Source: Mactromeris polynyma
Taxonomy: Eukaryota; Mollusca; Bivalvia; Venerida; Mactridae
Direction: 5' to 3'
Length of the DNA stretch: 64,000 nucleotides
NCBI GenBank assembly: GCA_032209605.1
Contig: JASFXZ010000001.1
Location: forward strand, 44,954,619 to 45,018,618
In this document: positions 1-64,000 of the stretch, piece after piece
How the letters are laid out: each line of letters starts with the position of its first letter
Numbering within the stretch: position 1 is the stretch's first letter
Made by a program: the position numbers and the translations under genes
The notes under the pieces: model-generated
The model's database searches: none
Seen by the model: only the letters and a program-made list of their open reading frames with translations
Told to the model about the DNA's origin: nothing

Positions 1-549
1 AAATCATTTGACAGCCTTGTTTTGATTACTGCCCTCCACAACTGTCAACTTATTGATGATTTTATTGGACACATTGCTGGTTTCTTGGACACAAGAAAAC
101 TATTTCAGCTATCAAATCCTGAGCTCAAGTCTTTCTCTCAAGTAAAGCTTGTGAAATTACTGCTTGGTGAACAGCATGATGCACACAATGCATTGCAAGA
201 TGCAAAATCTTTGAAAAAGCTAGTAAAATCCACACATGTCTCCAATAAATTGGTGGAAACGTCTATGTTCTCTCCAGCTTATGCTGTGCAATCCTTCGAT
301 TATAGCCACATGGTCAGTCTGAATATCCCAAGTTTAAATAACTTGATAAATCAGAAAGTTATTGGCAATAATGTTTCCAAAAAAATTGCCGGTAGTGGTC
401 TCAGATTGAAACACTTGAAAATAGTTTACCAGAGAAATGGTAGACAGGGCATAGAAGATTTGTTTGCTGAAACAGTAAATGGGAAAGTGAGAGTTACTAA
501 AATTGTTAGAATAATAGAATCGGTTTGTGATTTTTTATCAAAATGTTAG
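1..549 (+). CDS. DEDDh exonuclease domain, C-terminal part (last exon, partial)
   Basis: The frame is open from the first base and ends at TAG 547-549, so this is the 3' end of a coding exon cut by the window edge; no start codon is needed here. Early residues read SFDSLVLITAL, then GFLDTRKLF, then HDAHNALQDAKSLKKL. The last holds the H-x4-D Exo III motif of DEDDh exonucleases (His at 184-186, Asp at 199-201), and GFLDT fits the region before it. The spacing and wording resemble the exonuclease domain of the PML-C / TREX-like group. The family cuts DNA or RNA 3' to 5' with two metal ions; the Exo I motif must lie upstream, outside the window. About 115 residues follow the His-Asp motif and match nothing I recognise. 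It could also be a domesticated transposon-associated exonuclease. Confidence 0.75.
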   Translation, partial: KSFDSLVLITALHNCQLIDDFIGHIAGFLDTRKLFQLSNPELKSFSQVKLVKLLLGEQHDAHNALQDAKSLKKLVKSTHVSNKLVETSMFSPAYAVQSFDYSHMVSLNIPSLNNLINQKVIGNNVSKKIAGSGLRLKHLKIVYQRNGRQGIEDLFAETVNGKVRVTKIVRIIESVCDFLSKC

Positions 550-2245
550 TACTGTTCTTGTTCATATGTTATTATATCCCCATCAAAAGAGCTTGTTGGT
601 GCCTGTATATGAATCACTTGTTCACATTCAATTGTGTAATTTCACTTTTGTTACTTTTTTGAGAAATTATTTTTTAGCATTTTTTGAAAAAAAATCTTAT
701 TTTTTTCTTGTTCGTAATGTGAATGATATTCAAATACGTTTAAAATTAATTAAATAACACAACACTTACACACAAAACACTGTTAAAACTTGGATCCCTT
801 AATATTGAAAAAATTGGGTGGGGTAATTTGACATCGTTTTAAGCATATTTTGGCGTTTTTTATCCGCAGTAAGATGATGAGTTGGTAGTAATTCCATCAG
901 AAATTATTGCTTTTTGGTTTGTGTTTGTACAAAAGTCAATTGAACTTATTGTAAGTAACAAAATTTTGGAACAAAATATTGGGCATTATACAACTACATC
1001 TTGATGTAACACAAGTGAAGAAAGAGCTGTGGTATGTCACAATGAGTCGTCAATGTTTTCATTGCTTTATTGAAAGTTTTGTGGATAAAAGTTCAGTTAC
1101 ATGGATGATATATTACGTCAGTTCAAACTCACAGAAAAGGAATAGTTGGATTATAGAATAGTCTGAGTATCTTACATCAATACATACAGAAAAAATATCA
1201 CACATAAAGATGATAGATGCTTAGACTATGAAACAAGAAGTTGTCGGTAAATGTTTGATTTTATTTCTATAAAAAAATCCCGTAACAATATGATTGTATA
1301 AGTACATTTTGATGAACACATCAACAAAATGTGAGGATGTTACGCGGACAAAAATGGCCGTAACCTATTTATTACTGAACGGACACATATCATTTGAACA
1401 TCCATTCTCTTATTAAACCATTTCCTACAAGATATGCGTTTCGATTTGAAATTCCAAAATAAATTTTTTGGGAGATTTGATGATACATGTGTGTTCATAA
1501 AAATTCACTTATTGATGAAATACTGCTCTATATGAGTGTAGTGGTTCATGGAACAGTAATTATAGATTACTCAAACCATATTCAACTGTATTAATGTTAT
1601 ATTTAATGAAAATATTGAGGATCGCTATATTTTATTATCAACAATAGATCTACTTCTAGTTCTCTAAAAGTTCAAAGCAAATAGAGATCTTGCATTTCAG
1701 TGCATGTACAGCATCTGACGGTGTAGTTGTTCTATTGTGTAATGTACATGTATATAAATTATTATTATCTTTGTATGTTTTGTATTTACAATCTATGTCT
1801 AAGATACATATTTTGTGAAATCATCCAGAAATGTGTTGTATAGACACTATGATGTGGATTTGCTATTTTATGTATTTGTTTTACTTCAATGTTCGATGTC
1901 AAAGTTGTACTTTATAAATCTGTGTCGATCTATTTCTAAGTTATGTTGATTTTTTTTGTATAATTGTATTCATAAACCATTACCTTGTCTATGAATGGAT
2001 TACATGACATGCAAACTAATGTCTTATGTTTCAATATGATAATGTCTCTTAATAACATCTTGATATAACTTGGTCAGATACTGCTGACTTACATGTAGAT
2101 TGTGAATACATGTATGTACATTATATCTAGGTTATATAGTTTTGTTCCTGCTAATTTATGCACGCTATACTCGTGTCTTTACTTTTGTTGGTTATATACA
2201 GAATACATTATTTAGTACAGGAGTATGTGTTATCCTTGTATCACA
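550..2245 (+). other. 3' UTR and spacer after the exonuclease exon
   Basis: AT-rich and without convincing coding potential. The first AATAAA after the stop is at 1458-1463 and may be the polyadenylation signal, but several AT-rich alternatives exist. I see no RNA gene here. Confidence 0.4.
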
Positions 2246-2450
2246 CTATTCACGCCTTATTGCTCCCCTAAATATCAAACTATTCACGCCTTATTGCTCC
2301 CCTAAATATCAAACTATTCACGCCTTATTGCTCCCCTAAATATCAAACTATTCCCGCCTTATTGCTCCCCTAAATATCAAACTATTCACGCCTTATTGCT
2401 CCCCTAAATATCAAACTATTCACGCCTTATTGCTCCCCTAAATATACCGG
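2246..2450. repeat. 34-bp minisatellite, 6 copies
   Basis: Six nearly identical units, each containing CTATTCACGCCTTATTGC followed by TCCCCTAAATATC. One copy has CCCGCC in place of CACGCC. The high identity implies recent expansion. Confidence 0.95.
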
Positions 2451-3530
2451 TTTTGGAGTACAATGAAACCCGTCTAAACCGAACCTTTTCCGGAGCGGGT
2501 CGATCGTTCGGTTTTCACAGGTGTACGCTTTTTCCAGGACTTATAAAGTTTGTTCGTGTGTCGACTCTTGGTTACGTATTCCTGGTGTCTTTAGGTGTAT
2601 TTTGCATACATTGTTCATGTTTGTATCGAAATAACTTCTTTGTCTGTTTTCATTATCAAAGTTATGTAAAAGTACGCAAGAACAAGTTAACGAGAGGCAA
2701 TTCGAAAACCAATCTCCACCCGATTTCTATGAAAATGGACAGAACAATTTGTCTTTGAAATACACTGGACACTTAATCGGAAACAGACACGGACCAGTTT
2801 CAAGTTTCAAAGCTTATTGCGCAAAAAGGCCGGACAAAACATACATGTACATGTATCATTTCAGTTGTATATTGCAAGGTATTGCTCTCGTTCCTTTGTG
2901 GCATTAAACATGTACATAGCTAGATTTATACTACGTTAGTGTTTTGTGAAGACATTAAAATATAAAACATTTTAATAGATGCATTGTTTTGATTTATAAC
3001 ACACCAAGGGAGATAATCATTGAAAAGTGTGTGGTTGCACTATTAGGAGCAAACGATGGACTGTGAACATACTTGCGTACGTACATGAATGCTGATACAG
3101 TGTTGTCTGGTGATGCAACAAAATGAAGAAATTTGAATAGAAAAGATCAATGTATTACTGAGTATGATATCAATAATTAATAGGATTTTAATTTCAGACT
3201 TTTTGAAAAAAATTATTGTGTTGTTTATCTGGATGTAAGGCATGGGAGATGCATTGCTGGCATGCGATTCTTTTTTGTTAAGTTTAACAATACAGGATAG
3301 GCAGGGTTTTGAGGGGAATAGCGCCAGACTCGTTGACCAAAGGTCCTGAACTAAAACCTAGTGTGGAACTGTGTTTGACCACAAACTATACAGTCTCTGA
3401 ATGTGGCGTGTGTAAGCAGCCTAGGAATCAGTCATTTAGAGTAATTACAGGTTGTGTTAGAACTTCTTTCACTATATACCCACAACATAGTTTCATTAAA
3501 TGATACACAACAAAACATCTGTGCCTGAAT
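2451..3530. other. Spacer with possible pogo/Tigger-like end
   Basis: Near 2460 the bases ATGAAACCCGTCTAAACCGA look like the terminal repeat of pogo/Tigger-type elements. No matching opposite end is seen, so it may be a fragment. The rest is AT-rich and non-coding. Confidence 0.3.
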
Positions 3531-3537
3531 GAAGAAA

Positions 3538-3543
3538 TTTATT
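3538..3543 (-). terminator. Poly(A) signal of the FABP gene
   Basis: On the minus strand this reads AATAAA, about 150 bases after the FABP stop codon (3693-3695), a normal length for an FABP 3' UTR. No better hexamer lies between. Confidence 0.6.
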
Positions 3544-3692
3544 TTATCTAAAGCACTACATGTTCCGGTCGACATAAAACACTACTCTACCATGTCTCCA
3601 GAATCTAATAAACACACATCTATAGATCAGCAAACTGTGGTAACATGCATCTTGTGATGGGTGTGAGTCATTCATCCACCGCCTCACACCTG

Positions 3693-3737
3693 CTATAGCT
3701 TATTGTAAGTACACTTTGAGCCACCGATGTCACGTGT
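3693..3737 (-). CDS. FABP exon 4
   Basis: Follows ATTTCAG and encodes TRDIGGSKCTYNKL and TAG. The aromatic Tyr is at the usual third-from-last strand position, but the paired Arg is absent. Confidence 0.85.
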   Translation of the reverse strand, partial: TRDIGGSKCTYNKL

Positions 3738-6700
3738 CTGAAATAATTAAAAACACATGAAAACACATGTCATCATGATAAAGATTTTAGTGTTGGTAGT
3801 GCAAATGTCATAGTAGTGTACACTTGTGTGCATGGTTTCTGTTACATATTATTGTGTCATTATACATTGTATTTATATCCTGAAACCCGCAATTCAATGA
3901 CATATGCTTTATCTAGTGTACATAGTCATGTGCTTATTGATGTACACTGAACAAGTTTTCTAAACGTCCATGTAATATAAAATACAAACATAAAAAAACG
4001 GTTTTATATGCCTACTTAAAATTTGGCATTCTAGAATTATACATAGTATAAGTTTATACTCTATCGACTTTCACAAAGAAAATACCTATTTATCGTCATG
4101 GTTGACCACGAGTGACGGTGAGTACGATTTTCAACTTTCAGCACGAGGACCACGTGTACTATGTAGTAAGTGGTGACAATCATTTCAATGCAATACAAGT
4201 TGTATGTCCAACTCGAAAACAGAAAAAATGCCGACAAAGACCACTGTCCGGCGTGCAGTAAAATCAGGCGTGAAAATCTATCAAGTAGTCCTATTGATTT
4301 ACTCAGAGCTAGTACGTGAAGATAACATGATTTACTCAGGGCTAGTACATGAAGATAACATGATTTACTCAGGGCTAGTACATGAAGATAACATGATTTA
4401 CTCAGGGCTAGTACATGCAGATAACATGATTTACTCAGGGCTAGTACGTGAAGATAACATGATTTACTCAGGGCTAGTACATGAAGATAACATGATTTAC
4501 TCAGGGCTAGTACATGAAGATAACATGATTTACTCAGGGCTAGTACATGCAGATAACATGATTTACTCAGGGCTAGTACATGAAGATAACATGATTTACT
4601 CAGGGCTAGAACATGAAGATAACATGATTTACTCAGGGCTAGTACATGAAGATAACATGATTTACTCAGGGCTCGTACATGCAGATAACATGATTTACTC
4701 AGGGCTAGTACATGCAGATAACATGATTTACTCAGGGCTAGTACATGCAGATAACATGATTTACTCAGGGCTAGTACATGCAGATAACATGATTTACTCA
4801 GGGCTAGTACATGAAGATAACATGATTTACTCAGGGCTAGTACGTGAAGATAACATGATTTACTCAGGGCTAGTACATGCAGATAACATGATTTACTCAG
4901 GGCTAGTACGTGAAGATAACATGATTTACTCAGGGCTAGTACGTGAAGATAACATGATTTACTCAGGGCTAGTACGTGAAGATAACATGATTTACTCAGG
5001 GCTAGTACGTGAAGATAACATGATTTACTCAGGGCTAGTACGTGCAGATAACAATCATTCGTAATGGACATTATAACGACATTATGCTGTAAGGGTGTAT
5101 CAAAGATTGGATATAACGAAGTAAATATACAGGTCCCCAGACATTTGTTATAAGCATGTTGCACTGTAATAAGCTGGTACTAAGTGGTGATCTGAATTAC
5201 TAGGGCCTTATTCATAAGCATTATTAAACTGTAACTCAGAGTTAGACGTTAAAATGTGAAATGTATAACAATACAGAGTTGACGAATAATTGGCCAAAGT
5301 GTACAGTGGTTTACAACAATCATTTAGACAAAATTTCATACGCTTAGATGCAATGACGACGTTGGACTGGTAAGTATTACTTTTACGAACTCAAAAAAGT
5401 CTTAAGTCTGAGTTTCAGTCTTACAATGTTAGTGAATAAGGACCCTGATTATAATAGCCAAGAGACATAGCAGACACATACAGGACTAAAATACTTAACA
5501 GGGCTGTTAATCTTCCTGTTTCCAGTTGATGTTAGACAATTTTATTTATCTTGAGCAATTAGCATTCTCCAACCTGTTCCAAGTTGCATTTAAAATCTAA
5601 TATCAACAATTTACAAAAAGTAGTTAACTGTAATGTACTGTTCATGAGTATACACTGAACACATTTTCTAAACGTCCATGTAATAAAAATACAAATTTGA
5701 GAAAACGGTTTAACATGTGATTTGAAAGTTGGCATTCCGTTATCATACATATTACTCTATCGAATTTCACAAAGAAAATGAGTACGATTTTCAACTTTTG
5801 GCAGGAGGTTCACGTGTACTATATGGTAAGCGGTGAATTTCATTTCAACGCAATTAACATTGTATGTCCAACACGAAAAACAGAAAAGATGCCGACAAGG
5901 ACCACTGAAGAACGCGCCAGGGCCGTCGGTATGATAGATGCTGATTCGACAGGTATGACTAACTTTATTATTAATAAATCAATTTAAATGCAATTTGAAA
6001 AATAATTGTAAACATACATGTATATAGTTTTGTATTATTTACGTTTTTATTAATATTTCAGGTTGCCCGTCTGTTCAATAGACGAAACTATGTACAATTG
6101 TTTCTGTTCTTATATTTCGACGAAGTACCAAGTGGATGTTTAGAATTTTTGTTCAGTGTATGTATATTTACTGACCTTGACTAGCTGGTCGCCTTTTTTC
6201 TGTATCGAAGAAACAGACTCCACATCCCCTTCTTTGGTTTTTCCCACCATCTTTCCGTCTTTCATTTGTATCATACCCTGAGGAATATGTGGAGGACATA
6301 AATATAAAATTTTGAGACTTGAACCATATGAAATAAAATTGAACTCTGAATAGCATTAATAGATCTTTCTTGCAATTGTAGATGGAAAGGTTAGCCCATT
6401 TTAGTGCAGTTTTGCATGGTTTCCAAAATGGAATGTGGAAATTAATTATTTCATACGAAAATTGATTCATGCTATTAATAATGTACTTATCTGTACCTTG
6501 ATTGGTGTTTTCAGCCAGCTAGTAGTCGTAAAGTCCTCCCCTAACTTGAATGTAGATTGATTTAAAGTTATGCAGGCCTTTTCTTTGACAGTATAGGTAT
6601 CGCTTTCATGCGATATTTCTAACTGTAGCACTAGGTCAGGTGACAAGTCTATGAATGTTTTCGGAATTCCTGAAACGAAAAAATGTATTTACACATCAGT

Positions 6701-9700
6701 TTATTTGAGTTTCTATTGAATCCTGCATTGTAGTGATAATACATTAGTAAGATTATTTTCAAAGACACCATAAGGGGCATGTTTATCCATTTAAACTGCA
6801 AAACGTGCAACATATATTTGAAAAAGAAACTATTTTACGTACATGGGTTGATGGTTATCACTAATTTCTATTTGTTTTTTTACTTATTACGTTATTAGTT
6901 GTTTACAAAATACGTCATTTTGCCGATGTGTTGAAAACACAAAAAAATGTTTTGTACTTACGACCCAAAAAATCAATGATTATTTTTTCAATGAAGCATA
7001 TGATAATTGTTTTCATACCTATAAATATTCTAAAAAAATGTTTTTAAAAAACTGTGTTTATTTATGTGCATAAATTGCAGTAGAGTTATAGAGAATAATA
7101 GGTTAGTGACGTGGAATGAGAAAGTTTATCAGGCAAGGCTAAGTAATTAAGGGGTTATCCTGTCACTTCTTGTGTTAAGCAAGGGGAAATACCTTAATTT
7201 TAAATAATACCGAGTTACATCCCCTAAATTGTGACTTAATTAATTGTGTGACGTATTGAATCTCTTGTGACGTATTGAATAAAGTGTGGTTAGCATCTTA
7301 TGCCGAGAGAAATAGTCTGACACTTTGATAGACTATCGGAAACTTGTGTTCCTAGGACAGCTGTGTAGATTACCTTGTAAATATCTTGCAAAGAAAATGT
7401 TCAACCATCGTCTAACAAGATACCTAAATAACGACTACCAAGAATTAGGTCTTGTCCCGGATACTTACAGACTTCTACAGAAGTATAGTCTTTACTCAGA
7501 GCTTGATAGGTATTTAAAAACAGGATTGTTCCCTGGCAAACAACGTTGGAAATTCCTTCTTAAACATCACGTACTGTTCCCACGGAAACACGAGCAAGTG
7601 ACACGACTAGTGCTTCATTAACACAATCTCACCCAGAGTTACGCCCCGTCGTCATGGTCATTGTTGCTCTAATCGGAAAGTTATTTTCACGACGTTGTAC
7701 TGAACAGTGTAAATATTGTTTTTTTATCTTCTGAAACTGTCATTAATCATACTTTACATTTCTGCTCAGAGAAATCCAAATTAAGACAATCAATTTGGGA
7801 CTTCATTATTGATAATGAAGGTTTATCAGTCTACAAGACTTGGACTAGACAACCTATAGACAGTCAAATAGATACGCTCCTAACGCTTACGGTTAAATAC
7901 GCCAAACAACATAGATTCTACATTTCTAGGTTGCTGTATCGAATGTTTGAAAATGTTCTGTAATATTTATGAACAATGAACTGCTGAATGTATAGTATAT
8001 ACCTATACAGTATTATAATATTATCAATTTCATACAGTATTTCCCCTTATCGTCCTATTTACTATTGCATACATGTTTATATATCACTTAAATGGTTCAA
8101 ACATTTCGTTTCGGTTTAAGTCATTTACGACAGTGATACGTATCATTGTGTACAGTATTCCTCATTACTAACATTTCGTTTTCGCGTTAGTGTGATTAAT
8201 GCTTTACACTTAGTAATATATAATTATAAATGTACATGTATTGTATTGTCTTAGTCGTGTATTAGTGTAATGATGTGAGTATGTGTCTGATTATGTCGTC
8301 CTGTTTATGTGTAAATGTTAATACATATGATAATCATTCATGTTTTAATTAGACTAAAATTGTGAAAATCGTAAATGTATGTATGTATATAACATGTATT
8401 GTGCTCTCCGAAATTGGAGGAATAAAAGAATCTATCTATCTAATATGAATTTATCTGCGTTTGCGTAAATCTGATGAGCATAAAACAATAACAAATCTAA
8501 GAATTTGCTACAATTTAGTAGGGGTCAAAAATTAAACATTACAATTAGTGCAGACGCAATTTTCCACGGATTGTTTACGAATGATGAGAAATGTCAAGTG
8601 CCACAGGACACGTGAAAAAGAAGTGATATTCACGGCATTTATTTCATGAATATTTGGATATTTAATTAAACTGCACTAGAAACAAGGAATCAATCTATGG
8701 ATTCAGTCTATCAGTGCCATTTATGATTGCAAAGGAATTTTCGGCACAAATAGATGAAACCGGAATGGGATTCTAAAATTGAGATGGGTGTGGTACGTAT
8801 TGCTGTTGGTACTGATCAATACGTTATTTTCGTGAGAAACTCGACAGTACGGTCATCCCTGATGAGTTCAAACGTAGTCAATCTCAAATTTCCGACATAA
8901 TTGTGTTCCAATGTTGTATCAGCTGATAATTTGTTTACTGCGAGTTCCATTAAGCACTTAAATTCGGGTCAAAATGCAATCCGAGTAACGGGATAAGATT
9001 AAGCAATGTTTGAATGAAAACAGAACCATTTTGGGGAAATGAACATTTTATGGTATGCATTATACAAAAAAAGATGAAATTTGCGTTAGGATTCAATTGA
9101 ATAAAAAACATTATTTTAGTAAGTCCGGAAAAAATATACTTTACCAAAAATAGTCCGGCTAGTCACGTTGTCATGTGACGTGAGATAAAAGTCATGTGAC
9201 CTGATAAAGCAAAAAGTACCAGACACCCTGTTATCGGGTCGAAATTACAGCAAGTGACAGGATAAACATTTCAGATGTGTTATTAAATACTCTTCGTTAT
9301 TCCTACTTTATACATTTACTACACTGATTCATTAAAGTAATACTATGCTCATGTTTGTGTTCATTTGTTTACCTTACCAAACATAAAAAATATATTTCCT
9401 ATAGTTAAAAACATCAATAAAAATGCATTAACAAAGAATGAACTCATAATGCATTGATCCCTATTTGTTGAAGAAAGATGTTTGTACATCATAAAATTTA
9501 AATAAAACTTCCCGTTTTTTAACAATCAGGCTATTTTACAGGTTTTGACTGTTGGTAATATGATCAAAAACGATTTTTTCAATCGGTTATACATTGCAAT
9601 GGTTCTTATAAGAGATGTTTAGCCAATGTAACAACAATACTGAATGAAGCCAATTCAAACTTTTATGTTCAGATGAGCCAGATATATCTTTAACATTTAT

Positions 9701-9877
9701 AAAAATCAGTACATCTGTCAAATGTGCGAAGATTTATAACTTCTAAAAATACAATAATAACTCGGTACATGTAACTAAAATACTGGAAAAAAAGATGCAA
9801 TTAGACTCACCTAATGAGTTCATACATGTCTCTATGCCTTCTTTCTTCACGCTTTCCCACTTGCCGACAAACTCCAT
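3693..9877 (-). CDS. Fatty-acid-binding protein (intracellular lipid-binding family), complete four-exon gene
   Basis: Joined coding exons are 9877-9811, 6669-6497, 6277-6176 and 3737-3693 (67, 173, 102 and 45 bp), 387 bp in all for 128 residues. Every junction has GT-AG ends and the frame is continuous. The protein starts MEFVGKWESVKKEG, the family signature F-x-G-K-W, has FKLGEDF in the barrel, and ends SKCTYNKL. Four exons of about 22, 58, 34 and 14 residues match the conserved FABP gene plan. FABPs are cytosolic beta-barrels that carry fatty acids or related lipids. Vertebrate members are usually 132-135 residues, so this one is slightly short. The usual Arg of the C-terminal R-x-Y carboxylate-binding motif is Cys here (C-T-Y), which may change ligand binding. 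Introns 1 and 3 hold a LINE fragment, a MITE and a 33-bp minisatellite. Confidence 0.9.
3942..4250. repeat. Direct duplication, copy A
   Basis: About 300 bp that recur in the same orientation at 5650-5908, starting TACACTGAACA and including TCTAAACGTCCATGTAAT, CACGTGTACTAT and AAAATGCCGACAA. The 33-bp minisatellite lies directly after this copy and before copy B. Confidence 0.8.
4296..5053. repeat. 33-bp minisatellite, about 23 copies, in FABP intron 3
   Basis: Each unit holds GATAACATGATTTACTCAGG and GCTAGTACATGAA. Variable sites are mainly ACATG/ACGTG and GAAGAT/GCAGAT. Because 33 is divisible by three, open frames of 286 and 367 codons run on both strands; they are artefacts of the repeat. 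Confidence 0.95.
5203..5445. mobile_element. MITE with GGGCCTTATTCATAA inverted ends, copy 1
   Basis: Begins GGGCCTTATTCATAAGCAT with ACTGTAACTCAGA behind it, and ends TCTGAGTTTCAGTCTTACAA then GTGAATAAGGACCC, the imperfect reverse complement. The inverted repeats are about 40 bp. It has no coding capacity. Relatives lie at 11731 and 58039. Confidence 0.75.
5650..5908. repeat. Direct duplication, copy B
   Basis: Diverged second copy of 3942-4250. Just beyond its end the frame reads MPTRTTEERARAVGMIDAD, which resembles a transposase helix-turn-helix start. A possible continuation, VARLFN (from 6061), lies after a GT-AG segment but is one base out of frame, so I treat it as a degenerate relic at most. 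Confidence 0.6.
6176..6277 (-). CDS. FABP exon 3
   Basis: Follows CCTCAG and ends before GTCAGT. Exactly 34 codons, in phase 0 at both ends. It contains MKDGKMVGKTKEGD, the typical strand-turn-strand of this exon. Confidence 0.9.
6497..6669 (-). CDS. FABP exon 2
   Basis: Follows TTTCAG and ends before the donor GTACAG. It encodes the central strands of the barrel, including FKLGEDF. Length is 173 bp, close to the family norm. Confidence 0.9.
7291..8440 (+). mobile_element. 5'-truncated LINE, 3' end, in FABP intron 1
   Basis: The frame from 7325 (RKLVFLGQLCRLP, then RLTRYLNNDYQELGLVPD) is the C-terminal region after the reverse transcriptase in molluscan LINEs. With small frame breaks it continues past 7621 into a segment with ETV, HTLHFC and KLRQSIWDFI, ending near 7960. 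A non-coding tail ends at TATCTATCTA around 8440, a typical LINE 3' microsatellite. It lies antisense to the FABP gene. Confidence 0.7.
8441..9810. other. FABP intron 1 remainder
   Basis: AT-rich intron sequence. I see no exon, RNA gene or clear transposon. GTCATGTGAC occurs twice near 9170-9200. Confidence 0.5.
9811..9877 (-). CDS. FABP exon 1
   Basis: Starts at ATG 9877-9875 in the context AAAATGG and ends TCATTAG before the donor GTGAG. It encodes 22 residues plus one base of the Gly codon and contains F-V-G-K-W. Confidence 0.9.
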
Positions 9878-9919
9878 TTTCAAACTAAGTTGTGAGCAGC
9901 AAGTCAATGCTTAAGAACA

Positions 9920-9962
9920 AATGAAATATAAATTTCCTTTCCAATATATATATATATTCCTA
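9920..9962 (-). promoter_or_regulatory. Possible FABP core promoter
   Basis: A run of alternating TA (about 9945-9957) and a TTATATTTC tract lie 45-85 bases upstream of the FABP start codon. They could act as TATA elements, but AT-rich runs are common here. Confidence 0.25.
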
Positions 9963-10239
9963 AACTGCCCTAGGATTAAGCATTACGCAAGAATTGCTTG
10001 TGGGCATGCATACTATTTAATTGCATTAATACTTAAAAACATCCGCTGTTAATCAACAAGCACTTGATTCAAAAAACCTGATAAAAGTTTATATCTTTGC
10101 ACCAAGTAATTACACTCAATAGTTATTGTTATTTTTGGTTCCCGGGTAATCGCCGGAGGGCATGTAATATGTTTTATTCTAATCAATAATTACCAGCATT
10201 CTCTGAAAGATCCCACGATGCCCTAGTTTTTCAAGTTCT

Positions 10240-10358
10240 TTAAGATGGGCGATCAAAAAGTTCTATGATAATTCCTGCATCTTCTTTATGCAATTTGAAA
10301 AAATATAAAGAATAAGTAGCTAAAGGGAACGCCACAAACATAAGAGAGTGCCAACTCT
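10240..10358. repeat. Dispersed repeat next to the 54-bp array
   Basis: The stretch with AATAAGTAGCTAAAGGGAAC and GCCACAAACATAAGA recurs, diverged, near 61780-61815. The two sites therefore share an element of unknown type. Confidence 0.55.
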
Positions 10359-11127
10359 GTACCAGCTTAAGCCTGTAAGGGGAGGGATTGTTTTGTGAAT
10401 GTAGTGTTCCCTGTACCAGCTTAATCATATAAGGGGAGGGATGGTCTTGTGAATGTAGTGTTCCCTGTACCAGCTTAATCATATAAGGGGAGGGATTGTT
10501 TTGTGAAACTAGTGTTCCCTGTACCAGCTTAATCATATAAGGGGAGGGATGGTCTTGTGAATGTAATGTTCCCTGTACCAGCTTAATCATATAAGGGGAG
10601 GGATTGTTTTGTGAAACTAGTGTTCCCTGTACCAGCTTAATCATATAAGGGGAGGGATGGTCTTGTGAATGTAGTGTTCCCTGTACCAGCTTAATCATAT
10701 AAGGGGAGGAATTGTTTTGTGAAATTAGTGTTCCCTGTACCAGCTTAATCATATAAGGGGAGGGATTGTTTTGTGAAACTAGTGTTCCCTGTACCAGCTT
10801 AATCATATAAGGGGAGGGATTGTTTTGTGAAACTAGTGTTCCCTGTACCAGCTTACTCATATAAGGGGAGGGATGGTCTTGTGAATGTAGCGTTCCCTGT
10901 ACCAGCTTAGTCATGTAAGGGGAGGGATGGTCTTGTGAATGTAGCGTTCCCTGTACCAGCTTAGTCATGTTAGGGGAGGGATGGTCTTGTGAATGTAGCG
11001 GTCGCTGTACCAGCTTAGTCATGTAAGGGGAGGGATGGTATTGTGAATGTAGCGTTCCCTGTACCAGCTTAGTCATGTAAGGGGAGGGATGGTCTTGTGA
11101 ATGTAGCGGTCGCTGTACCAGCTTAAC
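10359..11127. repeat. 54-bp minisatellite, about 14 copies
   Basis: Each unit holds CCCTGTACCAGCTTAATCAT and AAGGGGAGGGAT. Two unit types (GGTCTTGTGAATGTA and TTGTTTTGTGAAACTA) alternate in the middle of the array, giving a partial 108-bp higher-order repeat. A 310-codon minus-strand frame crosses it and is not a credible gene. It lies about 480 bp upstream of the FABP start codon. Confidence 0.95.
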
Positions 11128-11730
11128 CCTTCCTGTCAGTATGAATGAATTCTTCAGCCTCTTCAATGACACTAAAAATGATCAAACGTGACGGTTTCAA
11201 GTCTACTGTATTATGTATGTAAATTACGCATTCATGTAATTCGCACGAAATACTGAACTGTTGTAGCTCACGGAACTTTTTGACTGACCCTCTTTCAAAG
11301 TATTCTTCTGAATGTAATTTATTGATGGTAAATTTAAGTGCAACATACGTTCATGTTCTCACATTTATAGAAATTACCCCAAAAATGACATCTGTGGGTT
11401 AGATCAAACAGATTATATGATTCATTAATTATGCTCTGTAATTTCTACAATATGGATGTATATCACATTTACGTGCTTTACAGTCGAGGTTATGTACAAT
11501 GTGCCAAATCATAATTTCTGTAAAATAAGTGGCACAGCAGGTGCATTATAAACGTACATATTGGCAGGTCATTGCAGTACAGGTTTCTCTTTGTGTGGGT
11601 TCAGACACAGTGTGATTTCATCGTTTTAATATATTTTACATGTTTTGCTGCTTTTCTTTGTTCATATGTAAGCTCTAAGCATTATATATCTTTATTGAGA
11701 TGACAAATTGACTGAATTAAAGTCATCACC

Positions 11731-11930
11731 GGAGCCTTGTTCATAAACATTTAAGACTGAAACTCAGACTTCGACATTTTGTTAAATGTTCTATTTGCTC
11801 CTTTGTTATGATAACCGTATCGATTTTAATAAACTTGAAAAGTGTACAATGTGTAACAACAATTATTCAGACGAAATTCCATTCGTTTAGATTCAATGTA
11901 TATGATGAATCCAGGTCAATATAACGTCTG
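11731..11930. mobile_element. MITE of the GGGCCTTATTC family, copy 2 (right end lost)
   Basis: Begins GGAGCCTTGTTCATAAACAT followed by AAGACTGAAACTCAGACTT. Internal sequence (AACAACAATTATTCAGACG) resembles copy 1. The right inverted repeat is missing. Confidence 0.6.
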
Positions 11931-11943
11931 AACTGATGAAAGA

Positions 11944-12130
11944 AGAAGTAATAGTGGATGAGAGTGGATGAGAGGTAGATCGTCTGATCACTGATCGGGG
12001 AATCGTGAGTTCAAATTTCACCTCGGGTGAGGTGGAGTCGTAACATTCTCAATCACTGAATAAGGTGCAAATTCTGGTTAGTTACCCAGGAAACAGTCAT
12101 ATAGAGATATAAAATCATGCTTTTGAGGAA
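11944..12130 (+). mobile_element. tRNA-derived SINE
   Basis: A tRNA-like head contains GAGGTAGATCGTCTGATC and a B-box-like GAGTTCAAATTTCACC. The tail includes TTAGTTACCCAGGAAACAGT, similar to the tail of the SINE at 21476. Confidence 0.55.
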
Positions 12131-12145
12131 CACGAAAAATCGGTC

Positions 12146-12213
12146 AATGGCGCTATCGGGATTCGAACCTGGATTGCCGATCCGTTATGCTAACCACTGC
12201 ACCACGGCGACCT
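12146..12213 (-). mobile_element. tRNA-like sequence, probably a SINE head
   Basis: On the minus strand GTCGCCGTGGTGCAGTGG, TTAGC and AGGTTCGAATCCC give A- and B-box-like elements in the right order. The anticodon loop lacks the expected U33, so a working tRNA gene is unlikely. Confidence 0.45.
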
Positions 12214-12554
12214 AACGTCAATTCCGTGTAAATTTAACTTATAAAGTGGGATAAGGTCAATTACACTTTGGACGACCGAGTGTGACATAATAGGTTCACA
12301 CTAACTGACAAGTAACTGACCACCTTGCAATTCCCATTCAAACATAGTGATACCTATTTATTCATAATTTTTAAGTTGCCGTTATGCTTGTTTTCATATC
12401 AGTAGCCTACAGCAAGTCATATAAAAATTTAGCTGCAAGTAATTGAATAAAATTAGTTGATGTGAAATTTTAACTGTTGCACTATGCTCTTTGTAATTGA
12501 AACTTTGCCCGAGGGTCGTTTAAGTTGATTTTGACACTTTAAGACTTTAAGTTA

Positions 12555-12812
12555 GATGTGTCCTTTACATTATCTAGAGATAATACCAATAACCATTTAA
12601 ATGCAAACATTTTTACAGAATACTTCAAAGCAATCAATGATCCAACATCACATTTCCAACCAGATGAAGATATCTTACATTTTAATAACAAATATTTAAA
12701 TGGTGAACTCAATTGCATGTTTGAGGAACGGAATGTAAGCATTGTAGCAAGTGAGGTATTAAAGGCTTGTAAAGAACTAAAAACTGGAAAGTCACCCGGA
12801 CCGGATATAACA
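12555..12812 (+). pseudogene. LINE pre-RT fragment, left part of the interrupted plus-strand LINE
   Basis: The frame contains NIFTEYFKAIND and ends LKTGKSPGPD, the conserved K-x-P-G-P-D that opens the RT domain of many LINEs. The reading stops exactly where the tail of a minus-strand LINE begins. The sequence expected next (a frame with FFIHGSKSVNFL) resumes near 17640, so this is one element split by an insertion. Confidence 0.75.
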
Positions 12813-12970
12813 TAACATAACATAAGTTTTATTCAGCATTAAATGTTACAACATTTATAGCCATAAAAAATATACATTGTATACATTGTAAAGAGCAAAT
12901 ACATGGTTAGCAGAGAAGTTTAACATCAGTTCTTACATAATTATAAAATGATGGAATAAGTGTTGTCTTA

Positions 12971-13558
12971 TTATGATCTTGATCTTAGCAGAAAAGCATG
13001 GTATATATATTTACTAACATTTTGTATAAGTTTTTTACAGTTCGATGACATTAATGTAATAAACTTTTGTTTCGTAGGCCAATGGCAAAAATAAGATTTG
13101 AAATACCTTTGTCGTAATGCATTATATTTGGGACAGACCAAGAGGAAATGGTATTCATTTTCAACAATATTCATGTTACAATACGTACAAGTTCTATCGG
13201 TTCTTGGTATGTTGTGGTGTCTTCCTGTTTCAATCAATAAGTCATGTGAAGAAACTCGAAATTTTGTGAGTGCTATTCTAAATTTATTTGTTTGTATTGC
13301 ATCGAGATAGATTTCTTGATTAAGTTCATTTTTGTACCAGCTGTATGTTTCTAATCTGTTTGATTCGTTAATATATGCATTCCATGTTTGTATATATATA
13401 TCGATGATTCTTTGTTTTATGATATGAATTGAGATGGTCTGTATATCTTGTGAGTACCAGTTATCAGACATACCAATTTCATCCAATATCTTTTTAACAT
13501 GAAAGGCCCAATTCAGTCTATTGTATGTATTATTGTTATCAACGTCATGTTTTAACAT
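12971..13558 (-). pseudogene. LINE C-terminal region with CCHC knuckle
   Basis: Continues the RT frame after the stop. It holds FRIALTKFRVSSHDLLIETG and then CTYCNMNIVENEYHFLLVC, the C-x2-C ... H-x4-C knuckle found after the RT in many invertebrate LINEs. Confidence 0.85.
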
Positions 13559-13572
13559 TATATATATATTTT

Positions 13573-15321
13573 TTAAAGTGAGTAATTATTTGAGTTTAAT
13601 ATTCTTATCCAATATTTTATTAAACGTATTTTACGTTCTACTACCATTGGGTGCCTGCCCAATTCACCATATAGTGCTGAGAGGTTGGTACTTTTTCTAA
13701 CATTTAGTATTTTTCTCATAAATTTACAATGAATTAACTCAATATCTTTTGCTGAATGGTATCCGAAAATTTCTGAGCCATAATTTAGAATTGATCCAAT
13801 TAGGCTATCGAACAGTTTAGTTTTTTCTTTAATGTTAAGGTTTAATTGATTATAGACAATACACAAATTGTGTAATGCATATAGCGAGTGTTGTGCAATA
13901 TGTTTTTGAGTCCGACTCCAGTTGCCATTCTTGAACAAGGTTATAGCCAAATATCTAAAGGATTCAACTATTTCTAGATTTGTATTATCGATTGTAAAGT
14001 TATACTTGGTTTTTCTCCCTTTTTCAAATATGATTACTTTAGATTTTGCTGTATTTACTTTTAAATCCCATTGGTCACAGTAGACGTTAAGGTCATTAAG
14101 CATTGACTGTAATGCATCGGGTGTCTGGGCAAAAATAACTGCATCATCAGCAAATAACAGTAGGAATAACTCGACATCGTTTATACTGCATATACCGTCT
14201 ATATTGTGATTGATATTAGATAAAATATCATTGACAAAAAATAAAAACATTAAACTGGAGCTCGGGTCCCCCTGTTTTACGCCTATATTTGATGTAAAAG
14301 ATGGAGACAAGCTTACTTTATATCGTACACACGCCTTGACAGCCTTATACATTGACTGTATAGCTTTTACAAAACGAGTACTAACATTTTCAGTTATAAA
14401 TTTGTAGAAAAGATGTGATCTCGTTATTGTATCGAAGCACTTTTCAAAGTCTATGAAACAACAATATAATTTCTTTTTTAAAGAAAGTGTTTTTGCTATG
14501 ACGGAATGTAGAATGTATATACAGTCTATTGTTGACTTCCCTTTTTGAAAGCCAAATTGGTTTTCAATGATTTTGTCATTGTTACTGCTCCATTTTGTTA
14601 GCCTATTTAACAATATTTGTGAATAGATCTTTGATAGAATATTAATGAGTGTTATTCCCCTATATTTCGTTGGGTCTTCAATATCCCCGCCTTTAAATAT
14701 AGGAACTATAATTCCTTCCCCAAAGTATTTTGGGTACTTCCCGGACATGAAGATATGATTATACAATTTTAAGAGGAAATTTGATATATGTGTAAATGTA
14801 CTCTTATATATCTCTGCGGTTATATTGTCTAAGCCACTACTTTTATTGTTATTTTGGGAGAAAACAGCAATTTTTAACTCTGATAGAGTAATTTCTTGAT
14901 CGAAATCTTCATCATTGATATTTTCTCGAAAGTTAAAGTTATTGTCATCGCTGTTGGTACTATATAATGTTTTGAAATGACCATACAGATCGGACACATT
15001 GAGATTTTCAGCAGTCTGTGTACGCTTCTTATACTGGTGCTTTACTTTTTTCCAAAACTCTTTAGGTTTAGATTTACTTAAATTAGCTAATATTTCTTTT
15101 TCTTTTACATTATAATTACACTTATTTATTCGTTTCGTTTTATTATAATTTGTTTTCGCTACAATATATTCACAGCGTAAATTGGCACAAGCCTTATTAC
15201 GAACAAATTTATTTCTCGCTTTCTTAAAATTGGTCCCGGCATTATAACAGTCTGCGTTAAACCACGGTTTTTTATTTGGGTGAGATTTTATGTTTGTTTT
15301 TGTCTTGTTTTCTGTTAGCAT
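13573..15321 (-). pseudogene. LINE reverse transcriptase
   Basis: A 582-codon frame with the RT motifs in order: GEGIIVPIFKGGD, YRGITLINILSKIY, NQFGFQKGKSTIDC, FIDFEKCFD (motif A), GVKQGDPSSSLMFLF (motif B), LLLFADDAVIF (motif C, catalytic DD near 14142-14153) and NTAKSKVIIF (motif D). It ends at an in-frame TAA at 13571-13573, after which the same frame continues for the C-terminal part, so the stop looks like a nonsense mutation. Confidence 0.9.
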
Positions 15322-15339
15322 ACAAGAAGCAGTCTTGCA

Positions 15340-16590
15340 TTAGCTGTATAAATGAATTTGTAATATTATCAATATCATTGTTAGAATACTTTCAATGAGC
15401 GTTAATAAGTGTTCACTATGTAAGGAAACTGAATAATTCAGTTCATCAACTTTAGATGAATCCCATTTAATGTGTTTTTGGTTATTGCTATTATCATAAT
15501 TATCATTTACATTTTCTGTGTATTTTTTATCAAGAGTAAAAAATATTCCGGAATGATCTGAGAACTCATTCGGATCTAGTATTTGAAAGTGCGTAACGAG
15601 GTCAATATCCTCTGGTTTTAATAGTAAGTAATCCACTTCCGACATTCCATTCGATGAATGAAAAGTATAATCGCCTACACCGCGATCGCTGTGCAGTCGA
15701 CCATTACCAATAATAAAGGACGTGGATTGGCAGAGCTCAATTAGACGTTTACCATACGTATCGAGCACGTGATCTTTAGAAGCACGTGGTGTAATATTTA
15801 CAAAATCTGACAGGTGATTGTCATTGTTAATACATCTGTCAAATGGAAAAAAATCATTGATATTAGAACTCCTACTATTGAAATCACCTAACGCAAAGCA
15901 TTTACCAAGCGTACAATATTTCTCAAACCCTAGTTCTATTTCATCAAAAAAGTCAAACTGATCATTTACTTTTGAATTGATTGGAGGGATATATGTATTA
16001 CAAATATAAACATCTTCGTTAAAGTTAAATAGATCTTTCGATAACTTTATCCAAAATATACCATGTTGGTTTTGTTCAACAATTTCAAAATATTTACGTA
16101 ATGAATGGTGATAATATACTGATAAACCACCGCTATATAGCGGCCTTTCTTCGTATTACGTGCCTTATTTCCAGTTAAATGTTCACAATGATAATTATCA
16201 ATGTCTAAATTTAAACAAGTATGTTTTGAAATCCATGTTTCCGATAAGAAAAGAATGTCATATTGATTAATTATATCTCTAAACTCACTGTCTAATATTT
16301 TCCTGGAAAGGCCATTTATATTCCAAGATAAAATTCTTAAATCCGACCTCTCTTGACTGTCATAAGCACTGCTGTTAAAAGGGGCACACATTTTGCCGTT
16401 TACAAACTTTTGTGTAAGAGTTCTGTTAATGTACAGTTTGTTTCCTACGATTCGTACTGTCTTTTCAAGCTCCTCGGCTTCCTTCACTAGTGGGTAGAAC
16501 GCTTTCCGGGCGTCGCGATACTCTTGTGGTGACTGTATCCCGATTTCACGGTCGTTGTTTTTGAGAGCAGTTTTAACATCCGGCTCGAAC
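15340..16590 (-). pseudogene. LINE APE-type endonuclease, joined to the ORF1 tail
   Basis: ILSWNINGLSRKI is the first endonuclease motif (catalytic Asn) and LFLSETW the second (catalytic Glu). GDFNSRS and the late SDHSGIFF (Asp-His pair) follow. The frame from 16604 runs from the ORF1 C-terminal region into the endonuclease with no stop, which suggests ORF1 and ORF2 are fused in this family. A frame break near 16135 and a stop at 15340-15342 damage it. Confidence 0.75.
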
Positions 16591-17120
16591 GACTTAACTC
16601 GCACCGTCTATCTTGAATTGTAGTTGTGGAATTTAACCACGATTGGTCGTACCTTTCCTGCTGCTTTTGCACCCAGGCGATGCGCACGGTCGAGTATCAT
16701 ATTGTCAGTATCAAGTTCTAAGTGTGTTTTTATCAGGTCTTTGACAAGATCCTTACAATTTTCAGTATTTCCGGCCGGGTTTTCTGGTATACCGTAGAAG
16801 ATGAGATTCTCCCTCATCGAACGATATTTTATATCCAAAAGTTCATCTTTGGATTTTTCTGCATCGATTGTAAATGACTTGAGTGCTGCTTCGGCATTTT
16901 TACACAAAGTATCGAGATTTTTAACTTGATGTTGCATTTGAGTAAACTCTGATTTTCGCGCGTCATTTTCTTCGCTGATAAAAATGCACGATTTCTCAAT
17001 GTCATTGACTTTGGACTCAACTGCACTCATTCTATTGTCAAATTCAGATATTTTCCGATTGATTGTACTTAGGGATTGTTCTATTTTGTCTATCTTCGGA
17101 ATAACTGATTTAATATCCAT
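16590..17120 (-). pseudogene. LINE ORF1 protein, coiled coil plus RNA-binding-like region
   Basis: Starts MDIKSVIPKIDKIEQSL. A heptad-like region (residues 5-90) is followed by RSMRENLIFYGIPE and LDRAHRLG, wording typical of L1/CR1-type ORF1 RNA-binding domains. The frame breaks near 16605 and the domain goes on in the next frame as RDARKAFYPLVKEAEEL and VGNKLYINRTL. ORF1 proteins coat the element RNA. Confidence 0.75.
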
Positions 17121-17144
17121 GATAATTTCAACAGCCCATCGAGC

Positions 17145-17240
17145 GATTCATATAACCCTCGGGTAACGCCTCGGGTTATATGGCACACACACTGGTTATA
17201 TTCCCCCATATACCCTGTCAACAACCTGTATAACTAATAT
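17145..17240. mobile_element. Half of a foldback element, shared with 51995-52090
   Basis: GCGATTCATATAACCCTCGG, the CACACACTGG segment and CCATATACCCTGTCAACAAC match 51995-52090 almost base for base. The left hairpin arm seen there is missing here, where the LINE 5' end abuts. Confidence 0.75.
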
Positions 17241-17385
17241 TATAAAAGTCTGTGCCTAAATGTGTATTAGTCACGCTCTCTGGTTTTGGACACGTAGTGT
17301 CGGTAGTGAAAACATGGCGGTCACTCAATGATAATTCTAAAGATGAACTTGCCTTTCGTTTGTCCACCTTTTTCCGTTTTTTAAG
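17241..17385. other. Spacer inside the LINE nest
   Basis: No coding frame. It could be 5' UTR of the minus-strand LINE, with the following tandem array as promoter monomers. Confidence 0.3.
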
Positions 17386-17591
17386 TTCCTTTTAAGACAG
17401 TGTTTTGTTATCCGACATGTATACACTTCCTTTTTAGACAGTGTTTTGTTATCCGACATGTAAACACTTCCTTTTTAGACAGTGTTTTGTTATCCGACAT
17501 GTATACACTTCCTTTTTAGACAGTGTTTTGTTATCCGACATGTATACACTTCCTTTTTAGACAGTGTTTTGTTATCCGACATGTATACACT
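17386..17591. repeat. 41-bp minisatellite, 5 copies
   Basis: Units hold TTCCTTTTTAGACAGTG and TTTTGTTATCCGACATG. The copies are almost identical. Confidence 0.9.
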
Positions 17592-17639
17592 TATGTACTA
17601 ATCACTTTGGACACAAAACTTCACGTAAATATACGAAAA

Positions 17640-19389
17640 AATATGATGCTAAATGAATTTTTTATACATGGATCTAAAAGTGTGAACTTTCTGAAATGTT
17701 TGACTTTTATTTTTGATAGATTATTTAATATAGGCTATTTTCCAGGCAGTTGGGCCGAAGGTTTTTTGTACCATTGCATAAAAAAGGTGATACGAACAAT
17801 CCAGGAAATTATAGAGGTATAACTTTATTAAGTACATTGGGTAAAATTTTTTTATTCTTCATGGTATAATTAACAAACTGATAAATGAAAACAAGAAATT
17901 ATATATAGCTTTTATAAATTTTACGGAAGCTTTTGATTATATTGTAAGAGATGTTATATGGTATAAATTGATTAAACTAGGTGTACGTGGAAAAATATTA
18001 GATATTGTTAGATCGTTGTATGATAATGTTAAAACTACATGTAGAGTTAAATATGATAATGTATTAGGTGATGAGTTTGCTTGTTTATTAGGAGTTCGTC
18101 AGGGTGAGAGTCTTACACCTTTTATTTTTACAATGTATTTGAATGATATAGAAGAGCATTTTATGACAAATGGATTTGATGGCGTGGATGTTGGTATGTT
18201 CAAGATATTTTTACTTCTATATGCCGATGATATTGTTATTATGTCGGAGAGTGAATCTGGTTTACAATTAGGATTAAATATATTACAAGATTATTGTCAA
18301 AAATGGAAATTAAGTGTGAATGTGGAAAAAAGTAGTCATGATTTCCAAAAAAGGTGGGACAAATAAAAGAAATATGAAGTTTATTTTTAATAATAAAGAG
18401 TTAGAAATAGTAAAAACAATTAAATACTTAGGAATCATTTTTACAATTGGGGGTTCTTTTAACGCTACATATGAAGCCCTGTCAGGCCAAGCTTTGAAAT
18501 ATTTATTTAAATTAAAATCATACTTCATTAATTTTCCAAACATGTCTGTCAGTCATAAGCTTGATTTATTTGATAAACTTATAGTTCCTGTACTTTGTTA
18601 TGGTAGTGAAGTTGGGGTTTTTACGAAGCAAATAAGATAGAAAGTATTCACTTACAATTTTGTAAACAAATATTGGGTGTAAGATCACAAACACAGAATA
18701 ATTTTATTTATGGAGAGCTAGGTAGATACCCATTAAAGATAAGGCGTTTATGTAATATTATTAGATACTGGTTAATTTTTTTTCGATGTCCTCAAGAAAA
18801 ATATACTAACGTTACATATAATATGATGTTAAAAACTTTAGAGCAAAACCCAAACAGTAAGTGTTGGGCAAAATATGTTCAAACTATATTAGAAACAAAT
18901 GGTTTTGCTGATGTTTGGCTGAATCAAGGAATTGGTGATGTAGACGCTTTTTTATCAATATTCAGACAACGACTTTATGATAATTATTTACAAAGTTGGA
19001 TTAGCGATGTAGAAAATTCATCTAGAGCTAGAACTTATAAATTATACAGTGCTTTTGGTTTTCAACCTTATTTAGATTTTATTAACATAGAAAAGTTTCG
19101 CTTTGCAATTTGTCGTCTACGAACATCTGCTCATAGATTAGAAAAAGAAGCCGGAAGATGGCATAAGCCTGTACAAATACCATATAACGAAAGAAAATGT
19201 AGATTATGTAATGTCCTTGAAGACGAGTTTCATTTTTTATTAGAATGTCCGTTATACCAAGAATTTTGTCAAGTTCATATTAAAAAATATTATTGGAAAA
19301 ATGCAAATATCATTAAATTTATTGACTTGATCAACAAAAAACAAAACTATTATAAGAAATATTGCCATGTACACTCACAAATCATTTGA
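17640..19389 (+). pseudogene. Broken LINE reverse transcriptase and zinc knuckle
   Basis: NPGNYRGITLLSTLGKI, FINFTEAFD (motif A with the catalytic Asp changed to Asn), GVRQGESLTPFIFTMYLND (motif B), LLYADDIVIM (motif C near 18219) and IYGELGRYPLK, ending with CRLCNVLEDEFHFLLEC. Several frameshifts and the lost Asp make it inactive. Confidence 0.85.
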
Positions 19390-19740
19390 AATTAGAAACA
19401 AAACATTTTATATGAATTAATATACTCTCATGCAGCTTAGTACTCCATGTATCCAATGTCTAACTATACTTACATTATTTTATAGATACTGTTGTTGTTT
19501 TTTTGTGTTTTTTTCAGTACAATGTTTATACTTATATAGGTTCATTAGATCTTATTATTATATGTAAAATTAACGCTATTTAGATAGTATCACATTTTGT
19601 ACAAAAACTGTTAAAACTATGTACATATATTATGATAGTATTAATGTGGCCATTGACCACATATATTGTAATTGTTCAACTGTTGATTTTGTATACTCAT
19701 AGACTATCAAGTCTAATGTATTGAGAAATAAACACTATAA
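17640..19740 (+). mobile_element. Plus-strand LINE, RT to 3' end (right part of the interrupted element)
   Basis: RT-type reading starts near 17640, is broken near 17755 and 18340-18360, and continues to 19389. A 3' UTR runs to about 19740 (GAGAAATAAACACTATAAAT). It resumes where 12812 stops, so about 4.8 kb was inserted into it. Confidence 0.75.
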
Positions 19741-19850
19741 ATATCTATGCACCAAAGAAAATATGTTAAGTTTTAAGTAGGTACACTTAAACCCTACTTG
19801 AATGTTTGTTTGTAAATAACAGAAATAGTTAGCCCTTATGTATAACCGGT

Positions 19851-20609
19851 GTGCGGATTATGAACGGACGGGTGGGCGATCCTCATAATTCTTCTAGTTT
19901 TACATGTATAAAACATGCTGGCTGTAGTATTGTTGATTATCTTATATGTAAGGCAGATTTAATGCAATATTTGGATGTGTTTAATGTTCATGGACCTAAC
20001 ATATTGTCAGATCATTGCGTTATATGTTTTGAAATATGTAAAAATGTTCCTAATGAATTAAGTTCTAATGATCAGGTTTTCGATGAATGTGTATAGCACT
20101 GTTTTGTTTAATTAAAGTAGATACTAGCCCTGGATGATGTAACAAATGCTGAAAACAGGGAAGACGTGGAGGAAAATTTATCTCAATTCTATGATATATC
20201 AATGGTGTGTCAGCCGATTTTTAGAAAGAATGTAACAAATAAAATGAATAAGCACAATAATGCCCAAAAGACTAGACAGCTATGGTTTGACTCTGAATGT
20301 GCTGAAAATAGACAGTATGTTTATGAAAAACTTAATAATTGTAGACAGAAAAATTCGAATCAAAACCGAATAGATATGACTAATGCAAGGTCAAAGTATA
20401 AAACTATGATTAGGTCCATGAAGCACAGACATAATAAACTGCAAACGAGAAAATTAGAATCGTTCAGACTGAAAAATGCTAAAGAATACTGGAAACTATT
20501 AAAGTCAATGCAATCGGGAAATCATAAAACAAATACATCAACTAATAAATTTGCTGAGTATTTTAAGTCAATAAATGACCCTCAGTCGAACTTGACAGAC
20601 ATCCCTTAA
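19851..20609 (+). pseudogene. LINE endonuclease C-terminus and pre-RT linker fragment
   Basis: First frame: GRVGDPHNSSSFTC, GCSIVDYLI and ILSDHCVICFE, the end of an APE endonuclease with the Ser-Asp-His motif. Second frame (20166-20609): basic linker with LWFDSECAENR, AKEYWKLLKSMQSG and FAEYFKSINDP, closely related to 12555-12812. The RT part is missing, which is unusual because LINEs normally lose the 5' end. Confidence 0.75.
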
Positions 20610-21470
20610 AAATATATTGGACTTTAAAAAGGTATATACCATGATGTTAAATGATATTACAAATCATCAAAATAATACACCTTTTGTTTGTTTTGTAATT
20701 GATTGTGCTTTAACAATATAAGCTCATTTGTACATTGATCGAAAGTATTAAATTATATGTATGTATGTTCGACAACAATCCAACGTCATTCTTGACAGCT
20801 GTCGGATATTTCCGTACCACTTCGTTACTCTACGAACATCCTCTAGTGTATGTCAGGCGGACACCTATGTGGCAAAATTCAACATTTGTGCTGTAAAAAA
20901 ATAGTTCTCGTAAAACAGATTTAACTTCAAAACAACTTCGATAAATTCCGAAAGAAATGGATTTTCGTTGTCATTTCTAATTAAAAACTCACATATTTCA
21001 GTCTTCAATCTCGTTTCATCAGAACTCCAGCGTTCACACCGCCATATTGTTTGCATGATATTCGAATGGTATTTCCAAAAGTAGTGCCTAACGATCATCC
21101 GAGGCACTTGACGTAGTTGGCCGAGGTTTTCCGAATGAATCCAACGTCTAATCAACGTTAAAACCACGACGTACGTGCAACGTCGATTTACGACGTTGTC
21201 GTAACGTTGGATAATAGTCGGAAGCGTACATAAATAAATTTTCATCTGATATATAATTACAATGTATATACAATGTAGTTACCATTATTTTACACAATTT
21301 AATAGTATTTAACGTCTACAATAATAATAAAACTGTGAACTATTGTACATATTTGTCATAATTTTTACTTAATAATATAAAAAATAAAATTTAAAAAATC
21401 GAAACTAAGCAACATTTCAGCTCTGCATATTGTTGAAATGGCGGTATATATAAGAATTCACGAGTTTGGA
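20610..21470. other. Spacer with an ACGT-rich cluster
   Basis: Between 21140 and 21215 ACGT and AACGT repeat many times (CAACGTTA, GACGTACGTGCAACGTCG, ACGACGTTG, AACGTTGG). It may be a transposon end. The minus-strand frame here has no recognisable product. Confidence 0.35.
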
Positions 21471-21475
21471 AAGTG

Positions 21476-21720
21476 ACACAGTGGCTCAGTGGTTAGCGCT
21501 GCTGACTACGAATCCGAAGGTCGTGGGTTCGATCCCTCGTCTCGCCGGATAAAACAGAAATGCTTTTCAGTGTTTCCCACCTTACATAGTACTGGCATGT
21601 AACCAGGAAAGTACTGGGTAGATTCCAGGAAAGTACTGGTTAGATGCCAGGAAAATGGTAACTGTACGTTGGGTCTCATTGGCACTGTGCAGTGACCGTA
21701 TTTGACTTCAAAAGTGTCTG
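21476..21720 (+). mobile_element. SINE derived from tRNA-Arg(ACG)
   Basis: The head reads GTGGCTCAGTGGTTAGCGC (A box), CTGACTACGAATCCGAAGG (anticodon loop with ACG) and GTGGGTTCGATCCC (B box). Acceptor and anticodon stems are mismatched. A non-tRNA tail with CCAGGAAAGTACTGG twice follows, so it is a SINE and not a tRNA gene. Sequence to about 21900 may belong to it. Confidence 0.7.
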
Positions 21721-21900
21721 TTTGACCTATACTACTCTACTGGCAGGTAAATTTCCCCCTTCGGTTTCAAAAAAGTCTATTTATGGTGTGCGGGGGACAT
21801 ACCGGGTCGACCAAAATACCATAATGTGCATTATAAAAAATGTGCGTGGCGACGGGCGACCTCATAAACACAGTAATACAAATACAAACGGAAAGTGACA

Positions 21901-23440
21901 CACTGCTGAATTAAATTGCTGATCCACCAAGTATGTTGATAATGTATTTACGATAGCTGTTTGCATAGAGCTTGAAAATCAAATAGATAAAGGGACTTGG
22001 TCGGAGACTATCACGAAAATATATAAACCTTGTTCATCACTGCAAATTAAAAATAGTATTAGTAGTATCCGAAATATTTAGCGACATACAGAGTAACCTC
22101 CCTTTCGACATACTCGATTTCGGTAAAAAAAAAATCACCGATTAACTCCCTTAATCACTCCTTAATTGCACACTGATCACTCCTTAAGTTTTAAAAGGAT
22201 CTTATAAGTTTGGCCATGGTTTCATTGTTATTCTTGCCAATAGAAAGGGATAAATCGGTACGGGCATTTTCTTTATTCTATTAATCTCCGTCTGCAACTA
22301 CGTTCAATCAATTTGTCATGCTGTTATCATCGTCACCTGCGTTCCCTCATACATTTTGTGAAATTTCGCATTTTGATATAGTATATTGCCGACTTGTGAT
22401 GTTACATCGAAATTATTCAATATGGCTTCATTAACATGCATGGTTTGAAGCCACAAATTTCGCCTCGGCCATTAGCTTTGCTTTGTAATGTGTCGGGTAC
22501 TTTCCCGGTGAAATGTTTCTAAATTTAGACTTACGGGTCAAAAACCGATTGCAGTTGTGTAATTTCATTTTGTTTTTCAAATACAAGCCTTTCAATTTCT
22601 AATGTCTCTTCAGTGTGTTGTTATTGTAACTTTTTTGCTTTCATTCAGTGTTGTCAATTACTTTCGCATAAATATTATGATGATTAAATTGTATCCACGG
22701 AGTTTCTTCATTCGCTCTGGCTTCTGATAATGTACGCATCGTCCTGTGTCTGTCGGTGCACCAGTAACATAGGTTTAAGCCCCCTTCCCAGCTTGTCTTT
22801 GGCCCCTTAACGTTTCGGTGTGGTTCTCGTATTGTCACCCATGTTTGCGTCTTGTGCCCCTATCTAAATTTATTCGTATACAACCCCTGGTGTTCAAAAT
22901 GATATATTGTAGAAGTACGATTAACAGGAAGTTTCACATAACATGGATAAAGCTGCTTTAGTAAACTTCTGATTATAAAATGAATATTATCTGGATACGA
23001 TTTTTTTAGATAAACTGAAGTCTCTCTGAGGGCAATTTATAATGCATTAATGGCGAACATTCACAAAGAAACATTATGGTCATGGCTTGGTTCTTATATC
23101 AGACTTCTGTCGTTGATCTTTTTGTTCCTTGTCAACTATGAGATTTATAGCCACACATTAAGGTCAGAGTTCATTTTCAAGAGCTCATCTCACAGTTATT
23201 GTTCTGTTAATATGAAAATTGATTTGTACATTTGTTTAATATACAATGACCATATGCCTATAGATTCTCACAATCAATTGTCATCAAATTATTAAATTGA
23301 AGGTAAAGAACTTCAACATTATGAAGAAGAGGAAAGACAAAGAACGTATAAAAACTAGGACAACCTCAATAATAAGACCACATTTTCTTAGATAAGTTAT
23401 TATTTTTTCTTTCATATTTAAACTTGATAATCAGACCAAC
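21901..23440. other. Spacer without recognised features
   Basis: AT-rich; short frames only, none with a family signature. I see no RNA gene or repeat array. Confidence 0.5.
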
Positions 23441-24988
23441 GTCATACCCTCCTTTTCCATGCACTACCCTCCCCTATCATACCCTCTTTTACAATGCTCT
23501 TCCCTCCCCTGTCATACCCTTCTGTACCATGCACTACCCTCCCCTGTCATACCCTCCTTTACCATGCACTACCCTCCCCTGTCATACCCTCCTTTACCAT
23601 GCACTCCCTTTCCCTGTCATAACCTCCTTTACAATGTTCTGTCCTCCCCTGTCATACCCGCCTTTACCATGCACTCCCCTACCATGGCATATCCTCCTTT
23701 ACAATGCTCTACCCTCCCCTGTCATACCCGCCTTTACAATGCTCTACCCTCCCCTGTCATACCCGCCTTTACAATGCTCTACCCTCCCCTGTCATACCCG
23801 CCTTTACAATGCTCTACCCTCCCCTGTCATACCCGCCTTTACAATGCTCTACCCTCCCCTGTCATACCCGCCTTTACAATGCTCTACCCTCCCCTGTCAT
23901 ACCCGCCTTTACAATGCTCTACCCTCCCCTGTCATACCCGCCTTTACAATGCTCTACCCTCCCCTGTCATACCCGCCTTTACAATGCTCTACCCTCCCCT
24001 GTCATACCCGCCTTTACAATGCTCTACCCTCCCCTGTCATACCCGCCTTTACAATGCTCTACCCTCCCCTGTCATACCCTCCTTTACAATGCTCTACCCT
24101 CCCCTGTCATACCCGCCTTTACCATGCACTCCCCTACCATGGCATATCCTCCTTTACAATGCTCTACCCTCCCCTGTCATACCCTCCTTTACCATGCACT
24201 CCCTACCATGGCATATCCTCATTTACAAAGCTCTACCCTCCCCTGTCATACCCTCCTTTACCATGCACTCCCTACCATGGCATACCCTCCTTTACCATGC
24301 ACTCCCTACCATGGCATACCCTTCTTTACCATGCACTCCCCTACCATGGCATACCCTCCTTTATCTTTATATTGCTCTACCCCCCCTGTCATACCCTCCT
24401 TTACCATGCACTCCCTACCATGGCATACCCTTCTTTACCATGCACTCCCCTACCATGGCATACCCTCCTTTATCTTTATATTGCTCTACCCCCCCTGTCA
24501 TACCCTCCTTTACCATGCACTCCCTACCATGGCATACCCTCCTTTACAATGCTCTACCCTCCCCTGTCATACCCTCCTTTACCATGCACTCCCTACCATG
24601 GCATACCCTCCTTTACAATGCTCTACCCTCCCCTGTCATACCCTCCTTTACCATGCACTCCCTACCATGGCATACCCTCCTTTACAATGCTCTACCCTCC
24701 CCTGTCATACCCTCCTTTACCATGCACTCCCTACCATGGCATATCCTCATTTACAAAGCTCTACCCTCCCCTGTCATACCCTCATTTACTATGCACTACC
24801 CTCCCCTGCCATACCCTCCTTTACCATGCACTACCCTTCCCCTGTCATACCCTCCTCTACCATGCACTACCCTACCCCTGTCATACCCTCCTCTACCATG
24901 CACTACCCTACCCTCTCATACCCTCCTTTACTATGCACTACCCTACCCTGTCATACCCTCCTTTACCATGCACTACCCTACCCTACTG
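23441..24988. repeat. 34/35-bp pyrimidine-rich minisatellite, about 44 copies
   Basis: Type 1 units (35 bp) hold ATGCTCTACCCTCCCCTGTC and CTTTAC. Type 2 units (34 bp) hold ATGCACTCCCTACCATGGCA. They form homogeneous type 1 blocks (about 23700-24120) and mixed blocks later. The plus strand is strongly C/T-rich and has no stop codon in any frame, so three overlapping frames of 447-521 codons appear; they are artefacts. Confidence 0.95.
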
Positions 24989-25104
24989 AAATACCACCCA
25001 CCAATAAATTGCTAAATACGGCTTGGAAAATGAGTGGTATTGTATAAAAAAAGATATTTATATTTCTTATGAATGAGAACCTCTAATTTATGAGAACCCG
25101 TATA

Positions 25105-27807
25105 GGGGATAACGTGTTTGTAAACAAAACAACCCGATTCCGCGCATGCGCAGTTAACTGGTGGGCAAAAGGGTAAAAGGCGGGGCGCCGTACTATACAA
25201 CTAATATAGAATGAATGACACGGCGGTAGCCATTAATTTCTTTAATGTTTGACATACAATAATAAATTTGGCATCAATTGAAAGGTAATGCTCCCAGCTT
25301 TCCCACGACATAAAAATAATGAAAATCAGAGGTTGTTTTGGTTTTCAAATAAGACTCTGAAAATGAGCATTTTTCCGTGAAATAAATTTCAAACTGTTTT
25401 GGTTCGAAAAACACGGCTGTAGGTATTTCAATTCTCATTTTTACATATGTACATCAAATCGATACCAGATCAAAGGCTTCCAAAAATAAAATAAAAAATT
25501 GAAAATCGGTGAATTTTCTGCATCAGAATGTGACTTTGAAAATGAGCACATTTTACGACAAATTATTTTCAATTCGTTTAGGTTCGAAAAACACGGCGGT
25601 GGGTATAAGAATTCGTATTAATCAATTTATGTGCATAAAGTTGGCACCAAATGAAAGATAATGCACCCAGCTTTCTAACAGTGTAAAATATTGAAGTGTG
25701 CGAGTTTTCCGAAAATAATTTTTTAGTATGACTTTGACTTTTCTGTATGACATGTGTATGTGCATACATAATGTGGTATGTGTGAAATGCCTCAATAGTA
25801 ATTGTTAACATGTACACATATCTAACAAAGACAACAAGTGATATGTTTAATTGTGCGTCTATTTACCTTCTTAATTTTACATTTAGCATTAAAACATATT
25901 CAGCATTTATTTGAGTGTCTTCAAACACACACATATTAAGACATAGCGGTAGATAAATAAATACACATATATCACATGTTAAACAGTTTGGCAATCAACT
26001 TGTCTTGGCTGGCGCTAGGTTGAAAGAGTTGGTAGTCCGATTTCATAAACAATTAAATTGTATGGGAATAAATCTTTGCGAAATGTATTGGTTTGAATGG
26101 AGTCTAATGGATTCTTGGCTAGCGCTATCCTAGATGTTTAAGTTATACATAAAGCATATTATCATTGTTCGGCAGTGCACAGTCAACTTCTCTACCAATG
26201 ACAAAGCCTACAAAGCCAAGACACCGTTTAAAATTAGACTAAATTCCTGTACAACTCACGTGATACCACTCTATTCTGCTTGATTTGTTTTCACACATCT
26301 TACAACATTTTTAATGACATCCGGTAATTTACATGTACAGACGTATTTTATTGTTTGAGACTTATCTTCTTCACAAATCATTTTCGGCATTTTCATAACT
26401 TTTTGAAACAGTTCAGATTTGTCATTTTATGAGCATTTTATGAGATGCATCCTCATGGCGGGAATATCAAATCGAACATTGGTGATTTCACAATTAAAGT
26501 TACAATGCACAAGTTATGTAACATATGCGATGATAAATACACAACAATCGGATGTGTTCGTTTGCCTTTGTACATCAGGTATTATCACATTTATCGCAAG
26601 TTTTTTAGATTCGCCCACATACATTTGTGACAGCTGTATGCTGATATTTTTGTTCACAGTTCTGTTCTTTAAACAACTGTCTAAAACATAAACGTGTGGA
26701 GTTGAGTTTGTTTACACTCGCCACCGGGATAACAAAAACATAACATAAACGGAGCCAGTTGAATGTTTTTATACGACGTTACCCATTGGTAAACTTCCGT
26801 CCATCAGTATATAAAAAATATTGACACTTCTCAACTTTATTTATATATATGTGTCTGATGGTGACAGCAAAAACTGATTGGATGCATATTGGACTCCCAC
26901 TGGGCCAGACACTGTGAAATGCTGATAAGGGGGCTGAATAAGATTGATATCTAGATAGTGCACGCCGGGGACACTATTGTTTATTGCATATCATTATATA
27001 AGTTGTCCAACACAATACTGGCCTTGTTTCTGCCTCTGTTTCTGATTTTTATCATGTTATCTTATACGTATACTTTCTGGAGTTTGTAGAAGTATGTGTT
27101 GCAGGATTTATTGAAGATTTCGGAAATAATACTAATACTAAATACTAATAGTGTAAATTATATTGTCTGTCCCTATTTTGTAATGTCCGTCCCCACACTT
27201 AATTATTTGCTTTAAAGACTAATTGTCAATTTTAAGAAATAATTGTTACTGCATGAACTTTTGACATATACATGTATTATAAAATATTTTGGATGATTAT
27301 AATAGACACAATATCCTTATATTATCAAAAAGATGACAAATCTTTGCATTTTTAGTTGCAGTAGTTTAAAATAATTATGTTAGATGATCAACTATGAAGT
27401 TGATTTTCTTTCTTTCTGGACAAAATAAAAGTTGTCTATGTACATAAATATTTCCTAAAATGACTTTTATTCACACTTAATATTATACATAAGGGGACGG
27501 ACATTACATAGGTTGATGAGTCGACGGGTCCAGTTTTTCCTGTCAATATGGCAGATAGCTACTGTTTCCTTCGCTCTTAATTCTTCTCATTAGGAATTCT
27601 GTGCCATGAAATCATAAACCCTTTCCCCGCTTGTGTGTACAACCAACAACTATGAACGACTGAATCATAACTTAAAGAATTAACAATTTAGATAAAGCGA
27701 ATTAGCGTTATAAACAATATGGCGCTGTAACCGGATATCGACTTTCTGCCCACCAGCAATGTTTACATTCGTATAACAGGTGCGCGTGACGTCACGGCGT
27801 TATCCCC
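25105..27807. mobile_element. Candidate 2.7-kb DNA transposon with diverged inverted ends
   Basis: Begins GGGGATAACG and ends CGTTATCCCC. About 52 bases inside each end is CTGGTGGGCA (25158-25167) and its reverse complement (27747-27756), and both ends carry TGTAAAC and a GCGC-rich patch. No clear target duplication or transposase is visible, so this remains a candidate. Confidence 0.4.
25218..25700. repeat. Diverged ~185-bp tandem repeat, about 2.7 copies
   Basis: Three units each begin CACGGCKGTRG and carry CTTTGAAAATGAGCA-like and GGTTCGAAAAA segments at similar offsets. Units start near 25218, 25412 and 25592. Confidence 0.6.
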
Positions 27808-28868
27808 TTTTTACTTGTACATGTATCCTAATTTTTAGTATAAGGGAAATCACTGTGTTGTGCTTTATTCAATGTGATCGTAGTAGTTACTGCCCTTGTG
27901 TAAGAAAAATTTGATCATGTCAACAATCAACAGACGCTTGTTAGTCGGTGTTGATGTAGAAATTTCCCACCAAATTGTTGACTTTGGAAACGCATTTAAA
28001 AGTGAGGAAAATCGAGTTTACATGATTTCTGGCTAAATAAAGGCAAGGATTTATTGACGCTCATTAAAGTATGTTCAGTTTTTAATTACGGTTTTTAGTT
28101 TGTGAGTCTAATTATCGCTTAGGAAAGTAATCCAATTTTCAAGTAGCATGTTACAGCATGTAACTTCAGGGTACTGTACACCTGAGAGACGTTGGGATGC
28201 AAGTTTATTTATTTTACGAAAATGCCCAATTAACTTTCGAAAGACTTGATGTAGTTATGTTTGATAGTAAGCGCTGTGTAAGCATACCTGACCAAACTTC
28301 GGTTTAGATACAAACTCAACAAAGTGTGTTTTTCAAGAAATTTCAAGTGCAAATGAGCGAATGCATGAACATAATTATTGTAATTTGCTGTTATATACTG
28401 TTTTAATTTTTGTGCTAGTTATGCATACACAGCTTCTGCATTGGTGAGGAAGTGGTGTAGGTAAAGTGTATTTATTATAACTTATAAGAGTATTATAATG
28501 TTTTTATATTTAACCCAATTGATTTATAATGTTCATGCTCTTCTTCTGTCTGCTGCTCAAGCACAGAATGTTTCATGTCTGTGAAATGGTGAAATTGGGG
28601 GTTATATAGGAAGTACTTAGTATGCATCATAAAGTTTAACGTGTTTTTAAAAGTTTATTATGAATGGATCAGTTTTACTTGACATGTAAGACAGGGTTCA
28701 AACTAACACTAGTCCATCAGTATTGTGATTTCCTAAATCAGAGATTTCCTGGACACAGGTTTTCTGCGTCACTGATGCAAGTTTTGGACATACAGGTAGG
28801 ACTTGTGAGTCGTGTTTACATGTTAACCAAGAACCTGCAAAAATGATCGCACGATCCACATTTTAGAT
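27808..28868. other. Spacer without recognised features
   Basis: AT-rich; the short frame at 28664-28846 matches no family I know. Confidence 0.45.
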
Positions 28869-29245
28869 GGGTCCCACTAAAAAGTGCGACGAGGTGAGAC
28901 GAACTGCCACGAAGTGCGACGAAGCGAAAAAATACCTTTTATGCATGATTTATGATTATAAATGAATGAAAACATACTTATATATGTTGATATATACTAT
29001 TTCTACCGATATATTACATTTTTTTTTAGTTTTGAATAGTTTAAAAAAATTGTCGTAAAAATCCAACTTTCGCAAAAACATGGCGGCGCTCTTGCAAATT
29101 GTGATTATCACAACGATGTTATCTGTACAGAGCGCCGCCATGTTTTTGCGAAAGTTGGATTTTTACGACGGTTTTTTTAAACTATTCAAAACTAAAAAAA
29201 AATGTGGCGGTTCGTCTCACCTCGTCGCACTTTTTAGGGGGACCG
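28869..29245. mobile_element. Foldback MITE with 8-bp target duplication (hAT-type)
   Basis: Flanked by TTTTAGAT on both sides (28861-28868 and 29246-29253). Left end GGGTCCCACTAAAAAGTGCG and right end CTTTTTAGGGGGACCG are inverted repeats, continuing through GACGAGGTGAGACGAAC. Nearer the centre a second arm of about 43 bp (with ACTTTCGCAAAAACATGGCG) pairs perfectly with its partner across a loop of about 35 bp. An 8-bp duplication is typical of hAT elements. No transposase. Confidence 0.85.
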
Positions 29246-29500
29246 TTTTAGATATATTCTTCACACTTATTTCTGTTTTTTTTTTTTTTAACTAAATCTA
29301 CCAATATAATTCTGGCGGTTGCATTATTGACATCTGGTAACTTTAATGCATTCAGCGACTGATCTCCATTTTTCATTAATGTGTGGGACTCGAAAAAATT
29401 ATCTGGTACTCCCAAAATGACTTGAGTTTGGGTTCCTGGGACCCCTATAATAGAATAAATAATAACTTAAAATAAGCTATTTGAAAGGTTTGAGGGAAAA

Positions 29501-30520
29501 CCCTGCCACATGTATATATATCACTGTACAGGACTACCCTGCTACATGTATATATATCACTGCACAGGACTACCCTGCTACATGTATATATATCACTGCA
29601 CAGGACTACCCTGCTACATGTATATACATCACTGCACAGGACTACCCTGCCACATGTATATATATCACTGCACAGGACTACCCTGCCACATGTATATATA
29701 TCACTGCACAGGACTACCCTGCTACATGTATATATATCACTGCACAGGACTACCCTGCTACATGTATATATATCACTGCACAGGACTACCCTGCCACATG
29801 TATATATATCACTGCACAGGACTACCCTGCCACATGTATATATATCACTGCACAGGACTACCCTGCCACATGTATATATATCACTGCACAGGACTACCCT
29901 GCTACATGTATATATATCACTGCACAGGACTTCCCTGCTACATGTATATATATCACTGCACAGGACTACCCTGCCACATGTATATATATCACTGCACAGG
30001 ACTACCCTGCTACATGTATATATATCACTGCACAGGACTACCCTGCCACATGTATATATATCACTGCACAGGACTACCCTGCTACATGTATATATATCAC
30101 TGCACAGGACTACCCTGCTACATGTATATATATCACTGCACAGGACTACCCTGCCACATGTATATATATCACTGCACAGGACTACCCTGCTACATGTTTA
30201 TATATCACTGCACAGGACTACCCTGCTACATGTATATATATCACTGCACAGGACTACCCTGCTACATGTATATATATCACTGCACAGGACTACCCTGCCA
30301 CATGTATATATATCACTGCACAGGACTACCCTGCCACATGTATATATATCACTGCACAGGACTACCCTGCTACATGTATATATATCACTGCACAGGACTA
30401 CACTGCTACATGTATATATATCACTGCACAGGACTACACTGCCACATGTATATATATCACTGCACAGGCACAGGACTACCTTGCTACATGTATATATATC
30501 ACTGCACAGGACTACCCTGC
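29501..30520. repeat. 36-bp minisatellite, about 28 copies
   Basis: Units hold ACTACCCTGCTACATGTATA and TATCACTGCACAGG; the main variant is GCTACATG/GCCACATG. One copy carries an extra CACAGG. Two plus-strand frames stay open for about 350 codons because 36 is divisible by three. Confidence 0.95.
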
Positions 30521-31355
30521 ATCAGAAGTTATATCTTTATATCTGACAGCTATTAACCGGAATATTACTCAAATAGGCGGACAGAAATAAGTTTTTTTTT
30601 CATAAGGCAATGATTTTACAGTGTGTTTATAAGGATTAGTCCGATTACATACGACACAAGTACATGTTTACTTCCTGCTTCCTGGGACATCGAAATGTAA
30701 AAGTCTGCTGATCACAAACAACGTAGGTCGCTTAGCAAGGACGTTGCATGAACTTGATTCTTGTAGAAATTATGATGATTAATCTTAATTTAGACTCGCC
30801 CTCAATTGGACACATACATGTATATGCAGCAATTTGTACTTGTCAGTTTAGAAGTTTGTCGCTGAGTATTTACCTGGTCGTATTTATCATGCCTTATATT
30901 GTTTCAAGGATAATGCATAAATGCAAACGTGAATTACGGGTGTGAAATGACTAAGTGTAAGCAGCCGTTTAATTGATAAATTAACTATGCAATATCCCAA
31001 ATTTAATTTGACAATATCAAATGATATGATACAACACTTCAACAGTGGATTAATTAACGGGTTGATTGTGGCCTTTTCCCCAGTGAAATGCAATTCATGA
31101 AATCATGAATTTTTCAAAAATGTCAAGGATAGTTCATGAACTGGTCTTCAACAGTTCTTCATTTGTGTTCGTGTTCATGAACAGTTCATGAACAATTAAA
31201 GAATACTGCTAAGTCCTTGAAATGACCATGAACATTTGCGAGAGCAATCATATCCATTTCATGAACTATAATGTATTTAAAGGTTCAATAAAAGTTCTTA
31301 AAGTTTAAAACAGTTTCATAATGACATTTTAAAAATTATTCCATTTACCAAATCT
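30521..31355. other. Spacer with clustered TTCATGAAC palindromes
   Basis: Between 31095 and 31270 the sequence TTCATGAA or CATGAAC recurs about seven times, including GTTCATGAACAGTTCATGAA. The rest is unremarkable. Confidence 0.4.
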
Positions 31356-31613
31356 GTTTGGTCAGATAAACGTAAGCTTCCCGAAATAACTTCACAGGTT
31401 GTCCGACGTTAGGTCAGAGAAACGTAAGCTTCCCGAAATAACTTCACAGGTTGTCCGACGTTAGGTCAGAGAAACGTAAGCTTCCCGAAATAACTTCACA
31501 GGTTGTCTGACGTTAGGTCAGAGAAACGTAAGCTTCCCGAAATAACTTCACAGGTTGTCCGACGTTAGGTCAGAGAAACGTAAGCTTCCCGAAATAACTT
31601 CACAGGTTGTCCG
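31356..31613. repeat. 52-bp minisatellite, 5 copies
   Basis: Units hold GTTAGGTCAGAGAAACGTAA, GCTTCCCGAAATAACTTCAC and AGGTTGTCCGAC. A further diverged start of a unit lies beyond the adjoining transposon at 32301-32330. Confidence 0.95.
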
Positions 31614-31615
31614 AC

Positions 31616-32295
31616 CAGGGGTGTGGAATTTTTTATTCTTTCCACTTGCCCACGGACAAGTTGGACTGAATTTTCTACTTGTCCACAGCCAAAGTTCACT
31701 TGCCCAAATAAATAGTGAAAAAAAACAGGAGCATTCTGCATACATGACAATAAAGCGTATCCGAATTATCGTCCTTTCGGAGCCAGTTAAAGTCCGCAAA
31801 CCAGCTATCCTTAAACACACGCGTGCGCTTGCGATCATATTCTTTGTCTCTCTGTGCTTTTGATTTACGTTTATCTGGTTCTTTGGATGCGTCAGGCAGC
31901 TTTGAACCACCTGATCTAACAACAAATTTGTCCATTTCGTGCCGAAACAACTTTGCAACGCAGCTATTTCTACATAACATCATATTTACCAAAGCACCGC
32001 TTGGTTGCCTCGATACGGCCAATCAGAGAGCTTATTTTTCCGATAGCAAGTGCTTCCGGCGAGAGGCCTCAAGTTTGTGCTACGAGAGTGTATTTACGCA
32101 TTGTAAACGTGATTTACGCAAAACTGGTAATAAATTTAACACTCGCGATTTGTTAAGATTAGAAATTCGGCCTTTTTCATTTTTTCTGGCTCTGAAATTC
32201 ACTTGCCCGCGGACAAATGCTACGGTAAAATCTACTTGTCCGCTGGCAAAAAGTCCCGAGTCGGACAAGTCGGGCATATGAATTCCGCACCCCTG
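31616..32295 (-). mobile_element. Internally deleted hAT transposon
   Basis: Ends are CAGGGGTGTGGAATT and AATTCCGCACCCCTG. Subterminal copies of ACTTGCCC-x-CGGACAA and ACTTGTCC occur near both ends, as expected for transposase binding. The host 52-bp repeat is interrupted here and both flanks show CCGAC. Only the first part of a transposase remains inside. Confidence 0.75.
31696..31935 (-). pseudogene. hAT transposase N-terminal fragment (TTF-type zinc finger)
   Basis: From ATG 31935-31933: MDKFVVRSGGSKLP, a basic stretch RKRTRVFKDSWFADF, then NWLRKDD and YCHVC. This is the zinc-finger start of hAT transposases. The catalytic domain is absent. Confidence 0.65.
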
Positions 32296-34212
32296 GCTCG
32301 CCGACATTAGGTCAGCCTCAGAGAAACGGAAATTTTTTTGATTACCAAAAGAAAGTTTGTCTTCTTTGTACTGGTTGTGAACACATGGTAGCTTGGGGTT
32401 TTGTGGAACATTTGGTCAGATGTCTTACAATAAGCTACAGGACTTGTTTGAAGTTTATCTCGAACATGTCAGATTGTTCTGCAACTTTTGTGAAGCCTGT
32501 TTTCCTCGCTGCAAGTAGAAAGTATTCAGTTACTGGTACTGAAATGTGGCTGTGCTGTAGAATTGGCTGAATATGTCTGTCTGCTTGACATGTCTTGTGA
32601 AAGAAAAATTGGTCTAGTAATTATTGAAGATTCTTGAATATTGACCACAAACAAACTGATATAACTCATCTACATTTATGTGTGGTCTCATAGCATGGAA
32701 TAATATAATCTTTTTTTTAAAAATGCTAAAAATGTTAATCCTTCAAATTGGTTTATAAGCTGCTGACTATATTTATATTACTCACTGAGAGAGGTTTATT
32801 GATGTGTTTAATTAATTACCAGGTACTTTCACCCTTGGTTTGAATGTTTGCTTATCTTCAGTCTGTGTAATCATAATAATAGCCTTCATTTACTTTAGCC
32901 AGGTAATTACATATTTCACTACATATTTGTTTTAAAAGAAGTGAACAACATGACCAAGCCATGGAATGTACTCACATAGGTTTTGTTATATTTTGTTTAA
33001 GCAAAGAAGTCGAAGCATTCTATTTATGCTTTTCAAAAATGTTGTCAATCGATAGGAAAGACATATATACCGGTATGTTAAAGCTATATGTGATAAGTTT
33101 CTTCTAATAAATTATTATGTCAAACTGTATATTCGGAGGCAAATATACAGTTTGAGGCGAAGAAATCTAAAGCATTCCATAGAATTTTGGAGTATAACGC
33201 GTGCATAGAAAAATCATGAGTCCCAAAGAATCATTGATTGGCATTTTCATGCGTCCTCTTAAAAAACATGCGTTCAAATACACTAAGCATTGCCGAGAAG
33301 CCTGATACTTCACCCGAGTACAAAGATTTGCATTCACCACGCGTGTATCATACAGAAGTGCTTGTTTGGTGTTTTAATCCAGTCTGATATTAGTGCGATG
33401 TTTGAATTTTTCAATATAGATGTTTGTTGCCAATTGAGATGATTATTTTATCATTTTACGTTGATCTGAAGGGCTAACGTTACCTGTAACAAGGTTAACA
33501 TCGTATATGATACTGATACACTGACAGTGTTCAGGCGGTTAGTTTGTGCATTCAGTGTTCTAAGGCAGACACTGCAAATTTATTTGGAAATTTGTATACC
33601 ATTAATTATAACATTTGAAAAGTGCTTGACAGTTGGTAGAGGTCTTAAAATCTCGACAATTGTTATTAAGTGGAAAGAAAATACAGTTAATTGTGTGTGA
33701 GATTTCGGTTGTTTGGCAAAGGTGAAGTAGACACAAACACTTTATCTGTTTGCCAAAGTGGGTTTTATTGATAAAGAAATGTCTACAGACACCAATTTTT
33801 TGCAAATAATAATAATTGTAGGGATTTGAGTTTAAGTGTGAAGAATTGTACACATTTGTTAAGGTAGTTCAGACAACATTTTATCTATGATAAAAAATAT
33901 AATTTGTATGTATACATGTTCTTGATCTTTTATCAAAAAGTCAGGAAAAAAGTTTGCAAACCATAGAATTACATAGTAAACATTGTGACTGTGATTTCAG
34001 TGAGCTTTTCTTAAGACATCTGCTTTCTGTTACTCAACTGACAGTCCATTTTACGCCCTAACCCATATTTTTTATGGCTAAATATATCCTGGAAGTCGTA
34101 TACAACTGTGATATCTGTCTCTATAGTCTATGTAAATGTATGATAATTGGGGATACGGTAAGTGAGCGAGAGAAAATGCTTACGACCAATTATTTTAAAT
34201 GATCGAGTTTTC

Positions 34213-34355
34213 CATGTGCACATCCAGCAATTGATATGGGAGGTCGAGCTCCTGGTTGGGACTCCCTCTTGATGTAGAAGTAGATATGGACAATCTATTG
34301 AGCCAAAATCGCAGAGGGCACTGTGGATCCCCCCCCCTGTCTGGATCCATGCATG
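34213..34355. mobile_element. Short inverted-repeat element, relative of 37317-37581
   Basis: Left end CATGTGCACATCCAGCAATT with GAGCTCCTGGTTGGGA; right end CTGGATCCATGCATG. The same pattern (GGATCCAGCAATTT, CCAACTCCTGG) is found at 37317. Confidence 0.5.
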
Positions 34356-34767
34356 TAAAATGTCATATAACAAATATTGATTTGAAATGAAAAAGACAAA
34401 TTGTCTGGTACTAAACACTTTGGTTGAACTTATTTCAAACTTTGCAAGCTGACTATATTATTTACAATGTGTGCACAGCTTATGAAGTTGTTAAATTCAT
34501 AACCACAAGTTTTTCAATACATGTTATATAAAACAATTTATGTATTTTTACTTCGTATTTATAAATCTTTGGCATTTAATCTTCCATATAAAAAATGTCA
34601 CTGAAATATTGAATATTCTCTTCATTTTTAGTATTTATACATTTATGATACCTTGATTGGTATTCAAGTGTTGATCTATACCATAAATGGTATAAGTTGT
34701 ATATTACCATGATTGCCTGTATTATGGTCCACAGGCCTTCGTCACATTCGTCGTATTAAGGGCCCCC

Positions 34768-34870
34768 AAACCCCACACTACAACCCGGTCCCCAACACGA
34801 AAATCTGACGTTAAACAAACAATTTTTTACGTCAGTGGTGAGTGGTTGTTGTATTGTGGGGTTTGGGGCA
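34768..34870. repeat. Foldback hairpin of about 105 bp
   Basis: GCCCCCAAACCCCACACTAC and GTATTGTGGGGTTTGGGGCA are inverted copies around a loop of about 55 bases. It looks like a tiny MITE. Confidence 0.6.
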
Positions 34871-36411
34871 CCTTTATGTACTGTGTTTAAAATACTTTGA
34901 CTGAACATCTACCAGCACTACTCTGGATTATTTACTTTATCATACTTTTGTATATTTAATAATTTATTGCCACTATAGTGTAGTGTTTGCCAAGTTTGTT
35001 TGCTGAAAATGATCATAAATAATGGGTACATTAATTTTTGCCGTCGCCATAATTTTTATTGAAGACATTTTTGATGTATTTTGTTTCACAAATATAAGGT
35101 CAGAGTTTTTTTATTTTTTCGTTTTCTAAATCTACATTTCTCTCATGATAAAGCCATGTAAATAGGTTTTAATCAGAATTGATGTATGGAAGTTGTATCT
35201 TAAACGTCAATGCCTTATAGGGTGCGCTATTTATTTTTAAAGATTTCTTAAATCTTCATACATGTTAAAAACCAACATTTGCGACTTAAAAAAATCTGAC
35301 TACAAATGAAGCGACATACAGGAATATTGGCAGTCTGCAATTCGTGGACTATAAATGATTTAAGTGAAGTGTCATATCAAAAGTGATAAAAATTCTTTAC
35401 AAAACTTCTTGAATTTTTATTTCTAATAAATGTTTGGGATGATAATAGAATCAATGTATTTGATGAATTTATCCTTTAATCTAAGGATTAAATAACAAAT
35501 CTTCTTTTTGATGGGACAAATGCTTTTTATCTGTCATTTGTTATAAACTTAGTGAATATAATCATGATGAAAAGTTACTATGGTCGGTGACTTATGGGTA
35601 TTTGATTATTTCTCACCTTGAAGGATTATCAATCTTATCTGTGATATATGTGCCCCTTGTATACAATAAACTGATTTCAGTCCATTTGATCAAATACAAC
35701 ACCATACTGTGAGTAATTGATAAGTTCAGTGATCCCCACCACACCTGTCCAGTGAGCCAGTAACACTCATCTGGGGAAGTGTTCCCTATGTCTGTATCCT
35801 CAGTGTCCAACCAGTATTATACCTAATTCAGAAAAATGAGGACCTGCAGAAACTGCTTGATAAAATGTGCTGATAAGGCAATATTCAAGTAAATGTTTGT
35901 GTTACCTCAAATGACCACCAACTCCCCCCCCCACCCGCTTTACTGTTTCTGGATTTTTAGTCTCATTCTACCTTTCATATAAATCGACTTTCTGACCCCA
36001 ATTAGTTTGGGTGACAGCACCATGAACAAACAATAATAATGGCCTTAATGTTAACTGGACTCCAGTATTGTATGTGGAATCTATTTCAATGATAAATTTG
36101 TTCATATGGGATTGTTAGGTTCGGGATTACATGGTGATGAGATTTTGTATTTGATTTAACAAGCTGGAGTATGACACACCATATGTTGTCCCTTGGTTAT
36201 CACAATACACCACAATGTGTACCTGCTGAACAGTAAATATGTTGATTACTAAACTCTATTGTCAGTTAGGGTCAGTTTTACACCATGATTGTAGACATGA
36301 AGGAAGGCATACTGTATGTTGGTGTATTTGTCTGTCTGTTTATAAGGCATTTAAAATAGGAATGTAAAGTTCTATTTATTTAGCATAATTAGTAGTTTTG
36401 CTGTGCTTGAT

Positions 36412-36877
36412 AGTCTGGCCTGTATCTCCTAGGTCAAGGTCACTGAGAGTCTGGCATGTATCTCCTAGGTCAAGGTCACTGAGAGTCTGGTCTGTATCTT
36501 CTAGGTCAATGTCACTGAGAGTCTGGTCTGTATCTCCTAGGTCAATGTCACTGAGAGTCTGGTCTGTATCTCCTACGTCAATGTCACTGAGAGTCTGGCC
36601 TGTATCTCCTAGGTCAAGGTCACTGAGAGTCTGGCCTGTATCTCCTAGGTCAAGGTCACTGAGAGTCTGGTCTGTATCTCCTAGGTCAATGTCACTGAGA
36701 GTCTGGTCTGTATCTCCTACGTCAATGTCACTGAGAGTCTGGCCTGTATCTCCTAGGTCAAGGTCACTGAGAGTCTGGTCTGTCTCTCCTAGGTCAAGGA
36801 CACTGAGAGTCTGGTCTGTATCTCCTAGGTCAATGTCAATGAGAGTCTGGTCTGTATCTCCTAGGTCAAGGTCACTT
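36412..36877. repeat. 36-bp minisatellite, 13 copies, with nuclear-receptor-like sites
   Basis: Units hold AGTCTGGTCTGTATCTCCT and AGGTCAAGGTCACTGAG. Six units carry the perfect AGGTCAAGGTCA; the others carry AGGTCAATGTCA, ACGTCAATGTCA or AGGTCAAGGACA. The order suggests a higher-order pattern of four or five units. It lies 2.5 kb upstream of the LAS2-like start codon. Confidence 0.95.
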
Positions 36878-38318
36878 AGTGACTTACCAGGGCACTCCAG
36901 TTGGGCCTATTTGTCACTATTTAGTGACATCTCTTGTTCAGCTTTAAATCTGCTGTTTATGATATGTATACCAGATAGAAAATTCAACTTAAAGGTGTTA
37001 TAAAATTAGGGCTTTTAAATATTAGTTGAATTTATTACAACAGAAGTGTTTATAAGTTAAAAGTTTGCAGTTTTATACTCAGAATGTTTTCATAAATAAA
37101 TTAACCCCTTTCATTGGTTTGCCCTTACTAAGAGTTAATTCATAAAACAGCTGACGTCATTTATTATGTGCTGTAGTGTTTATGATGTGCAATGCTGTGT
37201 TGTTTTGCCTGTATGTAAGTATTCAGGTACACGAATCATTTTATGTTAATCTTTCAAAAAGTTGGCCGTAGTACTTTTTATTATTACAAGAACATCATTC
37301 TGTTTTTGTATATTTCATGTGTGGATCCAGCAATTTATGTCAGATGGGGAGGGGTCCAACTCCTGGTAAGGCAGCTGATCTAAGTCGGACTTTGGAGTCC
37401 CTAGATTTTTGCAATGTTATGCGTTTTCGTGTGATATAATATGCTTATTTTGGACAAAAAACAGCGAGGCCATTGAATTGGAACCCCTTCTTAATCTGTT
37501 ATTAGATACAGACTACACTATTTTGCCAAAATGTTAAGAAGGATTCAGAACCCCCTTTCACACCCTCTAGATCCGCACATGTATTTAAGGGTTTGGTGCA
37601 AAACCACAGTCAGTTTTGTTGAAGAAGTAGTTATTATAGGTTTTCGCCAAATGATCCAATTATTGTATACATGTTTAGTCATGTTTTAATTTGTACAGTA
37701 TTTAGAAACGTAAACACAGCAATATCAAACATTTTCTGGCTTTCGAGGATTTTGTTCTGTTTAGTTTAGGATTATTTCGTTTGAACATTTACGTTCATAG
37801 ACCATCGATTTGGTTCTCTCAGATTACAGATAGTCTGGGGGGGGGGACCGTTATCCAATGGTTTATATCTTATCTTTGTAGTACTGAAATAAATTATGAT
37901 AAAATGTCCCCTAATCTTTGATTTATTTATGTTAACATTAAAATTGTTGTATCTACATTAGTAAGATATTTACAACTTTGGCTTGTATTGTTTCATTGAT
38001 TTTGTTCAAGCTTTGTATAATTTGAGGATTAATTTCTGCGAGGTGGTATGATTTAAAACTAAATACATTTCACAATTCATTCTTTATCAATATTCCTGCT
38101 TCTTAGACCAAAATTTAATTCATTATGTTACACGTATTATGGTGCAATTATTTTAACTTTCCTTGTCAGTATTTTTTTATTCAAAAATGAATTATGTTGT
38201 TGATTATTTACAACGTTTCACTTTAAATGATGCATTTTTTCTCAACATTGATGTGATGATTATCTTTTTTAATTTTGCCATATTTATTATTATACTTTTA
38301 TTGCACTTTTCAGTGATA
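36878..38318. other. Spacer between two arrays
   Basis: AT-rich, with a run of ten G near 37840. Apart from the MITE at 37317 I see no gene or element. Confidence 0.4.
37317..37581. mobile_element. Inverted-repeat element of about 265 bp
   Basis: CATGTGTGGATCCAG and CTAGATCCGCACATG are inverted ends. The interior has GGGGTCCAACTCCTGG and, inverted, GAACCCCCTTTCACACCC. A hAT-like MITE is likely but no target duplication is clear. Confidence 0.55.
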
Positions 38319-38936
38319 GTACATAATAAATTATAAGAAATATGGTTTGATACATTGGTACATAATAAATTATAAGAAATATGGTTTGATACATTGGTAC
38401 ATAATAAATTATAAGAATATGGTTTGATACATTGGTACATAATAAATTATAAGAAATATGGTTTGATACATTGGTACATAATAAATTATAAGAAATACGG
38501 TTTGATACATTGGTACATAATAAATTATAAGAAATACGGTTTGATACATTGGTACATAATAAATTATAAGAAATATGGTTTGATACTTTGGTACATAATA
38601 AATTATAAGAAATATGGTTTGATACATTGGTACATAATAAATTTTAAGAAATATGGTTTGATACATTGGTACATAATAAATTATAAGAAATACGGTTTGA
38701 TACATTGGTACATAATAAATTATAAGAAATACGGTTTGATACATTGGTACATAATAAATTATAAGAAATACGTTTTGATACATTGGTACATAATAAATGA
38801 TAAGAAATACGGTTTGATACATTGGTACATAATAAATTATAAGAAATATGGTTTGATGCATTGGTACATAATAAATTATAAGAAATATGGTTTGATACAT
38901 TGGTACATAATAAATTATAAGAAATATGGTTTGATA
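38319..38936. repeat. 39-bp AT-rich minisatellite, about 16 copies
   Basis: Units hold GTACATAATAAATTATAAGA and ATATGGTTTGATACATTG; ATATGG/ATACGG is the main variant. One unit near 38415 lacks an A, which shifts the open frames seen on both strands. Confidence 0.95.
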
Positions 38937-39403
38937 AGGTGTACGTTGTATCCTGATATAACTATAGACTAGTAACGAACGAGTAAAACCGCATTGTAAT
39001 ACATGTATAAAATAACAATTTTACAATCCAAACATGTCTCAAGAAATCTAAATATAGATTTTAAGAGAATTTTTTTAATGTTTAAGGTTACTCGCCATCT
39101 CTTGTGGAATTATTTTCACAATTATAAATAAATTCTCCAAGTACAATTTTATATTTTACATTCCTTTCAAGAGTTAGATGAAGTTAAGTTGGTTTACATG
39201 GGACATCATTTTTACCTTAACTTACAAGATATATTTTAATAAATACAAAATTTTATTCATAGTCGGGTTTTGCATAATTGTATGTATTCCTATTATCTGG
39301 CTTGAAAACTAATTTAATATTTACAGGAAACAGAATATAAGAAAGAAATTTCCATTAAAGATGGTATCCACTGAGATTTAAATACCAGAGTTCTCGGACA
39401 ACC

Positions 39404-39755
39404 ATGGCATCTACTCGTAGCGGCAGCACAGTGGGAGCACCATCATCGCAGTACAAGATAAAATGCAATACCTCCTCCATTTTGATTGGTGATCGAGAGT
39501 TTTTGTCGGCGACGGATGCATTGGAGGCGTATTTGAGTCAGTACGATGGATTCGGAGTGTTTACAAATACTACAACCTATAAACGATCTACTAATGACTT
39601 GCTCAACCCAAAATCAGCTCTGCATATGACTGCAGAGAGGTCGATAGAGACTGGGGTTCGAGCGACTGACACTGAATTGAGATTAGCGGATCAGAAAGAC
39701 AGTATTAATGAATCATTATTGAACATGAAGAAATCTGTGACCTTGAAAGCGGAAG
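39404..39755 (+). CDS. LAS2: LAS2-like exon 1
   Basis: Starts MASTRSGSTVG and carries SSILIGDREFLSATDALEAY, the best-conserved N-terminal segment. It ends GCGGAAG before GTAAGC, phase 1. An upstream AG at about 39328 (ATTTACAG) might close a 5' UTR intron. Confidence 0.85.
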
Positions 39756-42700
39756 GTAAGCACAACTTTTGTATTAAGTTTTTGTTCTTGTGACGTGAGC
39801 TTTGTGATTTGCTAAAATTCAGTACTTATAATGTTCTAATGTCATGGCAGTCTGCCTGAACATGCTAGATGAACCACAGGAGTCAAGAGTTATCTTCCTT
39901 TATCCCTTCTGTAGTGTATGGATAAAGGAAGAGAACTTGTGACAATCTCCTGTGAGTTTATGTTTTATCAAACTATTTTTGTCAAATATAATAAAACATT
40001 TCTTGATCCACAGCTAGCTGTATATATTTTGACTGGTCATCACTTTCAATATACTGGTAATTGTGGAGATGCAGTATTTTGAGAACCAGTCTTGATTTTT
40101 TCATTTTTGTTAATGAATAATTCATGGCTTAATCATTGAAGCGGTATGGCCTGTATATTTCTCTGCATCTCCGTGATACCTTGAATTCTATGTGTTGGGT
40201 ATACTGACAAAAATAGTAAATGAAGTTTAATACTGTAATAAATGAAAATGGTTGGCTATGATTAAAATTATATTCATTATCTCCAATTTTAACCCATTTG
40301 TATCTTGGTTTCTTCTTCTTTGAGAGAAACAACTTGCCAGTAATCTAGTGATATGTTTCCTCCGAGTAAACTTTACTATCCTAACTCTTTAGCTAAGAAA
40401 AATTATTACCGCAAGCAGAGGCAAAGAGGTATGTACATGTATTGGTCATTATTCACCTTACAATTCTGCATGACGATTCTAACCAGATTTACCCATTCTA
40501 ACTTGCAATGCAATACATGTATCTACGTACAAAGTCACTGAGGTTGTAAATTTGAGTTTGATTTTCACGTTAAAAACTTCTAAACTCTATTTTTACCAGG
40601 TTCATTGGAAATATTCTCTAAGCAGTGTCCATTACTGAGTAGAGGTTTGTGGAGATTTGGCCAATGTTGTAAATTGATATCTAGAGAATCGTTCATTACT
40701 GTCCAGAACTGAGTGCAGTGGGAATTGGAAAGTAGTTTTTTTTGTGACAATAAATTTGATGTCAATGTATGGTGGTGGGCTGTCAAGGCCTTTTTTGTAA
40801 CTGTTTTTAAGAGAAAAAAATACGATGATGTATCAATTTATTAATTATGGCCTAATATGGAATTGTGGGTATTTCAGCGTTGAAATCAGTCCAGAGATTT
40901 ACAACCTCATCGTCTGATACTGTATGTTATATTACTGCACACATTTATGCATTCATCATGTATTGATAAAAATGCATTTAATTTGGTAAAGGTGTTTGTA
41001 CACAGATAGTTTGATACAATATGTAGGTACATTTGCACATATGTAAACACATGGGTAATTAGTTGCACTTCTAATGAAAGAGCTATTAATAGACTTGAAT
41101 TTTTCCGAATTAAGTTCACTCACAGTTCGCTCACAGTTCACTCTAGGGTTTACTGCCTGTAACATTGAATTGATGAACATAAAATTATTGTCACATTGCA
41201 TGGTAGAATGACTTTTTCGAATTCTGATCAAACATTTTGTCAAACAGGTTGAAAGAAATAATTTTATTCTGTTTCATTGAGTCTGCAGATGATCATGTTC
41301 ATGTGTTGAACACAGGTGGCTGGTGAGTAGCCATGACATTTAAAACTCGCATTTCACTCTGTTCTTATAGTAAGATAAAGGTGTCCAACTTCATACGTAT
41401 TTACAATAAAAATATATACACACATTTGCTTTGACATACTTTTCAAAGCCATTTCTCCACCTATTTTTATCACTGATGTCTTAAAATACACACAAGGGAT
41501 TTATGTTGACAGTGTATATACTCAAAAACTATTCACAAACAGAATAGACTGTTTTTTTTATCGTCAAACATCAAGAATGGCTAGGTCGGACAACTTCCTA
41601 CCGTTAGACCGAGTCGGTATTTTCAGAACAAAACTACTATAAATCGCTATTCACCTGACAAACGACTATATTTCAATAAGAAACATTTAAAAAAGTATAT
41701 TGCAATATCAAACAACTTACAACATTTTTATTCTATGCAGGTTTAAAATGTCATGGCTACTCACCGGCCACCTGTGGTGTTGAATGTTTGGGTTGTTACG
41801 TTTTGTGTTCCTTCGCACGGCACTGTTGTCGGTGCAAACGTTTTGAATAGATGACATTTGTTGCATGTTACCCAGTACTGTTTTACCTTCTTTGTACAGT
41901 TCACACAAACATGGTGGATATATACAGTTCACACAAACAAGGTGGATATATACAGTTCACACAAACATTGTGGATATATACAGTTCACACAAACATTGTG
42001 GATATATACAGTTCACACAAACATTGTGGATATATACAGTTCACACAAACATTGTGGATATATGCAGTTCACACAAACATGGTGGATATATACAGTTCAC
42101 ACAAACATTGTGGATATATACAGTTCACACAAACATGTTGGATATATGCAGTTCACACAAACATTGTGGATATATGCAGTTCACACAAACATTGTGGATA
42201 TATACAGTTCACACAAACATTGTGGATATATACAGTTCACACAAACATGGTGGATATATACAGTTCACACAAACATTGTGGATATATACAGTTCACACAA
42301 ACATGGTGGATATATACAGTTCACACAAACATTGTGGATATATACAGTTCACACAAACATGGTGGATATATACAGTTCACACAAACATTGTGGATATATA
42401 AAGATATCCTAGTTAAACCTTTAATATCTGTAATAACCTGGAATCCTTTAAAACCTTCACTTTTCTGAAAAATCTGTAATGCACTCTCCAAATCTTTACA
42501 CATTTCCAATCAGTTTATTACATCTTAAGAGTAATGAATTTTACATTTATATTGTACTATTCACTTGATATAACTGCAGCCTAATGATGCTACTTGCCTA
42601 TATCATCTTAAATATTTGTGAAGGCAGTCTCTGATTGCCCTGAGGCAGGATCCTGTAAGCGGGTGCTTTGCCCACCTGTCTTGACTGCTTTGATCCATTG

Positions 42701-45700
42701 ATAGTCAACATTAGCCTTTATTTTCTTTTACAGAAATCCCCCTAAAAAACGTTCATTGTGCTAAATTGCAACCTTTGTTAAAACCTTCATTTTCATTGAG
42801 GTCGCTAGGAGGCCTGTATATTTGCATGAACACAGTTAATTTTCTTCATCAGTTGAAGATGCCTTGAACAAATCACAAGACCTAATACGACAGATCAATA
42901 CAGACGACTTCCCCAGTAAATCTAACGTTCCTAGTGAAGTGGGTAGCCTAGCAACAGACGTGTTGGTTTCCATTGATCCTACCACTGGATACAACGAATC
43001 CGCTGGTGGCGATACAGGGATGGTTCCGACTTGGAAAAGCAAGCATGTATATGGTTATAAACGTCCGAGAAGCAGACGATCAAAGACGTTGAGTAGTTTA
43101 CAGATTGCTCATGATATGATGGGTCTAACAACTGAACAACCTCAGCAAAGTTTCACTGCACAACCTAATGGTAATATATTACGTAGAGCTGTTATCGATT
43201 TAAACTGTAACGACGTATCGTCGATATATTTTAGCCGATGATTAATATTGATGCAAATTTTTTAAATACCCGACATTTCCGAAATAAGAAAGCCATGAAA
43301 ATAACTTGCAAATTTTGCACTTGGTTATATTATCTCCTACATGCAGCCATGTTAGTACAAGTATGTGTTACTGCTTTGTGAACCATGGTACAACATTTCT
43401 TGAGCTGAGACAACAAATTTTATCAGAGAATTTCAGGACAAAAATTTAGCTGCACAAACTTTTGGTGCACATGTATTCATAGAAGGATTCAAAGATGATA
43501 AAATTAATAATTTTGTAAAAATAAAAAAATGGATATAAAAGTAACAAAAAGTATAGGATAAAATTGTAGGGCATACACACAGAAATATTTAGAAAAAGTA
43601 AGAGATAATAGTCTGTTAACGAAATTCGAAAATATACTCGATATATTGTCATAACTTGTCTTTTTATATATAGATATTGTCAATATGTAAACATACAACA
43701 TTGTGTTTTGTATATTTAAGATCGTGTCACCCAGCATGTTAGGTTCCCAGATGACAATATGGATATACTCAACACTTCAAAACAGGAACCAGGCAAATAT
43801 GATGATGACGTATCTATCCTACTTGGTGACTCACCAGATACATCACGCTTGTCAAGGTCACCAACAAAAAGTCTTAGAGAACGAAGCCGATCTGTCTCCC
43901 CATCTATTCTTAAACGTGAAAGAAAAATGTTTGAGTCCGGTCTCAGAGACAAGCCTATACCAGATTATTATACTGACTTTAACGTGCCTGCTCCTAAGGC
44001 TCCAAGCTGGATTGATACCATGAATACGTCGGATGTGTCAGATTCGGACTGGCAGAAGCGTGATTTTACTGTATCAAAACCACCACCTAGTTGGGTACAT
44101 GACATTGACAATTCAGATATAACGAGTGTCGTATCGGCACCAAAGCCCACTAAAAAGTTGGAATTCCATGATTTACTCCGCCCACTTCCTGTGATTAATA
44201 CTCAAAATAATTCGTACAACAGTGAAGCTAATGATACTCTACCACCTCCTGGACTCACATACAAGGACTTAGTCAGCGATACTCCTAAGTTAAAATCTGC
44301 GAATACTCAACCTAAAGAAAGATCTGGCTCACCGTCTCTGTCAGAGAAACTAGACCTCTTGAAATCAAAGACAACTGCCACGTTGCAGCGTTACCATGAC
44401 CGTATGAAGACCGATATTAATTTGAATTCTCCAGCGAAGGACAGCTCTTTATATAATGGTGATAATGTTAGATGTTCCAGTTTAGACACTAATGCTTTGA
44501 TTGCGGGTATCGCACCTCCAGGAAGAAGTGACATCACTGGGGCCTCACCTATCACACCAGGTATCTCCATTTTCACTGTTTCCTATGATGATGCATTTAA
44601 GAAAGCAATATTTGACTGGATTTCTTATACATGTATTAAGAGTTTTCTCGACTTTCTTTAGGGAAATTTGCAGTTTCATGTTGCAAACATTACCACTTGT
44701 TCCTGTAGAATTTAGAATAAAGAATTTCTTAGAATTGAGATTTTAATTTCCGCATTTTCCACAAATTGATTTCTTATAAACTTGGGTCCAAGTGGTCATT
44801 TCTGTATGTTGCCAGTTTCTTTGATGATATTTTTGTCGTGTTTATTTGAGTAACCTTCAAGACTTGGGGTTCTTCCTAGGATTTGAAAACAGGAGTCCAA
44901 TACCAGGCTTTTGGAAACAGTTACAATCCTTCTATGTCAAAGAAATTTTGTCAGAAACGGGAGTCCCAGGAAAAAATAGGAGTCCAAAAAGTACAATAAG
45001 GAGTCTAGTGAGAACCCTGAGAAATCTAAATTTATTCTCCATTGGTTGTCATGGTTACGCAGATCTGTTGTTTAATTAATAGATAAAATAATACATTTTA
45101 TTACTTACAACAGGTGATCAAGATAGCTTTATTACAAGGGCCGGAAGCCCCGGGAAGTCGAGACGTCCTAGATCACCTGACACAGATATTATACTAGATG
45201 GTGACAGACCTTGGGAAAAAACAGCATCATAGTATGTGTTTATATAATACTTTAGATGAAAGTCCTAGTTTCATGTCTTTTACAATTTAACTTTGACCTT
45301 GTGGGGAATATATTTCTTAGTGTTTGTCTTATATTATTTCAAACTTTCATCTTCAGGATTTGGTACAGATCTGTGTCTTAACAAATACTTTCTGAAATAC
45401 AAAGTGGGGGCTCTATAGGAATCACACATGTTGTCCTGTCGAATCCCGTCACGTCCGGGCCTTTCATAAATCTATTTCTCTCCTAAACCACCTGCTGGAT
45501 TTCTATAAAAGTTCACACAAATGATTATACCAAGCGTAGGAGCATATCATCAGCACTTTCCAGTTGCGTGATATTTGATGGAGTTGTCACCCTTTAATGA
45601 TAGATAATGATGGAAAATTGTGCAAGTACTTGTTCCTATCCCTGATGTATTTCATTATTTGAGATGATTAAATGCATTTAAAACAAAAAAAGGAATGATG

Positions 45701-48700
45701 TGTGCACTGCTCCAGTCTTGTCTTGCATACTTATACAGTCAACTCTCAATACAACGACATTCGTTATAACGGAATATTCGTTTAAAGACACAAATTTGGT
45801 TGGAACGAATCTCTCATTTAATCATTAATCAAATTCAATGCAACGACATAAGGGAAACATGGTCGCTATAACGAGAGTCCACTGTATAAACAATAAGTTC
45901 TACTTGTGTATAATACACTTAACATGCTTCTGTGTTACTTGGCTTGTATTGTGTCATACCCCGTAGTTTATCAATCGTTTCAACCTTGTTTCCATTGATG
46001 AAAGCATGATCTAGTATTGAGTGCATGCACCTTACATACAGTTCTATTATTGGATAACTTCAAAGTTACTTATATTGCTTGAAATATTTAAAGGAATTTT
46101 ATACCCCATGAAGTGATAAGTCCTAGGATTTGCTTACCAATGAAAATTGTTACCAGCTGTTTTTGGCTGGATATGGGAATATATATACTCAAGTTACCAG
46201 CTGTTTTTGGCTGGATATGGGAATATATATACTCAAGTGTTAGTGAAGGTTGAGAAAAATATCAGTCGTCTTTTTTTCTTTGTTTTCCGTTAAAAATATA
46301 TTGATTGTCACCTTTGATAGTGTTTTTCTAAAGTTTACAAATCAGCCATGTTTGATGGTTGATAAGCTAGGTGGGATTTGTTGGGGATTATAGTTAAGCA
46401 TTTATTGAACTATTATCTCGAAATAAGAGATTTTTTCTGCTTAATTTTATCTTCAGTGATATCCACGAAAGCATTTATCTTGTCAAACACATTTTTTTAT
46501 CATCACATGTTTAGTAAAACCTTTAGATGTAATTTTTTGTCACATGCAGTTTAGAATCTCTTTGGAGTAGAACAGAAATACTTAACTGTTATACCATTTG
46601 TACATATGAAGTTTGGCACCAAATTTTAAGCTTTGTTAGACAGATATACATGTATGAATGTACATCAAGGTCCAGTCTGGGTTACCTGCTCCTACCACTC
46701 GGTTATCGGTAGCTATTACATGTAGTACTGTTACGCAGGATAGTACACCAGTCTAGGTTACCTGCTCCTACCACTTGGTTATCGGTAGCTATTACATGTA
46801 GTACTGTTACGCAGGATAGTACACCAGTCTGGGTTACCTGCTCCTACCACTCGGTTATCGGTAGCTATTACATGTAGTACTGTTACGCAGGATAGTACAC
46901 CAGTCTGGGTTACCTGCTCCTACCACTTGGTTATCGGTAGCTATTACATGTAGTACTGTTACGCAGGATAGTACACCAGACTGGGTTACCTGCTCCTACC
47001 ACTCGGTTATCTGTAGCTATTACATGTAGTACTGTTACGCAGGATAGTACACCAGACTGGGTTACCTGCTCCTACCACTTGGTTATCGGTAGCTATTACA
47101 TGTAGTACTGTTACGCAGGATAGTACACCAAACTGGGTTACCTGCTCCTACCACTTGGTTATCGGTAGCTATTACATGTAGTACTGATACGCAGGATAGT
47201 ACACCAGTCTGGGTTACCTGCTCCTACCACTCGGTTATCGGTAGCTATTACATGTAGTACTGATACGCAGGATAGTACACCAGTCTGGGTTACCTGCTCC
47301 TACCACTTGGTTATCTGTAGCTATTACATGTAGTACTGTTACGCAGGATAGTACACCAGACTGGGTTACCTGCTCCTACCACTTGGTTATCGGTAGCTAT
47401 TACATGTAGTACTGTTACGCAGGATAGTACACCAGACTGGGTTACCTGCTCCTACCACTTGGTTATCGGTAGCTATTACATGTAGTACTGTTATGCAGGA
47501 TAGTACACCAGTCTGGGTTACCTGCTCCTACCACTCGGTTATCGGTAGCTATTACATGTAGTACTGATACGCAGGATAGTACACCAGTCTGGGTTACCTG
47601 CTCCTACCACTTGGTTATCGGTAGCTATTACATGTAGTACTGATACGCAGGATAGTACACCAGTCTGGGTTACCTGCTCCTACCACTTTGTTATCGGTAG
47701 CTATTACATGTAGTACTGTTACGCAGGATAGTACACCAGTCTGGGTTACCTGCTCCTACCACTTGGTTATCGGTAGCTATTACATGTAGTACTGTTATGC
47801 AGGATAGTACACCAGTCTGGGTTACCTGCTCCTACCACTCGGTTATCGGTAGCTATTACATGTAGTACTGTTACGCAGGATAGTACACCAGTCTGGGTTA
47901 CCTGCTCCTACCACTTGGTTATCGGTAGCTATTACATGTAGTACTGATACGCAGGATAGTACACCAGACTGGGTTACCTGCTCCTACCACTTGGTTATCG
48001 GTAGCTATATCATGTAATACTGATACGCAGGATAGAACACCAGTCTGGGTTACCTGCTCCTACCACTTGGTTATCGGTAGCTATTACATGTAGTACTGAT
48101 ACGCAGGATAGTACACCAGTCTGGGTTACCTGCTCCTACCACTTGGTTATCGGTAGCTATTACATGTAGTACTGTTACGCAGGATAGTACACCAGTCTGG
48201 GTTACCTGCTCCTACCACTTGGTTATCGGTAGCTATTACATGTAGTACTGTTACGCAGGATAGTACACCAGACTGGTTTTGGAGATAAAAATTTCGGCTG
48301 TTGTTGGAAGATGGAAGATTTTTGCTTGATTTGCTTCCAAAGGTAAAATTGGTGGTAAAGTTTACTTTTGGATAATTGATACTGTTGTTGAAGAGAGGTT
48401 GTAACTTAAGAGAGGGTCACTGTAGCCAGCGGGGTGCTGAAGCTGGCATATTTATTGTAACACAATACTGACATTGTGGGTATAGTTCCAGGGGTCACTG
48501 TAGGCAGGCGGGGGTGCTGAAGCTGGCATATTTATTGTAACACAATACTGACATTGTGGGTATAGTTCCAGGGGTCACTGTAGGCAGGCGGGGGTGCTGA
48601 AGCTGGCATATTTATTGTAACACAATACTGACATTGTGGGTATAGTTCCAGGGGTCACTGTAGGCAGGCGGGGGTGCTGAAGCTGGCATATTTATTGTAA

Positions 48701-51700
48701 CACAATACTGACATTGTGGGTATAGTTCCAGGGGTCACTGTAGGCAGGCGGGGGTGCTGAAGCTGGCATATTTATTGTAACACAATACTGACATTGTGGG
48801 TATAGTTCCAGGGGTCACTGTAGGCAGGCGGGGGTGCTGAAGCTGGCATATTTATTGTAACACAATACTGACATTGTGGGTATAGTTCCAGGGGTCACTG
48901 TAGGCAGGCGGGGTGCTGAAGCTGGCATATTTATTGTAACATGATACTGACTTTGTGGGTATTGTTCCAGGGGTCACAAAATGCTGAGCAACATTATTCT
49001 TTTTCTTCTGCTTTCTTTCAGCAAAGCTCCAGTATCTGTTGACAAGAGAACCAATACAGCTGCTGATGAACAGGTTTGTTCTATATGTGTTTGTTTGATA
49101 TATGTTACCAATGAACAGCTTGTCTAATCTATGTAGCTTACTTTCTTATGTTTCACCCACATACTCATAGTGATGTTGTACTGTCAGTCTTCATGTCCTA
49201 AAGCTTGTCTGTGCTTTTCCTCCTGGATTTTGGATTTCAATGAAACTTTGGATGAGTTATTGGTACCAATCCTAGTTGTGTACATTATCAGCATTATTTG
49301 GTCAGATTATTTTTGGAAGAGTTATGGCCCTTTAGTGATGATATGGGGGGAACAAGTTTTCCCAAAAATAGATGGAATAGAGCGAGCTGTTGTCCATTCA
49401 TTTTGACCTTTTACTTTGGAGTCCTAATCATCAGTTACATTTGACAATTAAAACAAATTAGCATGGGCAGCAATAAAATAAAATATTTGTTAATCAGTCT
49501 CAGTGTTAATTCTATGGAGTTTTGCAAACCAAGCATTTACCCACTTAGACCCCTCAGGGACCATTTTGTTTTGAGTTCGGACCATTTTGATGGGTAGGTG
49601 TGAAAGCACTGACAACAACATGAATGTTTAAAAGTTTTAAGGATGTTTACAAATGAATGGTAAGCTCAATGGGTACAGTGCTTGACTGCCAATTTCATCA
49701 GATATTACATGCTGTGATTCATGTAGGAAAGTTGTCCAATTGCTTCCTGAAAAACAGATTAGTACTTTGTGGTGACCCAAGAACTCTGGTTAGATAAATT
49801 GACCAATGTAGCCATACATAACTAAATAATATTGAAAAAAGTCGAACACGAAAACCCCACAAATCATGAAAGTTATCTCAAGCGTTATCTAAAGATTAGT
49901 ATATATGTTTTCTGTTCGTAGAATTACTCCGGTGGGTCGCAGCCTGGAAGTTTGGAGTGTTTGAAGAATATGATATTCAAGTTACAACAAGAAGCCGTAC
50001 ATACAGACAGTGAAGATGAGGGATCGAGGACGAAGCTGTCAGAACGGGTTTGTTGCTTTATATTATGCTCTATAGGCACAGACTTATACTTTATTCTATA
50101 ATAATCAGGGGAGCTGTTGTGGTCAATGGGTAGAGCGCCTGGCCCTTGATCAGGAGGTCGTGAGCTTGAATTCTGCTGTGTGGAAGGTTGAACCACAAAC
50201 TTCACAATCCCCATCCTTGGTATCCAGGCTATTCATAACATTATGTATATTAAGAAAAACAAGGTATTTCTTATTTTAATTCTTTGGCATCTAGAGAGCT
50301 ATCTTGTACTATGTTCAGGGAAGATTTCATATATCAAGGATTTGACATTAAACTATTGTAACCTTGTCGACTGTGAGTTACTCTGGTTTTTGCTCCTAAC
50401 CTTTTATGTTTTGTATGTATATATATTTGTGATGAAAATAACCAGGATTCACACTATTGTAGAATGTAATGTGTTGTGATCAGTATGGCAATATATAGTT
50501 ACTGACTATCAAAGTGGCTTGCATTTACATTTTATACAAGTACAAATGATTTTTAAACATAAAAGTGACAACTCTAGAAACTTTGATTTGTTATTGATTT
50601 GAAGAGTTAACTAAAACTATAACACTCTGGATATGTTGTATAATTGTAGGTGCACAAGTTGAGTTAACTACATGTAATACTATAACACTCCGGATATGTT
50701 GTATAATTGTAGGTGCACAAGTTGAGTTAACTACATGTAATACTATAACACTCTGGATATGTTGTATAACTACATGTAATACTATAACACTCTGGATATG
50801 TTGTATAACTACATGTAATACTATAACACTCTGGATATGTTGTATAACTACATGTAATACTATAACACTCTGGATATGTTGTATAATTGTAGGTGCACAA
50901 GTTGAGTTAACTAAATGTAATACTATAACACTCTGGATATGTTGTATAACTACATGTAATACTATAACACTCTGGATATGTTGTATAATTGTAGGTGCAC
51001 AAGTTGAGTTAACTACATGTAATACTATAACACTCTGGATATGTTGTATAACTACATGTAATACTATAACACTCTGGATATGTTGTATAATTGTAGGTGC
51101 ACAAGTTGAGTTAACTACATGTAATACTATAACACTCTGGATATGTTGTATAACTACATGTAATACTATAACACTCTGGATATGTTGTATAATTGTAGGT
51201 GCACAAGTTGAGTTAACTACATGTAATACTATAACACTCTGGATATGTTGTATAACTACATGTAATACTATAACACTCTGGATATGTTGTATAACTACAT
51301 GTAATATTATAATACTGCAAAGAAAAATCCAGTAATTTCATTGGTTAAAAGCTCGCGTATAGGATTCTATATACACGGCGCTGACAGGGTATATGACGTT
51401 TTTCCCTTCATGCGCCTCGTGACAATTTTCGCTGACGGCTCGACTCGAAAACTTTTATCTCTTGATATCCGCAAGTTACTAGAAATTGACAATTGATCTT
51501 CACACCTGATTCAATAAATATTGAACAGAGTACATGTGTGCTAGTATTAATATTCAAAACGATCTATTTTTTAAGGTTTGAGCCAAATTCAGTTCGATAA
51601 AGTCCATGAGATCAGACGCTTGAAAATAAAAATTAGAGTGCAAGCGCGCGCTTAACCATGTGTATTGAGGTACCTTACGGGGTAATGCAATTAATTTTCA

Positions 51701-54700
51701 GGCATTATAACGTGTGAGTGAAATAAAAGAAACTTGATCTATAACAAGTAATTCTCGATATATTTTTAAAGGAATACGTTTTAATAACTGATATTTTACA
51801 AAATTAAAACGCTCTAAACAATTTTATGAACCCAAAACCCCAAAAATACACAGATCTAATTATTAGATCTAGAGATCGAGCTAGGCATCGAAACATTGCT
51901 TGTTTAACTAAATTCGTATGAAAACATGGAATTGCAGTATTATAAATTCGTTATACAGGTTGTTGACAGGGTATATGGGGGGAATATAACCAGTCTGCGA
52001 TTCATATAACCCTCGGCTAACGCCTCGGGTTATATGGCACACACACTGGTTATATCCCCCCATATACCCTGTCAACAACCTGTATAACTAATACTATAAC
52101 ACTCTGGATATGTTGTATAACTACATGTAATACTATAACACTCTGGATATGTTGTATAATTGTAGGTGCATGTAATACTATAACACTCTGGACATGTTGT
52201 ATAACTACATGTAATACTATAACACTCTGGATGTGTTGTATAATTGTAGGTGCATGTAATACTATAACACTCTGGATATGTTGTATAATTGTAGGTGCAT
52301 GTAATACTATAACACTCTGGATATGTTGTATAATTGTAGGTGCATGTAATACTATAACACTCCGGATATGTTGTATAATTGTAGGTGCATGTAATACTAT
52401 AACACTCTGGATATGTTGTATAACTACATGTAATACTATAACACTCTGGATGTGTTGTATAATTGTAGGTACATGTAATACTATAACACTCTGGATATGT
52501 TGTATAATTGTAGGTGCATGTAATACTATAACACTCTGGATATGTTGTATAACTACATGTAATACTATAACACTCTGGATGTGTTGTATAATTGTAGGTA
52601 CATGTAATACTATAACACTCTGGATATGTTGTATAATTGTAGGTGCACGTAATACTATAACACTCCAGATGTGTTGTATAACTACATGTAATACTATAAC
52701 ACTCTGGATATGTTGTATAATTGTAGGTGCATGTAATACTATAACACTCTGGATATGTTGTATAATCGTAGGTGCATGTAATACTATAACACTCTGGATA
52801 TGTTGTATAACTACATGTAATACTATAACACTCTGGATGTGTTGTATAATTGTAGGTACATGTAATACTATAACACTCTGGATATGTTGTATAATTGTAG
52901 GTGCACGTAATACTATAACACTCCAGATGTGTTGTATAACTACATGTAATACTATAACACTCTGGATATGTTGTATAATTGTAGGTGCATGTAATACTAT
53001 AACACTCTGGATATGTTGTATAATTGTAGGTGCATGTAATACTATAACACTCCGGATATGTTGTATAATTGTAGGTGCATGTAATACTATAACACTCTGG
53101 ATGTGTTGTATAATTGTAGGTGCATGTAATACTATAACACTCTGGATGTGTTGTATAATTGTAGGTGCATGTAATACTATAACACTCTGGATGTGTTGTA
53201 TAATTGTAGGTGCATGTAATACTATAACACTCCGGATATGTTGTATAATTGTAGGTGCATGTAATACTATAACACTCTGGATATGTTGTATAATTGTAGG
53301 TGCATGTAATACTATAACACTCCGGATATGTTGTATAATTGTAGGTACATGTAATACTATAACACTCTGGATGTGTTGTATAACTACATGTAATACTATA
53401 ACACTCTGGATATGTTGTATAATTGTAGGTGCATGTAATACTATAACACTCTGGATATGTTGTATAATTGTAGGTACATGTAATACTATAACACTCCGGA
53501 TATGTTGTATAATTGTAGGTACATGTAATACTATAACACTCCGGATATGTTGTATAATTGTAGGTACATGTAATACTATAACACTCTGGATATGTTGTAT
53601 AATTGTAGGTGCATGTAATACTATAACACTCTGGTTATGTTGTATAATTGTAGGTACATGTAATACTATAACACTCCGGATATGTTGTATAATTGTAGGT
53701 ACATGTAATACTATAACACTCTGGATATGTTGTATAATTGTAGGTACATGTAATACTATAACACTCCGGATATGTTGTATAATTGTAGGTACATGTAATA
53801 CTATAACACTCCGGATATGTTGTATAATTGTAGGTACATGTAATACTATAACACTCCGGATATGTTGTATAATTGTAGGTACATGTAATACTATAACACT
53901 CTGGATATGTTGTATAATTGTAGGTACATGTAATACTATAACACTCCGGATATGTTGTATAATTGTAGGTACATGTAATACTATAACACTCTGGATATGT
54001 TGTATAATTGTAGGTGCATGTAATACTATAACACTCCGGATATGTTGTATAATTGTAGGTACATGTAATACTATAACACTCCGGATGTGTTGTATAATTG
54101 TAGGTGCATGTAATACTATAACACTCTGGATATGTTGTATAATTGTAGGTGCATGTAATACTATAACACTCTGGATATGTTGTATAATTGTAGGTGCATG
54201 TAATACTATAACACTCTGGATATGTTGTATAATTGTAGGTACATGTAATACTATAACACTCCGGATATGTTGTATAATTGTAGGTGCATGTAATACTATA
54301 ACACTCCGGATATGTTGTATAATTGTAGGTGCACAAGTTGAGTTAACTACATGTAATACTATAACACTCTGGATATGTTGTATAACTACATGTAATACTA
54401 TAACACTCTGGATATGTTGTATAATTGTAGGTGCACAAGTTGAGTTAACTACATGTAATACTATAACACTCCAGATATGTTGTATAACTACATGTAATAC
54501 TATAACACTCTGGATATGTTGTATAATTGTAGGTGCATGTAATACTATAACACTCCGGATATGTTGTATAATTGTAGGTACATGTAATACTATAACACTC
54601 CGGATATGTTGTATAACTACATGTAATACTATAACACTCTGGATATGTTGTATAACTACATGTAATACTATAACACTCCGGATATGTTGTATAATTGTAG

Positions 54701-57700
54701 GTACATGTAATACTATAACACTCTGGATATGTTGTATAACTACATGTAATACTATAACACTCTGGATATGTTGTATAATTGTAGGTGCATGTAATACTAT
54801 AACACTCTGGATATGTTGTATAATTGTAGGTGCATGTAATACTATAACACTCCGGATATGTTGTATAATTGTAGGTACATGTAATACTATAACACTCTGG
54901 ATGTGTTGTATAATTGTAGGTGCATGTAATACTATAACACTCTGGATATGTTGTATAATTGTAGGTGCATGTAATACTATAACACTCTGGATATGTTGTA
55001 TAATTGTAGGTGCATGTAATACTATAACACTCCGGATATGTTGTATAATTGTAGGTACATGTAATACTATAACACTCTGGATGTGTTGTATAATTGTAGG
55101 TGCATGTAATACTATAACACTCCGGATATGTTGTATAATTGTAGGTGCATGTAATACTATAACACTCCGGATATGTTGTATAATTGTAGGTGCATGTAAT
55201 ACTATAACACTCCGGATATGTTGTATAATTGTAGGTGCATGTAATACTATAACACTCTGGATGTGTTGTATAATTGTAGGTACATGTAATACTATAACAC
55301 TCCGGATATGTTGTATAATTGTAGGTGCATGTAATACTATAACACTCCGGATATGTTGTATAATTGTAGGTGCATGTAATACTATAACACTCTGGATGTG
55401 TTGTATAATTGTAGGTGCATGTAATACTATAACACTCTGGATATGTTGTATAATTGTAGGTGCATGTAATACTATAACACTCTGGATATGTTGTATAATT
55501 GTAGGTGCATGTAATACTATAACACTCCGGATATGTTGTATAATTGTAGGTGCATGTAATACTATAACACTCTGGATATGTTGTATAATTGTAGGTACAT
55601 GTAATACTATAACACTCTGGATATGTTGTATAATTGTAGGTACATGTAATACTATAACACTCTGGATATGTTGTATAACTACATGTAATACTATAACACT
55701 CTGGATATGTTGTATAATTGTAGGTACATGTAATACTATAACACTCTGGATATGTTGTATAACTACATGTAATACTATAACACTCTGGATATGTTGTATA
55801 ATTGTAGGTACATGTAATACTATAACACTCTGGATATGTTGTATAATTGTAGGTACATGTAATACTATAACACTCTGGATATGTTGTATAATTGTAGGTG
55901 CATGTAATACTATAACACTCTGGATATGTTGTATAATTGTAGGTACATGTAATACTATAACACTCCGGATATGTTGTATAATTGTAGGTACATGTAATAC
56001 TATAACACTCCGGATATGTTGTATAATTGTAGGTGCATGTAATACTATAACACTCTGGATATGTTGTATAATTGTAGGTACATGTAATACTATAACACTC
56101 CGGATATGTTGTATAATTGTAGGTACATGTAATACTATAACACTCTGGATATGTTGTATAATTGTAGGTGCATGTAATACTATAACACTCTGGATATGTT
56201 GTATAATTGTAGGTACATGTAATACTATAACACTCTGGATATGTTGTATAACTACATGTAATACTATAACACTCTGGATATGTTGTATAATTGTAGGTAC
56301 ATGTAATACTATAACACTCTGGATATGTTGTATAACTACATGTAATACTATAACACTCTGGATATGTTGTATAATTGTAGGTGCATGTAATACTATAACA
56401 CTCTGGATGTGTTGTATAATTGTAGGTGCATGTAATACTATAACACTCTGGATGTGTTGTATAATTGTAGGTACATGTAATACTATAACACTCCGGATAT
56501 GTTGTATAACTACATGTAATACTATAACACTCTGGATATGTTGTATAATTGTAGGTACATGTAATACTATAACACTCCGGATATGTTGTATAATTGTAGG
56601 TGCACAAGTTGAGTTAACTACATGTAATACTATAACACTCTGGATATGTTGTATAACTACATGTAATACTATAACACTCTGGATATGTTGTATAATTGTA
56701 GGTGCACAAGTTGAGTTAACTACATGTAATACTATAACACTCCAGATATGTTGTATAACTACATGTAATACTATAACACTCTGGATGTGTTGTATAATTG
56801 TAGGTGCATGTAATACTATAACACTCCGGATATGTTGTATAATTGTAGGTACATGTAATACTATAACACTCTGGATATGTTGTATAACTACATGTAATAC
56901 TATAACACTCTGGATATGTTGTATAATTGTAGGTGCATGTAATACTATAACACTCTGGATATGTTGTATAATTGTAGGTACATGTAATACTATAACACTC
57001 TGGATATGTTGTATAACTACATGTAATACTATAACACTCTGGATGTGTTGTATAATTGTAGGTGCATGTAATACTATAACACTCTGGATATGTTGTATAA
57101 TTGTAGGTGCACAAGTTGAGAACAGAAGCAGCAAATCTTGGTATACAAGTTCCTGGTGATAGAATCGAAGGTAGAACTGACAAAGTGACTGGAGAGATAC
57201 CTTCATTACAAGGTTATGATTTCCACGGAGAGCCCGGGGGTCAAAATTTGGAAAAGTGAGTTTTACTACCAGGATTGTAAATTATGTAGACATAGTTAGC
57301 TGAATCTTTGTAATACAAAAATATACTTAACACAATTACAAACACAACTATTTCACTTAACCTTCATTTTGTTCCAAGTGTTAAATGCATTTTATTGTTA
57401 CAAATACGTAAATAATTTACCAAAAAGAAATCAAACTATGGCTCTAGTATTCATATTTCATAATTGATTGAGTTTTAGAAATTATGTTTTAGAATTAAAA
57501 TATAATTATTTCTTTATAATGTCATTGTGTTGAGGCAAACAGTGTTTAGTTGCGTATTTAATGGAGTCGGGTATATTACTGATTTGATAGAACTTTAAAT
57601 GTTAGCTGTTATTGAGAACTTTAAATGCTAGCTGTTATTGAGAACTTTTAAATGCTAGCTGTTATTGAGAACTTTAAATGCTAGCTGTTATTGAGAACTT

Positions 57701-58620
57701 TAAATGCTAACTGTTATTGAGAACTTTAAATGCTAGCTGTTATTGAGAACTTTAAATGCTAGCTGTTATTGAGAACTTTAAATGCTAGCTGTTATTGAGA
57801 ACTTTAAATGTTAGCTGTTATTTCACCAATACTGTGAGTGTAACCATTGTAGCAAGTGGTCATCAATTTTATAAGATACAATAGTGTAACTTTGTTAACT
57901 AACAACCTTAGGTTCAAGTGTCGTACCACCCAAAGTTACTGGGATAACATCATTTGGTTTAGTAACAATGTAGTATTGGAAATGTTCATTAAGTTATTGG
58001 TTGTAAATTGTTTCATCTGCCTGTTAAAAGTTAAATCAGGGGCCATATTCACGAACACTTTAAGACTGAAACTCAGACATAAAAATTCCAAAATTTATAT
58101 TTACCTGACTTTCATTTTTGTTCAATCGAAACAAACTAAATTTTGTCTAAATAGTTGTTATTACCCACTCTAAGCTTAAGCCAATATTTATTAAAATTGG
58201 TATTGTAATAACAATGTTAGAGCGAAAAGAACTCTTAACATTTTGAATTATAATTCTGAGTTTTAGTCTTAAAATGTTTGTGAATAAGGTCCCTGGTGTG
58301 AGACACGTGATACTGTGTCACTAATGTTTTAATGGTGAATGTGTTGCAGTGGCATTTCACAGTTCTAGATGGCACATAGCGGAGACCTAGAGTGATCGTC
58401 AAATTTTACGATTAATAAATGACTTTCTCAAAATCATGTCTGCTATGTAATGTGTACTAATTATATCATTTGTCATTCTATTCCATTCTTTATCAACAGG
58501 GCATTGGTACATCTTGATCGATTAAAGAATTTAGTCAACATACAGCAACCTAAAGGTGACGGTCAGACAGTAGGTGCTGGAGTTACTCCCCTTTGTGCTA
58601 ACATGGAAAATGAGAAATAA
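39404..58620 (+). CDS. LAS2: LAS2-like protein (C18orf54 family), complete eight-exon gene
   Basis: Joined coding exons: 39404-39755, 42853-43170, 43721-44560, 45114-45231, 49022-49073, 49922-50047, 57107-57255, 58500-58620; 2,076 bp, 691 residues. All introns are GT-AG and phases agree at each junction. The start ACCATGG is a good Kozak site. Segments that match what I recall of vertebrate LAS2: DREFLSATDALEAYL near the N terminus, DRPWEK and SYKAPVSV, SLECLKNMIFKLQ, and ALVHLDRLKNLV at the C terminus. The middle is low-complexity, rich in Ser, Pro and charged residues, with two related motifs APSWID and PPSWVHDID. LAS2 was named from a mouse lung adenoma susceptibility locus; its molecular role is little known. 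Introns here hold at least six minisatellites and several MITEs. The protein is longer than the vertebrate one, mainly through exon 3. Confidence 0.8.
39877..39957. repeat. Short hairpin element in intron 1
   Basis: CACAGGAG with TTATCTTCCTTTATCC pairs with GGATAAAGGAAGAGAACTTG and CTCCTGTG. A related segment (GATTGTCACAAGTTC, CCTTTATCC) lies at the right edge, 63961-63990. Confidence 0.55.
40349..40428 (+). other. Candidate alternative exon
   Basis: Between CTAG and GAG/GTATGT a frame reads MFPPSKLYYPNSLAKKNYY with basic residues after it, and looks coding. It needs phase 2 on entry and leaves in phase 1, so it cannot join exon 1 (phase 1) directly. It may be alternative, first-exon or decayed. 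Confidence 0.3.
40878..40921 (+). other. Candidate alternative micro-exon
   Basis: TATTTCAG, 44 bases, then GTATGT. In phase 1 it reads ALKSVQRFTTSSSDT, but its exit phase 0 does not fit exon 2, which is open only in phase 1. Confidence 0.3.
41311..41775. mobile_element. hAT-type MITE with 8-bp target duplication
   Basis: Flanked by GTGTTGAA at 41303-41310 and 41776-41783. Ends are CACAGGTGGCTGGTGAGTAG and the inverted CTACTCACCGGCCACCTGTG; the inverted repeats extend to about 37 bp through CATGACATTTAAAA. No coding capacity. It lies in LAS2-like intron 1. Confidence 0.85.
41896..42400. repeat. 28-bp minisatellite, 18 copies, in LAS2-like intron 1
   Basis: Units hold CAGTTCACACAAACATTGTG and GATATATA; TTG/TGG and TATAC/TATGC vary. 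As 28 is not a multiple of three and no stop occurs in the unit, all three plus frames stay open. It ends about 450 bp before exon 2. Confidence 0.95.
42853..43170 (+). CDS. LAS2: LAS2-like exon 2
   Basis: Follows TTCATCAG; phase 1 at both ends. Contains SQDLIRQINTDDFPSKSN and a basic stretch YGYKRPRSRRSKTLSSLQI, possibly a nuclear localisation signal. Donor GTAATA. Confidence 0.8.
43721..44560 (+). CDS. LAS2: LAS2-like exon 3 (long)
   Basis: 840 bp, phase 1 at both ends. It encodes a Ser/Pro-rich, probably disordered region with RSPTKSLRERSRSVSPS (possible SR-like phosphorylation sites) and the paired motifs KAPSWIDTMNTSDVSDS and PPPSWVHDIDNSDITS. Donor GTATCT. Confidence 0.85.
45114..45231 (+). 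CDS. LAS2: LAS2-like exon 4
   Basis: Follows TACAACAG; encodes ITRAGSPGKSRRPRSPDTD and LDGDRPWEKTASY. Exit phase 2 into exon 5. Donor GTATGT. Confidence 0.85.
45736..45884. mobile_element. pogo/Tigger-like MITE in intron 4
   Basis: Ends CAGTCAACTCTCAATACAAC and CGCTATAACGAGAGTCCACTG are inverted repeats of about 22 bp, flanked by TA on both sides (45734-45735, 45885-45886). TA duplication and CAGT..CTCTCGTTATAAC ends are typical of the pogo branch of Tc1/mariner. Confidence 0.8.
46150..46237. repeat. 44-bp perfect duplication
   Basis: Two identical units with TTACCAGCTGTTTTTGGCTG and GGGAATATATATACTC, a minisatellite at its first step. Confidence 0.9.
46672..48271. repeat. 76-bp minisatellite, 21 copies, in LAS2-like intron 4
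   Basis: Units hold CTGGGTTACCTGCTCCTACC, TCGGTAGCTATTACATGTAG and GATAGTACACCA. Variable sites: CTCGG/CTTGG, TGTTACG/TGATACG, AGTCTGG/AGACTGG. Near-constant length implies homogenisation. Confidence 0.95.
48411..48978. repeat. 80-bp minisatellite, 7 copies, just before exon 5
   Basis: Units hold GGTGCTGAAGCTGGCATATT and TATAGTTCCAGGGGTCACTG. The central five copies are practically identical. Each unit contains TTCCAG|GGG, an acceptor-like site, and the array ends about 45 bp before the true acceptor of exon 5. Confidence 0.95.
49022..49073 (+). CDS. LAS2: LAS2-like exon 5
   Basis: Follows CTTTCTTTCAG, a strong acceptor; completes the Tyr codon of exon 4 and encodes KAPVSVDKRTNTAADEQ. Ends in phase 0 before GTTTGT. 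Confidence 0.85.
49190..49420. repeat. Dispersed repeat in intron 5
   Basis: Phrases such as TTTCAATGAAACTTTGGATG and GGAAGAGTTATGGCCCTTTA are widespread in invertebrate genomes as an unnamed interspersed repeat (from memory). Ends unclear. Confidence 0.4.
49922..50047 (+). CDS. LAS2: LAS2-like exon 6
   Basis: Follows CTGTTCGTAG; exactly 42 codons. GSLECLKNMIFKLQQEA is the conserved amphipathic helix, followed by an acidic TDSEDEGSR. Donor GTTTGT opens the intron that contains the giant array. Confidence 0.85.
50105..50225 (+). mobile_element. tRNA-derived SINE head in intron 6
   Basis: GTCAATGGGTAGAGCGCC (A box), CTTGATCAGGAGGTC, then GAGCTTGAATTC (decayed B box). A short non-tRNA tail follows. 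Confidence 0.5.
50604..51305. repeat. Splice-site-derived minisatellite, left block
   Basis: Units of 63 and 39 bp, all sharing TACTATAACACTCTGGATAT. The 63-bp type includes TGTATAATTGTAGGTGCACA and AGTTGAG, identical to the acceptor and first 14 bases of exon 7 at 57093-57120. The block is cut at 51306 by a MITE. Confidence 0.95.
51306..51946. mobile_element. MITE inserted in the array
   Basis: ATTATAATACTGCA at the left (51306-51319) and TGCAGTATTATAAAT at the right (about 51932-51946) are inverted ends. The interior is unique, AT-rich and without coding capacity, with TTTCATTGGTTAAAAGC near the left end. Confidence 0.6.
51948..52088. mobile_element. Foldback element, about 140 bp
   Basis: Arms TACAGGTTGTTGACAGGGTA and TACCCTGTCAACAACCTGTA are perfect inverted copies and extend inward through ATATGGGGGG and ATAACCAGT; an inner ATAACCC..GGGTTAT pair also folds. 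The right two thirds recur at 17145-17240. Confidence 0.75.
52089..57106. repeat. Splice-site-derived minisatellite, main block
   Basis: Roughly 110 units, mostly 45 bp (TAATTGTAGGTRCATGTAAT), with 39-bp units lacking the TAG and a few 63-bp units near 54330-54450 and 56600-56720. The last unit runs without a break into exon 7 at 57107. All three lengths divide by three, so frames of about 1,640 (+) and 1,720 (-) codons cross the block. They are repeat artefacts: the block lies between exons whose phases match and which match a known protein. Confidence 0.95.
57107..57255 (+). CDS. LAS2: LAS2-like exon 7
   Basis: Begins GTGCACAAGTTGAGAACAGA straight after the last repeat unit's TGTAG; phase 0 in, phase 2 out. 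It encodes VHKLRTEAANLGIQVPGD and further residues to NLEK. Its first 14 bases are copied many times in the upstream array. Donor GTGAGT is strong. Confidence 0.85.
57591..57822. repeat. 26-bp minisatellite, 9 copies, in intron 7
   Basis: Units hold AACTTTAAATGCTAGCTG and TTATTGAG. One copy has an extra T. Confidence 0.95.
58039..58295. mobile_element. MITE of the GGGCCTTATTC family, copy 3, in intron 7
   Basis: Left end GGGGCCATATTCACGAACAC and AAGACTGAAACTCAGA; right end TCTGAGTTTTAGTCTTAAAA then GTGAATAAGGTCCCTGG. Complete with both inverted ends. Confidence 0.75.
58500..58620 (+). CDS. LAS2: LAS2-like exon 8 (last)
   Basis: Follows TTATCAACAG; completes the Lys codon and encodes ALVHLDRLKNLVNIQ, the conserved C-terminal helix, then a variable tail ending MENEK and TAA. 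Confidence 0.85.
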
Positions 58621-59060
58621 TTGCGTAGCATTGTTTTATGTTCTACAACGTATCATTGCTTTCAATACTTTGAACAAAGGTAGCAGATGATTGATGTACC
58701 AGGAACTATATGGAGTTCTAACTGTGAAGCAGTTACAGGGAACAGTGATATATTGTGTTGGACACGTGGAAACTTGGTATTTGAACACAGTCTGTATTTG
58801 ATGTGGTCATTCTATCTTAGTCATTTCATGATTTCAAAATTTGGAAGTCTTCGTGTTTGTCCATGGCCATTTTTTAAATGATGCGTTCATTCATGTTTCC
58901 ACTGCAAACAAAGTTGAAAAATTCTTCATAGGATCTTTTGTATGTATGTTCGGAATTCCAATAATACCTCACAATGTTTGAATGTCAATGAAGAGCTGAA
59001 CGTTTTCCAGATTCAGCTGTGTGCATTTTAGCGTTCGGCATCACGTTAGATTTATAGCAT

Positions 59061-59066
59061 AATAAA
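59061..59066 (+). terminator. First possible poly(A) signal after LAS2-like
   Basis: AATAAA 440 bases after the stop. Other AATAAA are at 59149-59154 and 60245-60250, so the 3' UTR may be longer and could include the 32-bp array. Confidence 0.4.
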
Positions 59067-59741
59067 TGTAAACATGTACTTTTAAGGAATGAATATTTTC
59101 ATGATGGTTGTTGCTCCTAGTTTTTGAATTTAGAAATTGTGTAGCTTAAATAAATTGTATCATTTCACTCTCTAGTATGGATAAATCTTTTGGTGCACTC
59201 ATAGTTTATATGTAATTCTTTAATCCTCCTTGTGTATATTGTGTTACCATAGTTACATACCTGTATAACTGCTGACATTGAACTTTGACCGTTATTTCAA
59301 GGTCATTGACAAAAATTCAGGTAGAAACAATTGCTGCTGATGTAGATAAGTAATTTATTGTTATTGTACATATTGAACATATACTCATTTGTCTAAGGGT
59401 ACCTTTGTGTTTTGTCCACGTAATTTGTGAATAGATAGTGCCCTCATCTACAATGTTTACCTCCCTTGTTCTTAATCATCAGCCATTTTGATATGCAAAA
59501 CTGATAAGCACTTATAGGAGTAAATCCCGAATATATAACTGAGAAAATACAAAGAGAATTTGCATGTGACAACCACTTTTTCTCCAGCTTTCTGAGTCAT
59601 GTGCCCACACGAGCATGATGAATGTTGTTTTTATATATCTGATCTTATTCTATCATTGTTTACATTATATTCCTTAAAAACTTTAAAGAAATTTGCACAC
59701 AATATGGCCGACTATTCAGAACAAGGGAAGTGAATATTGTC

Positions 59742-60032
59742 AATGTGGGAACTATCTATAGATGAAGTGTATCTATGTGGGAACTATCTATAGATGAAGT
59801 GTATCTATGTGGGAACTATCTATAGATGAAGTGTATCTATGTGGGAACTATCTATAGATGAAGTGTATCTATGTGGGAACTATCTATAGATGAAGTGTAT
59901 CTATGTGGGAACTATCTATAGATGAAGTGTATCTATGTGGGAACTATCTATAGATGAAGTGTATCTATGTGGGAACTATCTATAGATGAAGTGTATCTAT
60001 GTGGGAACTATCTATAGATGAAGTGTATCTAT
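59742..60032. repeat. 32-bp minisatellite, 9 copies
   Basis: Units hold AATGTGGGAACTATCTATAG or the TATGTGGG form, plus ATGAAGTGTATC. Copies are virtually identical, so expansion is very recent. Confidence 0.95.
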
Positions 60033-60674
60033 TTGCTGTAGTGTCAAAAACACCATTCCAGTTTCTAAAAAGCCATTGTGATATTTTTATATTTCATTTT
60101 GTATAAATAATTGCAGTTTATATTGTCTTGTGGTATTGCTCATACATTATGACAGACACTTCAATAGTGCATTATATTTGTTGCAAAGATTACAGTTTTC
60201 TGAATACCCTATACTTTGCACAAACTTAGGTTTTGGAATATTAGAATAAAGTAAAGTCTAAAATAGTGATTCTTCATTCCTTTTCTGACGTTTTGAATCT
60301 CACACAGTTTAAGATCAATATTCTATGGAATTTCTTACCGACATTTTGTCAGAAAATGGTAGTTATAATGTTCAGTCATTACTTCAAGTAAAATATATTT
60401 TGAGGCCGTCCTTAATAAACTGTTTGTTTTCAGTAACCTATGATACTCTTGGTGGGTCGGTAGGTCCATAGTCATCAGATTTTATGTGTGTTGAAAAGTG
60501 ACACAGAAATGATCCATATGATTAAAAAAAGTTAGGTCGAGACTAATGTCTGTCGGAATTCTGCAAACAAACGATGTACTGAGGATGGCCAGAGGAATTG
60601 ATCATTTCTATTGTCTTGTATTACCTCACATGCAGTCAATATTGATATATCTCCAGAATAAAATGTGGAAGTAC

Positions 60675-61083
60675 TTAGGAAGTACTGAGGGCGGCTCTTA
60701 GGAAGTACTGAGGACGGCTCTTAGGAAGTACTGAGGACGGCTCTTAGGAAGTACTGAGGACGGCTCTTAGGAAGTACTGAGGGCGGCTCTTAGGAAGTAC
60801 TGAGGGCGGCTCTTAGGAAGTACTGAGGGCGGCTCTTAGGAAGTACTGAGGGCGGCTCTTAGGAAGTACTGAGGACGGCTCTTCGGAAGTACTGAGGGCG
60901 GCTCTTAGGAAGTACTGAGGGCGGCTCTTAGGAAGTACTGAGGGCGGCTCTTAGGAAGTACTGAGGAAGGCTCTTAGGAAGTACTGAGGACGGCTCTTCG
61001 GAAGTACTGAGGGCGGCTCTTAGGAAGTACTGAGGGCGGCTCTTAGGAAGTACTGAGGGCGGCTCTTAGGAAGTACTGAGGGT
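60675..61083. repeat. 23-bp minisatellite, about 18 copies
   Basis: Units hold TTAGGAAGTACTGAGGGCGG; GGGCGG/GGACGG varies. Three decayed units follow to about 61143. Confidence 0.95.
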
Positions 61084-61784
61084 GGTGCTTAGAAGTATAG
61101 AGGGTGGTGCTTAGAAGTATGGAGGGTGCTTTAGAAGTACTGGGGACAATGTAGATCAAAAATTCATAATTGATGGTCCATCAGTATATTTCATACTCAA
61201 CATATATTATAGGATGATTACAAATTAGCTGCACATAATACTACAAGATATATCTCAATAAGCAAAATCAGACATATAAACCTTGGAATCGAAACTTCCT
61301 ACTGTAGACTTTTGAACTCGTAAGCAGCAAGATTTCTTCCAAGATCAAACCCTTCATAAAAATAGTCATAAAAATTGTGACTTCCACCATCTTGTTTCTG
61401 AATGGAGAGGAACTCAACTCAAACTCAACAGAGAGGAAAGCTTAAGATGAGTGTACGTTTGTTGGCAAGTATGTAAGGTATGATACAAAGTAATATGTCT
61501 GTCCATGTTTGTAGCTTTTATTAATCTTAAACTGTCAACATGAGCACAGGCAGCGACATCTTGTAATGCTGCATAGAAAATGCTGACTGACAATGTCGTG
61601 TTAATTTTGATAATATGAATCCCTGTCATGTCCATTTCTACGAAGAAACTTTTGCTTTGCTCCATAATAATGCAGAGACAATCACGGCCTTCCCAAGGTC
61701 GGCATGCTATGGACCTATCAGCTGACCACTGCTACACTATCATAATACTAATATAATACTATAATGCTAATAATAAAAGAGAAT

Positions 61785-61918
61785 AAGTTGCTATAGGGAA
61801 TGCCACATACATAAGACAAAGCCTCCCCACACAGACCTCCGGGTACACGGAACGCCACATACATAAGACAAAGCCTCCCCACACACAAAGCCTCCCCACA
61901 CAGACCTCCGAGAAAACA
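61785..61918. repeat. 58-bp imperfect duplication
   Basis: GCCACATACATAAGACAAAG with CCTCCCCACACAGACCTCCG occurs twice, with a third partial CCTCCCCACACA. The left flank resembles 10315-10345. Confidence 0.65.
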
Positions 61919-62559
61919 ACAGTCTGTAAAACATCAGGCATTTGAGGAGGTGCAAAGGTAAATACGCAAGGGAACAGGGGCGCAAGTTACCTTTATATTG
62001 GCCCTGTTACTTAATGAAGCCTGTAACATTACCATGAAGTCAGGGGCCAGTGTTACAGGTCAAAGCCTGAAATTCATCATATTCTTACTACCCTAACAAC
62101 AAGCCGTTGACAAACCGTAAGCATTTATATTCTAAACGATGTCAAAGGTCGTCTCTAAGTTCTTGCTCTCAGATCAAACCATGTTCATTTTCCCAGTTCA
62201 TGACTTGAATACTTGCCATGTTCCTTCATACTGGTAAATTTTTGCCATGAAATTTAATTCGCAAATTAAGCATTGTACACTGTCAGCATTTTCTGTTTCA
62301 ACAACAGTAATTAAGCCGAGTCAATAAGGAAATATACATTAATATAGAACCATATAAATAAGGATATACATGTATAACGCTACCCTGTAAATAAATGTGT
62401 AGTATAGAGATCACATACACATCAGTCAAAATGCAGCCAATACAAATCTTAAACATGATGCCCATGAGGGCCTTTTCTCTACTGACAGGCCAAATTTGGT
62501 CACTTTCTTGTCTTTAAGATCTTGGAAGAAATTTCTAAGCAATTTGAGTTAAACCTTGG

Positions 62560-62760
62560 ACAGTAGTTAGATATCGAAGAGACATTGGTTCCTTTTGAAA
62601 AAACAGACAGATCCACCCATGCATAAGTTTGGTAAAAATCAGATAATAAATGATGGGGCTATTGTGTTTCACCAGCTCAATTTTAGGATTTTTTCCAATT
62701 TTCAAGGACCATAATCCAGTCATGCATGGGTGGATCTGGCTGGTATTTTAAAAGAACCAA
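62560..62760. mobile_element. Foldback element of about 200 bp
   Basis: CAGATCCACCCATGCATAAG and CATGCATGGGTGGATCTG are inverted copies, with TTCCTTTTGAAAA and TTTTAAAAGAACC outside them. Confidence 0.55.
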
Positions 62761-63084
62761 GCTCTCATGGATATCTTACTACTGTGTAAGTTTGATTGAG
62801 ATACAAGCTTTGGCCAGTACAGCTAAAAATATGATTTTGATTAAATAATGTTCCACACACAGTAAAAAATGTCATTGTCACAATGACCTATGCATTCAAT
62901 AAATCATAGTTTGTGTGCAATTGTATATACATATTTTGATTTCAGCAAACATGGTTTTGATTAAAAAATGTTCAACGCATCGTAAAAATAACACCAATTG
63001 TCACAAAGAACTTATGCATTCAATAAAAATAAATATCACAGTTTACATGGAAATGTATATAAATAAAAAGAGATGTTTGTAAAC

Positions 63085-63300
63085 ATTATGCCCCCCTATG
63101 ACCTTGACCTTTGACCCCGAGACCCCAAAATCAATAGGGTTCCTCTGCTACCAAAGTAAATGTAGACCAAGTTTGAGGATGATAGGTCTAGGGGTTCTTG
63201 AGTTATTGATTGGAAACGAAAAGGTTACGGACTGACAGACATACTGATGGACATGTGCAAACCAATATGCCCTCTCTTCTTCAAAGGGGGTGGGGGGACA
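63085..63300. repeat. Widespread interspersed repeat
   Basis: ATGCCCCCCTATGACC, GACCTTTGACCCC, AGGGTTCCTCTGCTACC, GGTTCTTGAGTTATTGATTG, GGACTGACAGACATACTGA and CTTCAAAGGGGGTGGGG in this order match, from memory, an element common in molluscs and cnidarians. Confidence 0.5.
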
Positions 63301-64000
63301 AAAATTGTTTTGATTTAAATGTTTTTGATCTAAAACATTTTTGACTTAAAATTGCATGTAGAGTAATAATATCCATAAAAATACTGATTTGATAGAAAAT
63401 AATTTGAAAACATATATTACGGCTACATCGTCAACAAGATTAACTATCACAATGAATAATACAAGCCAAGTTTTCAATTGAGTATTGACTATGCAATGTT
63501 TAATACTGATAATTCAATCAATACAATAATTTTCACATTTTTCTGATCTTGACTTAATAAAATCAATACAAATATACTCGTTTTAAAATAATTGAATATC
63601 AAGCAGAGATGAAAATCTGGAAATCAAACCAATTCACCAGTTGACACTCTCTACTTTGTAAAATACATTAAAATTATCTTCGTTATCAGACATTGTAAGC
63701 CTTCAAAACATTGACAATGACCTTGTGCGGAATTATTGCTAAATAATTGCAGCTCAGAAGATTCAAATATCTTAAAGAATCAAAGCATGTATGAGCAACA
63801 TTGTAATGCTACAAGTGTTTCTATTACATGATATAAGGTGGTAGTTAGACCTTACCAGCATGTCTGAGACCAGCAACATAGTCACTGTTCATTAAAAACA
63901 AAATACAATTTCACCATGTGATACAAAAGTTGGGGACAAATCACTAGGTGTATACACAGAAGATTGTCACAAGTTCTTTCCCTTTATCCCTTCTCAAGTT

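What the first reader, a model, noticed from the sequence alone, without database searches (positions are those of the whole stretch)
50604..57120. Minisatellite built from an intron-exon boundary: a row of decoy 3' splice sites before LAS2-like exon 7
The 63-bp unit equals intron sequence plus TGTAG plus the first 14 exon bases (GTGCACAAGTTGAG). At the array's left edge the host reads GAAGAGTTAACT and at the right edge GTTGAGAACAG, so the founding tandem duplication probably joined at the shared GAG. The 45-bp unit lacks 18 bp and the 39-bp unit lacks 24 bp of the 63-bp unit, so the series is clear. Every 45- and 63-bp unit keeps the same bases upstream of TAG as the true acceptor, so the splicing machinery cannot choose the true site from intron sequence alone; only the exon bases after position 14 differ. 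In the gene's frame each decoy meets TAA within six codons.
Basis: partly seen in the sequence, partly recalled or inferred. Interest (0 to 1): 0.88.

Follow-up and report, generated by a model that had tools for sequence, protein, structure and literature searches.

The report
Splice-site mirage array in clam gene
In a gene of what is most likely a bivalve, the junction where an intron meets an exon is present in nearly a hundred tandem copies, so that 96 near-copies of the splice signal stand in front of the predicted real one; such "mirage" repeats are already described in amphioxus, and the cell likely still finds the right exon because only that site is followed by a complete exon.

Summary
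Window 50607-57120 is a minisatellite of 127 core copies (86 spacings of 45 bp, 29 of 39, 10 of 63, one of 826 that holds a 787-bp insert). The 63-bp unit contains the end of intron 6 and the first 14 bases of exon 7. There are 97 TAG|GT junctions: the predicted true acceptor and 96 decoys. Every decoy meets TAA at codon 6. A search of the 793-Mb assembly found the unit only here. Eight of 12 homologues keep V-x-K-L at the exon start, so the exon came first and the array was copied from it. A second such array, at a donor site, turned up in a dynein heavy-chain gene of the same genome (1 of 38 exon matches examined). This is a known kind: minisatellite duplications of intron-exon boundaries are called "mirages" in amphioxus (PMC3087553). 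What differs here is the likely bivalve host and the size. "LAS2-like" got no Pfam support; homologues are uncharacterised. How splicing copes is inferred: likely exon definition, with mis-spliced RNA re-spliced (every junction reads AG|GT) or destroyed. No RNA data could be examined.

The parts
49922..50047 (+). coding exon 6 (predicted), ends ...ACGG|gtttgttg, next exon in phase 0
   Evidence: gene model with consistent phases over 8 exons, 691 aa; aligned with bivalve homologues
50048..57106 (+). intron 6, 7059 bp, mostly array
50607..51306 (+). left block of the boundary minisatellite: first unit (57 bp), then 63- and 39-bp units
51307..52093 (.). 787-bp repetitive element inserted among 39-bp units; joining the flanks restores an unbroken array
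   Evidence: with 40 of 1396 candidates scored, 43 matches elsewhere cover at least 749 of the 782 bases queried at 95-99% identity
52094..57120 (+). right block: mostly 45-bp units, with 39- and 63-bp units; ends with the first 14 bases of exon 7
50644..50663 (+). first decoy acceptor TTGTAG|GTGCACAAGTTGAG, 602 bp after the exon 6 donor
57056..57061 (+). last decoy acceptor TTGTAG (next base 57062), 45 bp before the true one
57101..57106 (+). true acceptor TTGTAG of exon 7 (predicted)
57107..57255 (+). coding exon 7 (predicted), VHKLRTEAANLG..., donor AAAA|gtgagttt; its first 14 bases are the ones present in the 63-bp units

Best explanation
The array is a "mirage" minisatellite, tandem copies of a short stretch that spans the end of intron 6 and the first 14 bases of exon 7, which put 96 decoy splice signals before the predicted true one, and the gene likely still works because only that site is followed by a whole exon with its own donor. 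Shown by sequence: the boundary content of the unit, the 97 TAG|GT junctions, the stop after every decoy, the exon start kept in 8 of 12 homologues, and an open 691-codon gene model. Inferred: the founding duplication (57-63 bp, possibly joined at a shared GAG), growth by slippage or unequal exchange, and shortening of some units by internal deletion (18 or 24 bp). Predicted: exon definition picks the acceptor nearest to the exon 7 donor; a decoy choice would put a stop codon in the mRNA and would be removed by nonsense-mediated decay or, because each junction reads AG|GT, by a second splicing step from the rebuilt donor. The array probably has no function of its own.
For: Unit structure and counts. 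A search of the 793-Mb assembly gave 125 matches to the unit, all in this array (that tool gives lower bounds for repeats). The gene's C-terminal part has one clear locus. VHKL at the exon start in 5 of 12 homologues, V-x-K-L in 8 of 12. A shorter Mya model (P0009) lacks exactly the residues of exon 6 and resumes at the V of exon 7, which fits the same boundary there. Second boundary array in a dynein heavy-chain gene, donor side: 9 core copies, 7 of 8 units with the last 8 exon bases, 5 CGAG|GT and 2 CGAG|GC decoys, next exon in phase. The genome is rich in tandem arrays: 21 in 200 kb. U1-pairing energies: exon 6 donor -6.3; rebuilt junctions -6.1 (GTGCAC, GTGCAT) and -6.4 (GTACAT). [quoted passage not shown] Amphioxus mirages are said not to interfere with regular splicing (PMC3087553 section 16).
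Against: No RNA was seen, so that exon 7 starts at 57107 rests on homology and frame. In PMC9225289, competing 3' sites show a general preference for the upstream one, reduced under exon definition. The five nearest decoys would make extended exons of only 194-452 nt, a size exon definition could accept. The true acceptor has the lowest pyrimidine share of the gene's seven (55%). RNA folding gives the true site no clear advantage: accessibility rank 47 of 97 and 24 of 97 in two settings, local fold z = -0.83. All three unit lengths are multiples of 3, which neutral growth does not require (noticed after the fact). Four of 12 homologues do not keep the exon start.
Confidence: 0.78

Rival explanations
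1. Recursive, self-clearing array: the spliceosome would take early decoys first, each join of exon 6 to a decoy rebuilds a donor (CGG|GT), and intron 6 would be removed in many steps until the true exon is reached.
For: All 97 junctions read AG|GT; the rebuilt donors pair with U1 about as well as the original exon 6 donor; the first decoy lies 602 bp from the donor against 7059 bp for the true site, so it is transcribed first. Recursive sites are defined as tandem acceptor-donor pairs (introduction of PMC8605326).
Against: The donors are not GTAAGT-like and the tract before the AG is only 55% pyrimidine; the nearest decoy would leave a residual intron of 45 nt, probably too short (recalled); the true junction would rebuild the same donor and put exon 7 at risk of skipping. 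AG|GT does not vary, but only 5 of the first 39 positions of the 45- and 63-bp units vary at all, so this is no evidence of selection.
Confidence: 0.15
2. The array regulates the gene: decoy use would create a poison extension with a stop, and copy number would tune expression.
For: Every decoy leads to TAA at codon 6.
Against: The stops follow directly from the intron sequence in the units; no conservation evidence; the gene has further arrays in introns 1, 4 and 7, none of which overlaps an exon, so arrays here need no function.
Confidence: 0.06
3. The exon start was captured from the array (exon derived from the repeat) rather than the reverse.
For: Exon 7 begins exactly with array sequence.
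Against: V-x-K-L at this point in 8 of 12 homologues, including Dreissena and Mya, while the unit was found only at this locus.
Confidence: 0.03

Closest known systems
[quoted passage not shown] the Adh3 paper it cites, PMC117041, is not held)
   Same: Repeat unit spans intron end and exon start; units of 10-160 bp; many units carry AG/GT signals; both boundaries of an exon can be hit, as here (acceptor array, and donor array in the dynein gene)
   Different: Likely bivalve host; 127 core copies and 96 decoys against 3 and 6 units in the two haplotypes of amphioxus BflGb6; two internally shortened unit types; an element inserted in the array. RT-PCR and length differences were reported there, not testable here
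Intron gain by tandem duplication across an intron-exon boundary, potato RdRp gene (PMC4974935, abstract and section 5 read)
   Same: A tandem duplication includes the 3' end of an intron and the 5' end of the next exon, carrying acceptor signals with it
   Different: One duplication there, with the new intron shown by RNA reads; here serial copies and no sign of a gained exon
Recursive splicing ratchet points (PMC8605326, abstract and introduction read)
   Same: Acceptor and donor directly joined (AG|GT)
   Different: Drosophila ratchet points are well conserved and generally have stronger donors than their exons; here near-identical serial copies with weak donors and no evidence of use
Internal tandem repeats at exon-intron boundaries in human segmental duplications (PMC2812944, passages read)
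   Same: Minisatellites at boundaries that can generate novel introns
   Different: About 4 units of 30 bp on average, found by comparing paralogues
Introns gained by repeat expansion in Cryptococcus gene CNN00420 (PMC2395259, passages read)
   Same: Repeat copies that include splice signals
   Different: Whole introns are repeated and spliced, supported by ESTs
Human IFI6 (6-16) minisatellite with multiple splice donors (recalled; no passage seen)
   Same: A minisatellite offering many splice sites
   Different: Donor sites; not checked here

Membership tests
Mirage (boundary minisatellite) | Tandem minisatellite-like repeats whose unit spans an intron-exon boundary | tested here: met
   unit = intron end + TAG + first 14 exon bases
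Mirage (boundary minisatellite) | Many units keep AG/GT splice signals | tested here: met
   97 of 127 core copies (96 decoys + true)
Mirage (boundary minisatellite) | Homogenised interior with a divergent edge | tested here: inconclusive
   First unit is 57 bp and differs; mean divergence within a length class 1-3%; no tree built
Mirage (boundary minisatellite) | Length instability between haplotypes or cells | not testable with these tools
   One assembly, one locus found
Mirage (boundary minisatellite) | Normal splicing persists | not testable with these tools
   No RNA data
Recursive splicing ratchet point | Tandem acceptor-donor pair | tested here: met
   All 97 junctions AG|GT
Recursive splicing ratchet point | Strong acceptor tract and strong GTAAGT-type donor (consensus recalled) | tested here: not met
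   GTGCAC, GTGCAT and GTACAT donors, U1 energy in place -5.2 to -5.5 against -11.6 for a perfect site; 55% pyrimidine before the true acceptor
Tandem-duplication intron gain | A new intron actually spliced | not testable with these tools
   No RNA data
LAS2 (lung adenoma susceptibility 2) family | Match to a family profile | tested here: inconclusive
   0 Pfam families at E<=1 for the 691-aa protein; whether Pfam holds a LAS2 model was not checked

The most novel reading that the evidence does not exclude
Bivalve genomes carry mirages by the thousand, and those that survive do so because their junctions read AG|GT: each unit is then a GT...AG mini-intron, any wrong splice rebuilds a donor, and the transcript clears the array stepwise, making this one of the longest recursive-splicing ladders and a steady source of new introns.
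Probability: 0.12. Interest if true: 0.85.

Novelty: new member of a known kind. Interest (0 to 1): 0.5.

Why it matters
It is a natural competition experiment: 96 decoys, 6 of them identical to the predicted true site for 42 bases upstream and 14 downstream, precede it. Counting which acceptors are used would test directly whether 3' splice sites are chosen by first-come order, by local intron sequence or by exon definition. A second case among 38 exon matches suggests that boundary minisatellites may be common in this repeat-rich genome, and so a possible route to intron gain outside cephalochordates.

Tried and rejected
RNA structure hiding the decoys: no clear advantage for the true site. 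Known RNA elements: no Rfam match in the window at gathering scores. Large internal duplications as sign of unequal exchange: the longest repeated run of unit types is 5 (200 shuffles: mean 3.7, maximum 6), so no signal, though the longest exact repeat is 278 bp at an offset of 102. Selection on AG|GT: it does not vary, but few positions do. Unit lengths as multiples of 3: some other arrays of the window share this and some do not, taken as chance. A retrocopy of the gene to prove the exon 6-7 join: none seen; the only match outside the locus was weak (E 0.6). Human DDX3Y minisatellite (PMC3039753, passages): a promoter case, not this kind. Recursive splicing by lariats (PMC10156609, passages): background only. 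Earlier work on boundary minisatellites: searches; no listed title or abstract start names one in a mollusc. Wider survey of dynein exons: 38 of 254 listed matches were examined, in clusters chosen for density before any array was seen; the rest could not be fetched.

Full report
WHAT IS THERE. The window lies in contig 1 (58.8 Mb) of an unnamed 792,805,942-bp assembly. The gene is an eight-exon model from 39404 to 58620 coding for 691 residues, with all phases consistent. A protein search with residues 480-691 gave 12 homologues (E<=10); the closest is a hypothetical protein of Mactra antiquata (78%), and Mercenaria, Dreissena, Mya, Sinanodonta and Aplysia follow among the named ones, so the host is most likely a heterodont bivalve. 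No Pfam family matched at E<=1, and the named homologues are called uncharacterised or hypothetical, so the label LAS2-like stays unproven, though not refuted.

THE ARRAY. Between 50607 and 57120 the core ACTATAACACTC occurs 127 times, spaced 45 bp (86 times), 39 bp (29), 63 bp (10) and 826 bp (once). The 63-bp unit holds the end of intron 6, TTGTAG, and GTGCACAAGTTGAG, the first 14 bases of exon 7; these 14 bases occur 11 times, 10 of them in decoys. The left edge reads GAAGAGTTAACT, the internal join AAGTTGAGTTAACT and the right edge AAGTTGAGAACAG, which fits a founding duplication that shared GAG; three shared bases are weak evidence and this step is inferred. The first unit is 57 bp, not 63. 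The 45-bp unit lacks 18 and the 39-bp unit 24 bases of the 63-bp unit. In all 86 units of 45 bp the acceptor's AG is the only AG; 25 of 29 units of 39 bp contain no AG and 4 contain one. Units differ by 1-3% on average within a length class.

THE DECOYS. There are 97 acceptors of the form T(T/C)GTAG|GT. Against the predicted true one at 57107, 78 of 96 decoys are identical over 20 bases upstream, 47 of 96 over 38, 18 of 96 over 50, 1 of 96 over 100 and none over 200; six are identical over 42 bases upstream and 14 downstream. In the gene's frame 86 read VHVIL* and 10 VHKLS*. The true acceptor has the lowest pyrimidine share of the gene's seven (55%; the others 60-95%).

DIRECTION. VHKL at the start of exon 7 is present in 5 of 12 homologues and V-x-K-L in 8 of 12; two of the eight are Mya models, and 4 of 12 do not keep it. 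A search of the whole assembly found the unit only here (125 matches, all in this array; that tool's counts are lower bounds and a missing match does not prove rarity). So the exon is most likely old and the array was copied from it. A Mya model (P0009) lacks exactly the exon 6 residues and resumes at V, which fits the same exon boundary in that species; it is a predicted protein, not RNA evidence.

THE INSERT. 51307-52093 is a 787-bp element among 39-bp units; joining the flanks gives an unbroken array. It has many copies: with 40 of 1396 candidates scored, 43 matches elsewhere cover at least 749 of the 782 bases queried at 95-99% identity, some in tandem. The array, including its 39-bp unit type, is therefore older than this insertion.

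A SECOND CASE. To ask how unusual this is, dynein heavy-chain exons were located with four Pfam families (254 matches) and 38 of them, in 24.3 kb, were compared with tandem arrays. One of 38 was overlapped: an exon at C190:1963795-1964010 (minus strand) ends ...CTATCGAG|GTAATATAACC and is followed by 9 core copies, mostly 48 bp apart; 7 of the 8 units carry the last 8 exon bases, 5 with a CGAG|GT decoy donor and 2 with CGAG|GC. An open stretch LEKQVKAEGNVEVWL after ttacag, in phase 0, continues the coding sequence. Reading on from the exon into a unit meets a stop at the third codon. One in 38 is a rough figure with a wide error. In 200 kb of the window's own contig, 21 arrays (period 15 or more, 3 or more copies) cover 13.5% of the sequence, a third of that in one 9.4-kb array, so founding duplications that hit exon boundaries are likely frequent, whether or not they survive.

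HOW IT LIKELY WORKS. No RNA was available. [quoted passage not shown] Against it, the same data show a general preference for upstream 3' sites, reduced in that mode, and the five nearest decoys would make exons of 194-452 bases. Mistakes would be lost to nonsense-mediated decay or corrected: joining exon 6 to a decoy rebuilds CGG|GTGCAC, CGG|GTGCAT or CGG|GTACAT, with U1 energies of -6.1, -6.1 and -6.4 against -6.3 for the original donor. That energy is a crude measure and does not show use. RNA folding does not clearly favour the true site.

WHAT IS KNOWN. [quoted passage not shown] they were proposed as a source of introns (PMC3087553). This array meets the defining structure. A single such duplication produced a spliced intron in potato (PMC4974935). 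The present case is a member of that kind, in a likely bivalve and much larger than the amphioxus globin examples. I did not search for mirages in molluscs by name and make no priority claim.

VERDICT. A real, well-read observation; ordinary in its likely origin, striking in size, and a good natural test of splice-site choice.

Noticed in passing
G000 C190:1963420-1964010, minus strand (L047, L048): Donor-side boundary minisatellite at a dynein heavy-chain exon: 9 core copies, 7 of 8 units with the last 8 exon bases, 5 CGAG|GT and 2 CGAG|GC decoys.
   Followed up: yes
51307-52093: 787-bp repetitive element, many copies at 95-99% identity, some in head-to-tail tandem, with a hairpin near its right end; family not determined.
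   Followed up: partly
whole window: 18 merged tandem arrays (period 15 or more, 3 or more copies; two of them are the blocks of this array) cover 15,252 of 64,000 bases, some in other introns of the same gene.
   Followed up: partly
52021-57156 (+) and 52053-57281 (-): The unit lengths 39, 45 and 63 are multiples of 3, so frames of 1712 and 1743 codons stay open across the right block; a trap for gene prediction.
   Followed up: no
G000 C113:3920096-4045982: Dynein_C exons recur in eight similar copies, several spaced about 18 kb apart.
   Followed up: no
G000 C31:126348-128730 and C289:1239840-1242223: Matching sets of Dynein_C exons on two contigs: a duplication or an uncollapsed haplotype.
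   Followed up: no
13576-15339 (-), 17845-18363 and 18610-19386 (+): Long open frames that look like retrotransposon reverse transcriptases (recalled resemblance, not searched).
   Followed up: no
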